This document shows positions 1 through 64,000 of a DNA stretch of 64,000 nt, one piece after another. Positions within the stretch are counted from its first letter, which is position 1. The number at the start of each line of letters is the position of its first letter. The stretch is from the NCBI GenBank assembly GCA_947624295.1, contig CANQJV010000003.1:1-64000 (forward strand), read 5' to 3'. This DNA is from an uncultured Ruminococcus sp. (GTDB taxonomy: Bacteria > Bacillota > Clostridia > Oscillospirales > Ruminococcaceae). The translations under genes were made by a program, and so were the position numbers. Below the pieces are notes generated by a model. That model worked only from the letters and a program-made list of their open reading frames with translations, ran no database searches and was not told the DNA's origin.

Positions 1-117
1 TATATCACATCTTTTTTCATTTGTCAAGTACTTTTTGCAAATTTTTTCAAATTTTTTTCAAAAAGTTTCATTTCCTGTCAACTCAATGTGATTTTGCCGT
101 TCCGTGACGACTTATTT

Positions 118-146
118 ATTATATCACGTATTTTTCATTTTGTCAA
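118..146 (-). promoter_or_regulatory. Sigma-A-like promoter TTGACA-N17-TATAAT reading out of the window to the left
   Basis: Minus strand TTGACA AAATGAAAAATACGTGA TATAAT; a near-copy lies at ~1-27. Confidence 0.6.
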
Positions 147-190
147 GTAAAAAGTTTTCAACATAATATGCATTATTTTGTACAAAAAGT

Positions 191-217
191 AAAGCACGGC
201 AATATACCGTGCTTTTT
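191..217 (-). terminator. Intrinsic terminator after 219-aa prepilin-like gene
   Basis: AAAGCACGG-loop-CCGTGCTTTTT stem with T/A tracts, directly downstream of the CDS stop. Confidence 0.75.
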
Positions 218-222
218 AGCAA

Positions 223-882
223 TTATCCCATATTAAACGAATCCATATCTGCTCCGGTAAGTCCGGTGATTTTCTTATCCCTGATTTTGTCAACAAAATC
301 ATTGCCCTTCTCTTCTTCCAACTCATCAAGCGTTTTCGGATAAGTGCCGAGATATCTGTCATTTTCAAAGCGTGCGCTCACGACAGACATAACTTTATAA
401 TCCTTGACGTGGATTCTGTAGACAATTTCGTCATCTTTCAGAATCTGATTTATCTCGTCAGCAATTTTATCGTTCCATTTGGTTATAGTAGCCCAACGGC
501 TGTATGACATATAACCGTCTTTAGTGATTACTTTGCCTGTATCATCGGTAAGTGCTCCGGTTGAGCCGTCCCAATAATAGTACCATTCTGTATAATCTGC
601 AAGGTCAGCAGGGTTGCTGTCGTAGAGATATTTTTCTGCAAGGTTTTCCCTTTCTGCGCCTGATGCGGCGAGATACTTATTCCTGCCCTTTCTTTCGGAG
701 AACTTCATATCCGTCACGACAGTCTGCGCCGCATTCAGGATAGTTTTCGCCTTAAGGTTCTGGGAGCGTGTCCTTGCCCTGCGGATATATGCGCCCCATG
801 AGGGAATAAGCACTCCTGCGAGTACGCCTATAATTGCTATAACTATAATCAATTCAATGAGTGTAAAGCCTTTTTTTCTCAT
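223..882 (-). CDS. Type IV prepilin-like protein (N-terminal methylation motif)
   Basis: MRKKGFTLIELIIVIAIIGVLAGVLIPS class III signal; located in pil cluster. Confidence 0.9.
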   Translation of the reverse strand: MRKKGFTLIELIIVIAIIGVLAGVLIPSWGAYIRRARTRSQNLKAKTILNAAQTVVTDMKFSERKGRNKYLAASGAERENLAEKYLYDSNPADLADYTEWYYYWDGSTGALTDDTGKVITKDGYMSYSRWATITKWNDKIADEINQILKDDEIVYRIHVKDYKVMSVVSARFENDRYLGTYPKTLDELEEEKGNDFVDKIRDKKITGLTGADMDSFNMG

Positions 883-914
883 ATAAACTCCTCCTGAAAT
901 CTGTATTCAAGTAT

Positions 915-943
915 ATTATAGCAAAAAATTAACAATTTGTCAA
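915..943 (-). promoter_or_regulatory. Promoter for 219-aa prepilin
   Basis: TTGACA-N17-TATAAT with TGC extended -10, followed by AGGAGG RBS. Confidence 0.7.
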
Positions 944-992
944 TAATATTTTCCTGTAAATATGCACAATTTTTTGCTGATATTTTTGTGCA

Positions 993-2126
993 TTATTCAA
1001 GAAGCTCAATCGCCTTAGCGAGTTGTATGTCGTCCTCCGTGCCAATCAGTGCGGAATCCATATCAACAGTTATATCGGGCTTTATGCCTATGCCCTGCCA
1101 GCAGTCCCAGTCGCCTACAGTAAAATACCCTGCTGTATAGTGCAGTTTTCCGCCGTTGCTGAGTGTTTCCTCCTGCTGAAAAATCCCCTTGCCGAAAGTA
1201 TTCGTGCCTACCGTTGTGACATCTCTGCCGAACTGCATACATAGGGAGGTGAAAGTTTCTGCGGCACTTGCGGTATTTTCGTTAATGAGGATAACTATAG
1301 GCACATCAACAGCACCGTCAGTTGTTGTTAATGTACTTACTTTTTCGCCTTTATAGTTATAAAAATCAACACTTCCTGAATCAACAAAGTAGTCAACAGC
1401 CTGTAGCATATAATCAGCCCAACCGCCGCCATTATCACGCAAATCAATAATATATTTGTCAACATCGCCCAATTCTTCTATTCTTTCGGACATCTGCCCT
1501 GCTGAAAATGTACCAAAATGTGACACTGAAATATATGCAATATCACCAATCATTTCACTTTTAACTTCACTCTGCAAATCATTGTCACGCCTGAAATTTA
1601 TATCAAAAATTTTCCCGTCACGGTTTACAGTCAATTTTACTTCCGTATCCTGCTTGCCGAGGATTTTATTTGCGTAATTTTCATAGCCCTTTTCAGAAAC
1701 GCTTACGCCGTCAATATGCGTGATTATGTCGCCTGCTTTAAGTCCCTGTTTATCGGCTGTCAAGCCCTCTGTCACTTCTGTAAGCAGAATATTTCCGTCG
1801 GCTGAAATATCAACCTGAAAACCGCTTGCTATAGCCGTTCCTGCGGAATTTATATAGTCTGTCTGTTCCTGAATTTTATCGGCATTGAGAAATTCATAAT
1901 AATATGTATACTTGTCACCGCCTGCATTCAGATAGCCGTTAATCATACCGATTTCTGCCGATTTATCGTCAAAATCGGGATTTCCGTTTTCTGCGATTAT
2001 CTCACGGCATTCTTTTATTATATCATTTTCGGATTTTCCGCCCATAAAGAAGTAACACAAGCCGAAAGTGACACCTGCGCAGGCAAGACCCGCAGCTATA
2101 TACGGCGTTATTTTATCAATATTCAT
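993..2126 (-). CDS. S41 family C-terminal processing peptidase with PDZ domain
   Basis: PDZ (GLKAGDIITHIDGVSV), NENTASAAETF serine motif and GTNTFGKGIFQ lysine motif; N-terminal TM. Confidence 0.9.
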   Translation of the reverse strand: MNIDKITPYIAAGLACAGVTFGLCYFFMGGKSENDIIKECREIIAENGNPDFDDKSAEIGMINGYLNAGGDKYTYYYEFLNADKIQEQTDYINSAGTAIASGFQVDISADGNILLTEVTEGLTADKQGLKAGDIITHIDGVSVSEKGYENYANKILGKQDTEVKLTVNRDGKIFDINFRRDNDLQSEVKSEMIGDIAYISVSHFGTFSAGQMSERIEELGDVDKYIIDLRDNGGGWADYMLQAVDYFVDSGSVDFYNYKGEKVSTLTTTDGAVDVPIVILINENTASAAETFTSLCMQFGRDVTTVGTNTFGKGIFQQEETLSNGGKLHYTAGYFTVGDWDCWQGIGIKPDITVDMDSALIGTEDDIQLAKAIELLE

Positions 2127-2140
2127 AAAATCTCCATAGA

Positions 2141-2170
2141 AAAAACCCCTCTCACAAGGAGAGAGGTTTT
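2141..2170 (-). terminator. Intrinsic terminator downstream of pilin gene
   Basis: AAAACCTCTCTC-CTTGT-GAGAGGGGTTTTTT hairpin. Confidence 0.8.
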
Positions 2171-2192
2171 ATATTAGTTTGCTTAGATTAAA

Positions 2193-2801
2193 TTAGTCTT
2201 CGTCCTGTGCTTTTGATGCTTCTTCAGCAGTCATTCTCACATATTTACTGCCATCATATTTATAACCAGCCTGTTTAATAGCATCTGAAAGTGCTTTATC
2301 ATCTACAACTGTACCAGTTGCTTTGTAATCATTGTAGTTATCAGCTGTTACAACACCTGCCGGATATGTTCCTGTGTAAGTAGAATCATTTGCAGTAGCA
2401 CAAGCAATGCAAGCACCGCCTGAAACAGCTGCTTTAACGCCTTTTCTTACCTTGTCAATGTCAGCAAAGAAATTAGAAACTTTTGTTGTAAACTTAGCCA
2501 TATCAATTTTTGAAGAAGAAGCAGGAGAACCACCATCTATAGCAGCACCTGAAGACCAACCTGTACCCGGAGTAAATGTAAGAAGATAATCGCCGCCTAC
2601 ATCAATACCTTCTTCATCGAGTTCAGTGAGTGCAGAATTAATTGCTTTGTATACCGATGATGCTGATGAGTTAGCTGATGAGAGTTTAGATTTCTTTACG
2701 TAGCCGAGCATTGTCGGAACGAGGATAGCTGCGAGGACACCGATGATAGCGATAACAACGATGAGCTCAATAAGTGTAAAACCTTTCTTTGTAGTTTTCA
2801 T
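2193..2801 (-). CDS. Probable major type IV pilin
   Basis: MKTTKKGFTLIELIVVIAIIGVLAAILVPTMLGYVKKSKLSSANSSASSVYKAINSA; own promoter, structured leader and strong terminator. Confidence 0.88.
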   Translation of the reverse strand: MKTTKKGFTLIELIVVIAIIGVLAAILVPTMLGYVKKSKLSSANSSASSVYKAINSALTELDEEGIDVGGDYLLTFTPGTGWSSGAAIDGGSPASSSKIDMAKFTTKVSNFFADIDKVRKGVKAAVSGGACIACATANDSTYTGTYPAGVVTADNYNDYKATGTVVDDKALSDAIKQAGYKYDGSKYVRMTAEEASKAQDED

Positions 2802-2828
2802 AATGAAAACCCTCCTTTATAAAATTTC

Positions 2829-2871
2829 TTGTGCGTTCGCACCTTTGGGGAAGGTCTGCTCACCTCTCCCC
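2829..2871 (-). promoter_or_regulatory. Structured 5' leader of pilin mRNA (two hairpins)
   Basis: GGGGA-AGGT/ACCT-TCCCC and GTGCG-AA-CGCAC inverted repeats between mapped promoter and RBS. Confidence 0.55.
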
Positions 2872-2884
2872 TTTCTGTAATTAT

Positions 2885-2913
2885 AGTATAACACTTCATT
2901 AACAAAATGTCAA
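2885..2913 (-). promoter_or_regulatory. Pilin promoter
   Basis: TTGACA-N17-TATACT with TGT extended -10. Confidence 0.7.
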
Positions 2914-3162
2914 TACTTTATCCGAAATTTTTTCTTGATTTTTTCATTTTTTACATTGCTACGGTGAATCGGCATTTATTTTTTGTGGTTTTCGTCAGAT
3001 TGCACAATTTTTTGTGAATAAGTTTTTTCTTTTAACAGGTTTTTTGTATATTAACAATTACATATTACTCCCTGTATATTTGCACGGGCTTTTGCTTTAT
3101 TTACCGTTTGCATATTCCTCAGAAAAATTTACAGCCTGTATTTTACAGAAAATCTCAAAAAA

Positions 3163-3198
3163 AGACGGCTGAATCAATATCAGCCGTGATTTTTTCAT
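3163..3198 (-). terminator. Terminator downstream of pilT
   Basis: ACGGCTGA-loop-TCAGCCGT hairpin flanked by A/T runs. Confidence 0.7.
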
Positions 3199-4298
3199 CA
3201 GGTCATTCCGCCGGTAGGTACTCCGCCCATTTGCGACAAAAATCTGTAAAATTCCTGCTTATCCTGACACTTCTCAAGAGCGTCTACTTCGTTTATTGTG
3301 CCTTTTGCCGTATGGCGTGCGAGTTCCTGGTCAAGCGACATCATGCCCTGCTGTTTTCCTGTCTGTATTGCCGACTGGATAAGATGTATCTTGTTATCAC
3401 GTATCATAGCCGATATTGCGTCGGTTACGTTGAGTATCTCCATTACGGCAATTCGTCCGGAGTTATCTTTTTTCGGGATAAGTGTCTGCGATATTACTCC
3501 GACAAGGTTATTTGCAAGCTGAGTACGTATCTGTTGCTGTTGATGTTCGGGGTATACGTCTATGATACGGTTGATTGTATCTGCGGCTGATGTCGTATGA
3601 AGTGTTGACATTACAAGGTGTCCTGTTTCTGCGGCTGTTACGGCGGCTTGTATCGTTTCAAAGTCACGCATTTCTCCTACGAGTATAACATCGGGGTCTT
3701 CACGGAGTGCCGCTCTCAGTGCAAGCGCAAATGACGGTACATCGTCGCCTATTTCACGCTGATTCACCATACATCTTTTATGTTCATGCACGTATTCTAT
3801 CGGGTCTTCTACTGTAATTACGTGTGCGGAACGGTTAAGGTTTACGAAATCTATCATTCCGGCGAGTGTTGTGGATTTTCCTGAACCTGTCGGTCCTGTT
3901 ACAAGCACAAGTCCACGGGGGCGCATTGCGAAATCCGCAAGAATCGGCGGAAGATTCAAGTCCTCAAGTGTTGGTATGTCATTTCGGAGCAGACGTATTG
4001 CTATAGCGGGTTTGCCTTTCTGGAAATACACGTTTACACGGTGGCGGTATCCGCTTTTTGTCTGGAACGAAAAGTCCGTATCTATATGATTGTTTATCTG
4101 AGTCTGCTGACCCTCGTTTGTCATTTGTGCAACAATGTCCATTATTTCTTCCTCGTCCATTTCGGGGTATTGTGTACGCATTGTTCTCAATGCACCGTTA
4201 AGGCGTACAACAGGTGCAATTGCGTTTGTAAAATGCAAGTCCGAACAGCCGAGAAGTCTTACTTCATCGAGTATCCTATGAATATTGATAATTCCCAT
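3198..4298 (-). CDS. pilT: Type IV pilus retraction ATPase PilT
   Basis: Walker A GPTGSGKST, Asp/His boxes, VGEMRDFETIQAAVTAAETGHLVMSTLHT. Confidence 0.95.
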   Translation of the reverse strand: MGIINIHRILDEVRLLGCSDLHFTNAIAPVVRLNGALRTMRTQYPEMDEEEIMDIVAQMTNEGQQTQINNHIDTDFSFQTKSGYRHRVNVYFQKGKPAIAIRLLRNDIPTLEDLNLPPILADFAMRPRGLVLVTGPTGSGKSTTLAGMIDFVNLNRSAHVITVEDPIEYVHEHKRCMVNQREIGDDVPSFALALRAALREDPDVILVGEMRDFETIQAAVTAAETGHLVMSTLHTTSAADTINRIIDVYPEHQQQQIRTQLANNLVGVISQTLIPKKDNSGRIAVMEILNVTDAISAMIRDNKIHLIQSAIQTGKQQGMMSLDQELARHTAKGTINEVDALEKCQDKQEFYRFLSQMGGVPTGGMT

Positions 4299-4322
4299 AT
4301 TAAATTCCCTCCTGAATCCGTA

Positions 4323-6005
4323 TTATACAGTAAATGTTGAACGAACAAGTTCATCAATAGAAGTTTCGCCTGCCTGAACAAGCACTGAGGCATTGTCACG
4401 GAGAAGTTTTGTACCGTTAGCCTTAGCTGCTTTTTCTATCTCCTCTTTACCGCCTCCTGCCGCAATAATAGCGGAAACTTTTGCGGTACAGTGGATAATC
4501 TCATGAATAGCAGTTCTTCCCTTATAGCCTGTATTGTTACAGTTAGGACAGCCTACAGGTTCATATATTTCAATTGATTCCGGTATACCCATAAGTTCAT
4601 TTTCTTCTTCTGTTGACATTCTCGGCTTTTTGCACGCCGGACAAAGTACTTTTATAAGTCGCTGTGCTATAACGCCGATGAGTGACGTAGCAACCATGTA
4701 CGGTGCAACACCCATATCTACAAGACGTACAACTGTTGATGCGGCATCATTTGTATGAAGTGTCGAAAGTACAAGGTGTCCTGTAATAGCGGCGCGGATA
4801 CCAATGTCAGCTGTTTCAGAGTCACGCATCTCACCTATCATAACAATATCAGGGTCCTGACGGAGAATTGAACGAAGAGCAGCGGCGAATGTCATACCTG
4901 CTTTCTGGTTTACCTGACACTGATTTATTCCGTCAATAGCTTTTTCGACAGGGTCCTCAACCGTAACAACGTTTACATTCGGCTTTGCAATTTCACCAAG
5001 TGCAGCGTAAAGAGTTGTTGTTTTACCTGAACCGGTAGGTCCTGTTACAAGTACAACACCGTGCGGTACTCGAAGCATTGATTCAAACAACTGATAGTTA
5101 TAGTCCGACATACCCAAGTCAGTGATTTTTCTGAGGGCGATTTGTCCCGTCGAAAGAATACGGATAACTATTTTCTCACCGTGAACCATAGGAAGTGACG
5201 ATACACGGACATCAAGCGTCGTTCCGTCAACTATCTGCGTGAAACGTCCGTCCTGCGGTATTCTCTTTTCAGCGATATTCATTCCGCTGATGAGCTTGAA
5301 ACGTGTTGCCAATGCACTCTGTACAGCTGACGAAATACTCATAAGTTCAACAAGGTCGCCGTTTACACGGATACGTATTCTTGTGTATTTCTCGAACGGC
5401 TCAATATGAATATCGGTTGCATCTGCACGGTAAGAGTTTTCAATGATAGTAGTTGCCAGCTTAACAATAGGTGCTGATTCAACTCTGTCTTTTGATTCCT
5501 CTTCTTCTGCTGACATTTTATCGCCTGCAAGTGCCATAACACTGTCAACAACGCTGTCAACGTTCTGCATTGAGTAACATTTGCCTATAGCTTTGTTGAT
5601 TGCTGAAGTCGTCGCAAGTACAGGCACTGTATCCATACCTGTTGAAACTTTGATGTCCTCAAGAACAATGAAGTTTACAGGGTCATTTGTCGCAACTGTA
5701 AGCCTTTTACCTGTAATCGCAATTGCAATGACCGTATACTTCCTTGCAAGCTGCTCCGGTACTTTCTGTACGGCATCAGTGTCAATATCGATGTTGTCAA
5801 GGTCAACATACTGTACTCTCAATTTTCCCGCAAGTGCCTTTGTGAAATTGGTTTCAGTCATGAAACCAAGTTCAACAACAACATCTCCGAATTTTTTAGC
5901 TCCGTTAGACTCTTTCTGAGTTTCAAGAACTTTCTGGAGCTGTTCTTGTGTGATGAGTCCCTGACCGACTAAGTAATCACCTATTCTTTCATTTCTCATA
6001 TACAA
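4323..6005 (-). CDS. pilB: Type IV pilus assembly ATPase PilB/GspE
   Basis: N-terminal GspEII domain (IGDYLVGQGLITQEQLQ), GPTGSGKTTTLY, CPACKKP...CPNCNNTGYKGRTAIHEI zinc site. Confidence 0.95.
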   Translation of the reverse strand: MYMRNERIGDYLVGQGLITQEQLQKVLETQKESNGAKKFGDVVVELGFMTETNFTKALAGKLRVQYVDLDNIDIDTDAVQKVPEQLARKYTVIAIAITGKRLTVATNDPVNFIVLEDIKVSTGMDTVPVLATTSAINKAIGKCYSMQNVDSVVDSVMALAGDKMSAEEEESKDRVESAPIVKLATTIIENSYRADATDIHIEPFEKYTRIRIRVNGDLVELMSISSAVQSALATRFKLISGMNIAEKRIPQDGRFTQIVDGTTLDVRVSSLPMVHGEKIVIRILSTGQIALRKITDLGMSDYNYQLFESMLRVPHGVVLVTGPTGSGKTTTLYAALGEIAKPNVNVVTVEDPVEKAIDGINQCQVNQKAGMTFAAALRSILRQDPDIVMIGEMRDSETADIGIRAAITGHLVLSTLHTNDAASTVVRLVDMGVAPYMVATSLIGVIAQRLIKVLCPACKKPRMSTEEENELMGIPESIEIYEPVGCPNCNNTGYKGRTAIHEIIHCTAKVSAIIAAGGGKEEIEKAAKANGTKLLRDNASVLVQAGETSIDELVRSTFTV

Positions 6006-6064
6006 ACCTCCGCTTATTTTTAGGATTACCCGAAAATAAATTTCACTGTAATCTCAAATTATAC

Positions 6065-6093
6065 TTGAATTTTTTTTAATATACTGTTATAAT
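6065..6093 (+). promoter_or_regulatory. pilD promoter
   Basis: TTGAAT-N17-TATAAT with TGT extended -10. Confidence 0.65.
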
Positions 6094-6106
6094 ATTATTA
6101 TGTCAA
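6078..6106 (-). promoter_or_regulatory. pilB promoter candidate
   Basis: Minus strand TTGACA-N17-TATATT; overlaps the opposing pilD promoter. Confidence 0.5.
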
Positions 6107-6134
6107 TATCTTTAATGTAAAGGAGGTCAAAATC

Positions 6135-6974
6135 ATGTTTGAATTTGAAAATATGCTCCATGATGAATTCATAGAGTTGCCGTTCAAAATCATGTTTTTA
6201 ACCGTTGTGTTTATTTTTGGCATTTGCATAGGGAGTTTCCTGAACGTCGTAATAATCAGGCTTCCACGCCACGAATCGCTTATAAAGCGTGCCTCGCACT
6301 GTATGACGTGCGGAACGAAAATCAGACCGATTGACCTGATTCCCGTTTTCAGCTGGCTCTTTCTGCGTGGGAGATGCCATAGCTGCGGTGAAAAAATTTC
6401 GCCCCGCTACCCCATTGTGGAAAGCCTGAACGGTATTATGTATGTACTGACGTTCATTGTACTCGATATCAATGCTAAAGCCATAATAACCTGCATTCTC
6501 ATGTCACTGCTTATTGTTGTGGGATTTATGGACTGGGATACACATGAAATTGATATGATTGTTGTCGGTCTTATTTTTGTTCTCGCCATTCCCGCCGCAA
6601 TTTTTACAGATGACGTGGAGCTTGTTCACCGTGTAATCGGTGCATTGGCTATAAGTGTTCCCTTTTTTATAATAGGTGAAGTAAGCCGTCCGATTATCAG
6701 GAAAAAATTCAACGAGGATTTCCGTGCAATTGAACTCGGCGATACAATTTTAATGTTTGCCGCAGGCGCACTCCTCGGAACACAGGCTGTTATCGTTTCA
6801 GCACTGATTGGCATTATCGCCGCCGCTGTATGCGGAATAATTCTAAAAGTAATAACTAAAGATTCAAAATTTGCTTTTGGTCCATACCTATCAATCGGTA
6901 TCGCCGCCGCTATGTTATGGGGTAATCAAATTGCACAATGGTACATAGGTCTTCTCACGTATGAACCGCAATAA
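6135..6974 (+). CDS. pilD: Prepilin peptidase / N-methyltransferase PilD
   Basis: Polytopic; CxxC...CxxC zinc pairs (CMTCGTKI, CHSCGEKI), GxxxD aspartic protease motif (FMDWDTHEID). Confidence 0.93.
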   Translation: MFEFENMLHDEFIELPFKIMFLTVVFIFGICIGSFLNVVIIRLPRHESLIKRASHCMTCGTKIRPIDLIPVFSWLFLRGRCHSCGEKISPRYPIVESLNGIMYVLTFIVLDINAKAIITCILMSLLIVVGFMDWDTHEIDMIVVGLIFVLAIPAAIFTDDVELVHRVIGALAISVPFFIIGEVSRPIIRKKFNEDFRAIELGDTILMFAAGALLGTQAVIVSALIGIIAAAVCGIILKVITKDSKFAFGPYLSIGIAAAMLWGNQIAQWYIGLLTYEPQ

Positions 6975-6984
6975 CAATAAATTA

Positions 6985-7020
6985 CAGGCAGCAGTATTTA
7001 TTACTACTGCCTGTTTTTTT
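6985..7020 (+). terminator. Terminator of pilD (possibly bidirectional)
   Basis: CAGGCAG(CAGTA)...(TACT)ACTGCCTG-TTTTTTT. Confidence 0.8.
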
Positions 7021-7026
7021 ATTTTA

Positions 7027-8262
7027 TTATTCTGGTGGCATTGTAGGACGTGGTGCGCCCGCTGCTGTCGTTGGCTCTGGAGGATCGCTCCATACGGTAT
7101 CTTCGATTTCAGTTGGTACTGTGAATACTATATAGATGTTGTTATTATTTGGGTCGCCTTCTGTCACTCTTCTGAATGGGCTTGCACCAAGATTATTTGT
7201 AACTGCCTCTATTGCAGCCTGAGAAGAGTCAGCAGTAACATTGCCGTCTTTGTCAAGAAACTCTCCTGATGTATTCATCGCTTTACGGTAATACTTTACA
7301 GAACTTGACTCTTTCTGCATCTGAACATTTTTGAATGTCATTCCGACTGCACTCATAGCCGCAGGTGATTTGAATGCCATTACAGTTTCACCGTCATGAA
7401 TTGTTTCAAATACACTCTGAGTTTTGTTCTGGAACGATATCACATTCATAACGAATTGATATTCGTTTACACTGTCGCTGATTACAGTACCGTCATCTTT
7501 CTCACTGGGTTTAAGTTTACTGTAGAAATAATCATCGCTTGCAACAAGTGCATCACCGGTATCTACATCTTCATACGAATCAAGCGAATCGGTAATCGGT
7601 ACAAAATCATACATACCAAGCTGGTAATAATATGAATAATCTTTGAAATGTTCGTCATTTATAACTGAAACATTTGTTAAATCAGCAGGGGCTGAAACAG
7701 TTGCGTGCTGAGAATCGGAATCGAATTTAATCTGTGTCAGCTTAGTATAGCCTGCAGCATCTATCTGGTCTTGTGTCATGCTTGCAATTGTACTGTCAGG
7801 AACAATAGAATTTGCTGATGGGTCAAAATATACTGTTGTCGGTATACCGCAGCCTGCTGTAAAATCATACACAGTTTCATAAATATGACCTGCCTCAAGA
7901 CTTCCGTCTGTTTTGTTTATCAGCTTGAGAACATGAACTTTTCCGGCAAGAGGAGCACCTGAACTGTTTATTGCACCATTATAATATGTGTCAACAAAAT
8001 CTCTTGCAACGGTTTGCTCATCATCCGAAATACCATGTTCGTACACCACAATATTCTGCGCATGACGTATAGATTTCGAAACGTATTCACCGATATTGTC
8101 AACATATGCTGCCGTTCTCTCTCTTACTGAAGTTTTTGTCATAATTTTCGATACAGGGTCTATGAACGACATTACAAGTGTCATAATAACACTGAAAATC
8201 GCAAGAACGATGATAAGTTCAATAAGGGTAAAGCCTTTCAGAGCTGTTTTCTTCTTATCCAA
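7027..8262 (-). CDS. Prepilin-like minor pilin (411 aa)
   Basis: MDKKKTALKGFTLIELIIVLAIFSVIMTLVMSF; Pro-rich C-terminus. Confidence 0.85.
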   Translation of the reverse strand: MDKKKTALKGFTLIELIIVLAIFSVIMTLVMSFIDPVSKIMTKTSVRERTAAYVDNIGEYVSKSIRHAQNIVVYEHGISDDEQTVARDFVDTYYNGAINSSGAPLAGKVHVLKLINKTDGSLEAGHIYETVYDFTAGCGIPTTVYFDPSANSIVPDSTIASMTQDQIDAAGYTKLTQIKFDSDSQHATVSAPADLTNVSVINDEHFKDYSYYYQLGMYDFVPITDSLDSYEDVDTGDALVASDDYFYSKLKPSEKDDGTVISDSVNEYQFVMNVISFQNKTQSVFETIHDGETVMAFKSPAAMSAVGMTFKNVQMQKESSSVKYYRKAMNTSGEFLDKDGNVTADSSQAAIEAVTNNLGASPFRRVTEGDPNNNNIYIVFTVPTEIEDTVWSDPPEPTTAAGAPRPTMPPE

Positions 8263-8277
8263 AGCTATACACCTCCA

Positions 8278-8682
8278 TTATGTTCCCGGGACGGTGACGG
8301 GAGGCTCCGTTGTGACAGCCTCCACATCAACAATATACTGCATATTGAGATTTCCGCCAAGTACGTTTTCAGTTGAATCAGTAGCAGCTTCATATGCATT
8401 GCCTTTCAGTTCCTGCGAGAACGGAGTAGCAACACCTGTAAGACCGTCTCCGCTTACTACTATCTGCATATCTCCCTGAACAAGATTTCCTGCATCTTTA
8501 TGACCTATTTCAGCCACGGGAGCTTGCTGTACAGTCTTTTTATTGACGTTGTTCGCAGACTTTATATACATATTGATTGTACTCGAAGTCTGCACGAGAA
8601 CAAGTGTAAGCACGGCAAGGACAGCAAGCGAAATGATAATTTCCATAAGCGTCATGCCCTTGAATTTCTTCTTCTTTTTCAT
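8278..8682 (-). CDS. Prepilin-like minor pilin (134 aa)
   Basis: MKKKKKFKGMTLMEIIISLAVLAVLTLVLVQTSS methylation motif. Confidence 0.85.
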   Translation of the reverse strand: MKKKKKFKGMTLMEIIISLAVLAVLTLVLVQTSSTINMYIKSANNVNKKTVQQAPVAEIGHKDAGNLVQGDMQIVVSGDGLTGVATPFSQELKGNAYEAATDSTENVLGGNLNMQYIVDVEAVTTEPPVTVPGT

Positions 8683-8694
8683 TGCTATCCCTCC

Positions 8695-11600
8695 TTAATA
8701 CTCATCGTAGTAAAGCACTCTGTAGTTGAATGCGCTTTCGCCGCCGCCTGCGCTTCCGCCTGCACCTGTCTCAGAATCTGTAACAAATAATACATTAAAG
8801 TTGTTAGGCGCATCTGCAAAACTTGAATTGATACAGCCAAGCAAGAAAGGATTATTTATTGTGTTTTCACGACCATTGTAGTAATATTTTTTGAAATGTT
8901 TCATAGCCTCCATTGGTTCACCGGCTGAAATCTTAAATGTAAGATCTGGTGAAATAATATTTGCAATAAATCCTTTGGATTCTGTAGACTTAAGTATTGA
9001 ATTTTGTCCTGCATAAATATTTATTTTTGGTTTTCCTAATTTTTCAAGAGCAACACCGTCAATACCCGAAGTATTATATGTCAGAACATTATTGTCTTCA
9101 TTTCCGTCATTCTTATTATCAACAAATGCTTTCAAATAAGATGTAGGTGCAATCCAACCTTGAGCAGCAAGAGTCATTCCACAATCTTTTTCAATGTAGA
9201 AGTTGACTGTACCACCCTGACTGTCATTTACGATAATTTTTGCCTGATTGTTCAGTGTAAGATTATTTACAATAACCAATATATCCCTTGATCCCGGATC
9301 AAATACAAGATAACCACAATGTGAACCATCTATTGTAAGATTATCAAGAATGCAGTCATTAGTAATTATTGCTCCGCCATTTGACTTAGAATTTGCAGTT
9401 CCAAATGTAAAATGATCTTCAGCTACTCCTTCAAGTACAGCATCTGCCAAATTATATGAACCGTCTTCTTTAATAGCATCAGCATATTTCTTTTGTGGAT
9501 GTGCTTTAAGAATATCTGTAACATTTCTAAAGACAAAGCTACTCTCATCAGCAGTACCGATTTTATTTTTCAAATTAGTATATCTGTTTGAAAGTTCCAA
9601 AGAAAGCTGACCATCTTTATACGGGTCTGCAACATCATTAAGAACATCTTCCATTGTTTTAACAATTTGTGTATCAGACTTATTAACGCCCGGAAGAGTT
9701 TTTTCTCCTATGATTACATCTCTTTCTGCGTATTCAGGATAAATTTCGCCAAAGCTTTCAACAGGGTATGTTACCAATGCACCCGGTGTAGCTTCGCTAA
9801 TAGAAACAATACTGCCTGTTTCTTTTGAATACCATACTGATTCGCTGTCTTTTGTATATCCGTCAGAAGGATTTAAATCAACATAAGCTGCCATTGTTTT
9901 GTCTAAGCCTTTATCAGAACCGTCCATATTTGGCACTGTTCTGAAATCTTCTACAATCTCATGAGTATTTTTGTCAACATAATATGAAGCCTTATCTGTA
10001 GGTTCTGACTTAGTAACATATTTTCCGGCAGTTTCGTCCCATACAGTTTTTACATAATAGTAATCAACAGAACCATCAACAGGATTAGCAGGACGTGTTT
10101 CACCATAACTATTATTATGCACTTCTGACTTAATGTAATCTGTTACATTATATTCAGATTGTGCTTTCCACTGACCTATATCTTTATAATCAAAAGGAAT
10201 ATCATCAGGATTAAAATCATCTATCCATTCATAATAACATCTTCCTGATACATTAGGTTGGCAAATTTCTTCACCAAAAAGACCTCTTTTGGGATTATTA
10301 TACTGATTGTATCCCGGTTCACCTTCTAATGGAACCTGAGCATCATATGCTAAATAATAACGCTGTTTGTTTTCAACTTTTTCTGCATTTGGATTTTCAG
10401 AAACATTATGAAGAATAGTAGGAACTTCAACATATTTTGATTCCTGAACAACTCCTTCATTAAGACCTTCTGCTATGCTTGCATCACAATAAATTTTGCT
10501 GTCTGTTCCTAAATTAAGCTTTGCACCGCTTTCTATTTTGAGCTTTCCGCCAACAACAAGATTGCCATTGATTTTAACACCGCTGCCTATTGTGCAATCA
10601 CCCTCAACACGAACATCGCCATCGATAGTAAATTGCGATAATTTAACATTTCCTTTTGAATAGATACTGCCTCTGTGCTGATTTTTTTCTGATGTAACTT
10701 TATTTATAACAGAACCCGCCCATGAATAAAGTGTAGTAACCTGAAGTGGTTTAATTATGCTTGTTTCATTCTCATTCATACAGAATAAATCTCCGTCTAT
10801 CAAAAGATCAGTAACTTCGCTTTCTTTATCACCAGCGATATTTGCAGTTGAAATACTTCCGCAGAAAATATTAAGTGGATATTTTGCTGTACCATCATTA
10901 GGATTGCCTAAATAAATTTTAGAACCTATAGATCTGATAGTTCCATCGACATAGATATAGGGCATTTCATTAAATTGAATTTCATCTTCAGGCATATTAT
11001 AAAAAACATATCTCAATTTGTCTACCTGAGTACCTGTAACAAAATCACCCCATACTGTAATACCTTCTGATTTTCCTGTAAAAATAATATCCTTCCATTC
11101 CTGAATATACATATTATTATTTATATACAAATCAGCTTCTGCATCAGCACCACCATCTTTACCAAGCCAAAAATATGTGTTTGCATCATCTTTGTTAAAT
11201 GGTGCAAAATGCCTATAGAGTGTTTCATCAATATAATCTCCGGAAGAATCTTTTCCCCAATTATTCGCATATTCAACATTTGTTCTGTATCTGTAATCAA
11301 ATTTTTCAGCATCTTCAAGTTTTGGAAGATTGATGTAAGTTCCACCATAAAGATTTGAACTACATGTAAGTTCAGCACCTGCCGTTGTAACGAATCCGGC
11401 ACCGCCGCCGGCATTTGATTTTATTGAAACCTCCGGAGGTTGTTTTACGATGTAAGCTGCTGTTGACGACTCAACGCCTGCCATATTTACTTGTGACAGG
11501 AACTCAACAATATCGCCGTCAATCCATTCTTTTTTCTCAGTATCATAGAATTTCTTTGTACCTACGTACTTAACTTGCACGGGCTTAATATGTCCGTATC

Positions 11601-11904
11601 TGCCCTCTGTTCCGTCGCCGAGCTGTACATTTACCTCAAAACCGCTTGAGCCTCCTACAGTATTAAGGTTAGAAACAGCGTTGCCGAAATCTGTATTTGC
11701 CTCCATTGCCTTTATAGCGGCATCAACAACGGTACGTGACGTTACATCTGTCTGCGCCGTTGAGTAGTTCACATGGGCTCTGTTATTGGCTGCTGTTGCG
11801 AGTGCGAGCGTACCAAACAGGAATATGATAAGCAGTGACATTACGCATACAACGGTAAGCAGAACCGAACCGCCTAATTTTCTTTTCTTTTCTCTTTTAA
11901 CCAT
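8695..11904 (-). CDS. Giant PilX-like pilus-associated protein with bactofilin/beta-helix-like central repeats (1069 aa)
   Basis: N-terminal GGSVLLTVVCVMSLLIIFLFGTLALA resembles PilX-type leaders; central GNVKLSQFTIDGDVRVEGDCTIGSGVKINGNLVVGGKLKIESGAKL repeats; in pil operon. Confidence 0.65.
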   Translation of the reverse strand: MVKREKKRKLGGSVLLTVVCVMSLLIIFLFGTLALATAANNRAHVNYSTAQTDVTSRTVVDAAIKAMEANTDFGNAVSNLNTVGGSSGFEVNVQLGDGTEGRYGHIKPVQVKYVGTKKFYDTEKKEWIDGDIVEFLSQVNMAGVESSTAAYIVKQPPEVSIKSNAGGGAGFVTTAGAELTCSSNLYGGTYINLPKLEDAEKFDYRYRTNVEYANNWGKDSSGDYIDETLYRHFAPFNKDDANTYFWLGKDGGADAEADLYINNNMYIQEWKDIIFTGKSEGITVWGDFVTGTQVDKLRYVFYNMPEDEIQFNEMPYIYVDGTIRSIGSKIYLGNPNDGTAKYPLNIFCGSISTANIAGDKESEVTDLLIDGDLFCMNENETSIIKPLQVTTLYSWAGSVINKVTSEKNQHRGSIYSKGNVKLSQFTIDGDVRVEGDCTIGSGVKINGNLVVGGKLKIESGAKLNLGTDSKIYCDASIAEGLNEGVVQESKYVEVPTILHNVSENPNAEKVENKQRYYLAYDAQVPLEGEPGYNQYNNPKRGLFGEEICQPNVSGRCYYEWIDDFNPDDIPFDYKDIGQWKAQSEYNVTDYIKSEVHNNSYGETRPANPVDGSVDYYYVKTVWDETAGKYVTKSEPTDKASYYVDKNTHEIVEDFRTVPNMDGSDKGLDKTMAAYVDLNPSDGYTKDSESVWYSKETGSIVSISEATPGALVTYPVESFGEIYPEYAERDVIIGEKTLPGVNKSDTQIVKTMEDVLNDVADPYKDGQLSLELSNRYTNLKNKIGTADESSFVFRNVTDILKAHPQKKYADAIKEDGSYNLADAVLEGVAEDHFTFGTANSKSNGGAIITNDCILDNLTIDGSHCGYLVFDPGSRDILVIVNNLTLNNQAKIIVNDSQGGTVNFYIEKDCGMTLAAQGWIAPTSYLKAFVDNKNDGNEDNNVLTYNTSGIDGVALEKLGKPKINIYAGQNSILKSTESKGFIANIISPDLTFKISAGEPMEAMKHFKKYYYNGRENTINNPFLLGCINSSFADAPNNFNVLFVTDSETGAGGSAGGGESAFNYRVLYYDEY

Positions 11905-11966
11905 AATTAACCGCCTTTCAAGTTATGCTTTTTCTTTCTTATATAACTATGCGAATGGCAAAATCT

Positions 11967-12722
11967 TTACTTCATTTCGAGGTCCGGCTGTGCGAGTTCA
12001 TAAACTGAGTAAATTGAAATAACGAACTGAGCAGTAGGAAGAGGTTTTTCTTCTTCATCTCCTTCGCCTGCCGAAGCAGTCTCTTCCTTCTCCTTGATTT
12101 CGAGATTTGAGAGTGAAACGCTGTTGATAATAATTGTTTCGTCCTGTTCTTCAATAGCTTTGAGATAATTCCAGATGTTTTCCTTATCCTCTGCCGTTAC
12201 TGAAATCGAATACTGCGCAACAAGCACTTCTTCCTGAGTTCTTGCGGAAATTGCAACGCTTTCAGCGGCGATTTCTGCATTTTCAGCAGTTTTTTCGCCA
12301 TTGAGGTCTGCTTGTGCGAGCTGGTCGGGAGCAAGGAAAGTAGGAGTGAAGTAGTAGTAGTTGAGAGTACCTGTACCGAGGTCATTAGTATTGAGGTTCA
12401 TAACCTTTACTTCGCAGTCCTCAGCGAAATGCTGCATATACTGGTCAACTTTTCTTGCATTCAGAATGTCATCGGGATTAACGAAAACTTCTGATAATTT
12501 GTTTGTATCATTGCACACATCGGTGATACTCTGTTTAAGAGGTTCAATTTCAGCGAGTTTGCTGTCAACCTCTGCTTTTTCGGTTTCGAGTTGTGCAAGT
12601 GTTTCCTTATTAGTTTTGATTTCCTCATTCTTTGGTTTGATGAGGAGGAAGAATCCGGCGATAAGAATAGCGAGAGCAAGCAGGATTCCAAGAATAACCA
12701 AATCTCTGTAATTAAGTTTCAT
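11967..12722 (-). CDS. pilO: PilO-like pilus assembly protein
   Basis: Single N-terminal TM, coiled coil (EEIKTNKETLAQLETEKAEVDSKLAEIEPL), position after pilMN. Confidence 0.75.
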   Translation of the reverse strand: MKLNYRDLVILGILLALAILIAGFFLLIKPKNEEIKTNKETLAQLETEKAEVDSKLAEIEPLKQSITDVCNDTNKLSEVFVNPDDILNARKVDQYMQHFAEDCEVKVMNLNTNDLGTGTLNYYYFTPTFLAPDQLAQADLNGEKTAENAEIAAESVAISARTQEEVLVAQYSISVTAEDKENIWNYLKAIEEQDETIIINSVSLSNLEIKEKEETASAGEGDEEEKPLPTAQFVISIYSVYELAQPDLEMK

Positions 12723-12736
12723 TTTTATCTACCTCC

Positions 12737-14422
12737 TTATTCTGCTTCAGCTTCTGTTTCGGTATCAGTTTCAGCACCTGTATCTGTTTCTGAATCTTCT
12801 GCCGGTTTATATGCGCTTTCCCTGCCGTTTATAGCGACTGTAACGCTGAATGTAGCTGTTTCGATTTCGTCGCCCTTAGATGTGGTACGATTACCGTCTG
12901 CATCTTCGCTTTCAACAGTTTCAGCTGTAATTGAAACGGTATAGCCTGTATATGTAGCAGTATGGTAATATCCCTTGTTGTCGCTGTAACCCTCATCAAT
13001 AAGGTGGTCGATGAAAATTGACGGTAATTTCTGTACTGCCTCTTCACTTCCGTCAGCAGTTACGGAGAAATTCATAGTGCCGTTAGCGTAAGACGGAACG
13101 GAGATATAGCAGTCTTCGAGTGAAAGCTCTTCAGCAGTTGCGTCAAGTACGGCTTGAATTGTATCGTACTTATCGCCGTCTATGACAGGTTGTGAGAAGA
13201 AAGCATCTCTTGCGTTTACTATTTTTGTATTATATGCATCAACGTTTGCTTTCGTTGCAAGAAGGTCCTCACGGTAATCGAGTTCCGGCTGTTTTGAATC
13301 GATATAAGATTGTGTATCTGAAATATCATTTTCAACACCGCTGTTTATCATATTCATTACGAGCCATGCACCGCCTGCGATAACTGCCGCACCGACAATG
13401 CATCCGAGCATTACAGCGAGACCTGCCTGACTGTTTGCGGAGCTGCTTGCTGCTCTTTTTACAGCTGTACCGAGTTCAGTTTCAAGGAGGTTGATTTTTT
13501 CGGTATCCTTGTTACGTTTGAACATGGCACCGATAGAGTTAGCGTAGAGTGAAAACTCAAGATTTTCGTGGCCGTGAATCTGCGGAGGAACGTTAATAAG
13601 GCTTACATTGAGTTCCATTTTTCCGAGTTCGTCCGTAAGTCTTACGTAATCGTGGGTATCGCCGTAGAGTACGATATTTTCAACGATTTCGCCTGTATTA
13701 CGGCTTCTCTGGAATTGGAGCATACGGAAGATATTTTCTGTTACAGCCTCGAAAACGTAATCAGGGGAGTTATTATAGTCAGCGGGGTCAATTGATGCGA
13801 AACGTGAGAATGAAAGCTGACTGTCTTCATAGAGGTTGAGTGAAATGAAATTATTGTCGATTTGTACAGCGAGGAGCGGCATTTTAGACTTAATTCTTGT
13901 ATCAGCAAGAAGAACTTTGGTGATACAGTTACAGCCGACCATAACTGATTTAAGGGAAATACCGAGGAGTTTGAAAACTTCCCTGTAGCTGTTTACGATT
14001 TCGTAAGGGCAAGCCGTAGCGAGTACTTTTACCATTGTTTCGCCTGCTTCGCCTTTTTCCTCAGCGTCGCCGACGATAGCGTATGTAATACTGAAAGAGT
14101 CATCAAGATTGAGAGCTGTCTGCATCTGTTGTTTTACGACTTTTGGCATATCCTGAATTTTAGCAGGTTTTGCGACAGTCAGTTCCTTGAATATTGTGAG
14201 GTTTGAGGACAAACTCACGATAGCCTCTTTATCGGGCATTTTGTTCTTTTTGAGGACACCGTTTATAAGTGTAGCGACGTTTGGAACATCTTTAACATGA
14301 CCGTTTACGATAAGTCCTTCTTCAACATTAAGGGTTGCGGCTGAACTGATTTTAATTTTGCCGTTGCCCTCAACACCTTTAACGATTCGTATATTTCTAT
14401 CTGTAATATCAAATGAAAGCAT
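12737..14422 (-). CDS. PilM-PilN fusion pilus assembly protein
   Basis: N-terminal actin-like PilM fold (MLSFDITDRNIRIVKG...), then TM (AVMLGCIVGAAVIAGGAWLV) and PilN-like coiled coil/ferredoxin-like region. Confidence 0.8.
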   Translation of the reverse strand: MLSFDITDRNIRIVKGVEGNGKIKISSAATLNVEEGLIVNGHVKDVPNVATLINGVLKKNKMPDKEAIVSLSSNLTIFKELTVAKPAKIQDMPKVVKQQMQTALNLDDSFSITYAIVGDAEEKGEAGETMVKVLATACPYEIVNSYREVFKLLGISLKSVMVGCNCITKVLLADTRIKSKMPLLAVQIDNNFISLNLYEDSQLSFSRFASIDPADYNNSPDYVFEAVTENIFRMLQFQRSRNTGEIVENIVLYGDTHDYVRLTDELGKMELNVSLINVPPQIHGHENLEFSLYANSIGAMFKRNKDTEKINLLETELGTAVKRAASSSANSQAGLAVMLGCIVGAAVIAGGAWLVMNMINSGVENDISDTQSYIDSKQPELDYREDLLATKANVDAYNTKIVNARDAFFSQPVIDGDKYDTIQAVLDATAEELSLEDCYISVPSYANGTMNFSVTADGSEEAVQKLPSIFIDHLIDEGYSDNKGYYHTATYTGYTVSITAETVESEDADGNRTTSKGDEIETATFSVTVAINGRESAYKPAEDSETDTGAETDTETEAEAE

Positions 14423-14446
14423 TTATTTTTTCCACCTTTCTTGCGA

Positions 14447-15646
14447 TTATTCGTCTTCCATGCCTTCCATAGCACCGTAGAGTGCGGGATAGATTCCGGC
14501 TACAACGAAACCGATGATAACGCCCATGAAGATAAGCATTACAGGTTCAACCATACTTACGAGACGTTTTACAGCGGCATCGGATTCTTCTTCATAGTAA
14601 TCAGAAGTTTTATCAAGGATTGAGTCAAGGGCACCTGCTTCTTCGCCTACGTAAATAACGGAGCAGAACATTGATTCAAATATTTCCGTTCTTGTGATAG
14701 CGGCTGAAAGAGGTTCACCTTGTTTTACTTCATCGACAACATCTTCAAACTTTTCATCAACGTACATATTACCTAAGACGGCAGATGCTTTCTGTAGGCA
14801 TTCAACCATAGGGATACCGCTTGAGTAGAGGTTTGAGAGAGTTCTTGAAAAACGTCCTGTATAGATTTTAGTCATAAGAGGACCTATTGACGGAGCTTTT
14901 ATAAGCATTCGGTCAAATTTAAGTCTCAGACTTGGCACTTTAAGCATATATCTTATACCGAAGAATATAGCTACAGCGAATATTATGAGGAGATACCATT
15001 TACCTATGATGAAGTCGGAAATTGCTTTCATCATTTTTGTAAGTGCCGGCATTGTTGAAGGGTCATCATACATATCTATGAAAGTAGGCATGATGAATGC
15101 GAAAAGGAAGATAACGATAACAACGCAGAGAACGGCAAGTATAATTGGGTAAATCATAGCGCTTTTTACGGTGTTTTTCAATTTGTTTTCATTTGCGTAG
15201 TGGTCAGACATTCTTGTCATGATTACGTCGAGAGAACCGCTTGATTCGCCGGCGTTGACCATAGAGATAAGGAAGTCGGGAAATGAACCCTTGTGCATTT
15301 CGAGAGTTGATGAAAAAGATTCACCTTTCTGAACGTTTTCGTAGATGTCCTGCCAGATAGCCTTAGCCTTTTCATTTTCCTGTTCTCTTGTCATGATGTC
15401 GATTGCCTTAACGAGTGTAAGACCTGAAGTAAGCATAGCACTCAGTTGACGGCAGCAGAAGGAGAGTTCATTTGTACTGAATTTGTAGATTGACCTTGAC
15501 TCACCGCCTGCTTCTTCTTTGTAGTCCTTGATAAAAAGACCACGTTCTTTCATTTTTTCGAGGAATTCCTGTTCACTCTCAGCATTGGCCTTGCCCTTGA
15601 CCTGTTTTCCACGAGCGTCCTGAGCAATATAGGAATAACTCTTCAT
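14447..15646 (-). CDS. pilC: Type IV pilus inner-membrane platform protein PilC/GspF
   Basis: Two T2SF domains, QLSAMLTSGLTLVKAI and YSSGIPMVECLQKAS repeats, SMVEPVMLIFMGVIIGFV. Confidence 0.93.
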   Translation of the reverse strand: MKSYSYIAQDARGKQVKGKANAESEQEFLEKMKERGLFIKDYKEEAGGESRSIYKFSTNELSFCCRQLSAMLTSGLTLVKAIDIMTREQENEKAKAIWQDIYENVQKGESFSSTLEMHKGSFPDFLISMVNAGESSGSLDVIMTRMSDHYANENKLKNTVKSAMIYPIILAVLCVVIVIFLFAFIMPTFIDMYDDPSTMPALTKMMKAISDFIIGKWYLLIIFAVAIFFGIRYMLKVPSLRLKFDRMLIKAPSIGPLMTKIYTGRFSRTLSNLYSSGIPMVECLQKASAVLGNMYVDEKFEDVVDEVKQGEPLSAAITRTEIFESMFCSVIYVGEEAGALDSILDKTSDYYEEESDAAVKRLVSMVEPVMLIFMGVIIGFVVAGIYPALYGAMEGMEDE

Positions 15647-15707
15647 AAAGAAACCACCTCCGTATTATTTTATTAAGCCGTACGTTCACACTGTCTTAAT
15701 AATAACA

Positions 15708-15736
15708 ATTATAACATATTAAAAGTCAATTTTCAA
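15708..15736 (-). promoter_or_regulatory. Promoter of pilC-pilMN-pilO operon
   Basis: TTGAAA-N17-TATAAT with TGT extended -10, 62 nt upstream of pilC. Confidence 0.7.
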
Positions 15737-15912
15737 TTGTATTTTTTGCATAAATAATCATATAATTTTTATTTATATTCACCAACTTTTATACTGATTG
15801 TAATATAATCGTCGAAAAAAGTCGGATTTTCTACAAAGAGACTATTAAGCGAGTATGAAATACTACAGCTTTTGGGTGCGTGTGGCAGACGCACAATTTT
15901 CTTTATACTATC

Positions 15913-15941
15913 ATTATATCACATATATATAAAATAAGCAA
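15913..15941 (-). promoter_or_regulatory. Second upstream promoter candidate
   Basis: TTGCTT-N17-TATAAT on minus strand preceding hairpin-rich non-coding segment. Confidence 0.5.
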
Positions 15942-16008
15942 GATATTTTTGAAAATTTTTTGAAATTATGAATTAAAACAATTGTATTAACTAAATAACA
16001 TATTATTA

Positions 16009-16042
16009 ACAGCGTACCCGTATAAAATCAGGGTACGCTGTA
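16009..16042 (-). terminator. Hairpin terminator
   Basis: CAGCGTACCC-N11-GGGTACGCTG perfect inverted repeat. Confidence 0.55.
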
Positions 16043-16048
16043 TATATT

Positions 16049-16262
16049 ACTCTCCGCTGTTGAAAAGTGTCCAAAGAATGCTGAACAGAAAATTCGTATG
16101 TCAAGGAAGAGGACGAAAGCATACTGTCGTATGGTGAGGTGACTCCCTTCAGTGAAGGGAGATGTCACGAAGTGACAGATGGTGTCGGACCCGATTAGGG
16201 GGATGACGCAGACAGACGGATTTTATGTCAGTATTACTGGATAGTTTGTAACAGCGGAGAGT
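16049..16262. repeat. MITE/REP-like palindromic element with 13-bp terminal inverted repeats
   Basis: ACTCTCCGCTGTT...AACAGCGGAGAGT termini; internal hairpins CTCCCTTC-AGT-GAAGGGAG and TGTCAC-GAA-GTGACA; no ORF. Confidence 0.55.
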
Positions 16263-16271
16263 ATAAATATA

Positions 16272-18098
16272 TTACACAAGGCGGATTTTGTAGTGTTTCA
16301 GCCAGCAGTCCAGCTGAATGAAGAAAGCTATTGTCTGAGGGAGGTTCATAAGCTGACCGTACCATTGAACGTGGTCTTTGTGAGTGAGAAGTTTTTCGAG
16401 TTCTTTTTTATTCACGAGTTCCGTCAGCGGTGTAGGTTGTGAGATTATTTCCCGTAATTTTTCAGATACAGCCTCAAGGAATGCGGGGTTATGAGTTTTC
16501 GGATAAGGGCTTTTCTTACGAGTGAGGACTTTTTCGGGTAACCAGTCTTTCATAGCCTCACGGAGCAGACCTTTTTCACGCCCCATATAATCTTTGTATT
16601 CCCATTTGACATTGTACATATATTCAGCGATTCTGTAATCGCAGAACGGCACACGAACTTCAAGACCGCTGTACATAGACATTCTGTCTTTCCTGTCAAG
16701 AAGATTCTGCATAAACCAGTCAAAATTAAGCTGTGTCATTTCACGCATTCTGTATTCAGTTTCATTGTCGGACGGGAGTTTTTCAGCGTAATCAGCTGTT
16801 TTCCTGTATGCACTGTAAACAAATTCCTCCGCATTGATTTTACCGGCATATTCGTCGCAAATGAAACGTTTGCGGTAAGAAGTACTTTGCGCCCACGGGA
16901 ATCCGTCCGTCATACGTATATCCTTATCACGATACCACGGATAACCGCCGAAAAGTTCGTCAGCACATTCGCCCGATAATGCAACTGTACCGTATTTTTT
17001 AATTTCACGGCAAAGAATAAGCATAGATGCATCGACATCAGCCATTGCAGGCAGACCTCTTGCGTACACGGCATCTTCGAGAGTGCTGACGAGTTCAGGC
17101 GTATCGATTACAGTCCAATGGTGATTGCTTTTGAGGTAATCAACCATACAATTGATATATTCAGGGTCACTGTTCGGCTGGAAATGGCTTTTGGTAAAAT
17201 ATTTTTCGTTATCCTGATAGTCGACTGAAAACGTGTGCAGGATTTTGTCTTGTTTTTTCAATTCAAAAGAGGCAACAGACGATATAAGGCTTGAATCAAG
17301 TCCGCCCGAAAGAAATGTACACACGGGAACGTCCGAAACAAGTTGACGGCGGATTGAATCAAGAACGAGTTCACGGGTATGTTCAACAGTCTGCTCAAAA
17401 GTTTCGTGCAGTTCATACGCATGAAGCCGCCAATATTGCCATAAATCAAGACCTTTTTCGCTGTAGAAACCGCAATAGCCTGATTTTACTTCTTCCACGC
17501 CTCTGATAACTCCACAGCCTGCCGTTCTTCCGGGAGCTAACAGCAACAGTTCAGCAACACCGTTTTCGTCTATTTCATGCGGAATATCGGGGTATTCGAG
17601 GAGCGCATTGAGTTCCGAGGCGAAAACAAGTTTATCTTTTAACTTACAGTAAAACAGGGGTTTTACGCCTATTCTGTCCCTTGCTAAAAATACCTTGTGT
17701 TTTTTCTCATCATAAATTGCAAATGCAAATATACCGTTAAAATAATTAACGCATTCCGCACCCCATTTTATATAGCTGTACAGAACAATTTCAGTATCTG
17801 ATTTTGTTTCAAGCGGAAACTCAGCCGAAAGAATCTCCCGTAATTCCTGCGTATTGTACAATTCGCCGTTGTATACGATAGTGTACCTGCATTCGCCTAT
17901 AGTAGCAGTCATAGGCTGTCTGCCACCTGATATATCGATTACAGCAAGACGTGTATGGACAAAGGCAACCTCTTGTGAAAGGAAAATGCCACGCTGGTCA
18001 GGACCACGCCGAAGAAGTGCTTTCTGCATAGCACTGCATGATGCTATTTCGCCACGCATATCCTCCTTGAAACTGATAATTCCTGCAATTCCGCACAT
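16272..18098 (-). CDS. asnB: Asparagine synthase (glutamine-hydrolysing)
   Basis: MCGIAGIISF N-terminal Cys nucleophile (start set here, RBS GGAGG), GATase II plus LSGGLDSSLI synthetase domain. Confidence 0.93.
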   Translation of the reverse strand: MCGIAGIISFKEDMRGEIASCSAMQKALLRRGPDQRGIFLSQEVAFVHTRLAVIDISGGRQPMTATIGECRYTIVYNGELYNTQELREILSAEFPLETKSDTEIVLYSYIKWGAECVNYFNGIFAFAIYDEKKHKVFLARDRIGVKPLFYCKLKDKLVFASELNALLEYPDIPHEIDENGVAELLLLAPGRTAGCGVIRGVEEVKSGYCGFYSEKGLDLWQYWRLHAYELHETFEQTVEHTRELVLDSIRRQLVSDVPVCTFLSGGLDSSLISSVASFELKKQDKILHTFSVDYQDNEKYFTKSHFQPNSDPEYINCMVDYLKSNHHWTVIDTPELVSTLEDAVYARGLPAMADVDASMLILCREIKKYGTVALSGECADELFGGYPWYRDKDIRMTDGFPWAQSTSYRKRFICDEYAGKINAEEFVYSAYRKTADYAEKLPSDNETEYRMREMTQLNFDWFMQNLLDRKDRMSMYSGLEVRVPFCDYRIAEYMYNVKWEYKDYMGREKGLLREAMKDWLPEKVLTRKKSPYPKTHNPAFLEAVSEKLREIISQPTPLTELVNKKELEKLLTHKDHVQWYGQLMNLPQTIAFFIQLDCWLKHYKIRLV

Positions 18099-18178
18099 AA
18101 AAAGACCTCCATTTTTTATTTTGTCACTATATTCATATGCGGAAATCAAAAGAATTGTTCATTCAAAGTAAAATTTTA

Positions 18179-18207
18179 TTGACAACAGTCGTATTAAATG
18201 GTAAAAT
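18179..18207 (+). promoter_or_regulatory. ymdB promoter
   Basis: TTGACA-N17-TAAAAT. Confidence 0.6.
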
Positions 18208-18241
18208 AAATATCATTAGTTATAAAGAAGGGTGATTATTT

Positions 18242-19018
18242 ATGAAAAATTTACTTTTTATAGGTGACGTTGTAGGGAAATCGGGTTGTGACTTTTTCTG
18301 TTCTAAAATCAAGAGAATCAAAAATCTGTACAGCATTGATATTACTGTCGTGAATGCTGAAAATTCCGCACAAGGCAACGGTATAACGCCTATTTCAGCA
18401 AATGCCCTGCTTAATTCGGGTGCGGACGTTCTCACAACAGGGAATCACGCTTTCAGGCGGAAAGAGGCATATAATATGTTCGATGAGAAATCAGGCTGTA
18501 TCATAAGACCGGCGAATTATCCTGACGGTATGGCTACTGGGAAAGGCGTATGTATACTTGATATGGGTTCATATTCTGTAGCGATTGTCAATCTTATGGG
18601 TACGACGTTTATGGATTCGCTTGATAATCCTTTCACAAAGATAGACGAAATGCTTGAAAATATAGACACTCCCAATATTTTTGTTGATTTTCATGCGGAG
18701 GCGACTTCCGAAAAAAAAGCTATGGGGCATTATCTCACTGGCAAAGTAAGCGGAGTTTTAGGCACTCATACGCACGTGCAGACGGCTGACGAAATGATTC
18801 TCGGAGGGCATACGGCGTATATAACAGATGTGGGAATGACAGGTCCTGAAATTTCCTGTCTTGGAGTTGATATAGAGTCATCGCTTAACAGATTCCGTTT
18901 CCGTACGCCGACGAGGTTCACAGAATCCAAAAATGACTGCTTTTTATGCGGAGTTTTTGTGCAGTTCGATGAAAAAACTGGCAAATCGCACAAAATACAG
19001 CGTGTAATTGTGAGATAA
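18242..19018 (+). CDS. ymdB: YmdB-family calcineurin-like metallophosphoesterase
   Basis: MKNLLFIGDVVGKSG...VVNAENSAQGNGI...TTGNHAF...VDFHAEATSEK...GTHTHVQTAD. Confidence 0.92.
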   Translation: MKNLLFIGDVVGKSGCDFFCSKIKRIKNLYSIDITVVNAENSAQGNGITPISANALLNSGADVLTTGNHAFRRKEAYNMFDEKSGCIIRPANYPDGMATGKGVCILDMGSYSVAIVNLMGTTFMDSLDNPFTKIDEMLENIDTPNIFVDFHAEATSEKKAMGHYLTGKVSGVLGTHTHVQTADEMILGGHTAYITDVGMTGPEISCLGVDIESSLNRFRFRTPTRFTESKNDCFLCGVFVQFDEKTGKSHKIQRVIVR

Positions 19019-19041
19019 TTCACAAAATTTGCTTTAGGTAC

Positions 19042-19070
19042 TTGAAATTTCAAATCATATAGTGTATAAT
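19042..19070 (+). promoter_or_regulatory. spoVS promoter
   Basis: TTGAAA-N17-TATAAT. Confidence 0.6.
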
Positions 19071-19137
19071 ATTACTATAAATGAAGTCTTGAATTTTTAT
19101 ATGACTTTAGTAAATAATTTATATGGGAGGTCACACC

Positions 19138-19398
19138 ATGGAAATTCTCAAAGTATCATCAAACTCAAAACCTAATTCCGTCGCAGGTGCAATTGCAGGA
19201 GTTATCAGAGAACAAAAATCTGTTGAAGTTCAGGCTGTAGGTGCGGGTGCTGCGAATCAGGCTATAAAGGCAATAGCAATTGCAAGAGGTTATCTTGCTC
19301 CGATTGGTATAGACCTTATCTGCATACCTGCTTTTGCAAACATCGAGATTGACGGCGAAGAGAGAACCGCTATGAAGCTCATCTGCGAAGAGAGATAA
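19138..19398 (+). CDS. spoVS: Stage V sporulation protein S
   Basis: MEILKVSSNSKPNSVAGAIAGVIREQKSVEVQAVGAGAANQAIKAIAIARG. Confidence 0.95.
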   Translation: MEILKVSSNSKPNSVAGAIAGVIREQKSVEVQAVGAGAANQAIKAIAIARGYLAPIGIDLICIPAFANIEIDGEERTAMKLICEER

Positions 19399-19463
19399 TT
19401 CACAAGTTCTGAAAGCGGACATCAATTTGTCCGCTTTTTCTTATCATTTAAGGAGTAACGATT

Positions 19464-20384
19464 ATGAACATTGAAGTCAACAGAATAAATTCAGGTATTG
19501 AACAAAATCCGCAGGAATATGTTAAATCAACTAATGAAATATATTTCTGGCATATAAGAGAAATCGCTGAAAATATCGCAAAAAATAAAGCTGAAAAACC
19601 CGTCATACTTCTTTCGGGACCTTCAGGTTCAGGGAAAACAACAACCGCACTTATAATTGCGAAGATGCTGAGTGAAATGGGCTGTCCTACTCATACGCTT
19701 TCTATGGACAATTATTTCAGGTCACTCACTGACAAAGAACGTGAACTTTCTGTTTTAGGGAAACTTGACCTTGAATCGCCTGACAGGGTTGACAAGGATT
19801 TGCTGAACAGGCAGATTGACGATATAAGCAGCTGCAAAGCCGTTGATATTCCGCACTATAACTTTGCGGAATCAAGGCGTGACGGCATAAAAATGAATTT
19901 CAAACGGAATGAGGGCGAACTTGTTATTTTCGAGGGCATACACGCTCTTAATCCCGATGTTATAACATTTAACGAAGATAAACTCTGCAAACTGTATGTC
20001 AGCGTAAGAACACGTATCGTATACAATGATATTATCCTGCACCCCTCTAAAGTCCGTCTTATGCGGAGAATGATACGGGACAGGAATTTCCGCAAGCGTT
20101 CACTGCGTGAAACAATGAATATGTTCCATAGCGTTGAGAACGGCGAAAACAAGTACATAATGCCTTACAAGCACCGTTCGGACTATGATATAGATACTTT
20201 TATGGCGTACGAAATGAACGTTTACAGGGATAATCTGCTTGATGAACTGAAAGCAATGAATGATGTGCCTGAACTTGCGGACGTTACTGAAGTACTTGAA
20301 AATCTTGATTCGCTTGACATGAAATATATTACGCCTGATTCGCTTATATGTGAATTTACAGGCGGAGGAATGTTCAAATATTAA
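19464..20384 (+). CDS. Uridine kinase / phosphoribulokinase-like nucleoside kinase
   Basis: P-loop LLSGPSGSGKTTTA, SMDNYFRS, VIFEGIHALNP. Confidence 0.85.
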   Translation: MNIEVNRINSGIEQNPQEYVKSTNEIYFWHIREIAENIAKNKAEKPVILLSGPSGSGKTTTALIIAKMLSEMGCPTHTLSMDNYFRSLTDKERELSVLGKLDLESPDRVDKDLLNRQIDDISSCKAVDIPHYNFAESRRDGIKMNFKRNEGELVIFEGIHALNPDVITFNEDKLCKLYVSVRTRIVYNDIILHPSKVRLMRRMIRDRNFRKRSLRETMNMFHSVENGENKYIMPYKHRSDYDIDTFMAYEMNVYRDNLLDELKAMNDVPELADVTEVLENLDSLDMKYITPDSLICEFTGGGMFKY

Positions 20385-20402
20385 AATTATTCACTAAAAA
20401 TA

Positions 20403-20427
20403 AAAGGGACTGTAAATAGTCCCTTTT
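20403..20427. terminator. Bidirectional terminator between convergent genes
   Basis: AAAAGGGACT-GTAAAT-AGTCCCTTTT. Confidence 0.8.
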
Positions 20428-20429
20428 GT

Positions 20430-20975
20430 TTATTTATTGAACATTTTCTTGAATCCTATTCTGTCAAGCAGAAGTGAAACTGCCACAAAAAGCAATGAAC
20501 TTGCAAAAACCTGTATGCAGTAGTCAGGGAGTTGTGTAAACGCTGCTGTAATTGCTGTCCACGAAATACCGCCTGCCATTACAGTACCTTCATAGAGGGC
20601 ATAGCCTACTACGCACACAATAAGTGACGGGATAATTCCGAGGATATTTCTCCATGTGAGAATTTTTTCGCTTTTATTTGAGAAAAAAAGTGCAGTGACT
20701 GCTTTTATAACAACAGTTGCGGGAATCCACACGGGGAAACCTGATAAACCGTCCGCCAATGCTCCTCCGATTGCGCCGGCTGCCATTGCGTACGGTGTAG
20801 GGAGAATACAAGCGGCAAGGTAAATAAGTCCGTCACCTGCGTGAGTATACCCTGCGCCTGTAGGTACGTGCAGATACGCTGTAAAAACGTATATAAGTGC
20901 GGCGAAAAGTCCTGTTGTTGTAATCAGGCGCATTTTAGCCATTGAAACTGATTTTGTTCCCATTTTAATCATCAC
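20430..20975 (-). CDS. ECF transporter S component-like integral membrane protein
   Basis: Polytopic; AALIYVFTAYLHVPTGAGYTHAGDGLIYLAACILPTPYAMAAGAIGGALADG pattern. Confidence 0.75.
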   Translation of the reverse strand: MMIKMGTKSVSMAKMRLITTTGLFAALIYVFTAYLHVPTGAGYTHAGDGLIYLAACILPTPYAMAAGAIGGALADGLSGFPVWIPATVVIKAVTALFFSNKSEKILTWRNILGIIPSLIVCVVGYALYEGTVMAGGISWTAITAAFTQLPDYCIQVFASSLLFVAVSLLLDRIGFKKMFNK

Positions 20976-21014
20976 TCCGTGTTCAAATTCCTATCATAAT
21001 AATAGGTTATGTTT

Positions 21015-21043
21015 ATTATAACACATTATATCCAAAATTGCAA
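21015..21043 (-). promoter_or_regulatory. Promoter of ECF S component gene
   Basis: TTGCAA-N17-TATAAT with TGT extended -10. Confidence 0.6.
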
Positions 21044-21128
21044 TAGTATTTTTACACAATGATAATTAAATTTTTTGCATTATTTTGTAAATATTTTCAC
21101 ATAGAATAAATTACGCCTTAATTTTCTG

Positions 21129-21359
21129 CTATTTATTCACTTCTTTTACATTAGTACGCCCTAAAATATAGTCTGTTGAAACTTTATAGAAGTCCGCAAG
21201 TGTAATGAGGTGTTCCACGGGTATCGTCTGAAAACCACGTTCATAGCGTGAATAAACAGTTTGTTTTGTTTTCAGCAACTCCGCTATCTGCGTCTGATTC
21301 ATGTCCTTATCCTCACGTAAATCCCTTAATCTTTGAAAATACACAAAAATCATCTCCAA
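21129..21359 (-). CDS. XRE-family HTH regulator
   Basis: LRDLREDKDMNQTQIAELLKTKQTVYSRYERGFQTIPVEHLITLADFYKVSTDYILGR. Confidence 0.9.
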   Translation of the reverse strand: MEMIFVYFQRLRDLREDKDMNQTQIAELLKTKQTVYSRYERGFQTIPVEHLITLADFYKVSTDYILGRTNVKEVNK

Positions 21360-21404
21360 TATATGTATAATATGACGATTTTCAAAAAAAAATCAGTCAA
21401 CATA

Positions 21405-21433
21405 TTGACTTTAGCATATTTTCATGGTATAAT
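21405..21433 (+). promoter_or_regulatory. Strong promoter with no downstream annotated CDS
   Basis: TTGACT-N17-TATAAT, plus strand. Confidence 0.65.
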
Positions 21434-21439
21434 GTGTGT

Positions 21440-21590
21440 TATAGTACTAATAAGTACTATAAGTGTTGTTTGTCATAGAAATAAACAGAAATAATGTTAT
21501 TGAGAATTAAAGATATTTTGAGAAAACTCCTTAAACCCAAACAACACAAAAACCGTTATGCTGAGTGGAAACAGCATAACGGTTTTATTT
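21440..21590 (+). ncRNA. Candidate small structured RNA
   Basis: Promoter at 21405-21433; 5' hairpin ATAGTACT/AGTACTAT (21441-21460); 10-bp closing stem GTGTTGTTTG/CAAACAACAC (21463-21472/21538-21547); terminator at 21550-21590; no convincing ORF. Confidence 0.55.
21550..21590. terminator. Bidirectional terminator
   Basis: 14-bp perfect stem AAACCGTTATGCTG/CAGCATAACGGTTT with flanking A and T runs. Confidence 0.85.
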
Positions 21591-21602
21591 ATAGTATCTG
21601 AT

Positions 21603-23483
21603 TTACGACAATTCAAACATACCTGTATAAAGCTGATAATATTTGCCTTTTTGTGCAATAAGCGCATCGTGATTGCCACGCTCGATTATTTTTCCGTACT
21701 CCAGCACCATAATAGCGTTAGAGTTACGGACTGTTGAAAGCCTATGCGCTATGACAAATACTGTCCTGCCATTCATAAGCGAATCCATACCCTTTTCAAT
21801 AAGAGCCTCTGTACGTGTATCAATCGAACTTGTTGCCTCGTCAAGAATCAGTACAGGCGGATTTGCAACGGCTGCACGTGCTATTGCGAGAAGTTGCCTC
21901 TGTCCCTGCGAGAGATTTGCACCGTCCGCCGTAAGCATTGTATTATAGCCGTTTTCGAGGTGAGTTATGAAACTGTCAGCGTTTGCGAGTTTTGCAGCAG
22001 CATATACTTCCTCATCAGTTGCATCAAGTTTACCGTATCTGATATTGTCCATTACTGTACCTGTAAACAAATGCGTATCCTGCAAAACGATTGACTGAGA
22101 ACGCCTTAAATCGCTTTTCTTGATTTTGTTAATATTTATTCCGTCATATCTTATCTTTCCGTCAGGCACATCGTAAAATCTGTTAATCAAATTAGTTATA
22201 GTTGTCTTGCCTGCTCCTGTTGAGCCTACAAACGCTATTTTTTGACCTTCGTTCGCATACAGGCTTATTCCGTTGAGTACAGTTTTTTCGGGTTCATAGC
22301 CAAAATACACGTCATCAAATTCAACACGCCCACGGACTTCCGTGTAAGTTACAGTGCCGTCCGCCTTGTGAGGGTGTCGCCAAGCCCATATATCGCCGTT
22401 TTCGGACTCAACAAGTTCATTGCCTTTTCTTTCTGCCTTTACAAGCGTAACATAGCCGTTATCAGCTTCAGGTTCTTCGTCAATCACCCTGAATATACGT
22501 TCCGCACCTGCCAACGCTGTAAGAACGGAGTTAAGCTGTTGAGATACCTGCGTAATCGGCTGAGAGAATTGCCTTGTAAATTGCAGATACGAAACAAGTT
22601 TACCTATATTCATTCCGCCAAAACCATTAACTGCCATTATACCGCCTACAATTGCAGTAGCAGCATAGTGCAGATACGAAAGATTGTTCATAATAGGCAT
22701 AAGAATATTCGCAAATGTATTCGCACGTGTAGCCGCCTCACAAAGTTCCTCGTTCAGCTTATCAAATTCTTCTATTGCCTTATCCTCGTGACAGAATACT
22801 TTTACGACTTTCTGCCCGTCAATCATTTCCTCAATATATCCGTTTGCTTTGCCGAGTGCTTTCTGTTGTGCAATAAAGCCCTTGCTGCTCCTTTTGCCTA
22901 TGAATCCGATTACGTTGACGATAATAACAAGCATTACAATGACAATTATCGTAAGAATCCAGCTGTACCACAACATAAGCGCAAATACTCCGACAATTGT
23001 TATTGCTGAGCTGATAAACTGCGCAATACTGTTGCTGAGCATTTCACGGAGCGTATCTGTATCATTTGTGTAAAGTGACATCAATTCGCCGTGAGTATGT
23101 TTGTCAAAATATTTTATCGGCAAAGACTCCATTTTGTTAAATAAGTCGTTTCTTATACGCATAAGAGTTGTTGTTGAAATCTGCATCATCATACGCTGAA
23201 ACATAAACGTTGAAAATGCGCCTACAGCATAAACTACCGCCATTCCTATGAGAATCATTATAAATTTTGACTTATCCCACTCGCCTTGCAAGCCGTCAGC
23301 AATATTATTCACAAGAGGTGTAAGCAAGGCATTTCCCGCAACACCTGCTATTGAACTGAAAATTACACCTACGACAACAAGCGCAAAATGCACTTTGAAA
23401 CCGTACATATAGCTGAAAATACGCTTGATTATGCCCTTGACATCGGACGGCTTTTCCATTGGTCTGTTTTTTCTCGGAGGCAT
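21603..23483 (-). CDS. ABC exporter, fused permease/ATPase (heterodimer half)
   Basis: Six-TM region plus VGSTGAGKTTITNLI, LSQGQRQLLAIARA, LILDEATSSID. Confidence 0.93.
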   Translation of the reverse strand: MPPRKNRPMEKPSDVKGIIKRIFSYMYGFKVHFALVVVGVIFSSIAGVAGNALLTPLVNNIADGLQGEWDKSKFIMILIGMAVVYAVGAFSTFMFQRMMMQISTTTLMRIRNDLFNKMESLPIKYFDKHTHGELMSLYTNDTDTLREMLSNSIAQFISSAITIVGVFALMLWYSWILTIIVIVMLVIIVNVIGFIGKRSSKGFIAQQKALGKANGYIEEMIDGQKVVKVFCHEDKAIEEFDKLNEELCEAATRANTFANILMPIMNNLSYLHYAATAIVGGIMAVNGFGGMNIGKLVSYLQFTRQFSQPITQVSQQLNSVLTALAGAERIFRVIDEEPEADNGYVTLVKAERKGNELVESENGDIWAWRHPHKADGTVTYTEVRGRVEFDDVYFGYEPEKTVLNGISLYANEGQKIAFVGSTGAGKTTITNLINRFYDVPDGKIRYDGININKIKKSDLRRSQSIVLQDTHLFTGTVMDNIRYGKLDATDEEVYAAAKLANADSFITHLENGYNTMLTADGANLSQGQRQLLAIARAAVANPPVLILDEATSSIDTRTEALIEKGMDSLMNGRTVFVIAHRLSTVRNSNAIMVLEYGKIIERGNHDALIAQKGKYYQLYTGMFELS

Positions 23484-25210
23484 TACTCGTCACTTCCTTT
23501 CTGTTGTGAATCATATACTTCACGGTAAATAGCACTTTTCTGTAATAATTCCTCATGTGTGCCTATATCTGTAATTTTTCCGCCGTCCATAACAATAATC
23601 CTGTCAGCGTCCTGAACAGATGAAATTCTCTGCGCAATTATGAAAACAGTTGTTTCGGACAGATTTTCACGGAATGCTTTTCTGATATTTGCATCTGTCG
23701 CTGTATCAACTGCGCTTGTCGAGTCATCAAGAATAAGTATCTTCGGCTTTTTCAGCAATGCCCTTGCGATACAAAGACGTTGTTTCTGACCGCCCGATAC
23801 ATTTACACCGCCCTGACCTAAATCCTGTTCATAGCCGTCCGGGAAACCTGTAACAAAATCGTGTGCGCAAGCCTGTTTGCAAGCCTCTATAATTTCCTCA
23901 TCAGTTGCATTTTCATTGCCCCATTTGAGATTTTCCCTAATAGTACCCGAAAAAAGTACATTTTTCTGCAATACCATTGCAACCTGATTTCTGAGAGTAT
24001 CAAGGTCATATTTTTTAACATTTACACCGCCGACAAGTACTTCGCCGTCTGTTGCATCGTAAAGACGAGGTATAAGCTGTACAAGAGATGTTTTCGATGA
24101 GCCTGTACCGCCGATAATACCTATAGTTTCGCCTGATTTTATATCGAGATTTATCTTTTCAAGCGACAGATTGCCCATATCATTGAAATAGCTGAAACTT
24201 ACATTCTTGAAACTTACTGAGCCGTCCTGTACTGATAGAACTGCATTTTCAGGGGAAACAATATCGGGTTCTTCCGTAAGTACCTCGTATATACGCTGTA
24301 TTGATGCCCTCGAAATGACAAACATCATAAACATAAACGAAACCATCATAAGCGACATAAGAATTTGCCCTGTATACGTCACAAAAGTAGTAAGGTCGCC
24401 TATAAGCATTGTACCGCCTGTTATCATATGACCGCCGAACCACAAAATCGCAACTATACTTGTATACATACACAATTGCATAAAAGGCATTGTTAAAATA
24501 ACAAGTTTTTCGGCATTGAATTGTGCTTTGCGGACATCTTCCGTATTTTTAGTGAACTTTTTCTTTTCGTAATCCTCACGCACAAAAGCCTTTACTGTTC
24601 TTATACCGACGAGATTTTCCTGAACACTTGCGTTCATATTATCGTACTTTGTAAGCATAGCCTGAAAACGAGGGTGTGCTTTAGTCATTATGATTGCAAT
24701 TGCAATTCCCAGAACAGGTATTGCGCACAAAAATACAAGCGATAATCTTGCATTCAGTTTGATTGACATAATAAACGCAACTATAAGCATCATAGGGGCA
24801 CGTATAGCCGTTCTTATGAACATCATAAATGCCATTTGTACATTTGTTACGTCTGTTGTAAGACGTGTAGTAAGTGATGCTGTTGAAAATTTATCAACAT
24901 TTGCGAAAGAAAATTCCTGTACTTTCCTGAACAGCGCACCTCTCAGATTTTTAGCGAATCCTACTGCGGCAACTGCACTCAATCTTCCGGCAATTGCACC
25001 AAAAAACAGAGATACAAGTGCCATTCCTACCATAAGAACGCCCATTAAAGCAACGTGTTTTATATTGCCTTTCTGTATGCCGTCATTGATGATAGATGCC
25101 ATAACATACGGGATAAGCACTTCCATAGCAACCTCGCCTATAATAGTTACAGGCGAAAGAATAGCTTCTTTTTTGTACTTGCCGACATAAGACAAAATTT
25201 TTTTCAGCAT
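23483..25210 (-). CDS. ABC exporter, fused permease/ATPase (heterodimer half)
   Basis: IGGTGSSKTSLVQLI (degenerate Walker A), VSGGQKQRLCIARA, LILDDSTSAVD. Confidence 0.93.
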   Translation of the reverse strand: MLKKILSYVGKYKKEAILSPVTIIGEVAMEVLIPYVMASIINDGIQKGNIKHVALMGVLMVGMALVSLFFGAIAGRLSAVAAVGFAKNLRGALFRKVQEFSFANVDKFSTASLTTRLTTDVTNVQMAFMMFIRTAIRAPMMLIVAFIMSIKLNARLSLVFLCAIPVLGIAIAIIMTKAHPRFQAMLTKYDNMNASVQENLVGIRTVKAFVREDYEKKKFTKNTEDVRKAQFNAEKLVILTMPFMQLCMYTSIVAILWFGGHMITGGTMLIGDLTTFVTYTGQILMSLMMVSFMFMMFVISRASIQRIYEVLTEEPDIVSPENAVLSVQDGSVSFKNVSFSYFNDMGNLSLEKINLDIKSGETIGIIGGTGSSKTSLVQLIPRLYDATDGEVLVGGVNVKKYDLDTLRNQVAMVLQKNVLFSGTIRENLKWGNENATDEEIIEACKQACAHDFVTGFPDGYEQDLGQGGVNVSGGQKQRLCIARALLKKPKILILDDSTSAVDTATDANIRKAFRENLSETTVFIIAQRISSVQDADRIIVMDGGKITDIGTHEELLQKSAIYREVYDSQQKGSDE

Positions 25211-25211
25211 A

Positions 25212-25733
25212 TCAATTCTCCTTTCTCTTATCAATATCTTCCAGTTTCTTTATAAGCAGACAACGGAGTTCCACGGGGTCTGAAAAATCGCCGTCAATGC
25301 CTTCAATTTCACGCATTTTCCCGACAATCCTCTCAAGAAACTCCATAAGCATAACTTTTTCATCTTCAGAAAAGTCGTTGAAAATCAACTCATCGTACTC
25401 TTTGAAAATATTGTTGACATTTTCAATCGCCATACGACCCTCATCAGTAAGCGATAATCTTTTACAGCGGAGATTTTCCTCGTCTACTGTTTTAGTAATA
25501 AGACCTGCTTTTTGCAGGCGTTTTGTAGAAGTCGCAACAGATGCAGGTGAAACACCCAGACATTCAGCGATAGTTGCCTGCGTGCAGTGTTCATTCTGTC
25601 CTATTGTTTTCATAATAGCAACCTGTCCGAAATGAATAGGCGATTTTTCGCTTATTCTCCTGATGAAAAGCCGTCTTAACAGATGAAAGTTGCTTAACAT
25701 ATCCACAATTTGTTTATTTTCAATCATATTCAT
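25212..25733 (-). CDS. MarR-family transcriptional regulator
   Basis: Winged helix TQATIAECLGVSPASVATSTKRLQKAGLITKTVDEENLRCKRLSLTDEGR; AGGAGGTG RBS. Confidence 0.9.
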   Translation of the reverse strand: MNMIENKQIVDMLSNFHLLRRLFIRRISEKSPIHFGQVAIMKTIGQNEHCTQATIAECLGVSPASVATSTKRLQKAGLITKTVDEENLRCKRLSLTDEGRMAIENVNNIFKEYDELIFNDFSEDEKVMLMEFLERIVGKMREIEGIDGDFSDPVELRCLLIKKLEDIDKRKEN

Positions 25734-25751
25734 CACCTCCTGAAAATATAT

Positions 25752-25921
25752 TTAAGGCAACATCGCACAAAGTCCGCTTGACAGCATTCCCGCTTGTATT
25801 TTTCGTTATTTTGCACTAAAATTTCTTGCTAAATGTCAGTTGAGATGTACTGTTTTTATACAATTTGACGAAAAATTTGTTTATGTATCTGCATTTTCAG
25901 TTCTATGCGGTATTGCCTTAA
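25752..25921. repeat. MITE-like element with imperfect terminal inverted repeats
   Basis: TTAAGGCAACATCGC...GCGGTATTGCCTTAA ends; weaker internal inverted similarity (TATTTTTCGTTATTTTGCAC vs reverse of TACAATTTGACGAAAAATTT); no ORF. Confidence 0.5.
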
Positions 25922-25934
25922 CTCTAAAATTCAG

Positions 25935-25981
25935 CGCAAAACAATTAACCGCATAATAATTAAACGTTTAATCGTTTTGCG
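25935..25981. promoter_or_regulatory. Candidate MarR-type operator (nested palindromes)
   Basis: Perfect 14-bp palindrome ATTAAACGTTTAAT (25959-25972) inside CGCAAAAC...GTTTTGCG inverted repeat, just downstream of the MarR-operon promoter. Confidence 0.5.
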
Positions 25982-25987
25982 TATACT

Positions 25988-26016
25988 ATTATATCACTAT
26001 ATTCTGCAATTGTCAA
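25988..26016 (-). promoter_or_regulatory. Promoter of marR-ABC operon
   Basis: TTGACA-N17-TATAAT with TGA extended -10. Confidence 0.65.
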
Positions 26017-26103
26017 GTACAAAATGCACAATATATAGTGATATTTTTTGTATATTCTGCATAATCCATATTTCACAAATTGCACGAATTGTCTAAATTG
26101 CTA

Positions 26104-26132
26104 TTGACAGTTTTAGTGAAATATGTTATAAT
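26104..26132 (+). promoter_or_regulatory. Citrate synthase promoter (full consensus)
   Basis: TTGACA-N17-TATAAT with TGT extended -10. Confidence 0.75.
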
Positions 26133-26186
26133 AATATTATTATTTTATCAACAAAATTCACACAACAAGAAAGGACGGCGATAATC

Positions 26187-27554
26187 ATGAATTACAAATT
26201 CACCGAAATCACTCCGCAAATCACTAAACTTGCGGAAAAATCACTGGAGGGTTACAAAATTGCCCCCGAACTCTATGCACAATACGACGTAAAAAGAGGT
26301 CTGCGTGACCTCAACGGCAACGGTGTTGTTGCAGGTCTTACAAATATCAGCACTATCAAGGTTCTTGAAGGTGAGGACGGCGGTGCAAATCACGGAGACG
26401 GAAAACTCTTTTACAGGGGTATCGATGTCGAAGATATTGTCACCGGCTTTATCAAGGAAAAACGCTACGGTTTCGAGGAAACAGTCTATCTTCTCCTCAA
26501 CGGCAATATGCCCTCTGAACACGAACTTGCGGATTTCAAGAAACTCCTTGCCGATTTCCGCTGTCTGCCTCCCACTTTCACAAGGGACGTTATTATGAAA
26601 GCTCCCAGCGACAATATGATGAATACACTCGCCAAAAGCGTGCTTGCACTGTATTCCTACGATGACAAGGCAAATGATATATCAATCCCCAACGTATTAA
26701 GGCAATGCATTGAACTTATTACCTTGTTCCCATTACTTGCTATATACGGCTACAGTGCGTACAAATATTCAAGAGAGGGCGGTAGTTTCTTTATCCACGA
26801 CCCTGACCCGAATCTCTCTATCGCTGAAAATCTGCTGTATATGCTCCGTGACGACAAGAAATTCACTGAACTTGAGGCTCGTATACTTGACCTTGCACTT
26901 GTCCTCCACGCTGAACACGGCGGAGGTAACAACTCAACTTTCACGGTTCACGTTGTATCTTCATCGGGTACTGATACCTATTCCGCAATTGCAGCGGCAC
27001 TTGGTTCACTCAAAGGTCCGAAACATGGCGGTGCTAATATAAAAGTAGCTATGATGTTCGACGATATGAAAAAAAGCGTGCAAAACTGGAAAGATGAGGA
27101 CGAGGTTCGCTCCTATCTTAAAAAACTCCTGAAAAAAGAGGCTTTTGACCACGCAGGTCTTATTTACGGTATGGGACACGCTGTTTATTCGCATTCAGAC
27201 CCTCGTGCTAAAGTATTCAAGGGATTCGTTGAGAAACTGAGTGCTGAAAAAAACAGGCACGATGAATTTATGCTGTATTCGCTTGTTGAGAAACTCGCTC
27301 CCGAAGTCATTGCAGAAGAAAGACGTATTTACAAGGGTGTCTGCGCAAATGTTGACTTTTACAGCGGATTTGTTTACCGTATGCTTGGTATTCCCGACGA
27401 ATTGTTTACACCGCTTTTTGCTGTATCACGTATTGCAGGCTGGTCAGCTCACAGAATAGAGGAGCTTATCAACTCAAATAAGATTATCCGCCCCGCTTAT
27501 AAGGCTATTTCACCTATGCGTGAATATACTGATATGCAGAACCGTATGGACTGA
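26187..27554 (+). CDS. gltA: Citrate synthase
   Basis: KLFYRGIDVEDI, LHAEHGGGNNSTFTVHVVSSSGTDTYSAIAAALGSLKGPKHGGAN, GMGHAVYSHSDPRA. Confidence 0.95.
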   Translation: MNYKFTEITPQITKLAEKSLEGYKIAPELYAQYDVKRGLRDLNGNGVVAGLTNISTIKVLEGEDGGANHGDGKLFYRGIDVEDIVTGFIKEKRYGFEETVYLLLNGNMPSEHELADFKKLLADFRCLPPTFTRDVIMKAPSDNMMNTLAKSVLALYSYDDKANDISIPNVLRQCIELITLFPLLAIYGYSAYKYSREGGSFFIHDPDPNLSIAENLLYMLRDDKKFTELEARILDLALVLHAEHGGGNNSTFTVHVVSSSGTDTYSAIAAALGSLKGPKHGGANIKVAMMFDDMKKSVQNWKDEDEVRSYLKKLLKKEAFDHAGLIYGMGHAVYSHSDPRAKVFKGFVEKLSAEKNRHDEFMLYSLVEKLAPEVIAEERRIYKGVCANVDFYSGFVYRMLGIPDELFTPLFAVSRIAGWSAHRIEELINSNKIIRPAYKAISPMREYTDMQNRMD

Positions 27555-27561
27555 TATAACG

Positions 27562-27612
27562 GATTTCCACGGGAATATAACAATTATTCTGACCGCAGTT
27601 CCCGTGGAAATC
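27562..27612 (+). repeat. Intercistronic 14-bp inverted repeat hairpin
   Basis: GATTTCCACGGGAA...TTCCCGTGGAAATC perfect inverted repeat. Confidence 0.6.
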
Positions 27613-27642
27613 TGATTAAATAAACGAAAGGATTTGATTAAA

Positions 27643-28653
27643 ATGAAAAACTCAACTCAGCTTATCAACTGGAACGGCACTGTCTGCGTGAAAATGAATG
27701 CAGGCAGTTATGAGGCTCTTGTCGCCTATGAAATCGGTGCAAATGTTATCCGTCTCAGAAACAACGCCGAGGGAATGGAATTTTTCCGCTGGAATCCCGA
27801 AAATACTGCTGATGATATAAGAAAATCAGCTGAAGTATGGGGTTTGCCGACTCTCTACCTCCCGAACAGATTTGCTGACGGTAAACTCAAAACAAGTGAT
27901 GCAGTTTACCAACTCCCCGTAAACGAAAAAGCTCCCTATAATAACCATATTCACGGCTTTTTGCACAAGAGATGCTTCGAACTCGTTGAACATAATGCCG
28001 ATGATAATTGTGCATGGGTGAAAGTACGCTATGAATACGACGAAAAAGACGAATTTTTCGAGTATCTCCCTGTTAAATTCGTTGCCGAATACACATTCAC
28101 GCTTTCTGAAAACGGTCTTGAACAGGATATAAAATTCACCAATCTTTCAGATAAAGTTATGCCCATATCGCTTGCATCGCACACAACTATAAATTCACCT
28201 TTTGTTGACGGCGCAAAAGAAGGCGATATAAGGCTTACTGTTCCGATTGGTAAAAAATGTGAACTTAATGAACGCTGTCTGCCTACTGAAAATCTCAAAG
28301 CTCTCACTATGTGGGATTTGGAATACAAAAACGGCACAAAATGCCCTGTTTTGCAGGTTGTTGACAATGATATGTATTTCGGCGAATATGCTGACCTCGA
28401 CGGCGAAAAATTCCACGGAATCATTGCGGAAGATACTGCAAGCGGTAAAAAACTCTGCTATGAAGTTTCAGACGAATATAAATTCTGGATTATCTGGAAT
28501 GACAGAGGTTTCAACCACTATTTCTGCCCTGAACCAATGACTGCTATGATTGACGCTCCGAATCTCTCGCTTACTCCCGATATTTCGGGCTATGTTGAAA
28601 TAAAACCAAATGATGTGTTCACTGCTCATCAGAAATTTTTCACAAAGGCTTGA
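27643..28653 (+). CDS. Aldose 1-epimerase family protein
   Basis: NNHIHGFLHKRCFEL, galactose mutarotase-like pattern ending with YFCPEPMTAMIDAPN. Confidence 0.85.
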   Translation: MKNSTQLINWNGTVCVKMNAGSYEALVAYEIGANVIRLRNNAEGMEFFRWNPENTADDIRKSAEVWGLPTLYLPNRFADGKLKTSDAVYQLPVNEKAPYNNHIHGFLHKRCFELVEHNADDNCAWVKVRYEYDEKDEFFEYLPVKFVAEYTFTLSENGLEQDIKFTNLSDKVMPISLASHTTINSPFVDGAKEGDIRLTVPIGKKCELNERCLPTENLKALTMWDLEYKNGTKCPVLQVVDNDMYFGEYADLDGEKFHGIIAEDTASGKKLCYEVSDEYKFWIIWNDRGFNHYFCPEPMTAMIDAPNLSLTPDISGYVEIKPNDVFTAHQKFFTKA

Positions 28654-28722
28654 TTTTATGAGACGAATATTTTTCGTCCCGCATATTCAACAGATTTAAT
28701 AAATCTAAGGGAGATTTTTTCA

Positions 28723-29217
28723 ATGAAATATACAGATTCAGGTCAGGCAATCGCTATGGCTATTATGAGAAGAAAAAATGCATCTGAGATACAAAAAAAT
28801 CTGATTAAAATTTACCTTGACGAAAAAAATGAAAAAGAACAGAATAAATTGCTGGGAATGATTGATACTATCAACGATTGCAAAACTTTCAAAAAAGCAA
28901 AATTATTTGACAAACTCGATGAGTATAAGCGTATTGTTCAAAAAATAAACAATTTCCCCGATGAGGATTTTTTCTGCGAAAAATCATATTATGAGGGTTG
29001 CTGTGACGGAATACGCCGGCTTATAGGACTTAACAAGGAACTCAGAGTTATGTCAAAAAAAATATTTATCATTTTCTTTACGGCAAATGCTGATATAGAA
29101 TTTGAAATTCACTCGGCTTTTTTAATAAACGAAAACAATACGGAAATTTTCGAATACAATGATTCTGTTGAACCTGAAAAAATTATTTTTCTGTTACATC
29201 AGATGCAGACAATATAA
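28723..29217 (+). CDS. Hypothetical protein, probably frameshifted (continues in another frame to 29420)
   Basis: ORF with RBS; coding-like frame continues after the stop in a different frame. Confidence 0.6.
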   Translation: MKYTDSGQAIAMAIMRRKNASEIQKNLIKIYLDEKNEKEQNKLLGMIDTINDCKTFKKAKLFDKLDEYKRIVQKINNFPDEDFFCEKSYYEGCCDGIRRLIGLNKELRVMSKKIFIIFFTANADIEFEIHSAFLINENNTEIFEYNDSVEPEKIIFLLHQMQTI

Positions 29218-29489
29218 TAAATCTTCTTCAGGAAAAAGATGACGAACACGAATATATCGTCGTTATCTCTTATAATTCGGAACATACCCATAATATCAAT
29301 GATGTGAAACTTATATCGGATTTATGTGAAGATAATTTCTATCTTCTCAATATCCACAAGGAAAATAAAATCATAAATACAAGCGAATATATCAAGAAAA
29401 TTATTAAGGAAATAAAATAATACTACGATTTGTTGAAATTGCACAAAAATTGACATAAAAATAATACACTGTTATTTTTTGCTAATCTC

Positions 29490-29518
29490 TTGTAATAAAA
29501 TGAAATATATGTTATAAT
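29490..29518 (+). promoter_or_regulatory. Cellobiose phosphorylase promoter
   Basis: TTGTAA-N17-TATAAT with TGT extended -10. Confidence 0.65.
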
Positions 29519-29579
29519 ATTATTAAGTTGTAGGAGCAATTCTGCATAAAAAACATAAACAAAAAGGAGAAAATTTATC

Positions 29580-32036
29580 ATGAAGTTCGGATTTTTTGAC
29601 GACGCTAAAAAGGAATATGTTATCAATTCCCCGAAAACGCCCTATCCGTGGATTAACTACCTCGGAACACAAGATTTCTTCTCGCTGATTTCCAATACAG
29701 CAGGCGGATACTCTTTCTATAAAGATGCCCGTCTCAGAAGAATCACCCGTTACCGCTATAACAATGTCCCCATTGATATGGGCGGACGCTATTTCTACAT
29801 CAACGAAAACGGTACTATCTGGAATCCCGGCTGGTCTCCCGTAAAAACAGAACTTGACTCTTATGAATGCCGTCACGGTATGGGCTATACTATCATCACC
29901 GGTAAAAAGAACGGTCTGAAAGCTGAAGTTACTTTCTTTGTACCGCAGAATTACGCCGGCGAAGTTCAGCAGGTTGTCCTCACTAACGAAAGTACAGAAG
30001 AAAAAACATTCTCTTTCTTCTCATTCGCTGAATGGTGCTTATGGGACGCTCAGGACGACTGCACCAATTTCCAGAGAAATTTCTCTACAGGCCGTGTTGA
30101 AGTCGTAGGCTCAACAATTTACCACAAAACTGAATACAGGGACAGACGTGACCATTTCGCTTTCTACACCGTGAACGACGAAATCGACGGCTACGATACT
30201 GACAGAGATTCATTTATCGGTCTTTATAACGGTTTCAATGACCCGCAGGCTGTCGTTGCAGGTAAAGCTAATAATTCTTTTGCTGACGGCTGGTCACCTG
30301 TTGCATCTCATTACAAGAAAATAACTCTTGCTCCGGGCGAAACTAAAACTCTCATATTCATTCTCGGCTACGTTGAAATGCCTGTTGACAAGAAATTTGA
30401 GGCTGACGGCGTTACTATCAACAAGGAAAAGGCTCTCGCAATGATTGAACAGTACAATACTCCCGAAAAAGTTGCTGACGGTCTTGCTGAACTCAAATCC
30501 ACTTGGGACAAGCTGCTCGGTATCATCAACGTCAATACTCCCGACGATAAAGTTGACCGTATGGTTAATATCTGGAATCAGTATCAGTGTATGGTTACTT
30601 TCAACCTCTCACGTTCTGCATCTTACTTTGAATCAGGTATAGGTCGTGGTATGGGATTCCGTGACTCAAATCAGGATATTCTCGGTTTCGTTCATCAGAT
30701 TCCCGACAGAGCAAGACAGCGTATTATCGACATTGCCTCCACTCAGCTTGAGGACGGCGGCTGTTACCACCAGTATCAGCCTCTCACTAAAAAAGGCAAT
30801 TCTGATATAGGCGGTGACTTCTCCGATGACCCGCTGTGGATGATACTTTCAGTTTCAGCTTATATCAAGGAAACAGGCGACTGGTCAATCCTCGATGAAA
30901 TGGTTCCTTATGATAACGATGAGTCAAAAGCTAAACCTATGCTTGACCACCTCAAAGTTTCATTCTATAAAATTGTAAACAATCTTGGTCCTCATAATCT
31001 CCCTCTCGCAATGCGTGCTGACTGGAATGACTGTATCAACCTCTCATGCTATTCAGATACACCCGGCGAAAGTTTCCAGACTTACACCAACCCGAAATTT
31101 GCTGCTGAAGGCGGTTACTCAAAAGTCGCTGAATCTGTAATGGTTGCAACACTCTTTACATATACAGGTCCTAATTACGTTGCTATCCTGAAACACCTCG
31201 GCAAAGACGATGAAGCTGCTGCTGCTCAGGCTGAAATCGATAAGATGAAGAAAAATGTTATGCAGTACGCTTTCGACGGTGACTGGTTTATCCGTGCTTA
31301 CGATTCAGAGGGCAACAAAATGGGCTCCAAAGAATGCGAGGAAGGCAAAATCTTCATCGAACCACAAGGTTTCGCTGTTATGTCCGAAATCGGTAAAGAT
31401 GAGGGGGCTGACATCAAAACTCTCAACTCTATCGACAAGTACCTCAATACAAAGTACGGTCTTGTTCTCAATAACCCTGCTTTCACAAAGTACTATATCC
31501 AGTACGGCGAAATTTCCACATATCCCGGCGGTTACAAGGAAAATGCAGGTATCTTTACTCACAATAACGCATGGATTATCTGCGCCGAAGCATATGCAGG
31601 CCGTGGCGATAAGGCTTTCGAGTACTACTCAAAAATTGCGCCTGCTTTCAATGAGGAAATTTCCGACCTCCACAAAACTGAACCATATGTATATGGTCAG
31701 ATGATTGCCGGCAAAGACGCAAGCAGATTCGGTGAGGGCAAAAACTCATGGCTTACAGGTACTGCTGCTTGGAATATGGTTGCTATTTCGCAGTATATCC
31801 TCGGACTTTCAGCTGACTGGAACGGTCTTAAGGTTGATCCGTCTATCCCGTCTGCATGGGACGGCTTTACAGCATCAAGAAAATTCCGTGGTGCTGAATA
31901 CAACATCACTGTCAAGAATCCTGACCACGTATGCAAGGGTGTCAAGTCAATGACTGTTGACGGAAAAGCTGTTGACGGTAACATTATCCCCGTTCATGCT
32001 GACGGTGTTCACACTGTTGAAGTTGTAATGGGCTGA
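29580..32036 (+). CDS. GH94 cellobiose phosphorylase
   Basis: 818 aa, no signal peptide; [52 protein letters not shown]. Confidence 0.92.
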
Positions 32037-32048
32037 TTAAAAAATAAC

Positions 32049-32084
32049 AAAAGCTGTTTCACTTTCGGGTGAGACAGCTTTTTA
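32049..32084 (+). terminator. Terminator of cellobiose phosphorylase gene
   Basis: AAAGCTGTTTCAC-TTTCG-GGTGAGACAGCTTTTT. Confidence 0.85.
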
Positions 32085-32136
32085 TTATAATAATAAACAA
32101 AAAAGTCAGTCCCTAAGAACTGACCTTTATGTATGT

Positions 32137-32490
32137 TTATTGCAATGAGCTGAGTGCATCAGAACCTAAAATTGCACTTCCTGTTACAATGATAAATACA
32201 GCAGGTGCTATACTTACAAGACTGCACACAAGACCAGCTATGCCCATGCCTTTACCTCTTTTTTGGCTCTTTATTCCTACTATACCGAGAATTATACCGA
32301 TTACAGCAAGAGGAATTGAGATATAGTAGAAACAACAGCTTGTCAACAGTGCGACAATTCCAAGAACAAGAGAGGCAATAGCACAACCGCTTACAGGCTG
32401 TTGACCATTATTGTTATTCATGTCTATCTGTCCATTCATAATAATATACTCCTTTTTTAATTTTACGTTGCAACAGATACATTGTATCAA
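32137..32490 (-). CDS. DUF4190-type small membrane protein
   Basis: GCAIASLVLGIVALLTSCCFYYISIPLAVIGIILGIVGI...GKGMGIAGLVCSLVS; the MNGQIDMNN start is also plausible. Confidence 0.75.
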   Translation of the reverse strand: MIQCICCNVKLKKEYIIMNGQIDMNNNNGQQPVSGCAIASLVLGIVALLTSCCFYYISIPLAVIGIILGIVGIKSQKRGKGMGIAGLVCSLVSIAPAVFIIVTGSAILGSDALSSLQ

Positions 32491-32506
32491 ATAAAAGAAA
32501 GAATTT

Positions 32507-32608
32507 TGTGAAAATTTGTCGAAATTTTAATGAAACTTATGTGAAAGTTATGTGAAAATTACATATCACACAAAAAGACGGATTTTTTTGCAATCCGCCT
32601 TTTATTTG
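32507..32608. repeat. Copy A of ~100-bp intergenic duplication including a terminator
   Basis: ATGAAACTTATGTGAAAGTTATGTGAAAA...AAAAAGACGGATTTTTTTGCAATCCGCCTTTTATTT, matches 33350-33450. Confidence 0.7.
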
Positions 32609-32610
32609 AG

Positions 32611-33294
32611 TTATAAATTTAACAATTGCTTTTTCTTTTCGTCAAATTCTTCTTGTGTAATAATTCCGCTGTCAAGCATTTCTTTTAATTTTACAATTTT
32701 AGAAAGTTCATCATCTGTATTATTTCCGGTATTCTGTTTGTTGATTTTTTCAGGAATCTGAAAGGCTTTTATTGCCTCTAAAGTTTTATTCAGAAATTCC
32801 TCTGCATTCTGAACGCATATAAAACGTATCACGCCTGAAGCAGAACGGATTTCAAGTGTATTTCCGCCTAACAGTTTATCAAGGAATCTGTTTTCTATTG
32901 AAATATTGTCCACTTTTTCAATAGGAAGTTTAAGCATTTTATTAGAAAAGAAATATTTTCTGTTTCCCTCTATGCCGTCACTTGTCAAACTCAAAGAGCA
33001 ACGCTTTACAATACCTATCCATGCCAATCTCCAAAGTATCATAAGAACAGCTAAACCTGCCGGAATCAAACATAATGGTGCACCGCCACCATCATTAAAT
33101 AGAATCTTTCCAGAATTCGAACTATAATAATAAAGCAATTCAAATTCAAATATGTTTAGCACTCTTCCAGCATAGTCAGTATGTACAGGTATAAAGCAAA
33201 TTGCAAAAATTGCAAGCAATACAGCTACTGTAATTATAAATGCTTTTGTTCTTTTTGTTTTAATTTCAGCCTTGCACACAATATTATTTTCCAT
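32611..33294 (-). CDS. Membrane protein with PH-like domain and C-terminal SHOCT motif
   Basis: Two TMs; C-terminal LSKIVKLKEMLDSGIITQEEFDEKKKQLLNL is a SHOCT motif; ATG with AGGAG RBS at 33294. Confidence 0.75.
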   Translation of the reverse strand: MENNIVCKAEIKTKRTKAFIITVAVLLAIFAICFIPVHTDYAGRVLNIFEFELLYYYSSNSGKILFNDGGGAPLCLIPAGLAVLMILWRLAWIGIVKRCSLSLTSDGIEGNRKYFFSNKMLKLPIEKVDNISIENRFLDKLLGGNTLEIRSASGVIRFICVQNAEEFLNKTLEAIKAFQIPEKINKQNTGNNTDDELSKIVKLKEMLDSGIITQEEFDEKKKQLLNL

Positions 33295-33330
33295 TTTTAA
33301 TTCTCCTTTTACCGTTTTCCTCATTTTATC

Positions 33331-33347
33331 AAAAAAAAAAAAAAAAA
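33331..33347. repeat. A17/T17 homopolymer upstream of the PH/SHOCT gene
   Basis: 17 consecutive A (plus strand) in the 5' region of the gene. Confidence 0.85.
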
Positions 33348-33349
33348 CT

Positions 33350-33450
33350 CGTGAAAATTTGGTAAAAGTTTAATGAAATCTATGTGAAAGTTATGTGAAA
33401 ACAGCATATTACAAAAAAAGACGGATTTTTGCAATCCGCCTTTTTAATTT
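33350..33450. repeat. Copy B of ~100-bp intergenic duplication including a terminator
   Basis: ATGAAATCTATGTGAAAGTTATGTGAAAA...AAAAAAAGACGGATTTTTGCAATCCGCCTTTTT. Confidence 0.7.
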
Positions 33451-34351
33451 ATTTCAGGGATATTTTTTCGCCGTCCTTGCTTATGACAGTATTCACAAAA
33501 ATCTTCTTCACACTATCCGCATATTCGTCAGGATTCACAAGTGCAGGGCTGTAATGCGTAAGCCATAAGATTCCCGAACCCGATTTTTCAGCGATTTCAG
33601 CACTCTGCGAAAATACCATATGACCCTTTTCAGCCATTTTCTCCTTATATTCGTCATCGCCGTACATTCCCTCGCTTATCAGCAAATCAGAATTTCCCGC
33701 AAAATCAATCATTTCATCAAAATATCTGCTGTCCGTCATATATGTTACTTTTATCGGCTTACGCTGTTCATCTGTAACCATTTCCTGCGTGTACTCCCTG
33801 CCGTCTATGGTGACTGATTTCCCTGAATGCAGTTCTTTCCAGTACTTCACATCTATTCCGAGTGATTTTGCTTTCTGCGGATTGAACACGGGTTTTCTGT
33901 TGAGTACAAACGAATATCCCAAACAGTCAACGCCGTGTTTCATAGGCATTGACGAAATTGTCATTTCGTTCCATGAAAATTCAGATATACGGTCAACAGG
34001 CAACTCGTTTATTTCAAGCGGAAACGGCAATACAGGGCATATGCAGAACAAATGTCTTATTATATCTTTTATACCCGTATGACCGTAAATTTTCAGAACA
34101 TCTGTTTTACCGCAGTTTCCCAGTGACAGCAGAAGTCCCGCAAGCCCTGAAATATGGTCAGCGTGAACGTGCGTTATAAGCAGTGTATCAAGGTGACTGA
34201 GTTTTATTCCGTGCTTGTTTATTGCTATCTGAGTGCCCTCTCCGCAATCAACAAGGCACGCTTTACCGTTGTATTCGAGCCACATACTTGTCAGCCAGCG
34301 GTCAGGTAAGGGCAGCATTCCGCCTGTTCCTATAAGTGTTACATCTACCAA
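33449..34351 (-). CDS. rnz: Ribonuclease Z (tRNA 3' endonuclease)
   Basis: GTGGMLPLPDR, LITHVHADHISGL, MKHGVDCLGYSF; metallo-beta-lactamase fold. Confidence 0.9.
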   Translation of the reverse strand: MVDVTLIGTGGMLPLPDRWLTSMWLEYNGKACLVDCGEGTQIAINKHGIKLSHLDTLLITHVHADHISGLAGLLLSLGNCGKTDVLKIYGHTGIKDIIRHLFCICPVLPFPLEINELPVDRISEFSWNEMTISSMPMKHGVDCLGYSFVLNRKPVFNPQKAKSLGIDVKYWKELHSGKSVTIDGREYTQEMVTDEQRKPIKVTYMTDSRYFDEMIDFAGNSDLLISEGMYGDDEYKEKMAEKGHMVFSQSAEIAEKSGSGILWLTHYSPALVNPDEYADSVKKIFVNTVISKDGEKISLK

Positions 34352-34384
34352 TTATATCACTCCTTTTATTTTATTTCACTTTAC

Positions 34385-34413
34385 ATTATACCACAACATC
34401 TATGCAATGTCAA
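34385..34413 (-). promoter_or_regulatory. rnz promoter
   Basis: TTGACA-N17-TATAAT. Confidence 0.7.
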
Positions 34414-34475
34414 CAACTTTTTGCCCATTTACAGGCGTTGCAACTATCAAGCGACAAATTGCCAAGCCGGATTGA

Positions 34476-34504
34476 TTGACTGCAACTGCCTTTTATGATA
34501 TACT
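34476..34504 (+). promoter_or_regulatory. Promoter of HTH membrane protein gene
   Basis: TTGACT-N17-TATACT with TGA extended -10. Confidence 0.6.
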
Positions 34505-34535
34505 GAAATTACACTAAAAAATGGAGGTAATTATT

Positions 34536-35531
34536 ATGATTCTCGCAGACAAAATTATTGACTTAAGGAAAAAAGAAGGCTTATCGCAAGAAGAACTCGC
34601 TGAAAAGTTAGGGGTAAGCAGGCAGTCGGTATCAAAATGGGAAATGGCTCAATCAACTCCCGATTTGAACCGCATACTTAAAATGTCAGAAATTTTCGGT
34701 GTTACAACTGATTATCTGCTTAAAGATAACATTGACCTGCAAAAACCTGAATTGACGGAAAATATTGCTTTTGAGGGCGTACAGACCGAAACAGTCCCAC
34801 CTCTTACAAACGTCTCAATAAAAGAGGCGAACGACTTTTTAAGCAGTAATCAGAAACACGCTTTTCTTGTTGCGCTGGGAGTAGCACTCTGTATTGTTTC
34901 GGTGATTCCGACAATCTGCCTTGACGTTTTCAGTCCTGAACTTACGGATTTAAGCGCAGTGTTTATGTTTCTGATTATCGCTGCTGCTGTCGGAATACTC
35001 ATCTTTTCGAGAATGTCCATGAAAAAATTTGACTATTTGTCCAAAAATTGCCTTGATACAGAATACGGTATTGACGGAATGGTCAAAGAAAAGAAAAATC
35101 AATATCAGCCCAAACACACATTGATGATTGCAATCGGCGTAATACTCTGTATTCTATCAGTTGTCCCTGCAATGGTCTTTTCCACGCTATTTAGTAACAC
35201 ATTTACTGACAGAATTGGTCCCGCATTTCTTTTTATATTTGTTGCAATTGGTGTATTTATGATAGTAAGCACTAACATAACAAATTCAGGATTCAACATT
35301 CTTTTAGAAGAAGAAATATACAGCCGTGACAGAAAAATGCGGTTGCAGGACAAATATGTGAAAGATATTTCAATAGTATACTGGCTTATTGTTACAGCAG
35401 TATTTTTGGGATACAGTTTAATAACTGCCGATTGGGGAAGAAGTTGGATTATATGGCCTGTTTCAGCGATATTATTCCCTGTAGTCATTACAATTGCAGA
35501 GGCAATCCGCAAAAATAATAATAATAAATAA
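34536..35531 (+). CDS. XRE-family HTH protein with C-terminal membrane domain
   Basis: [44 protein letters not shown] followed by multiple TMs. Confidence 0.88.
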
Positions 35532-35532
35532 C

Positions 35533-35568
35533 AAAAAGGTTCAGGAAATATTCCTGAACCTCTTTTTA
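35533..35568. terminator. Bidirectional terminator
   Basis: AAAAAGGTTCAGGAA-TAT-TCCTGAACCTCTTTTT. Confidence 0.85.
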
Positions 35569-35958
35569 TACCGGTGCAATCGCAGGTATGAAATTCCTCA
35601 CAATGAAATACACGAAAAACAATGCAAGTATAGTCCACCATATCCACGCTTTTCTTGTAAGAATTTTTACTTTTTTGCCGAAAATATCGAACACAAGTTC
35701 TATGTAGAATCCGCAAAGAACAACCGCTAAAAACGGTATGGAAATATTATTCCTTACAGCAAGCAGAAAATGCCCGTGCAACATAGCGTTCACACTTCTT
35801 GTATTACCGCATCCCGGGCACCATAAGCCTGTAAGTGTATGGAATGTACAACTGCCGAGAAAACGTGACAGGCTCATTATAAAATCCCTGAAAACAAACA
35901 CAAGTATAACAATAATCGGGGCAGATACTGCAATGATTATCTTCTGATTCTTTGTCAT
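35566..35958 (-). CDS. DUF2752-type membrane protein
   Basis: TFHTLTGLWCPGCGNTRSVNAMLHG motif. Confidence 0.85.
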   Translation of the reverse strand: MTKNQKIIIAVSAPIIVILVFVFRDFIMSLSRFLGSCTFHTLTGLWCPGCGNTRSVNAMLHGHFLLAVRNNISIPFLAVVLCGFYIELVFDIFGKKVKILTRKAWIWWTILALFFVYFIVRNFIPAIAPV

Positions 35959-35961
35959 TAG

Positions 35962-36507
35962 TTAAAAATCTTCAAAACTTTCAAGAAATTCAGGTGATGC
36001 CATAATGCCTGCTGCAACGAGTATCCACAAAAGCAAGCATACAACGCCGAATACAAGACCGATTATGCTTGTAACTATACCACCTGTTGCAAGACCTGAT
36101 TTTGCTTTTTTATTTGCCATAATGCCAAGAATAAGACCAACTATTGCAGGCAAGAGGTTAAGTGGGAGAAATGCCGCAAATAAGTTACAGCAACAACCGC
36201 CGACAATTGAAAGAATACCAATAACGAGTGATGCAATTGCAAGACCCTGACCCGGTTGAGGCTGATTGGGATTCTGGTTCATATTGGGATTCATATTCGG
36301 GTTAGGATTATAACCGCCCATATTGCCCATATTCGGATTGTTAAACGGTTGCTGAATCGGCGGATTAGGCTGTTGCTGAACAGGCTGTTCGGGAATACCG
36401 CCGAAATTCTGCTGTACATTTGATTCGCCCTGATTACCTGTATCCTGCGGTTCAGGTTCTTTTGTAAGATTTACTCCGCCATTGTTTTCGTTGTTGAAAT
36501 CATCCAT
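35962..36507 (-). CDS. DUF4190-type protein with Q/N/P-rich N-terminal tail
   Basis: MDDFNNENNGGVNLTKEPEPQDT..., NPNMNPNMNQNPNQPQPGQGLAIASLVIGILSIVGGCCCN. Confidence 0.75.
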   Translation of the reverse strand: MDDFNNENNGGVNLTKEPEPQDTGNQGESNVQQNFGGIPEQPVQQQPNPPIQQPFNNPNMGNMGGYNPNPNMNPNMNQNPNQPQPGQGLAIASLVIGILSIVGGCCCNLFAAFLPLNLLPAIVGLILGIMANKKAKSGLATGGIVTSIIGLVFGVVCLLLWILVAAGIMASPEFLESFEDF

Positions 36508-36535
36508 AATAAATACTCCTCTTTACTCCTTTTAT

Positions 36536-37111
36536 TTACATAAACATGAACAGGCATACAGATTCCATAGCTTCCTCAAGCATATCCGCAAAATTATCTC
36601 GCATAGCACCGCCGATAATAGCCCATATAACAGTACCGACGAAACCTACAGCACCTGTAACTATTCCTGCAATAGCCATTCCTGCACCGTTCATATTTTT
36701 AACTCTGCTTATAACACCGCAAACTATAGCCGCAATACCGCATATAATACCCACGGGTATACAGCAACAGAAACCGATAATTGAAACGATACCGCACACA
36801 AGTGATGCAATTGCAAGACCGGGAGCTTCTCCGAAATCCTGCTGTCCTCCGCCCTGTTGTGTGTTAAATCCTCCCATACTGCCCGTATTCTGAAACGGCT
36901 GATTCTGTTCGGAAATACCGCCGAAATTCTGCTGTCCTCTGAAGTCCATACCCTGCTGTACGTTTGATTCGCCCTGATTGCTTGACTTCTGGATTTGGCT
37001 GACATTCATACCTTGTTGTGCAACTCGTTCGCCTTGACTGTCTGTATCCTGTGGTTCAGGTTCTTTTGTAAGATTCACACCACCATTGTTTCCGTTGTTG
37101 AAATCGTCCAT
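36536..37111 (-). CDS. DUF4190-type protein with Q/N/G-rich N-terminal tail (paralogue of preceding)
   Basis: MDDFNNGNNGGVNLTKEPEPQDT...APGLAIASLVCGIVSIIGFCCCIPVGIICGI. Confidence 0.75.
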   Translation of the reverse strand: MDDFNNGNNGGVNLTKEPEPQDTDSQGERVAQQGMNVSQIQKSSNQGESNVQQGMDFRGQQNFGGISEQNQPFQNTGSMGGFNTQQGGGQQDFGEAPGLAIASLVCGIVSIIGFCCCIPVGIICGIAAIVCGVISRVKNMNGAGMAIAGIVTGAVGFVGTVIWAIIGGAMRDNFADMLEEAMESVCLFMFM

Positions 37112-37143
37112 ATCAATAATCCTCCATATAAATTTACAAGTTT

Positions 37144-37172
37144 ATTATATCACAAACTTTTCATAATGTCAA
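37144..37172 (-). promoter_or_regulatory. Promoter of DUF4190/DUF2752 operon
   Basis: TTGACA-N17-TATAAT with TGA extended -10. Confidence 0.65.
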
Positions 37173-37234
37173 CAAAATTTTAACAATTTCGTCATATTTA
37201 ACAGTTAATTTTATTTTTTACAAAATTTATAGGA

Positions 37235-37924
37235 TTATTCAACAGTAATACTGCCCTCCCGGAGATTATCGAACGTATATTTCTGTAAAGCCTTATCCCC
37301 TGATTTATTCATAAAAGCATCTGTATCCATGTAGTAAAATCCTATAGGATAAACTGTACCGCTTTCGGCATCGTCCGGAATTTTCAGCTGAAATGTCACA
37401 ATAGCTCCGTCCATACCGTAATTATCAGTGAACATTTCCGCAATAAACAGACAGCCGAGATTTTTTGAAGTGAGTTCTTCCGGTATATTTACAGTCCACT
37501 CCGTAACATTTATACCCGACGCAAATTCCGATGCTTCGCCCTTTGTGTAGTCAACAAGACCGTCATTTGAATCACCTAATTCAAGCATTTTAGGCTTGAG
37601 TACATCGGGGTAAGTTATATGCAATCCGCAAAAACTCCAGTTTTTCTCAGCGTTCTCCACATAAACTGTAACGTCTGCATATTCTCCTGCTTTTGCGGTA
37701 GTTTCGCCGATATACACACGGGGACCGTCCTCAGCGGCAACTACTTCTGTACCGTCGTTCTGCGATTCTTCGCCTTTTGGTATAGCAGTCACGACTTCAT
37801 TCGGGAAAGTTCTCTGCGGTTCTCCCTCAGGTGTACTGCTGTTATTTTTATCTCCGCACGCTGTCAGTGACATAAGTACACTGACAGCAAGCAGAACAGA
37901 TGTTAATTTTTTTAACCTGCGCAT
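37235..37924 (-). CDS. Lipoprotein with a single cohesin-like domain
   Basis: Lipobox LTAC; RVYIGETTAKAGEYADVTVYVENA...SFCGLHITYPDVLKP...GAIVTFQLKIPDDAESGTVYPIGFYYMD...LREGSITVE; ATG 2 nt after clpE stop. Confidence 0.7.
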   Translation of the reverse strand: MRRLKKLTSVLLAVSVLMSLTACGDKNNSSTPEGEPQRTFPNEVVTAIPKGEESQNDGTEVVAAEDGPRVYIGETTAKAGEYADVTVYVENAEKNWSFCGLHITYPDVLKPKMLELGDSNDGLVDYTKGEASEFASGINVTEWTVNIPEELTSKNLGCLFIAEMFTDNYGMDGAIVTFQLKIPDDAESGTVYPIGFYYMDTDAFMNKSGDKALQKYTFDNLREGSITVE

Positions 37925-37926
37925 TT

Positions 37927-40251
37927 TCAAATCTCCTTTTTAGTGCCTGTAACAGCAATCTCATCACCATTCGCTGAAACGTCGATAATATCAGTAGCGG
38001 ACATATTATTGATGATGATTTCCGCAATTTTATCCTCAACTTCCTGACGGATAACACGGCGTATATCTCTTGCACCGTACGGCTTACCATACGATTTCTT
38101 TGCGATGAGTTCAAGTGCCTCTCTGCTGTAATTGAGTTCTATATTCTTTTCAGCAAGCGGTTCTTTCATTTCGTCAAGCATAAGTCCCGCAATATCAGCG
38201 AAATCCTTTTCAGCAAGCTGTCTGAATACTACAACTTCATCAATACGGCTGATAAATTCAGGGCGGAGAAATTCCCTAAGACCTTTCATCGCCTTATCTT
38301 TCGAAATTTCGTTCTCTGTACGGTTGAATCCAACGCCTATACTCTTATCTGTCGAACCTGCATTCGAAGTCATACAGATGATTGTATTTTCAAAGTTGAC
38401 TGTTCTGCCGTGTGCATCGTCAATTTTACCCTCATCGAGAATCTGCATAAGAATATTCATTACATCAGGGTGTGCCTTTTCGATTTCGTCAAATAATATT
38501 ACTGAATACGGCTTACGGCGGACTTTTTCAGTGAGTTGTCCTGCCTCATCGTATCCCACGTATCCCGGAGGCGAACCAATCATTCTTGCAACAGAATGCT
38601 TTTCCATATATTCGGTCATATCAAGGCGAATAAGCGGTTCTGTTGAATCAAAAAGTTCCTCCGAAATAGCTTTCACAAGTTCTGTTTTACCCACGCCCGT
38701 AGGACCTACAAATATAAACGATGCTGGTCGACGGCGTTTATTAAGCTGTACTCTTGTGCGCTTGATAGCCTTTGTGAGGACTGATATAGCCTCGTCCTGA
38801 CCAAGAACACGTTTTTTCAGAGCGTCCTCAAGGCGTGCTATTTTCAGAAATTCAGTTTCAGCAATCTTGCTTGCGGGAATACCCGTCCAGAGTTCAACGA
38901 CTTTTGTTATATCTTCCTCCGTAACCTGAATATTTTCAGCTTTATCTTTTACTTTGTCAAATCTGTCCTTTGCGTGAATGAGTTTACTTTTGACTTCAGC
39001 GAGTGCCTGATAATCAGGTTCTGCCTGTTCTGAAAGATTTTTCTCCATTCCCTCAAGTACAGATATTTCTTTTTGTGTTTTCACGTATTCAGCAAGTTCA
39101 GGGGAACGTATACTTGCGTATGCACAACCTTCGTCCATAAGGTCAATTGCCTTATCAGGGAGAAAACGGTCAGTTATATAGCGTTCCGAAAGTACAGCGC
39201 ATACTCTCACAAGATAGTCAGAAATTTTAACTTTATGGTAAGCCTCATAGTATTTCCTGATACCCATAAGCACTCCCACTGTATCTTCAATAGTCGGTTC
39301 TGTTACTGTTACGGGCTGGAATCGCCTTTCAAGTGCGGAATCTTTTTCGATATACTTCCTGTATTCGCTGAATGTAGTCGCTCCTATAACCTGCACTTCA
39401 CCTCTCGAAAGTGCCGGTTTCAGGATATTTGCGGCATTCATTGAGCCTTCTGAATCACCTGCTCCGACAAGATTATGGACTTCATCAATGAAAAGTATAA
39501 TATTGCCCTCACGTTTTACTTCGTCAACAAGACCTTTCACACGGCTTTCAAATTGTCCTCTGAACTGCGTTCCTGCAACAAGTGCTGTAAGGTCAAGCAG
39601 GTACAATTTTTTATCAATGAGATTGAATGGCACGTCGCCTGAATTTATCTTTTGTGCGATACCTTCTGCAATGGCAGTTTTACCAACACCCGGTTCACCG
39701 ATAAGGCAGGGATTATTTTTAGTACGGCGTGAGAGAATCTGCACAACTCTTGAAATTTCCTTATCTCTGCCGATTATATTGTCAAGTTCACCGTTCGCCG
39801 CTTTTCTTGAAAGATTTGTGCAATAGCTTTCAAGGAATCGGAGTTCTTTCTTTTTAGGCGATTTCTTATCCTTTTTGTTATTTGTATTACTATTATCCTT
39901 TGCACCGAAAAGATTTCCCATATTGAACGGAAAACCGCCCTTTTTATCAGAAGAATCCTGATTTTCATCGGGCTTTGAGTCGTCGCTGAACAAGCCCGAA
40001 ATAAGATTCGGCATAAGACCTGAACCGCCCATTTCAAACGAATCACCGTCAAGCATTTCCATCATCTGTTCCGAAATCTGGTCAATTTCTTCGTCTGAAA
40101 TACCAAACTTCTCCATATATTCTGCAACTTGCGGTATATTTCTTTCTTTTGCACAAGCAAGGCAAAGTCCCTCATTTTTCTTTTCTTTCCCCTGAACCGA
40201 TGTAATAAATACAACAGCAGGTCTTTTCTTACAATTACTGCACATCAGCAT
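37927..40251 (-). CDS. clpE: ClpE/ClpC-type AAA+ ATPase with N-terminal zinc finger
   Basis: [14 protein letters not shown]...[10 protein letters not shown] Zn site; [13 protein letters not shown] and [12 protein letters not shown] Walker A motifs. Confidence 0.88.
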
Positions 40252-40289
40252 AAAATTTTTTCCTCCTGTTAAGTATAATAACTGAAAAT

Positions 40290-41192
40290 TTACATTTTCA
40301 GCACTGAATCGTAAAAATATTTGAATATATATGTGCTGTCAATAACGTCATTGTTAAAAAACAGCATTTCATTGTTGCCCATAATCGCCCAAAGACGAAT
40401 TATAGCAGATACGGCAAATATCATAATACCGCCCGTAATAATACCGATAAATCCTCCGGCAATATGTGAGCCTGTACTTTCTCCGCCGTTTTCATTTTTC
40501 CCTGTAAATGAGTTGATAACCGCCATTATAATCAGGAAAAGAGCTATGTAAAGAACAACAAATCCCGTTATTCTGAACATCGTTATATAAGCCTCTGCCG
40601 TATATTTATCTGTAATATATACGGATGCCTCGTGTAATTTGTCCTTATCAAGCACCAGCAGCAGGAAATCTTTTATTCCCGAACTGTCGTTTCGTATTTC
40701 TTCTGCTGCCGTTTCTGCTGAAAATTTATTAAGCGACTGCGATATTATGTCACTCATGACAACTGCATAGCCCTCACGTATTTTTTCAAGTAAAACAGCC
40801 TCATTTTCCTCAACTTTCCTTGCATTGACGTTATTGACATAATTACATAACGCTTTGTCAAGGTCTTTGTCTGATTTGAAAATATCGTCAAGTTTTTCGG
40901 GATTGACTTTTATGAAATAGCCCATATTTTCAAGATAAGCAGCGTATTTTTGTGTAAAAGTATCGCTTTTGAGATTTCTCTCGATTTTCTTGACATTACT
41001 GCTCCTGACGGTATTTTTATACAAATCCTGCGAAATAGTTCCGCTTACCGCAAATGATACGAATACCGAAAGAGCACAGCATAAAGCCATAAATGTACCT
41101 TTCAGCAGACCCTTTCTGCCTGAAATGAATATACAGACAAGCAGGACTGCCACTGCAATCACATCGTAAAACCACCAGAATTCCGCACCCAT
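40290..41192 (-). CDS. CvpA-family membrane protein
   Basis: DVIAVAVLLVCIFISGRKGLLKGTFMALCCALSVFVSF; C-terminal TMs. Confidence 0.7.
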   Translation of the reverse strand: MGAEFWWFYDVIAVAVLLVCIFISGRKGLLKGTFMALCCALSVFVSFAVSGTISQDLYKNTVRSSNVKKIERNLKSDTFTQKYAAYLENMGYFIKVNPEKLDDIFKSDKDLDKALCNYVNNVNARKVEENEAVLLEKIREGYAVVMSDIISQSLNKFSAETAAEEIRNDSSGIKDFLLLVLDKDKLHEASVYITDKYTAEAYITMFRITGFVVLYIALFLIIMAVINSFTGKNENGGESTGSHIAGGFIGIITGGIMIFAVSAIIRLWAIMGNNEMLFFNNDVIDSTYIFKYFYDSVLKM

Positions 41193-41207
41193 TATTAAAA
41201 TTCCCCC

Positions 41208-42377
41208 TTAGCTTTCGTAATTTATACGGTCAATCTTGTTGAAACTTTTAAGAAAAACATAGCTGTCACTTCTCACAAATCCTGTATATGAATCGTTTAC
41301 AGAAGCAGTTGACCGCAATCCGCCTGTAAAATCATACGCAAGTACAGCATTTTGTGTCATAACGTAAGCAAGACCATTGTTTACAGCAACATCAATCAGA
41401 GGAGTTTCAAAGCCTATTGTTACAGGTTCTTTGCCTCCGCCGTCGAAAAGTGCCATAGTATATTTACGCCTGTCGTCACTGTTGATTATTACAGCTGACT
41501 GTCCGTTACTGCTTGCACCGTCTGCCAAATCTCCGTCATATCGATAAAATGAACTTATCTGACCGCTTTTATCAACATATCCACAAGCGTCAATCCCAAG
41601 GACAAATGCACCATCATCAAAACCATAAACATCAAGACCGAGTGTATCTATCGCCGGAGATGTCCATTTTTCGCCATTTTCTGTAAATACAGCTTTCTGC
41701 ACGGAAGTCACAAGCGAACCATTTTCGGCATATATGTACCCTATTATACAGCCTGTACTGTCCTCATCAAAACTTATGTCATTGACTTTCTGTATGCATT
41801 TTCTTTCATATATTACCTCTCCTTTGTCGTCATACACTAAAATTTCACATTCATATTTGGGTGATGTCGTAACAACAGCCACATAGCCCTCATTGCTGAG
41901 CCTTGCGAAAATTATATTTTCGTCAATCTGCTGAGTATTTATAACACCGTTTCTGTCCTCAACACTGAATCGGCTTCCGCCACTCTCGTAAATAAGCACC
42001 TTATCGCTTACAGCGTCCATTACTGCATTAGTATATGCGTGCTGACGTTTTTTAATAAGTCCGCCCTCCTCGCTGTAGAAATAAATATACGCATCACTAA
42101 GCACAATAACACAATTATCTGCACAATCCGTCTGATAATTCACACTGCCACTTATTTCAAGCGGGAAATTACCGTCCGCAAGTCTGCCGTCATTTACAAT
42201 TGTAGTGTACTGCTTGCCAAGACCTCGTAATTTCGGCAGCCATAGGTCTTTTGTGAGGTACGCCGAAGATGCCGCAACAGCAAGCACCGTTAAAATGATA
42301 AGGCGAGTAATCATTTTTTTCCGTTTTTTTCGTTTTTTCAACTCAACAATATCATTCATATCATAATACTTTGCCAT
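41208..42377 (-). CDS. DUF5711-like membrane-anchored beta-propeller protein
   Basis: N-terminal TM followed by repeated beta-propeller-like segments. Confidence 0.6.
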   Translation of the reverse strand: MAKYYDMNDIVELKKRKKRKKMITRLIILTVLAVAASSAYLTKDLWLPKLRGLGKQYTTIVNDGRLADGNFPLEISGSVNYQTDCADNCVIVLSDAYIYFYSEEGGLIKKRQHAYTNAVMDAVSDKVLIYESGGSRFSVEDRNGVINTQQIDENIIFARLSNEGYVAVVTTSPKYECEILVYDDKGEVIYERKCIQKVNDISFDEDSTGCIIGYIYAENGSLVTSVQKAVFTENGEKWTSPAIDTLGLDVYGFDDGAFVLGIDACGYVDKSGQISSFYRYDGDLADGASSNGQSAVIINSDDRRKYTMALFDGGGKEPVTIGFETPLIDVAVNNGLAYVMTQNAVLAYDFTGGLRSTASVNDSYTGFVRSDSYVFLKSFNKIDRINYES

Positions 42378-42406
42378 TGCTTTAATATTCCTCCGTTTAT
42401 TTTAAT

Positions 42407-43141
42407 TCAGTAGAAAACCCTGTTGAGATACAAGCCGTGTGCTACAGCAGTCCTGCCTGCTTTAAGCCTGTTTCTTGCGCTGATAATTGCGGGCATATCG
42501 TCAGGGGAAATTTTCCCCTCATTTATATCGATAAGTGTCCCTGCAATTATCCTAATCATATTATACAAAAAACCGTCGCCTTTTACAAGTATTATCACAC
42601 AATCTCCACTATTTTCTATTTCAAGAGAATAAATTGTGCGTACGGTTGTTGAAACATTTGTACAGTCTGCACAAAAACTTGCGAAGTCGTGAGTACCAAC
42701 AAGATATTTTGCAGCAGATTTTGCCTTTTCAGTATCAAATTTCCGCCTGTAATGGAATGCCAAATCCGCAGCGAACGGATTTTTTGATTCCGAACAGTGC
42801 ATTTTGTAAATATATTCCTTTGCTTTGCAGTCAAAACGTGCGTGAAAATCAAGCGGAACGTCCTCACAGCTAAGAATTGATATGTCATCAGGCAATTCAC
42901 CGTTCACACCTCTGCAAAAGCCGATATTCCGTATATTGCTTTCCGTTTTGACGTTAAAGCAGAATTGATTTGCGTGTACTCCCGTATCAGTCCTCGAACA
43001 ACCCGTTATCTTCACTTTCTCGTTCAGGACTTTCGATACAGCTTTCTCCAGTACTTCCTGTACTGTCAGCGCATTCGCCTGTATCTGAAATCCGTGGTAA
43101 TTCGTCCCTCTGTAAGCCGTCATCACTTTGAGATTCCGCAT
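42407..43141 (-). CDS. truA: tRNA pseudouridine synthase A
   Basis: MRNLKVMTAYRGTNYHGFQIQ...GCSRTDTGVHANQFCFN; GAGGTGAG RBS. Confidence 0.95.
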   Translation of the reverse strand: MRNLKVMTAYRGTNYHGFQIQANALTVQEVLEKAVSKVLNEKVKITGCSRTDTGVHANQFCFNVKTESNIRNIGFCRGVNGELPDDISILSCEDVPLDFHARFDCKAKEYIYKMHCSESKNPFAADLAFHYRRKFDTEKAKSAAKYLVGTHDFASFCADCTNVSTTVRTIYSLEIENSGDCVIILVKGDGFLYNMIRIIAGTLIDINEGKISPDDMPAIISARNRLKAGRTAVAHGLYLNRVFY

Positions 43142-45806
43142 TTTCACTCACCTCTTTTTTACGTGATTTTCTCAATATATTCTCAAATACTACCGCCATA
43201 ACCAGTACAAACAACGCTGTACCGCTGATAATAAGCCCCAATGTAAAGCCGTCAGGAGAGTATTTCAGCACGATTTCGTGACTGCCTGCATTCGCCTTTA
43301 CTCCTAACATAGAATCAAGTACTTTGAAAGTATCAGCTTTTTCGCCGTCAATATACACGCTCCAACCCTTTTCATACGGGATTGATAAATAAAGCACACC
43401 GTTTTCAAGGGCATTTATTCTGCCTTTTATTTCCGTATCGCTGAACGATGTTATTTCAAGCTGTTCATCTGCGAGTTTATTGTAAGCCTGTTCAAATTCA
43501 GCTTTTTGCAGGGCGTAAATCATAAGAGTATAACTTCCTGTCGGCTTATCTTCGGGGATTTCAAATTCAACATCAGCAATATCGCCTGATTTACCGTTAC
43601 CCATCGGAAAAGTTATCGGATAATCCTCAGTAGAAACGGAATTATCAACTTTTATGCCGTTGCATTCAACAGAAAGGCTTTTGAATGCACCATTTCTTGC
43701 GTAGCCGTACAAAACAGAATCGTCATCGCACGCATAACTATATGTAGCTGAAGCCGGTTTTCCCGTATCCGTCACGCTGAAATTATAATTGCCGTAACCT
43801 GTTTTAGTTGCCTCTATATTATCGTAAGATACAAGATTTACAGGTTGTGCAATGAAAATATTTTCGTCGATATTTGTTGCAAATTTTATCAATTTATTCT
43901 GGTATTCGAACGGATTAAGACCGTCTTTTGCCGGGAAATCAAGTATATCCTCACTCATCATAAAGCCCAATGAAAGCGGATATTTATTCTCATACAAACA
44001 AACGTTCTTTTTACTTTCTATGTATTCAAGATTATATTCGCTGTCATTAAGTTTATTATTTTTAGAAATTATATAGTCAATCCCGAGGAGCATATTGACA
44101 ACAGGATTCGAATTTCTGTAATAATACCTGTTACCTGCCTCCGAGGCGTACAGCCCAAGACGGCGGAAAAGTTTAGTTACAGATACATTTGCGGACGATG
44201 AAAACTGCGACACACCGTGATAGCCGTACAATGCGCTGTCATTGAGAGTATATGTTGATGTCATTTCGGAACGGTAAAATAACGGATTATCCCTGTTTTC
44301 CATTATATCAAGGATTTCCTGTACTTCATCATCAGATGCAGGGTAAGATACATAGTCAGAACTGCCGACTTTTGTCACTCCGATTGACGCATTCGAATTA
44401 AATTCAGTCATAACAGTCAAAAAGACAAATATATTTACTAAAGCAAATTTCAGCTCCTGTTTTTTTATGGGGATAACTTTAACAGCAGTAAATATGAGTA
44501 TATATGCCAATGTTATAATCAGAGAACTTTTGAACGCTGTTTTCATTTCAAATTCAGCACCATCTTTTGTAGCAGTGTAGTAATTCAAAGCAAACACAAC
44601 TGCCGGGAAAATAAGCAAAAACGGAAAATACAGCTTGAATTTTTCTTTTGTCATCACGTCATAAGCACGGTAAGCTGAAAAAATAAGTACAAAGCTGAAT
44701 ATGAAAGAAAATCTGTATGGTAACTGATTTGTTGCGTGGAATCCGTGCCATATAAAGTTAAGTATGTTCATATTACAGCTTACTATTATAAATGCAAGCA
44801 TAAGCAGGGATATTATTTTCTCACGGATTTTTATTTTCAGAGAAAACAGGAATACTCCGAAAAGAGTAACCGCAAGCATACCACAAGCTATATTCGGTAA
44901 ACCCTCTATATTTGTAGGTTCATTATATGATAAAAGATTTGCGAAAATATCAGCCCAATCTTCATAGAATGATATTTCCGACGGGATTTTATTTTCGGCA
45001 CTATGAGTCATTTTCAAGCCGAGGTACGCCGGAATCAGCATAAACGCCGAAAGTGCTATACTGATTACAGATGAACCTGCAATAATACCGAGTTTCTTGA
45101 AAAAGTCCTTTATTCCGTGACCGTTTATTATTATACTGCCTGCGAACATAAATATCGAGAAAATACAGGTAAAAAATGCTATATAGTAATTCGCAAGAAG
45201 CGATAGTGCCAGCGAAACAGTATATAATTTCCATTTACCCTCACGGCATATTGCTGTAATCCCTTGCATTACAAGCGGGAAAAGTGCGATAGTATCAAAC
45301 CACATGACATTCCAGTAGTAGCCGAGCGTGTAACTGCAAAGTGCGTACATTACTGAAAATATGACAATTGATAAATCTTTTCTCTGATATGTGTACCGCA
45401 GGAAACAACTGAAAAATGAACTGCTGAAGCCGATTTTTGCTATGAGTATATATGTAAGCGCATCACGGACGTGTTCATCATCAAAAAAAACTGAAATCCA
45501 GTTAAGAGGGCTTGAAGCGTAATACGAAATGAGTGAGAGGAAATTTGTTCCCATACCGTTCTGCCACGAGTACATAAACGAACCGTCTGTGAGTAATTTT
45601 TCACGTACTACACGGAAAAACGGAAAATACTGATGCCATAAATCGACAACAAGCATCTGATTATCGCCAAAAGGATGTATTTCCTGCCCTTTGAACGCAA
45701 GGAGCATTATAATAACAGGGATAATAAATGACAAAAAGAAATATAATATACCTTTATCGTATAATAATTTAACAAGTTTACTGTCCCTGATTTTTCTGAA
45801 ATCCAT
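42987..45806 (-). CDS. YfhO-family multi-TM membrane protein
   Basis: WHQYFPFFRVVREKLLTDGSFMYSWQNGMGTNFLSLISYYASSPLN...IPYEKGWSVYIDG; C-terminal 52 codons overlap truA. Confidence 0.88.
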   Translation of the reverse strand: MDFRKIRDSKLVKLLYDKGILYFFLSFIIPVIIMLLAFKGQEIHPFGDNQMLVVDLWHQYFPFFRVVREKLLTDGSFMYSWQNGMGTNFLSLISYYASSPLNWISVFFDDEHVRDALTYILIAKIGFSSSFFSCFLRYTYQRKDLSIVIFSVMYALCSYTLGYYWNVMWFDTIALFPLVMQGITAICREGKWKLYTVSLALSLLANYYIAFFTCIFSIFMFAGSIIINGHGIKDFFKKLGIIAGSSVISIALSAFMLIPAYLGLKMTHSAENKIPSEISFYEDWADIFANLLSYNEPTNIEGLPNIACGMLAVTLFGVFLFSLKIKIREKIISLLMLAFIIVSCNMNILNFIWHGFHATNQLPYRFSFIFSFVLIFSAYRAYDVMTKEKFKLYFPFLLIFPAVVFALNYYTATKDGAEFEMKTAFKSSLIITLAYILIFTAVKVIPIKKQELKFALVNIFVFLTVMTEFNSNASIGVTKVGSSDYVSYPASDDEVQEILDIMENRDNPLFYRSEMTSTYTLNDSALYGYHGVSQFSSSANVSVTKLFRRLGLYASEAGNRYYYRNSNPVVNMLLGIDYIISKNNKLNDSEYNLEYIESKKNVCLYENKYPLSLGFMMSEDILDFPAKDGLNPFEYQNKLIKFATNIDENIFIAQPVNLVSYDNIEATKTGYGNYNFSVTDTGKPASATYSYACDDDSVLYGYARNGAFKSLSVECNGIKVDNSVSTEDYPITFPMGNGKSGDIADVEFEIPEDKPTGSYTLMIYALQKAEFEQAYNKLADEQLEITSFSDTEIKGRINALENGVLYLSIPYEKGWSVYIDGEKADTFKVLDSMLGVKANAGSHEIVLKYSPDGFTLGLIISGTALFVLVMAVVFENILRKSRKKEVSENAESQSDDGLQRDELPRISDTGECADSTGSTGESCIESPERESEDNGLFED

Positions 45807-45816
45807 TTTTTTCTCC

Positions 45817-46623
45817 TCACTTCATAATGATATTTACAACAATTGCAGCTGCATAGAATGCGATGGCAATTGCAAGTGCAACATAGTCTTTTGTTGTGGA
45901 TTTGAGCTGTCTGAGGCGTGTTCTGCCTTCACCGCCGTTGTAACATCTGCACTCCATAGCTGTTGCGAGTTCATCGGCACGCCTGAACGATGATACAAAA
46001 AGCGGTATAAGAATTGCAACGAGATTTTTTGCTCTTGTCATTAAACTGCCGGTATCAATTTCCGCACCTCTTGCTTTTTGTGCGGACATAATTTTATCTG
46101 TTTCCTCAATCAGCGTAGGAATGAACCGAAGTGCAATTGACATCATCATTGCGAGTTCGTGAACAGGCACTTTAATTTTCTTCAAAGGCGACAATAAGCG
46201 TTCTATAGCATCCGTGAGAGTTATAGGCGACGTTGTGTATGTAAGCAGGGAACTGCCCATAATCAGCAAAGTGATTCTGATTATCATAAAAACGCTTATA
46301 TTTACACCGTCAACTGTTATTTTAATAAACCGCCATTCAAAAAGAACGTCACCTGTCCGTACAAAGAGGATATTCAATATAGCTGTCAACAGCAGGAACG
46401 GGAAAATCGGCTTAATGCTTTTTATGAACATTTTCAACGGAATTTTCGACATAACAATCGCAATAATTGTAAAAAATGCACCAATTGCAAGGCATATGAA
46501 ATTTTCGCCTGTAAAAAGCATAAGAATATAAACAAGTGTTATGACAATTTTGAAACGAGGGTCAAGGCGGTGAATAATGCTTTCGCCGGGGAAAAACTGT
46601 CCTATTGTTATATCTTTAAGCAA
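45817..46623 (-). CDS. ecfT: ECF transporter transmembrane protein EcfT
   Basis: IGQFFPGESIIHRLDPRFKI, SSFRRADELATAMECRCY. Confidence 0.93.
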   Translation of the reverse strand: MLKDITIGQFFPGESIIHRLDPRFKIVITLVYILMLFTGENFICLAIGAFFTIIAIVMSKIPLKMFIKSIKPIFPFLLLTAILNILFVRTGDVLFEWRFIKITVDGVNISVFMIIRITLLIMGSSLLTYTTSPITLTDAIERLLSPLKKIKVPVHELAMMMSIALRFIPTLIEETDKIMSAQKARGAEIDTGSLMTRAKNLVAILIPLFVSSFRRADELATAMECRCYNGGEGRTRLRQLKSTTKDYVALAIAIAFYAAAIVVNIIMK

Positions 46624-46624
46624 A

Positions 46625-47482
46625 TTATACAGCTCCTTTCAGGTATTTCAGAAGAAGATTTTTTGCGTAACCTGTAGTATAGACATCTTTCCCGAAATCA
46701 AATCCACGTTTTTTCAGTTCTATGAATACTTTCGTAATCTGCGGAACGTCAAGCCCGATTTGGGATATTTCCTCCGCACGGCTGAATACTTTTTCAGTAT
46801 CGTCGTAACAGAAAAGCGAACCTTTGTTCATTACGAGGATTTTATCAGCGAATCCTGCAATATCCTCCATACTATGCGATACTATCAGTACAGTATTCCC
46901 CATACGCTTATGGTAATTTTTGATATGGCTGATAATCATATCACGTCCGGCAGGGTCAAGACCTGCTGTCGGTTCGTCGAGAATAAGTACACGGGGATTC
47001 ATCGCCATAACTCCTGCAATAGCTACACGTCTTTTCTGTCCGCCCGACAAATCAAACGGCGAACGTTTCAGCAATTCCTCTTTAAGCCCTATATCGTGGG
47101 CAGTTTCAAGAACACGTTTTTTTATTTCGTCATCATCAAGCCCCATATTTTTACAGCCGAAAGCAATATCTTTGTAGACAGTTTCCTCGAAAATCTGATA
47201 TTCAGGATACTGGAAAACAAGTCCCACTTTGAACCGCACATCACGTATTTTAGACTTATCCGCCCATATATCCACGCCGTCAAGCAAAACTTCCCCTGAA
47301 GTCGGCTTGAGTAATCCGTTGAAATGCTGTATGAGGGTTGATTTCCCTGAACCTGTATGCCCCATAACTCCAATCATTTCGCCTTCTTCTATTTTCAGAT
47401 TAACGCAGTCAACAGCAGTTTTCTCAAACGGCGTGCCCTGACTGTAAATATAAGTTAAATTATGAGTTTCAAGAACTGCCAA
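46625..47482 (-). CDS. ecfA2: ECF transporter ATPase EcfA2
   Basis: GHTGSGKSTLIQHFNGL, LSGGQKRRVAIAG, LILDEPTAGLDP. Confidence 0.93.
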   Translation of the reverse strand: MAVLETHNLTYIYSQGTPFEKTAVDCVNLKIEEGEMIGVMGHTGSGKSTLIQHFNGLLKPTSGEVLLDGVDIWADKSKIRDVRFKVGLVFQYPEYQIFEETVYKDIAFGCKNMGLDDDEIKKRVLETAHDIGLKEELLKRSPFDLSGGQKRRVAIAGVMAMNPRVLILDEPTAGLDPAGRDMIISHIKNYHKRMGNTVLIVSHSMEDIAGFADKILVMNKGSLFCYDDTEKVFSRAEEISQIGLDVPQITKVFIELKKRGFDFGKDVYTTGYAKNLLLKYLKGAV

Positions 47483-47501
47483 TTACATCGTCCCCTTAAT
47501 C

Positions 47502-48128
47502 TTAATTCAGATTCAGAAATTTTTCAATAGTATATATTCCGCCTGTTGACGTATATGAGTAGTAACTCAAAATAAGTGATGCATCAACAGAATCAATTTT
47601 CCCGTCAATATTCACATCAGCTGATTTTCTCATATTTTCTGTAAAATCACCTGTATTACTTGTTGAAAGGCGTGAATATTCAGTCAAAATAAGCGACGCA
47701 TCATTCGAATCAACTTTCCTGTCATTGTCCACGTCACCAAACGTATAAGCCGGTAAAGAAAGACCTCCTGCAAATTCCATTGACCAGTAGTATCTGTTTG
47801 AGGAAATATTCACGCCTACGCCTACGCTTGTGAAATTAGTTGAAAGTATATTTTTACGATGTCCCTCTGAATTCATCCACGCTTCTACAACTTGCCCGGC
47901 AGGGTCTGAGAAACTTATCGGTGTATAAGCTATATTTTCACCAAACCACAAAAAATCAAGTCCTTTTTCATCAAATACTGTACTGCAACTTGCACCGTCA
48001 GGTCTTGTGTGCGAAAAATCAACAGTAATTTCCTCCGCTCTTAAACTTGCGACATCATTAAGCTGACTCACCATTGTAAGCTTTGAAACGCCATTTTTTG
48101 TTCTTTCAGCGTTGATGAATTCAATCAC
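47502..48128 (-). CDS. CAP (SCP/PR1)-domain protein with C-terminal dockerin; signal peptide lies in another frame (48125-48244)
   Basis: FINAERTKNGVSKL...FSHTRPDGASC...GENIAY...SEGHRKNILSTNFTSVGVG; dockerin GDVDNDRKVDSNDASLILTEYS...ADVNIDGKIDSVDASLILSYYS. Confidence 0.85.
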   Translation of the reverse strand: MIEFINAERTKNGVSKLTMVSQLNDVASLRAEEITVDFSHTRPDGASCSTVFDEKGLDFLWFGENIAYTPISFSDPAGQVVEAWMNSEGHRKNILSTNFTSVGVGVNISSNRYYWSMEFAGGLSLPAYTFGDVDNDRKVDSNDASLILTEYSRLSTSNTGDFTENMRKSADVNIDGKIDSVDASLILSYYSYTSTGGIYTIEKFLNLN

Positions 48129-48262
48129 CGATTACTCAGCTGTTCAACTGAATACGATTCAGCATACACATTCGTATTGCAATTTACCGATACTATATAC
48201 AATACAGACGTTATTAGTCCCACAATAAATCTCTTTATTTCCATAATTTTTCCCCTGAATTT

Positions 48263-49111
48263 TTATTTGTTCAATAATTTTACAAGCATATCAACGCATT
48301 CCTGTTCTGTAATAATTTCCGTTGATATGTCAATCCCTGCCTTTTTCAATTCCCACGCAAGTTCTGTAACTTGTGGAACATCAAGCCCTATTTTTTTCAT
48401 TTCCGCAACGTGCGAAAATACAGCACGAGGCGTATTATCAAGTATAACTTTCCCCTTATCCATTACGACAACTCTCCCGCATTGTGCAGCCTCATCCATA
48501 TAATGCGTTATCAGTACTATTGTAACACCCTGTTCTCTGTTCATTTTCCTGATTACGCCCATAACTTCACGCCTGCCCTGAGGGTCAAGCATTGCTGTCG
48601 GCTCGTCAAGAATAATGCATTTCGGGCGCATTGCAATGATACCTGCAATAGCTACACGTTGTTTTTGTCCGCCTGAAAGCTGAGCAGGTGAATGAAGTCT
48701 GTAATCGTACATATTCACGGCTTTCAAAGCATCATCAACACGTTTCCGCATTTCCTCGTATGGCACACCGAGATTTTCAAGGGCAAATGCAACATCTTCC
48801 TCAACTATCGATGATACAATCTGATTATCGGGATTCTGAAATACCATTCCTGCGCATTGACGTAATTCAAAAAGCCTGTTTTCGTCCGATGTATCTATGC
48901 CGTTGACGAAAACTTTCCCTGAAGCCGGCAAAAGAATAGCATTTATATGTTTTGCGAGAGTAGATTTCCCTGAGCCGTTATGCCCGAGAATCGCTACAAA
49001 TTCGCCCTCTTTTATATCGAGGTTTATTCCTTTCAGTACTTCAGAAGGTTTTTTATCCTCACTGTTATAACTGAAATGCAGGTCTTTTATTTCAATAATA
49101 TTATTCGTCAT
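48263..49111 (-). CDS. ecfA1: ECF transporter ATPase EcfA1
   Basis: [16 protein letters not shown]...[38 protein letters not shown]. Confidence 0.93.
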
Positions 49112-49934
49112 TTGTTTTAACCTGTTCTTCTGTTGTTGTTTCAACAGTTGTATCTTCTTCAGTTGACTCCTCATCTTCAGAAATTTCCTCGAAAACTATC
49201 TTATATTCGTCTTTTATGACTTCAACCGCCTCAAGACTATTCTGAATAAGAGCCTTTGCATTTTTATCAGCAGTTTCAAGAAGTCCGTTTGATATAGCCC
49301 GTTCTTTCATAAACTCCTTGTTTTCGCCGATAAAGTTACTCACATCATTAACTTCAATTTGATTAAATATATTTTTTGATTCATCAAGCGTTTCGATACT
49401 GTCCTCTAAAATTTCGTGGCTTAAAACGTCAGCTTCAGGCATATATATGGTAATTATCTTATTTTCGTTATCAACATCAAACGACACTTTGCTTACATCA
49501 ATACCTGCTTTTATTTTACCGTCCCAGCGTGCTATGAACGATTTCCCTGAAAACGGTATTTTCATGCCCTCAAACCAACCGCTCTCGAATTTTTCATCGT
49601 CATCAAATTTTCCTGAATCGGTATACAGGTACTCAACAGTTGCAAGTTCGCCTATATCCTTAATCTGCTCTTCAATGACATCTGTCGATATAGTTGTTGT
49701 TATTTCCTCCATTGTCATAATTCCGGCTTCTTTTTCAGCTTCTTTTTGTTCAATATGCCTGATGACGCAAATTGTTGCGATAATCCCAACCAATAAGCCT
49801 ATAAGGCATATAACGGCTGAATGTATAATTCTTTTTAACAAATCCGGCTTTTTTTTGTATTTGTATTCTGTGTTTTCTGAATCCATACTGCCAACTCCTT
49901 TAATTTTAACAATCACACATATTCCGGTTAACAC
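49101..49934 (-). CDS. DUF4230-type membrane-anchored protein
   Basis: N-terminal [29 protein letters not shown]. Confidence 0.7.
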
Positions 49935-49944
49935 TTTGCAATAA

Positions 49945-50808
49945 TTATCTTTGCCATATAGCTGTAGAACCGCAAGGCAATGCCATACCTGTTGATTTTA
50001 CAGGCAGACCTATTTCGTCAAATGAAACAGAACCGCCGAATTTACTTGTGAGGATACTCCCGAGAATATATCCCATAACTGACGGCGAAAGCCCTGTAGT
50101 ATAGCTGTTTATCAGGAAAAACAGAGGATTATCCGAAAGCACTTCACGGCAAAGTTTCACAAGGTCATACACATTATTTTCAAGTTTCCAGATTTCGCCG
50201 TTAGAACCTCTACCATAAGACGGAGGGTCCATAATTACGGCATCGTATTTTCTGCCACGTCTTATTTCCCTTGCAACAAATTTCTCGCAGTCGTCAACAA
50301 TCCAGCGTATGGGCTTATCAGAAAGCCCCGAAACAGAGGCGTTTTCTCTTGCCCACTGCACCATACCTTTAGAGGCGTCAACGTGACATACATCTGCACC
50401 TGCCTCCGCACAGGCAAGAGTAGCACCGCCCGTATATGCGAAAAGATTCAGGACGCTTATTTTCCTGCCTGCCGTGAGGATTTTATCCGCCATAAAATCC
50501 CAGTTTACAGCCTGTTCGGGGAAAAGCCCCGTATGTTTGAAACCTGTCGGACGGATATTGAAAGTCAACGCTTTGTAGTTTACAGTCCACGCCTGAGGGA
50601 TTTTCCTGCGGAATTCCCATTGACCTCCGCCCTTATCGGAACGGTGGTAATAACCGTCCGCATTTATCCATAGAGGGAGAATACGTTCTGTTTTCCAGAT
50701 AATCTGAGGGTCAGGGCGCACAAGGCTCACATTCCCCCATTTTTCAAGTTTTTCGCCGTCTGAAGTATCCAAAATAGTATAGTCAATCCAGTTTTCTGCT
50801 ATTCTCAC
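49945..50808 (-). CDS. Class I SAM-dependent methyltransferase (RlmI-like)
   Basis: VLNLFAYTGGATLACAEAGADVCHVDASKGMVQWARENA, DPPSYGRG; AAAGGAG RBS before GTG at 50808. Confidence 0.85.
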   Translation of the reverse strand: MRIAENWIDYTILDTSDGEKLEKWGNVSLVRPDPQIIWKTERILPLWINADGYYHRSDKGGGQWEFRRKIPQAWTVNYKALTFNIRPTGFKHTGLFPEQAVNWDFMADKILTAGRKISVLNLFAYTGGATLACAEAGADVCHVDASKGMVQWARENASVSGLSDKPIRWIVDDCEKFVAREIRRGRKYDAVIMDPPSYGRGSNGEIWKLENNVYDLVKLCREVLSDNPLFFLINSYTTGLSPSVMGYILGSILTSKFGGSVSFDEIGLPVKSTGMALPCGSTAIWQR

Positions 50809-50825
50809 GCTTATTCTCCTTTGAT

Positions 50826-52178
50826 TCACATTTCTGTATGTTCTTTTATAGTTTCAGCGATTTTAATTGCCATATTGTTGATTATGGAAAAATTCTTCCC
50901 TTCAACTCTTATGCGGACTACAGGTTCTCTGCCTGTTTCCCTGATGATAATTCTGCCCTCATCGCCGAGTTCTGTTTCATATTTGTCGATTACATCTGTA
51001 ATAGCGTTATTATTTTTCCAGACTTCGCAAAATTTTTTAGCAATAGGCACATTAAGCATAACCTGCGGGAATTTTTCTATGACGGACGAGAGATTGCTCA
51101 GCGTTTCGCCCGATTTCTTGAGAATTTCAAGCAGTTTTATTCCCGTAAGCATACCGTCTGCATCAGGCATTTCGTCCGGGAAAATAATATGACCTGCCGG
51201 GTCACCGCCTATACTGCAATCACATTCAAGCATTTTCTGAACCATACTTCTTTCGCCAACAGGCGCATCAACGACTTTTATTTTGTTTGCCTTTGCGAAC
51301 TGTATAAGACCAAGGTTATTTGCTTGTGTTGCAATGATTGTATTATTATTTAACTTATTATGTTTTTTCATACTTCTTGCGCAAAGTGCGATAATAATAT
51401 CACCGTCTACAAGCGAACCGTTTTCGTCTACAGCAAGACAGCGTTCCCCTGAACCGTCAAAAGCAATACCACATGAACATTTGTTCTCAACAACAAATTC
51501 CATAAGCGATTCCATATGCATACTACCGCTTGTATTTATATTTGTTCTGTCGGGGGAATTTCCCATAACAAAGACTTCCGCACCAAGGCTTTCGAATAAT
51601 CCGCCTGCTATACTGCTTGTACAGCCGTTTGCACAGTCAACAGCTATTTTCAGCCCTTTCAAGTCAGCGTTTGCGATTTCCTCAAGGCGTTCTATGTAAC
51701 TTTCAACCGCATTATCACACTGAGTAACTTTACCGTACTCTTTTAACTGAATATGAAGTTCATTTTCAGGCAAATCAGTCACAAGGCGTTCAATTTCGGC
51801 TTCCGTATCTTCGTCAAGCCTGTAGCCGTTTGCAGAAAACAGTTTCACGCCGTTCATATCCGCATTTGAATGAGATGCTGTTATCATTATTCCGCCGTCC
51901 GCACCCTTTTCACGGATATTCCACGCAAGTGCCGATACAGGAATTTCGCCGAGAAGCTCAGCATCAGCACCGGCGGAACATATTCCCGCACATAAAGCCG
52001 ATTCAAGTGCATCAGAAGAACTTCTTGTATCTTTTGCTATGAGAAATTTTGCTCTGTTATCTTTTGATTCCCCTGAAAGAACACGGACAAGTGCAGTACC
52101 GATATGCATAGCCGTTTCGCAGGTAAATTCAGTCACTGCAATACCTTTTATGCCGTTTTTTCCGAATAATTTTCCCAT
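50826..52178 (-). CDS. glmM: Phosphoglucosamine mutase / phosphohexomutase
   Basis: MGKLFGKNGIKGIA, MITASHSNADMNGVK, AFDGSGERCLAVDENG, IIRETGREPVVRI. Confidence 0.85.
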   Translation of the reverse strand: MGKLFGKNGIKGIAVTEFTCETAMHIGTALVRVLSGESKDNRAKFLIAKDTRSSSDALESALCAGICSAGADAELLGEIPVSALAWNIREKGADGGIMITASHSNADMNGVKLFSANGYRLDEDTEAEIERLVTDLPENELHIQLKEYGKVTQCDNAVESYIERLEEIANADLKGLKIAVDCANGCTSSIAGGLFESLGAEVFVMGNSPDRTNINTSGSMHMESLMEFVVENKCSCGIAFDGSGERCLAVDENGSLVDGDIIIALCARSMKKHNKLNNNTIIATQANNLGLIQFAKANKIKVVDAPVGERSMVQKMLECDCSIGGDPAGHIIFPDEMPDADGMLTGIKLLEILKKSGETLSNLSSVIEKFPQVMLNVPIAKKFCEVWKNNNAITDVIDKYETELGDEGRIIIRETGREPVVRIRVEGKNFSIINNMAIKIAETIKEHTEM

Positions 52179-52202
52179 TTTTCACTTCTCCCTTATAATA
52201 TA

Positions 52203-53252
52203 TTACACGAGTTTCAGCTGACCTGAATTATCTTCAGGCGGTACAAATCCAAGGTGAGTATACGCAAGACGAGTTGCGACACGTCCACGGGGAGTACGTC
52301 CCAGAAAACCGAGCTGCATAAGAAACGGTTCGCATACGTCCTCCAGAGTTACCGCCTCCTCACCGATTGCAGACGCAAGTGTTTCAAGACCGACAGGACC
52401 TCCGCCGTAACCTTTGATAATCATATTTAACATACGTCTGTCAAGACTGTCAAGACCAAGCGAATCTATTTCAAGACGGCTTAAAGCCATATCCGCAATT
52501 TCCTGAGTTATTTCGCCGTTTCCCATGACATCGGCAAAATCTCGCACACGTTTGAGCAGTCTGTTTGCGATACGAGGTGTACCTCTTGCACGCCCTGCAA
52601 TTTCCGATGCACCGTCCGTTGTGCAGGGTATTCCTAAAATAATAGCACTTCTGCGGACAATATCCGTCAATTGTTCCTTGTTGTAAAGTTCAAGGCGTTC
52701 GATTACTCCGAATCTGTCCCTCAACGGTGACGAAAGCTGACCTGCTCTTGTTGTTGCGCCTATAAGCGTAAACGGCTTCAAATCCATACGAATAGAGCGT
52801 GCTGACGGACCTTTGCCTATTATAATATCAATTACTCTGTCCTCAAGTGCAGGGTACATTATTTCCTCAACTGCCCTTGAAAGACGGTGTATTTCGTCGA
52901 TAAAAAGCACGTCATTATCAGAAAGGCTTGTCAGAAGTGAAACCAAATCGCCGGGCTTTTCGATTGCAGGACCTGTTGTAACTCTCAGATTTACGCCCAA
53001 TTCGTGAGCGATAATGGCTGAAAGAGTAGTTTTGCCCAATCCCGGAGGACCGTACAGCAAAACATGGTCAAGAGGTTCGCCACGTCTTTTAGCTGCCTCG
53101 ATATAAACGGCAATTTTTTCTTTTACCTTGTCCTGCCCTATATATTCACGCAGAGTCTGCGGGCGCAATGTTATTTCAATTTCGCCGTCTTCCTGCGTAT
53201 TTTCGGGAGTAACGAACCGTGGTGCAAACTCCATATCTTCTGTCTGTATCAT
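52203..53252 (-). CDS. ruvB: Holliday junction helicase RuvB
   Basis: [39 protein letters not shown]. Confidence 0.97.
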
Positions 53253-53269
53253 AAAAACTCCTTATTTCT

Positions 53270-53992
53270 TTATTTCTCAAAGAATCGTTTCTGCCGGGTG
53301 TAGAACAATTCCGCATTTTCTGAAGCCGATTTCCCGACAGACTGCCGGCTGCTTATAAAGCAAAGATGTTCGCCTGATTTTTTTATTTTAGATAAATATT
53401 TTGACAATGGCACAAAGAGATTATGTGTATTGCCTGTCATATCAATCACAAAAAGTATCTGCGGAATATCGTTTCCCATTGTCATTTCAGTCACTGATGC
53501 ACTTTCAACATTCAGCTGTTTTTCGAGGAATTTAGATACAGCTTTTTTGAGATGTTCAACAGAATGACTGCACGGATGAAAACTCATTTTATCATTGTGG
53601 TTGTATGAAATTGCCTTTATACGCTGACTTTTAGCAATCATAAGGATAGATTTTATTTCCTGCGAGGAAAATTCCTTGCCGTATGAATTAGGATTAAGGA
53701 CAGCCGAAGTTGTCTGTATCAAATCAAAAAATCTGAGGCAATTTATTTTATAGCAGTCAACATAACGTTTTGCGAATTGCTGTAAAGCCTGATAACTCGT
53801 AAAGAACGGTATAAAAATATCGCCGTTTGGATTCTGAGTAGTGACAAGTTCAAGCTGTATATCGTCATTTGCCTGTTGTGACGGTGCATTTTTGCAAATC
53901 ACATAAACGTCACTTCTTATGAGTGTCTGCAAAAACGCCGAACGTTTTTCAGGTTCAGCTATAGCTTCTTTCAGAAGTTCATCAAGATTCAT
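53270..53992 (-). CDS. SseB-family protein
   Basis: N-terminal SseB-like domain (FLQTLIRSDVYVIC...IFIPFFTSYQALQQF) and C-terminal SseB-like domain. Confidence 0.7.
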   Translation of the reverse strand: MNLDELLKEAIAEPEKRSAFLQTLIRSDVYVICKNAPSQQANDDIQLELVTTQNPNGDIFIPFFTSYQALQQFAKRYVDCYKINCLRFFDLIQTTSAVLNPNSYGKEFSSQEIKSILMIAKSQRIKAISYNHNDKMSFHPCSHSVEHLKKAVSKFLEKQLNVESASVTEMTMGNDIPQILFVIDMTGNTHNLFVPLSKYLSKIKKSGEHLCFISSRQSVGKSASENAELFYTRQKRFFEK

Positions 53993-54029
53993 TGTTATAT
54001 TCCTTTCAAATTAAAGTTAAAAGTAGTAA

Positions 54030-54635
54030 TCATTTTCCCGATGCTATATATCGGAGAGTTTCCTTTATAAGACCCTGCGTGTCAAGCGATGAGTCAAGTT
54101 TCCGCAATATAGGAGCAATTTCGCCTTGAGAGTACCCGAGTACCATAAGAGCCTCCATAGCCTCACCAATTGCGGAGCTGTCTGGTACAGCTGAAACGCC
54201 TGCATAATCGGTACTGCTTATACTAAGCGATTCAGACGAAATCTTGTCTTTGAGTTCAAGTACAATACGTTGTGCAGTTTTAGCACCTATGCCCTTTGTT
54301 TTAGTAAAAGCCTTGCTGTCACCTGATGCAACAATGAACGCAAAATTTTCGGGGGTCACATCAGACAAAATTGAAACAGCTGCTTTTCCGCCTACACCTG
54401 TTACTGAAATAAGCTGACGGAAACAATTCAATTCCTGCTGACTTGCAAAACCGAAAAGTTCAACAACATTTTCTTTTATATACAAATGCGTATACAGCAT
54501 AGTTTCGGAGCCGATTTCGCCGAGTTTTGAAATTGTATTGTACGACGTTCTGCAACCGTACCCTACACCTCCGCATTCTATAACAACAAAGTTCATTTCT
54601 TTTGTTAAAATTTTCCCGTTAAGGCTGTAAATCAT
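54030..54635 (-). CDS. ruvA: Holliday junction protein RuvA
   Basis: MIYSLNGKILTKEMNFVVIECGGVGYGC, VTGVGGKAAVSILSD, TKGIGAKTAQRIVLELKDK. Confidence 0.95.
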   Translation of the reverse strand: MIYSLNGKILTKEMNFVVIECGGVGYGCRTSYNTISKLGEIGSETMLYTHLYIKENVVELFGFASQQELNCFRQLISVTGVGGKAAVSILSDVTPENFAFIVASGDSKAFTKTKGIGAKTAQRIVLELKDKISSESLSISSTDYAGVSAVPDSSAIGEAMEALMVLGYSQGEIAPILRKLDSSLDTQGLIKETLRYIASGK

Positions 54636-54642
54636 ATAACTA

Positions 54643-55152
54643 TTACCCCCATCTTGTTGTGTGACCGTGACATATAGCTATAGCAAGCGCATCAGCAGCA
54701 TCATCAGGTTTCGGGATTTGCGCAAGGTTAAGCAGTTGCCTTGTCATTTCCATAACCTGTTTTTTTTCAGCTTTACCGTAACCTACTACAGCTGATTTCA
54801 CTTGCAGAGGCGTGTACTCGAATACAGGTACGCATCTTGTTGCGGCTGAAAGTACAGTTACACCTCTTGCCTGAGCGACATCAATAGCAGTTTTCTGATT
54901 AGTAGTAAAGAACAGCTTTTCAATCGCCATACAATGAGGGTGATATTTGTCAAATATGTATTCCATATCAGTATGGATTGCCCGTAAACGTTCTGTGAAC
55001 GGAGTATGAGCCTCCGTCAGAACGGCACCGTATTCAAGCGGTCTGAAATTCATACCGTCATATTCGACAATACCGAAGCCTACAATAGCATAACCGGGGT
55101 CAACACCTAAAATTCTTATATTCTTCAATTTATATACCTGCTTTATTTTCAA
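54643..55152 (-). CDS. ruvC: Holliday junction resolvase RuvC
   Basis: RILGVDPGYAIVGFGIV, MAIEKLFFTTNQKTAIDVAQARGV, KPDDAADALAIAICH. Confidence 0.95.
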   Translation of the reverse strand: MKIKQVYKLKNIRILGVDPGYAIVGFGIVEYDGMNFRPLEYGAVLTEAHTPFTERLRAIHTDMEYIFDKYHPHCMAIEKLFFTTNQKTAIDVAQARGVTVLSAATRCVPVFEYTPLQVKSAVVGYGKAEKKQVMEMTRQLLNLAQIPKPDDAADALAIAICHGHTTRWG

Positions 55153-55163
55153 TATACTTTATT

Positions 55164-55192
55164 ATTATAACACATTTCAGTTTATATTTCAA
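55164..55192 (-). promoter_or_regulatory. ruvC operon promoter
   Basis: TTGAAA-N17-TATAAT with TGT extended -10. Confidence 0.65.
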
Positions 55193-55231
55193 GAGTTTTG
55201 TAAAATAAATATGCAATTAAAACATCAGTAC

Positions 55232-55260
55232 TTGATTTTTATACTGTAATCTGCTATAAT
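55232..55260 (+). promoter_or_regulatory. pheA promoter
   Basis: TTGATT-N17-TATAAT with TGC extended -10. Confidence 0.65.
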
Positions 55261-55321
55261 AATAATACAAATATATCCTTTAGAGGAAAAATATGGACTT
55301 GAATCAACCGGAGGAAAAAAT

Positions 55322-56437
55322 ATGAACTTGAATCAACTCAGAAACAATATTGATGATATAGACAAGCAGATACTTGACCTTTTCATGAAACGAATGGAAT
55401 TATGTAAAAGTGTTGCTGATTACAAAAAAGCAAATGATTTGCCTGTATTTCAGGGCGACCGTGAAAAACAGGTGATTGACAGAATAAAAGTTCTTACAAA
55501 TGACAGGGAACTTGAATCAGGTACAGCAGCACTTTTCACGACAATCATGGATATAAGCAAAATTTTACAGAACCGCAAGCTGTTATCAGACGAAAGCAAC
55601 AACACATATGCCGTCCCCGATTTCGCAAACGCACGTAAAATAGGCTGTCAAGGCACATCAGGCGCAAATTCAGAAACTGCTGCACGTCTTATTTTCGGCG
55701 GAAAACAACTGACTTTCTACAAAACTTTCGAGGAAGTTTTTTCAGCCGTGCAGTCAGGTGAAATTGATTACGGTGTATTGCCTGTACACAATTCAACAGA
55801 AGGTTCAGTAAACAGCACATATGATTTAATGGCTAAATACAGCGTTTATACTGTAAAAGAGGTATGTGTTGAGATAAATCACTGCCTTGCCACGAAAAAC
55901 AATATTTCACTTGATGACATAGATACAGTTTACTCGCACCCGCAGGCAATTGCACAATGTTGTGATTTCCTCACGGCACACGGGCTGAAAACAAGCGAAT
56001 ACGGCAATACAGCGACAGCTGCCGAAATGGTATTTAACAGTACCGAAAATATCGCTGCTATTTGTTCAGTGGAATGCGCTGAAAAAATCGGTCTGCACAT
56101 AGTCGCCGAAAATATCGCTGACTGTTCAGTAAACCGCACAAGATTTATCTGTATTGCACGTGATATGCAAGTTGCACCTGATGCGGATACGATTTCAGTC
56201 ATGATAAAAATCCCCGATACAGAGGGAAGTTTGTACAGACTTTTAACAAAATTCTATGTAAACGGTATGAATTTACAGAAAATCGAAAGCAGACCCTTGA
56301 AAGACGGCAGTTTTAACGTTATGTTTTATCTTGATTTTGACGGTAAAATAAACGACCCTGCTGTAAAGGCACTGATGAACGATTTAGCTGGAAATGTCGA
56401 ATATTTCAGATTTCTCGGCACTTTTAAGAACGAATAG
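55322..56437 (+). CDS. pheA: Bifunctional chorismate mutase / prephenate dehydratase
   Basis: LRNNIDDIDKQILDLFMKRMELCKSVADYK; GCQGTSGANSETAA; VLPVHNSTEGSVNSTYDLM; C-terminal ACT-like region. Confidence 0.93.
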   Translation: MNLNQLRNNIDDIDKQILDLFMKRMELCKSVADYKKANDLPVFQGDREKQVIDRIKVLTNDRELESGTAALFTTIMDISKILQNRKLLSDESNNTYAVPDFANARKIGCQGTSGANSETAARLIFGGKQLTFYKTFEEVFSAVQSGEIDYGVLPVHNSTEGSVNSTYDLMAKYSVYTVKEVCVEINHCLATKNNISLDDIDTVYSHPQAIAQCCDFLTAHGLKTSEYGNTATAAEMVFNSTENIAAICSVECAEKIGLHIVAENIADCSVNRTRFICIARDMQVAPDADTISVMIKIPDTEGSLYRLLTKFYVNGMNLQKIESRPLKDGSFNVMFYLDFDGKINDPAVKALMNDLAGNVEYFRFLGTFKNE

Positions 56438-56453
56438 TTGAATAGGTGATTAT

Positions 56454-58808
56454 ATGAAAGAAAATTTTTTTGACTTACTCGAAAAATCAGAATTTGTTTT
56501 TCTTGACGGCGGAATGGGTACAATGTTACAATCTATGGGCGTTGAGAGCCATATCCCTGAACTGCTGAACATTAAAAACCCTGAAATTATCACGGATATA
56601 CACAAACAGTACATCAATGCAGGAGCAGATATAATTTACGCAAATACTTTCGGAGCAAATGCCCTGAAACTCAACGGGAGCGGTTACACTGTTGCTGACG
56701 TTGTTTCGGCAGGAGTGGAAAACGCCCTGAAAGCAGGGAATGCAATTGTTGCGCTTGATATGGGTTCACTCGGGCAACTGCTTGAGCCGTCAGGCACGCT
56801 GAAATTCGAACAGGCTTATGAACTGTATAAGGAAATCGTTATTGCAGGTTCACAAGCTGATTTGATTGTAATAGAAACAATGACCGACTTATACGAAGTA
56901 AAAGCAGCACTTCTTGCAGCAAAAGAAAATTCCGATAAGCCTGTACTCGTAACGATGACATTCGAGGAAAATATGCGTACTTTTACGGGAGTATCACCCG
57001 AATGCATGATTGCTGTACTGGAGGGACTGGGAGCTGATGCTGTAGGCGTGAACTGTTCGCTTGGACCTGACGAGTTATACCCTGTTATCGAGAAAATATG
57101 TTCTCTTACGACTTTACCTGTAATCGCCAAACCAAACGCTGGACTTCCCGACCCTGTAACGAATAAATTCAGCGTAACACCGGAGCAATTTGCTGAAAGT
57201 GCGGTGAAACTTGCGAAAGCAGGCGTGAAAATTTTCGGAGGCTGCTGCGGAACTACTCCGGCACATATATCAGCTGTTATAGATGCTCTTTCAGGAACAG
57301 AGTACACTCCGCAGGATATTGTTAAAAAAAGCGTTGTATGTTCGGCAGTGAATTGCGTTGAAATAAATCAGCCACGTGTTATAGGCGAAAGAATCAACCC
57401 TACAGGCAAAAAGCGTTTCAAACAGGCGTTGATAGAACACGATATAGACTATATTCTCTCGCAGGCTGTAGAACAAGTCCACGCCGGTGCTGAAATACTT
57501 GATGTGAACGTAGGTTTGCCTGATATTGACGAAAAAGAAATGATGACAGAAGCTGTCAAGGCGATACAAGGCGTATGTGATGCCCCATTACAGCTTGATT
57601 CCACTATTCCTGCTGTACTTGAGGCAGGACTGAGAGTATACAACGGTAAAGCTATTGTTAATTCAGTAAACGGTGAGGACGAATCGCTTGATTCAATACT
57701 TCCGCTTGTGAAAAAATACGGTGCAGCTGTTGTCGGGCTTACGCTTGACAAGAACGGTATTCCTAAAAAGGCTGAGGAACGTTTTGCGATTGCGGTAAAA
57801 ATAATGAACAGGGCGATAGAATACGGTATTCCGAAAGAAGATGTATTTATAGACTGCCTTACTCTCACGGCATCAGCGGAGCAGGACGGTGTCCCTGAAA
57901 CGCTCAACGCACTTCATAGAGTAAAAAAAGAACTCGGGCTGAAAACTGTCCTTGGCGTATCGAATATATCGTTCGGCTTGCCTGAACGTGAAACTATTAC
58001 ACGTACTTTCCTTACAATGGCTTTGCAGATGGGACTTGACTTGCCTATTATAAACCCGAATGTTGATTCAATCATAGGTGCTGTCCGTGCGTATAGACTT
58101 CTTGCGGGTATAGACAAAGATTCGCAGGAATTTATATCAATATACGCAAATCAGCCTGTACAAAAGCCCGTAATTACAGAGAAATCCGCTCCTGACCTGA
58201 TATATGCAGTAGAAAACGGCTTGAAAACAGATGCCGTGAATGCTGTAAAAGAATTAACAAAAGCAGTCGAGCCGATGGACATTATAAACAATTACCTTAT
58301 TCCTGCACTTGATTCCGCAGGCGAAAAATTCGAAAAGGGTACTATATTTCTTCCGCAGCTTATCCTGACCGCAGGTTCAGCGCAGGCTTGTTTTGACGTA
58401 ATCAAAGAAAAACTTGCTGATAACGGCGAAAAAACAGTATCAAAGGGCGAAATTGTCCTTGCAACAGTAAAGGGCGATATTCACGACATAGGCAAGAATA
58501 TTGTAAAAGTTTTACTTGAAAGCTACGGATTCACTGTAATTGATTTAGGGAAAGACGTTCCGCCTGAAACTATAGTAAATACAGCGATTTCCCGTAAAGT
58601 CAGACTCGTCGGTTTATCGGCACTTATGACAACTACACTGTCCTCAATGGCTGAAACCGTCGCACTTCTCAACGAAAAATACCCCGAATGCAAAACAGTT
58701 GTAGGAGGTGCTGTACTTACAGCCTCATACGCTGAACAGATTCATGCTGATTTCTATGCGAAAGATGCGAAACAAACAGTAGATATAGCAGGAGAAATAT
58801 ATTCCTGA
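56454..58808 (+). CDS. metH: Cobalamin-dependent methionine synthase lacking the reactivation domain
   Basis: FLDGGMGTMLQ, GGCCGTTPAHI, RINPTGKKRFKQAL, B12 motif KGDIHDIGKNIVKVLLESYGF. Confidence 0.92.
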   Translation: MKENFFDLLEKSEFVFLDGGMGTMLQSMGVESHIPELLNIKNPEIITDIHKQYINAGADIIYANTFGANALKLNGSGYTVADVVSAGVENALKAGNAIVALDMGSLGQLLEPSGTLKFEQAYELYKEIVIAGSQADLIVIETMTDLYEVKAALLAAKENSDKPVLVTMTFEENMRTFTGVSPECMIAVLEGLGADAVGVNCSLGPDELYPVIEKICSLTTLPVIAKPNAGLPDPVTNKFSVTPEQFAESAVKLAKAGVKIFGGCCGTTPAHISAVIDALSGTEYTPQDIVKKSVVCSAVNCVEINQPRVIGERINPTGKKRFKQALIEHDIDYILSQAVEQVHAGAEILDVNVGLPDIDEKEMMTEAVKAIQGVCDAPLQLDSTIPAVLEAGLRVYNGKAIVNSVNGEDESLDSILPLVKKYGAAVVGLTLDKNGIPKKAEERFAIAVKIMNRAIEYGIPKEDVFIDCLTLTASAEQDGVPETLNALHRVKKELGLKTVLGVSNISFGLPERETITRTFLTMALQMGLDLPIINPNVDSIIGAVRAYRLLAGIDKDSQEFISIYANQPVQKPVITEKSAPDLIYAVENGLKTDAVNAVKELTKAVEPMDIINNYLIPALDSAGEKFEKGTIFLPQLILTAGSAQACFDVIKEKLADNGEKTVSKGEIVLATVKGDIHDIGKNIVKVLLESYGFTVIDLGKDVPPETIVNTAISRKVRLVGLSALMTTTLSSMAETVALLNEKYPECKTVVGGAVLTASYAEQIHADFYAKDAKQTVDIAGEIYS

Positions 58809-58863
58809 TTTGAAAATCAGCTATATACCGTATTTTCTGACCATAAGAAAACGAGGTGATTTC

Positions 58864-59250
58864 GTGGACTTGCTTATCATGATAGTTTGCATAATGGGAA
58901 TATGGTTATGGGCAGAGGCTTGTAAAGCACCAAAATCAAAGCCTAAGCCTAAAGATGACCCCGATAAGAAAACTCAGGAAAAATTTGCCGTGCAGATACT
59001 CAAAAAAAAGACATCTCCCGAAGAAATTGCCGAAAAAGAAGGTTACGATATAGAACATATAAAGCAATGGGTTCAGGAATATACTGATTATGCCGTGAAA
59101 TACTCATTCGATGCGAAAAAAATAAACGCCCATATAGACAGTCTTACAGACGATATAGCTTTCCTCAAACAAATATGCCGTGAATATATAGGTGACGACT
59201 GGGAAGAAAAAACTGATTACCAGAACCGCACAAGAAATAAATATAAATAA
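58864..59250 (+). CDS. Small membrane-anchored protein with helix-turn-helix-like segment
   Basis: GAGGTG RBS before GTG at 58864; N-terminal TM; KKTSPEEIAEKEGYDIEHIKQWVQEY. Confidence 0.55.
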   Translation: MDLLIMIVCIMGIWLWAEACKAPKSKPKPKDDPDKKTQEKFAVQILKKKTSPEEIAEKEGYDIEHIKQWVQEYTDYAVKYSFDAKKINAHIDSLTDDIAFLKQICREYIGDDWEEKTDYQNRTRNKYK

Positions 59251-59362
59251 ATATAACAAATTAAAACTAATTTAACAATTATTTTTCTTGTGGGTTAATA
59301 TATTGGTCGTTTTTACTAAATATTTTCGGAATATTTCTACACTGCAAATTTCACAAAAATCA

Positions 59363-59391
59363 TTGACCTTTTTTGAACAATGTGTTACAAT
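59363..59391 (+). promoter_or_regulatory. GH5/adaptor operon promoter
   Basis: TTGACC-N17-TACAAT with TGT extended -10. Confidence 0.65.
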
Positions 59392-59467
59392 TAGTTAAAC
59401 GGGAAAATTTTTTGCACTGTAGTTTTTTCGTGATGTTATAAATATAATTTTTTCGGAGGGAATTAAA

Positions 59468-61606
59468 ATGATTAAATCAAAAATTACACGTTTTGTAAGC
59501 ATGGTTTCAGCTGCTGCCTGCGTAACAGCTTGTGTCAATTTCTCATCTTTCGTTGATATTTCGGAGGCTGTTGAAGTAAAAACTGCTTTCGAAATAACTG
59601 AAGATATGGGACTTGGCTGGAATCTCGGCAACACTTTTGACTCATACAATAACAAAGTTGACAAAATGGGTCTTGAGGCTGAAACAACTTGGGGCAATCC
59701 TAAAACTACAAACGAAATGCTTGACGCTGTAAAGGCAAAAGGTTTCAATACAATACGTGTTCCTGTAACGTGGTATCAGCACGTTGACGAAAATTACACT
59801 ATTGATGCTGAATGGCTTGCACGTGTAAAAGAAGTTGTTGACCACTGCTATAACAACGGTATGTATGTTATCCTTAATCTTCACCACGAAGAACCATATC
59901 AGAACCGTTCAACTCTCGGTGCTGATTACGAGGAAATAAACGGCTATGTTACGGCACTCTGGGGACAGCTTGCTGAAACTTTCAAGGATTACGACCAGCA
60001 CCTTATATTCGAAACAATGAACGAACCTCGTGCAACAGGTACAGACCACGAATGGTGGGGACCTACTGCTGAAGAAGTTGATACAATTAACAAAATCAAC
60101 GCAAATTCTCTTGATGTTATCCGTAAAGCAGGCGGTCAGAATGAAACTCGTCTTGTAATGATGCCGGGTTACTGCGCATCAAGCGATACGTCAATGATGT
60201 CAAAAGTTGTCATTCCTGATGACGATTTCGTTGCAGCATCTGTTCACGCTTATTCACCTTACAGCTTTGCTATGGATGCAACTTATACTGAACACGATAC
60301 ATTTACAGACGCAAATAAAAATGAACTCGTAAGCATTATGGACGGTATCAGAAAAACTTTCAGCGATAAAGATATTCCTGTAGTCCTTGGCGAATTCAGT
60401 GCCTCAAACTTCGATAATACTGATGCAAGATGCGAATGGGCTGAGGCTTACCTCACAACTGCTAAAACATTCGGTTTCCCATGTGTTCTCTGGGATAACA
60501 ACGTTGTATCAAATAACGGCGGTGAGGCTCACGGCTACCTCGACAGAAAAAATCTCAAATGGTATGATGTTTCAGAACCTGTAGTTGATACAATGGTTAA
60601 AATTATAAACGATGATTCAATCGTATGGGGCAGTGAAAGAAAATCACCTGTTATTGAACACGATGACATTACAACAGGCAAACAGCTCATTGATACAACT
60701 TATGACCTCGATGCTTCCGTAAAAGACGGTAACTGCACTCCCGGTCTTAATGCAGACTGGACACTTCTTGAAGGCGGTGACGTTGCTGTACAGTATACAG
60801 GCGAAGCTCCTGTTATTGCGGTATGCGACGGCGAATGGAACAACTGGACTGAAATAAAGCCTTATGACGATGTTGACGGTATTGCCTACTACTCATCTGA
60901 ACATATCAAATCAGCATGGAGCGGTGATACTGCTGATATACAGCACCTTTTCGTAAGAACCAACAGTAAAACTACTGTTACTGCAATCGCTGTAATTGGC
61001 GGAGGAGATGTTGTTGACCCGCCTGAAGACAATACAAAAATCTATAAAGTTGACATGGCTAACAGAGGCGATTCCGATGTACTCACTTTCACAATCGAGG
61101 GTGCAGCAGGCTCAACAACAAACGGTTGTGTAGGCTATATGGGCGAAGATTGGGTATCCCTTGAATGGGAAGGCAAAATCGGTGCTGACGGAAAACTTAA
61201 TGTTGAAGTTGATATTTCTTCCGTTCCAAAGAGCGTAACTTCCGCTGAAATCCAGATATGGTGGTGCGATGACGAAAACGGTGAAATGACAACATATAAC
61301 TTCAAATCAGGCGAAACTGTATCAACAACTACAACAGCACAGCCGTCACCCGGCACAACTACTACAACTAATTCAGACCTTCCTCCGGCACCTGACGGCT
61401 TGATTTGCGGTGATGCTAACGGCGACCATCAAATAAATATGGCTGACGTTGCTACAATAATCCAGTATATCGGCAACAAAGACGCATATTCTGTTTCAAG
61501 CACTAAAGAAGCTGATACAAATGCGGACGGTCAGATAACAGGCGAAGATGCGCTTATAATACAGCAATACCTTGCAAAAATGTACACTTCACTTCCTGTT
61601 AAATAA
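59468..61606 (+). CDS. Secreted GH5 endoglucanase with two accessory (CBM-like) modules and a dockerin
   Basis: Signal peptide; GLGWNLGNTFDS, IRVPVTW, ETMNEPR, VVLGEFSA; C-terminal dockerin GDANGDHQINMADVATIIQYIG...DTNADGQITGEDALIIQQYLA. Confidence 0.93.
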   Translation: MIKSKITRFVSMVSAAACVTACVNFSSFVDISEAVEVKTAFEITEDMGLGWNLGNTFDSYNNKVDKMGLEAETTWGNPKTTNEMLDAVKAKGFNTIRVPVTWYQHVDENYTIDAEWLARVKEVVDHCYNNGMYVILNLHHEEPYQNRSTLGADYEEINGYVTALWGQLAETFKDYDQHLIFETMNEPRATGTDHEWWGPTAEEVDTINKINANSLDVIRKAGGQNETRLVMMPGYCASSDTSMMSKVVIPDDDFVAASVHAYSPYSFAMDATYTEHDTFTDANKNELVSIMDGIRKTFSDKDIPVVLGEFSASNFDNTDARCEWAEAYLTTAKTFGFPCVLWDNNVVSNNGGEAHGYLDRKNLKWYDVSEPVVDTMVKIINDDSIVWGSERKSPVIEHDDITTGKQLIDTTYDLDASVKDGNCTPGLNADWTLLEGGDVAVQYTGEAPVIAVCDGEWNNWTEIKPYDDVDGIAYYSSEHIKSAWSGDTADIQHLFVRTNSKTTVTAIAVIGGGDVVDPPEDNTKIYKVDMANRGDSDVLTFTIEGAAGSTTNGCVGYMGEDWVSLEWEGKIGADGKLNVEVDISSVPKSVTSAEIQIWWCDDENGEMTTYNFKSGETVSTTTTAQPSPGTTTTTNSDLPPAPDGLICGDANGDHQINMADVATIIQYIGNKDAYSVSSTKEADTNADGQITGEDALIIQQYLAKMYTSLPVK

Positions 61607-61630
61607 TTTTCAGAAAGGGCATATGTAACA

Positions 61631-62929
61631 ATGAAAACATTCAGAAAAATTATGACTTCAGTCGTTTCATTAGGAGTACTTCTTTCATCTGTTCCATATT
61701 CTACATCAGCATCAGAATATGATTACCACAACGGTTTTACTTCGGAGGAAATTCTTGCCTCTGAAGTAAAGCCCAAAATCACCGTACAAAGCGAATGCAT
61801 TTCCATTGATGAGGCGAAAACACACCCTTTAAGATCTATCAATATTTCAGTGGAGGGTGCTGACAAAAAATATGCTACAACATCACTTCACTTATACTAT
61901 GACCGACGTCTTGAAATAGCTCGTAACCGTGTAGGTGCGCTTGATGTTGTTGCAGGACCTGCGTGGGAATATCTCGCCGTACAGCCTGCAATAGAAGACC
62001 CCTCTGCTGCTGAACAAGGTATGAACGGAATTTTTATAGGTTCATCAGGCGGAGCAGATAACGGTCTTGACGGAGTTATGTTCAATATTACTTTTATTCT
62101 CCCCGATGATGTGAGAGAGAGCGATATTTTCCCTATAGACATAGTCTATAAAAACAGTTCGGAGGCAGGAGATATTTTCAATAATGCCAAGAAAACCGAT
62201 GAAGGTCAGTTAATGCAGGCATATGCTTTCACATACGGCATATATAACGGTTCTGAAACGAAATTTGTTCCTGATGAAGAAGACGTACGGAAATGTTACG
62301 ATCTTAGTTATGATATATCTTCAGACGATGACGGATATATAGCAATTGAAGAACTGGCAACAACAACAACCAGATTACCCGAGACTACTACCACAACAAC
62401 TACCACCACTACAACAACTACCACCACTACAACAACTACTAAAGCAACAACAACTACAACAACTACAGCTACAACTATACCTCTTGAAATTATTCCGTCA
62501 GAAGTAAATATGGCTGTTGGTGACACAAATAAACTCGCAATAATAGGTGCTAAAAATATATCTGATGTTATGTGGACAAGTAAAGATACTTCTGTTGCAA
62601 CTGTTGATGAAAACGGAAATGTTACCGCAAAAAAAGCAGGTAACGTTGAAATATATGCTGTTTATAACGGCAGCGTCGCAAAATGCAAGGTAAATGTCAT
62701 TGATAATGATAATGATATAAATTATGGTGATGCTAACGGCGACCACGAAATAAATATGGCTGATGTCGCTACAATAATCCAGTATATCGGCAACAAAGAC
62801 GCATATTCCGTTACTGACACTAAAGGTGCTGATACAAATGCGGACGGTCAGATAACAGGTGAAGATGCGCTTATAGTACAGCAATACCTTGCAAAAATTC
62901 ACAAAAAATTACCCGTGACATCTTCTTGA
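61631..62929 (+). CDS. Scaffoldin adaptor: ScaE-like cohesin - Thr linker - Big_2 - dockerin
   Basis: Signal peptide; cohesin core GADKKYATTSLHLYYDRRLEI...GLDGVMFNITFILPDD...IFPIDIVYKN...QLMQAYAFTYGIYNG...GYIAIEE; Big_2 PSEVNMAVGDTNKLAI...VATVDENGNVTAKKAG; dockerin. Confidence 0.8.
   Translation: MKTFRKIMTSVVSLGVLLSSVPYSTSASEYDYHNGFTSEEILASEVKPKITVQSECISIDEAKTHPLRSINISVEGADKKYATTSLHLYYDRRLEIARNRVGALDVVAGPAWEYLAVQPAIEDPSAAEQGMNGIFIGSSGGADNGLDGVMFNITFILPDDVRESDIFPIDIVYKNSSEAGDIFNNAKKTDEGQLMQAYAFTYGIYNGSETKFVPDEEDVRKCYDLSYDISSDDDGYIAIEELATTTTRLPETTTTTTTTTTTTTTTTTTTKATTTTTTTATTIPLEIIPSEVNMAVGDTNKLAIIGAKNISDVMWTSKDTSVATVDENGNVTAKKAGNVEIYAVYNGSVAKCKVNVIDNDNDINYGDANGDHEINMADVATIIQYIGNKDAYSVTDTKGADTNADGQITGEDALIVQQYLAKIHKKLPVTSS
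62358..62480 (+). repeat. ACN (Thr) microsatellite linker with imperfect 18-nt periodicity
   Basis: ACTACCACCACTACAACA-type units encoding poly-Thr. Confidence 0.9.
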
Positions 62930-62948
62930 TTCATAATATACCTCCAGC

Positions 62949-62979
62949 AAAAGCTCCGTTTGAAAAAGCGGGGCTTTTG
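62949..62979 (+). terminator. Terminator downstream of adaptor gene
   Basis: AAAAGCTCCG...CGGGGCTTTT hairpin. Confidence 0.7.
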
Positions 62980-63039
62980 TAATGGACTGGCGATTTATTC
63001 ACAATAAGTTAATATTTATATTTAATTTTATCAAAACTA

Positions 63040-63068
63040 TTGTAATATCATAAAAAGTGTGTTATAAT
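63040..63068 (+). promoter_or_regulatory. Promoter of second adaptor gene
   Basis: TTGTAA-N17-TATAAT with TGT extended -10. Confidence 0.65.
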
Positions 63069-63084
63069 AATAAAAAAATATAAA

Positions 63085-63942
63085 TTGAAAGGAAATTTGT
63101 ATATGATATTACCAAAAAAATTTTTTACTGCTGTTTTCGCTTGTATGACAGTATTTTCAATTATCCCTGCAAACACTTCCGCCGGAGAAATATATCATTT
63201 CACTGATGAGGAAATTGATTCCGCACCCGTAAAGCCTGAACTTACAATTGACAAAAAAATAATCAGCAAAGAAGAATTAGAAGCAAATCATAATCAGGTT
63301 GAAATTTCATTGAATGTAAGCGGTGCTGATATGGAATACGCCGCAACAGGACTGCACATATGCTATGATAACCGCCTTACTGTTTCCGACAAAAATACAG
63401 GTTCTGCATTAAGTTACCTGAGTACGATGATATCCGAACAAAAATCGCCTGATAATCCCGAAATGAACGAGATTTTCATTTCAACGTATGGTACTTCGTG
63501 CATTGGCAGGGACGGTACTATGTTTAACTTTACTTTTACAGTGCCTGACGACGCTGAAAACGGTGACATATACCCGATTGAAATTATATACAAAGAAAAT
63601 GAAAAAACTGCTGATATATTCAGCAATGTGTCCAATAACAGAGATGGACAGCTTATGTCGGCGTATGTATTCAAAAACGGTATCAACAACGGTTATATTG
63701 CGATTGAATCCGAAGAAGATACTGCTGTAACGTGCGGTGATGCTAATTGTGATGGTGCAGTCAATATTGCAGATGCCGCCGCAATCATTCAGCATATCGG
63801 CAATAATGACATATATGCTCTTAGTGATTCAGGTATTAAAAACTCTGATACAAATGCAGACAGGCAAATCACTGGTGAAGATGCGCTTATAATACAGGAA
63901 TTTGTTGCAGGATTATATGAAAATCTGCCTGTAATTGAATAA
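63085..63942 (+). CDS. Scaffoldin adaptor: cohesin fused directly to dockerin
   Basis: Signal peptide; GADMEYAATGLHICYDNRLTV...GRDGTMFNFTFTVPDDAENGDIYPIEIIYKE...QLMSAYVFKNGINNGYIAIE; dockerin GDANCDGAVNIADAAAIIQHIG...DTNADRQITGEDALIIQEFV. Confidence 0.8.
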   Translation: MKGNLYMILPKKFFTAVFACMTVFSIIPANTSAGEIYHFTDEEIDSAPVKPELTIDKKIISKEELEANHNQVEISLNVSGADMEYAATGLHICYDNRLTVSDKNTGSALSYLSTMISEQKSPDNPEMNEIFISTYGTSCIGRDGTMFNFTFTVPDDAENGDIYPIEIIYKENEKTADIFSNVSNNRDGQLMSAYVFKNGINNGYIAIESEEDTAVTCGDANCDGAVNIADAAAIIQHIGNNDIYALSDSGIKNSDTNADRQITGEDALIIQEFVAGLYENLPVIE

Positions 63943-63961
63943 ATCAACATAAAAATCTCTT

Positions 63962-63991
63962 GCCTTTCATATAATTAAATAATTGAAAGGC
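63962..63991 (+). terminator. Hairpin, possible terminator
   Basis: GCCTTTCA-N14-TGAAAGGC. Confidence 0.5.
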
Positions 63992-64000
63992 AGGAGGTTT

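Follow-up and report, generated by a model that had tools for sequence, protein, structure and literature searches.

A putative small RNA gene at a probably XRE-controlled promoter in Ruminococcus, with a candidate RNA partner upstream of hup

The locus and the predicted RNA

The window, by which we mean the whole 64 000 nt stretch of DNA analysed (G000:C3), belongs to a genome whose relatives with names in the databases are members of Ruminococcus, R. flavefaciens among them. It carries a small XRE repressor gene and, divergent from it, a predicted small RNA whose own promoter and intrinsic terminator flank a non-coding body. Beyond the XRE gene lies an ECF riboflavin-type S component. Convergent to the predicted RNA, on the minus strand, are two ABC exporter genes. 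The locus was compared across 125 congeners, mostly metagenome assemblies, and across 88 distinct loci with an XRE homologue and sufficient upstream sequence. Its features are as follows.

21129..21344, minus strand: XRE repressor gene, divergent from the RNA; 71 aa from GTG at 21344 (Pfam HTH_3, E 1.5e-12)
21352-21357, minus strand: Shine-Dalgarno sequence of the XRE gene, GGAGAT
21405..21433, plus strand: sigma-70 type promoter TTGACT-N17-TATAAT with TG before the -10 (-35 TTGACT at 21405-21410, -10 TATAAT at 21428-21433, spacer 17 nt), kept in orthologous loci
21440..21590, plus strand: predicted small RNA of ~150 nt, its body found in five species
21441..21460, no strand assigned: operator-like palindrome ATAGTACT-AATA-AGTACTAT at +1, core of a 9 bp inverted repeat and putative XRE site
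21463..21472, plus strand: 5′ arm of the closing stem, GTGTTGTTTG
21489..21507, plus strand: invariant core AAATAATGTTATTGAGAAT, complementary to an RNA candidate upstream of hup
21538..21547, plus strand: 3′ arm of the closing stem, CAAACAACAC, pairing with the 5′ arm
21549..21590, plus strand: intrinsic terminator with loop AGTGGAAA, showing compensatory changes in relatives

The promoter named in an earlier sequence-only reading of this DNA is present, matches the consensus at 11 of 12 positions and is the top promoter-like site within 20000-23000. The perfect 8 bp hairpin that the same reading placed at +1 also exists as a palindrome at that position, but it is 9 bp long (TATAGTACT-AATA-AGTACTATA, ~21440-21461) and is better read as a DNA operator than as an RNA hairpin, the same palindrome being found ahead of protein genes. 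XRE orthologues adjoin the same promoter and operator elsewhere in the genus: TTAGTACT-N4-AGTACTAA is matched at 12 or more of its 16 positions in the divergent region of 84 of the 88 XRE loci, with a modal position (58 loci) exactly 36 nt from the start of the -35, so that the palindrome is both fixed in place and co-conserved with the regulator gene, as at an XRE-controlled promoter. In 12 loci the best copy abuts the -35 on its upstream side. Because the same palindrome occupies the same place in loci expressing lipoproteins or membrane proteins, it is most likely the XRE operator. In this genome a palindrome within two mismatches of the consensus occurs once, and three-mismatch matches are fewer than a reversed control gives; on the simplest reading, the XRE protein would act here at one site only. 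A literature search on AGTACT operators found nothing relevant.

The predicted transcript has a folding energy of -45 kcal/mol, where shuffled sequences give -18.9 +/- 3.0 (z -8.8, with 0 of 200 shuffles as low), and the architecture of 21405-21590 is well beyond chance. A 10 bp closing stem enclosing 65 nt is present as had been claimed, with all 10 pairs formed in the window, and the terminator hairpin (21549-21586), previously given 14 bp, has 15 pairs, an 8 nt loop and a U-rich tail. The same hairpin is terminator-like on the minus strand, where it would serve the convergent ABC exporter genes.

The RNA had not been recognized as 6S, SRP or tmRNA, and an Rfam search agrees: no family reached its gathering score anywhere in the window, and at permissive thresholds the RNA locus gave weak matches, far under gathering scores. 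Two other origins were considered and rejected. No match was found that would indicate a phage origin of the RNA, and a dispersed or multicopy element is not what the exact 15-mer core describes, occurring once per genome in 8 of 125 genomes, of which five are the orthologous loci and the remainder about as many as reversed-control matches; other core-like BLAST matches were short.

Conservation of the body and exchange of the regulated gene

The RNA body occurs in 5 of the 125 congeners (the window, G124, G137, G062 and G027), always at this XRE promoter. Searching GTDB with the XRE protein yielded 80 loci, in part from genomes already in the set, and none of them added a member; a covariance-model search returned no additional locus with XRE context, its other matches appearing to be hairpin-like. 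At one locus (L274; G020:C105, ~3276 and ~4351) two core-like matches lie 1075 nt apart, both weak by BLAST and by covariance model. There are thus five members, two of them nearly identical, and structural covariation is thin.

Within this set, all five species share the same 19 nt core, between flanks that vary. The closing stem keeps 9 of 10 pairs, one of them through a compensatory change, in G124 and in G137; it has 7 of 10 in G027 and 6 of 10 in G062, as counted by script on hand-assigned arms (MAFFT and covariance-model alignments misregister the closing stem of the window). It is therefore maintained in three of the five members, weak in G027 and broken in G062, and the invariant element is the core inside it. 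A terminator is found in four of the five species, that of G062 differing; between the window and G124/G137 it has undergone three compensatory and two wobble changes with zero broken pairs and an identical 8 nt loop. Taken with the core and the divergent reading frames described below, these terminator changes point to conservation as an RNA beyond any reading frame, in what are few sequences.

In G124, G137 and G062 the terminator is followed by no operon gene directly. In G027 (L116) a small operon has the body as its 5′ leader, without a terminator; the body runs into an RBS and a 29 aa membrane-like ORF, after which come DUF1413 and SHOCT genes. The earlier suggestion of a stand-alone RNA, or of one under XRE control, holds insofar as the body is conserved, has its own terminator and encodes no plausible protein, and the operator tracks the XRE gene genus-wide; as a description of every species it fails at G027.

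At other XRE loci the products downstream of the operator vary, and include lipoprotein-like, SHOCT, DUF1413, DUF4190-like and zinc-ribbon membrane proteins. A crude scan placed a cargo ORF in 68 of 84 XRE loci; some of these are false positives, lying past the terminator of the RNA at two RNA loci. Throughout L129-L208 the promoter and operator upstream of the XRE gene are retained and the regulated gene changes between species. Five protein-cargo loci (L063, L066, L077, L078 and L083) show a second promoter-like element, GAACATCTGAAATGATATAATG, between the operator and the first ORF. In a tree of the XRE region, from whose rows G137 was left out (truncated XRE), the window, G062 and G124 fall in a five-row set with two protein-cargo loci (support 81), and G027 falls in a separate group (97, starred) whose other members are without the RNA. 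This placement of the RNA-bearing loci suggests that the regulated gene is exchanged at a fixed promoter; a possible alternative is that the RNA was retained, with losses elsewhere.

A candidate partner upstream of hup

The complement of the core, TTCTCAATAAC, has 33 sites in the five RNA-bearing genomes, self included. One of them is the same intergenic segment, upstream of hup (HU), in the genome of the window, G124, G137 and G062. The region has a promoter-like sequence, ~265 nt and a terminator.

G000:C2:129680-129944 (L283, outside the window), minus strand: hup-upstream RNA candidate of ~265 nt, conserved, with a terminator; L284-L312 in congeners

BLAST detects this candidate in 91 of the 125 congeners, and a 23-mer from it is found with up to three mismatches in 83, against zero reversed-control matches. 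Alignment of 30 copies shows no variation over a run of >30 nt around TTTTTTCATGTTTTCTATTCTCAATAACTTATTTT, which is predicted to be largely unpaired. Rfam returned no match for the candidate. Its predicted loops include CCCTCTCAT and CAGTGCTA. A mini-ORF within the segment, MFSILNNLF, has no Shine-Dalgarno sequence, and its variants often differ at third positions.

The core of the small RNA could pair with this segment over 12 bp, one bulged U and then a further 6-7 bp, and the complementarity is present in all four RNA-bearing genomes that hold the hup-upstream candidate. When either partner was shuffled, the 12 nt match recurred in 11-12 of 20 000 trials and the duplex energy was equalled in 1-2 of 1500, a P value of ~1e-3 that is uncorrected for the whole-genome search by which the segment was picked. 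Ranking targets by energy alone with a 42 nt core was abandoned as non-discriminating, many other sites pairing about as well.

The complementarity of the core to an invariant segment, predicted to be largely unpaired, suggests that the small RNA may be a sponge of the hup-upstream RNA candidate. This idea remains a lead because of the fifth species: G027 keeps the core, but a 23-mer search found no copy of the hup-upstream segment in it, and the coding sequence that precedes hup there leads on to hup with no RNA candidate in between, an arrangement shared with seven relatives (L343-L350, in G117, G140, G123, G139, G002, G125, G027 and G026). Without partner and without terminator, the G027 body could have been repurposed after partner loss, or the partner could be the wrong one.

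Proposed mechanism, alternatives and known systems

The anatomy of the locus, its conserved promoter, operator, core and terminator, and the complementarity of the core are computed features, and they are consistent with a model where the XRE protein would bind the +1 palindrome and repress both the RNA and, probably, its own gene. Once repression was lifted, an RNA of ~150 nt would be made from its own promoter to the intrinsic terminator, and would present the invariant 19 nt core (AAAUAAUGUUAUUGAGAAU) inside the closing stem and act through base pairing. As partner the hup-upstream RNA is the best candidate, and the small RNA would be its sponge or antagonist. The RNA is probably functional and non-coding. 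We regard an XRE-controlled non-coding small RNA as likely, with transcription and XRE binding as inferences, and the explanation as a whole, an XRE-repressed small RNA gene with the hup-upstream RNA as its best partner candidate, as probable on balance. That the hup-upstream RNA is the specific partner, with the pairing and effect that this would entail, is put forward tentatively. More speculative is the wider picture of a cargo-switching repressor locus at which a few species swapped a protein for an RNA that targets the unpaired segment of a genus-wide hup-upstream RNA.

The body might instead be a relic, an untranslated leader and terminator left with little function of their own after a protein cargo was lost. 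The majority of orthologous loci do hold a protein gene at this place, and the G027 body is the terminator-less leader of a small operon. A relic would not, however, be expected to keep 19 nt identical in five species while the flanks vary, or a terminator preserved through compensatory changes. A promoter with no useful product to drive seems to decay, to judge by L151, a locus without a cargo gene whose operator and promoter are degraded; unlike those of L151, the promoter and operator of the RNA-only loci are still intact, and we consider a relic improbable. The arrangement in G027, with RBS-bearing genes after the body, would also suit a cis-acting leader or attenuator for downstream plus-strand genes, but the next genes in the window are convergent, and the terminators of G124, G137 and G062 have no operon gene right after them, which leaves this the faintest of the prospects considered.

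A coding function was also weighed. In each of the five species ATGTTATTGAGA falls within the invariant core and could begin a peptide starting MLLR(M/I), translated from a short mRNA without a Shine-Dalgarno sequence. The frames, however, are 8, 13, 20, 35 and 46 residues long with unrelated ends, and no Shine-Dalgarno-like motif was found in the RNA body of the window or of the other four species, whereas the cargo proteins of sister XRE loci mostly have a clear, strong one. The sequence-only reading saw no good RBS-linked ORF, which is borne out, and named conservation of a peptide frame alone as one finding that would count against an RNA; conservation instead reaches upstream of the ATG and into third positions. 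Because of the missing Shine-Dalgarno sequence and the divergent frames a peptide product is unlikely, and an mRNA dedicated to it very improbable. A stronger competitor, though short of an even prospect, is a small RNA acting in trans, whose pairing partners would be one or more mRNAs instead of the hup-upstream RNA, as would fit both the persistence of the core in G027 and the many other sites with which the longer core pairs about equally. Against it, a shallow search placed the exact 11-mer sites common to the RNA-bearing genomes either within long frames or within the hup-upstream segment, and no start-codon site was shared among them.

If the proposed sponge is real, one dedicated phage-like repressor would have gained control over a genus-wide hup-upstream RNA. 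More generally, the repressor locus appears to swap its regulated gene between species under a constant promoter and operator, with an RNA among the options. The locus would make a simple test system: a single repressor, what appears to be a single operator, an RNA and one candidate RNA as its partner. The hup-upstream RNA candidate, with its invariant segment of >30 nt in the aligned copies, may be the more important lead.

Among known systems, 6S RNA and the other housekeeping RNAs of Rfam share a similar size, a closing stem and a terminator with the predicted RNA, but were rejected as an identity, there being no Rfam match and a presence in 5 of 125 congeners only. The regulator resembles Cro/CI-like XRE repressors (HTH_3) in being a small HTH-only protein with a divergent promoter and an operator at +1, sometimes, in this type of locus, with a second operator beside the -35, and phage repressors are up to 58% identical to it. 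It differs in being chromosomal, with no phage genes seen beside it, and in that the regulated gene varies and is here an RNA. Our literature search found no small RNAs described in Ruminococcus. Pairs of small RNAs and sponges do have a precedent in the Clostridia, in RIL-seq of Clostridioides difficile (PMC10267692); like those sponges, the RNA described here is a terminator-bearing small RNA, part of which is complementary to a further RNA candidate and could pair with it, whereas its pairing is predicted only, and control by a neighbouring XRE gene, like the exchange of cargo, is peculiar to this locus.
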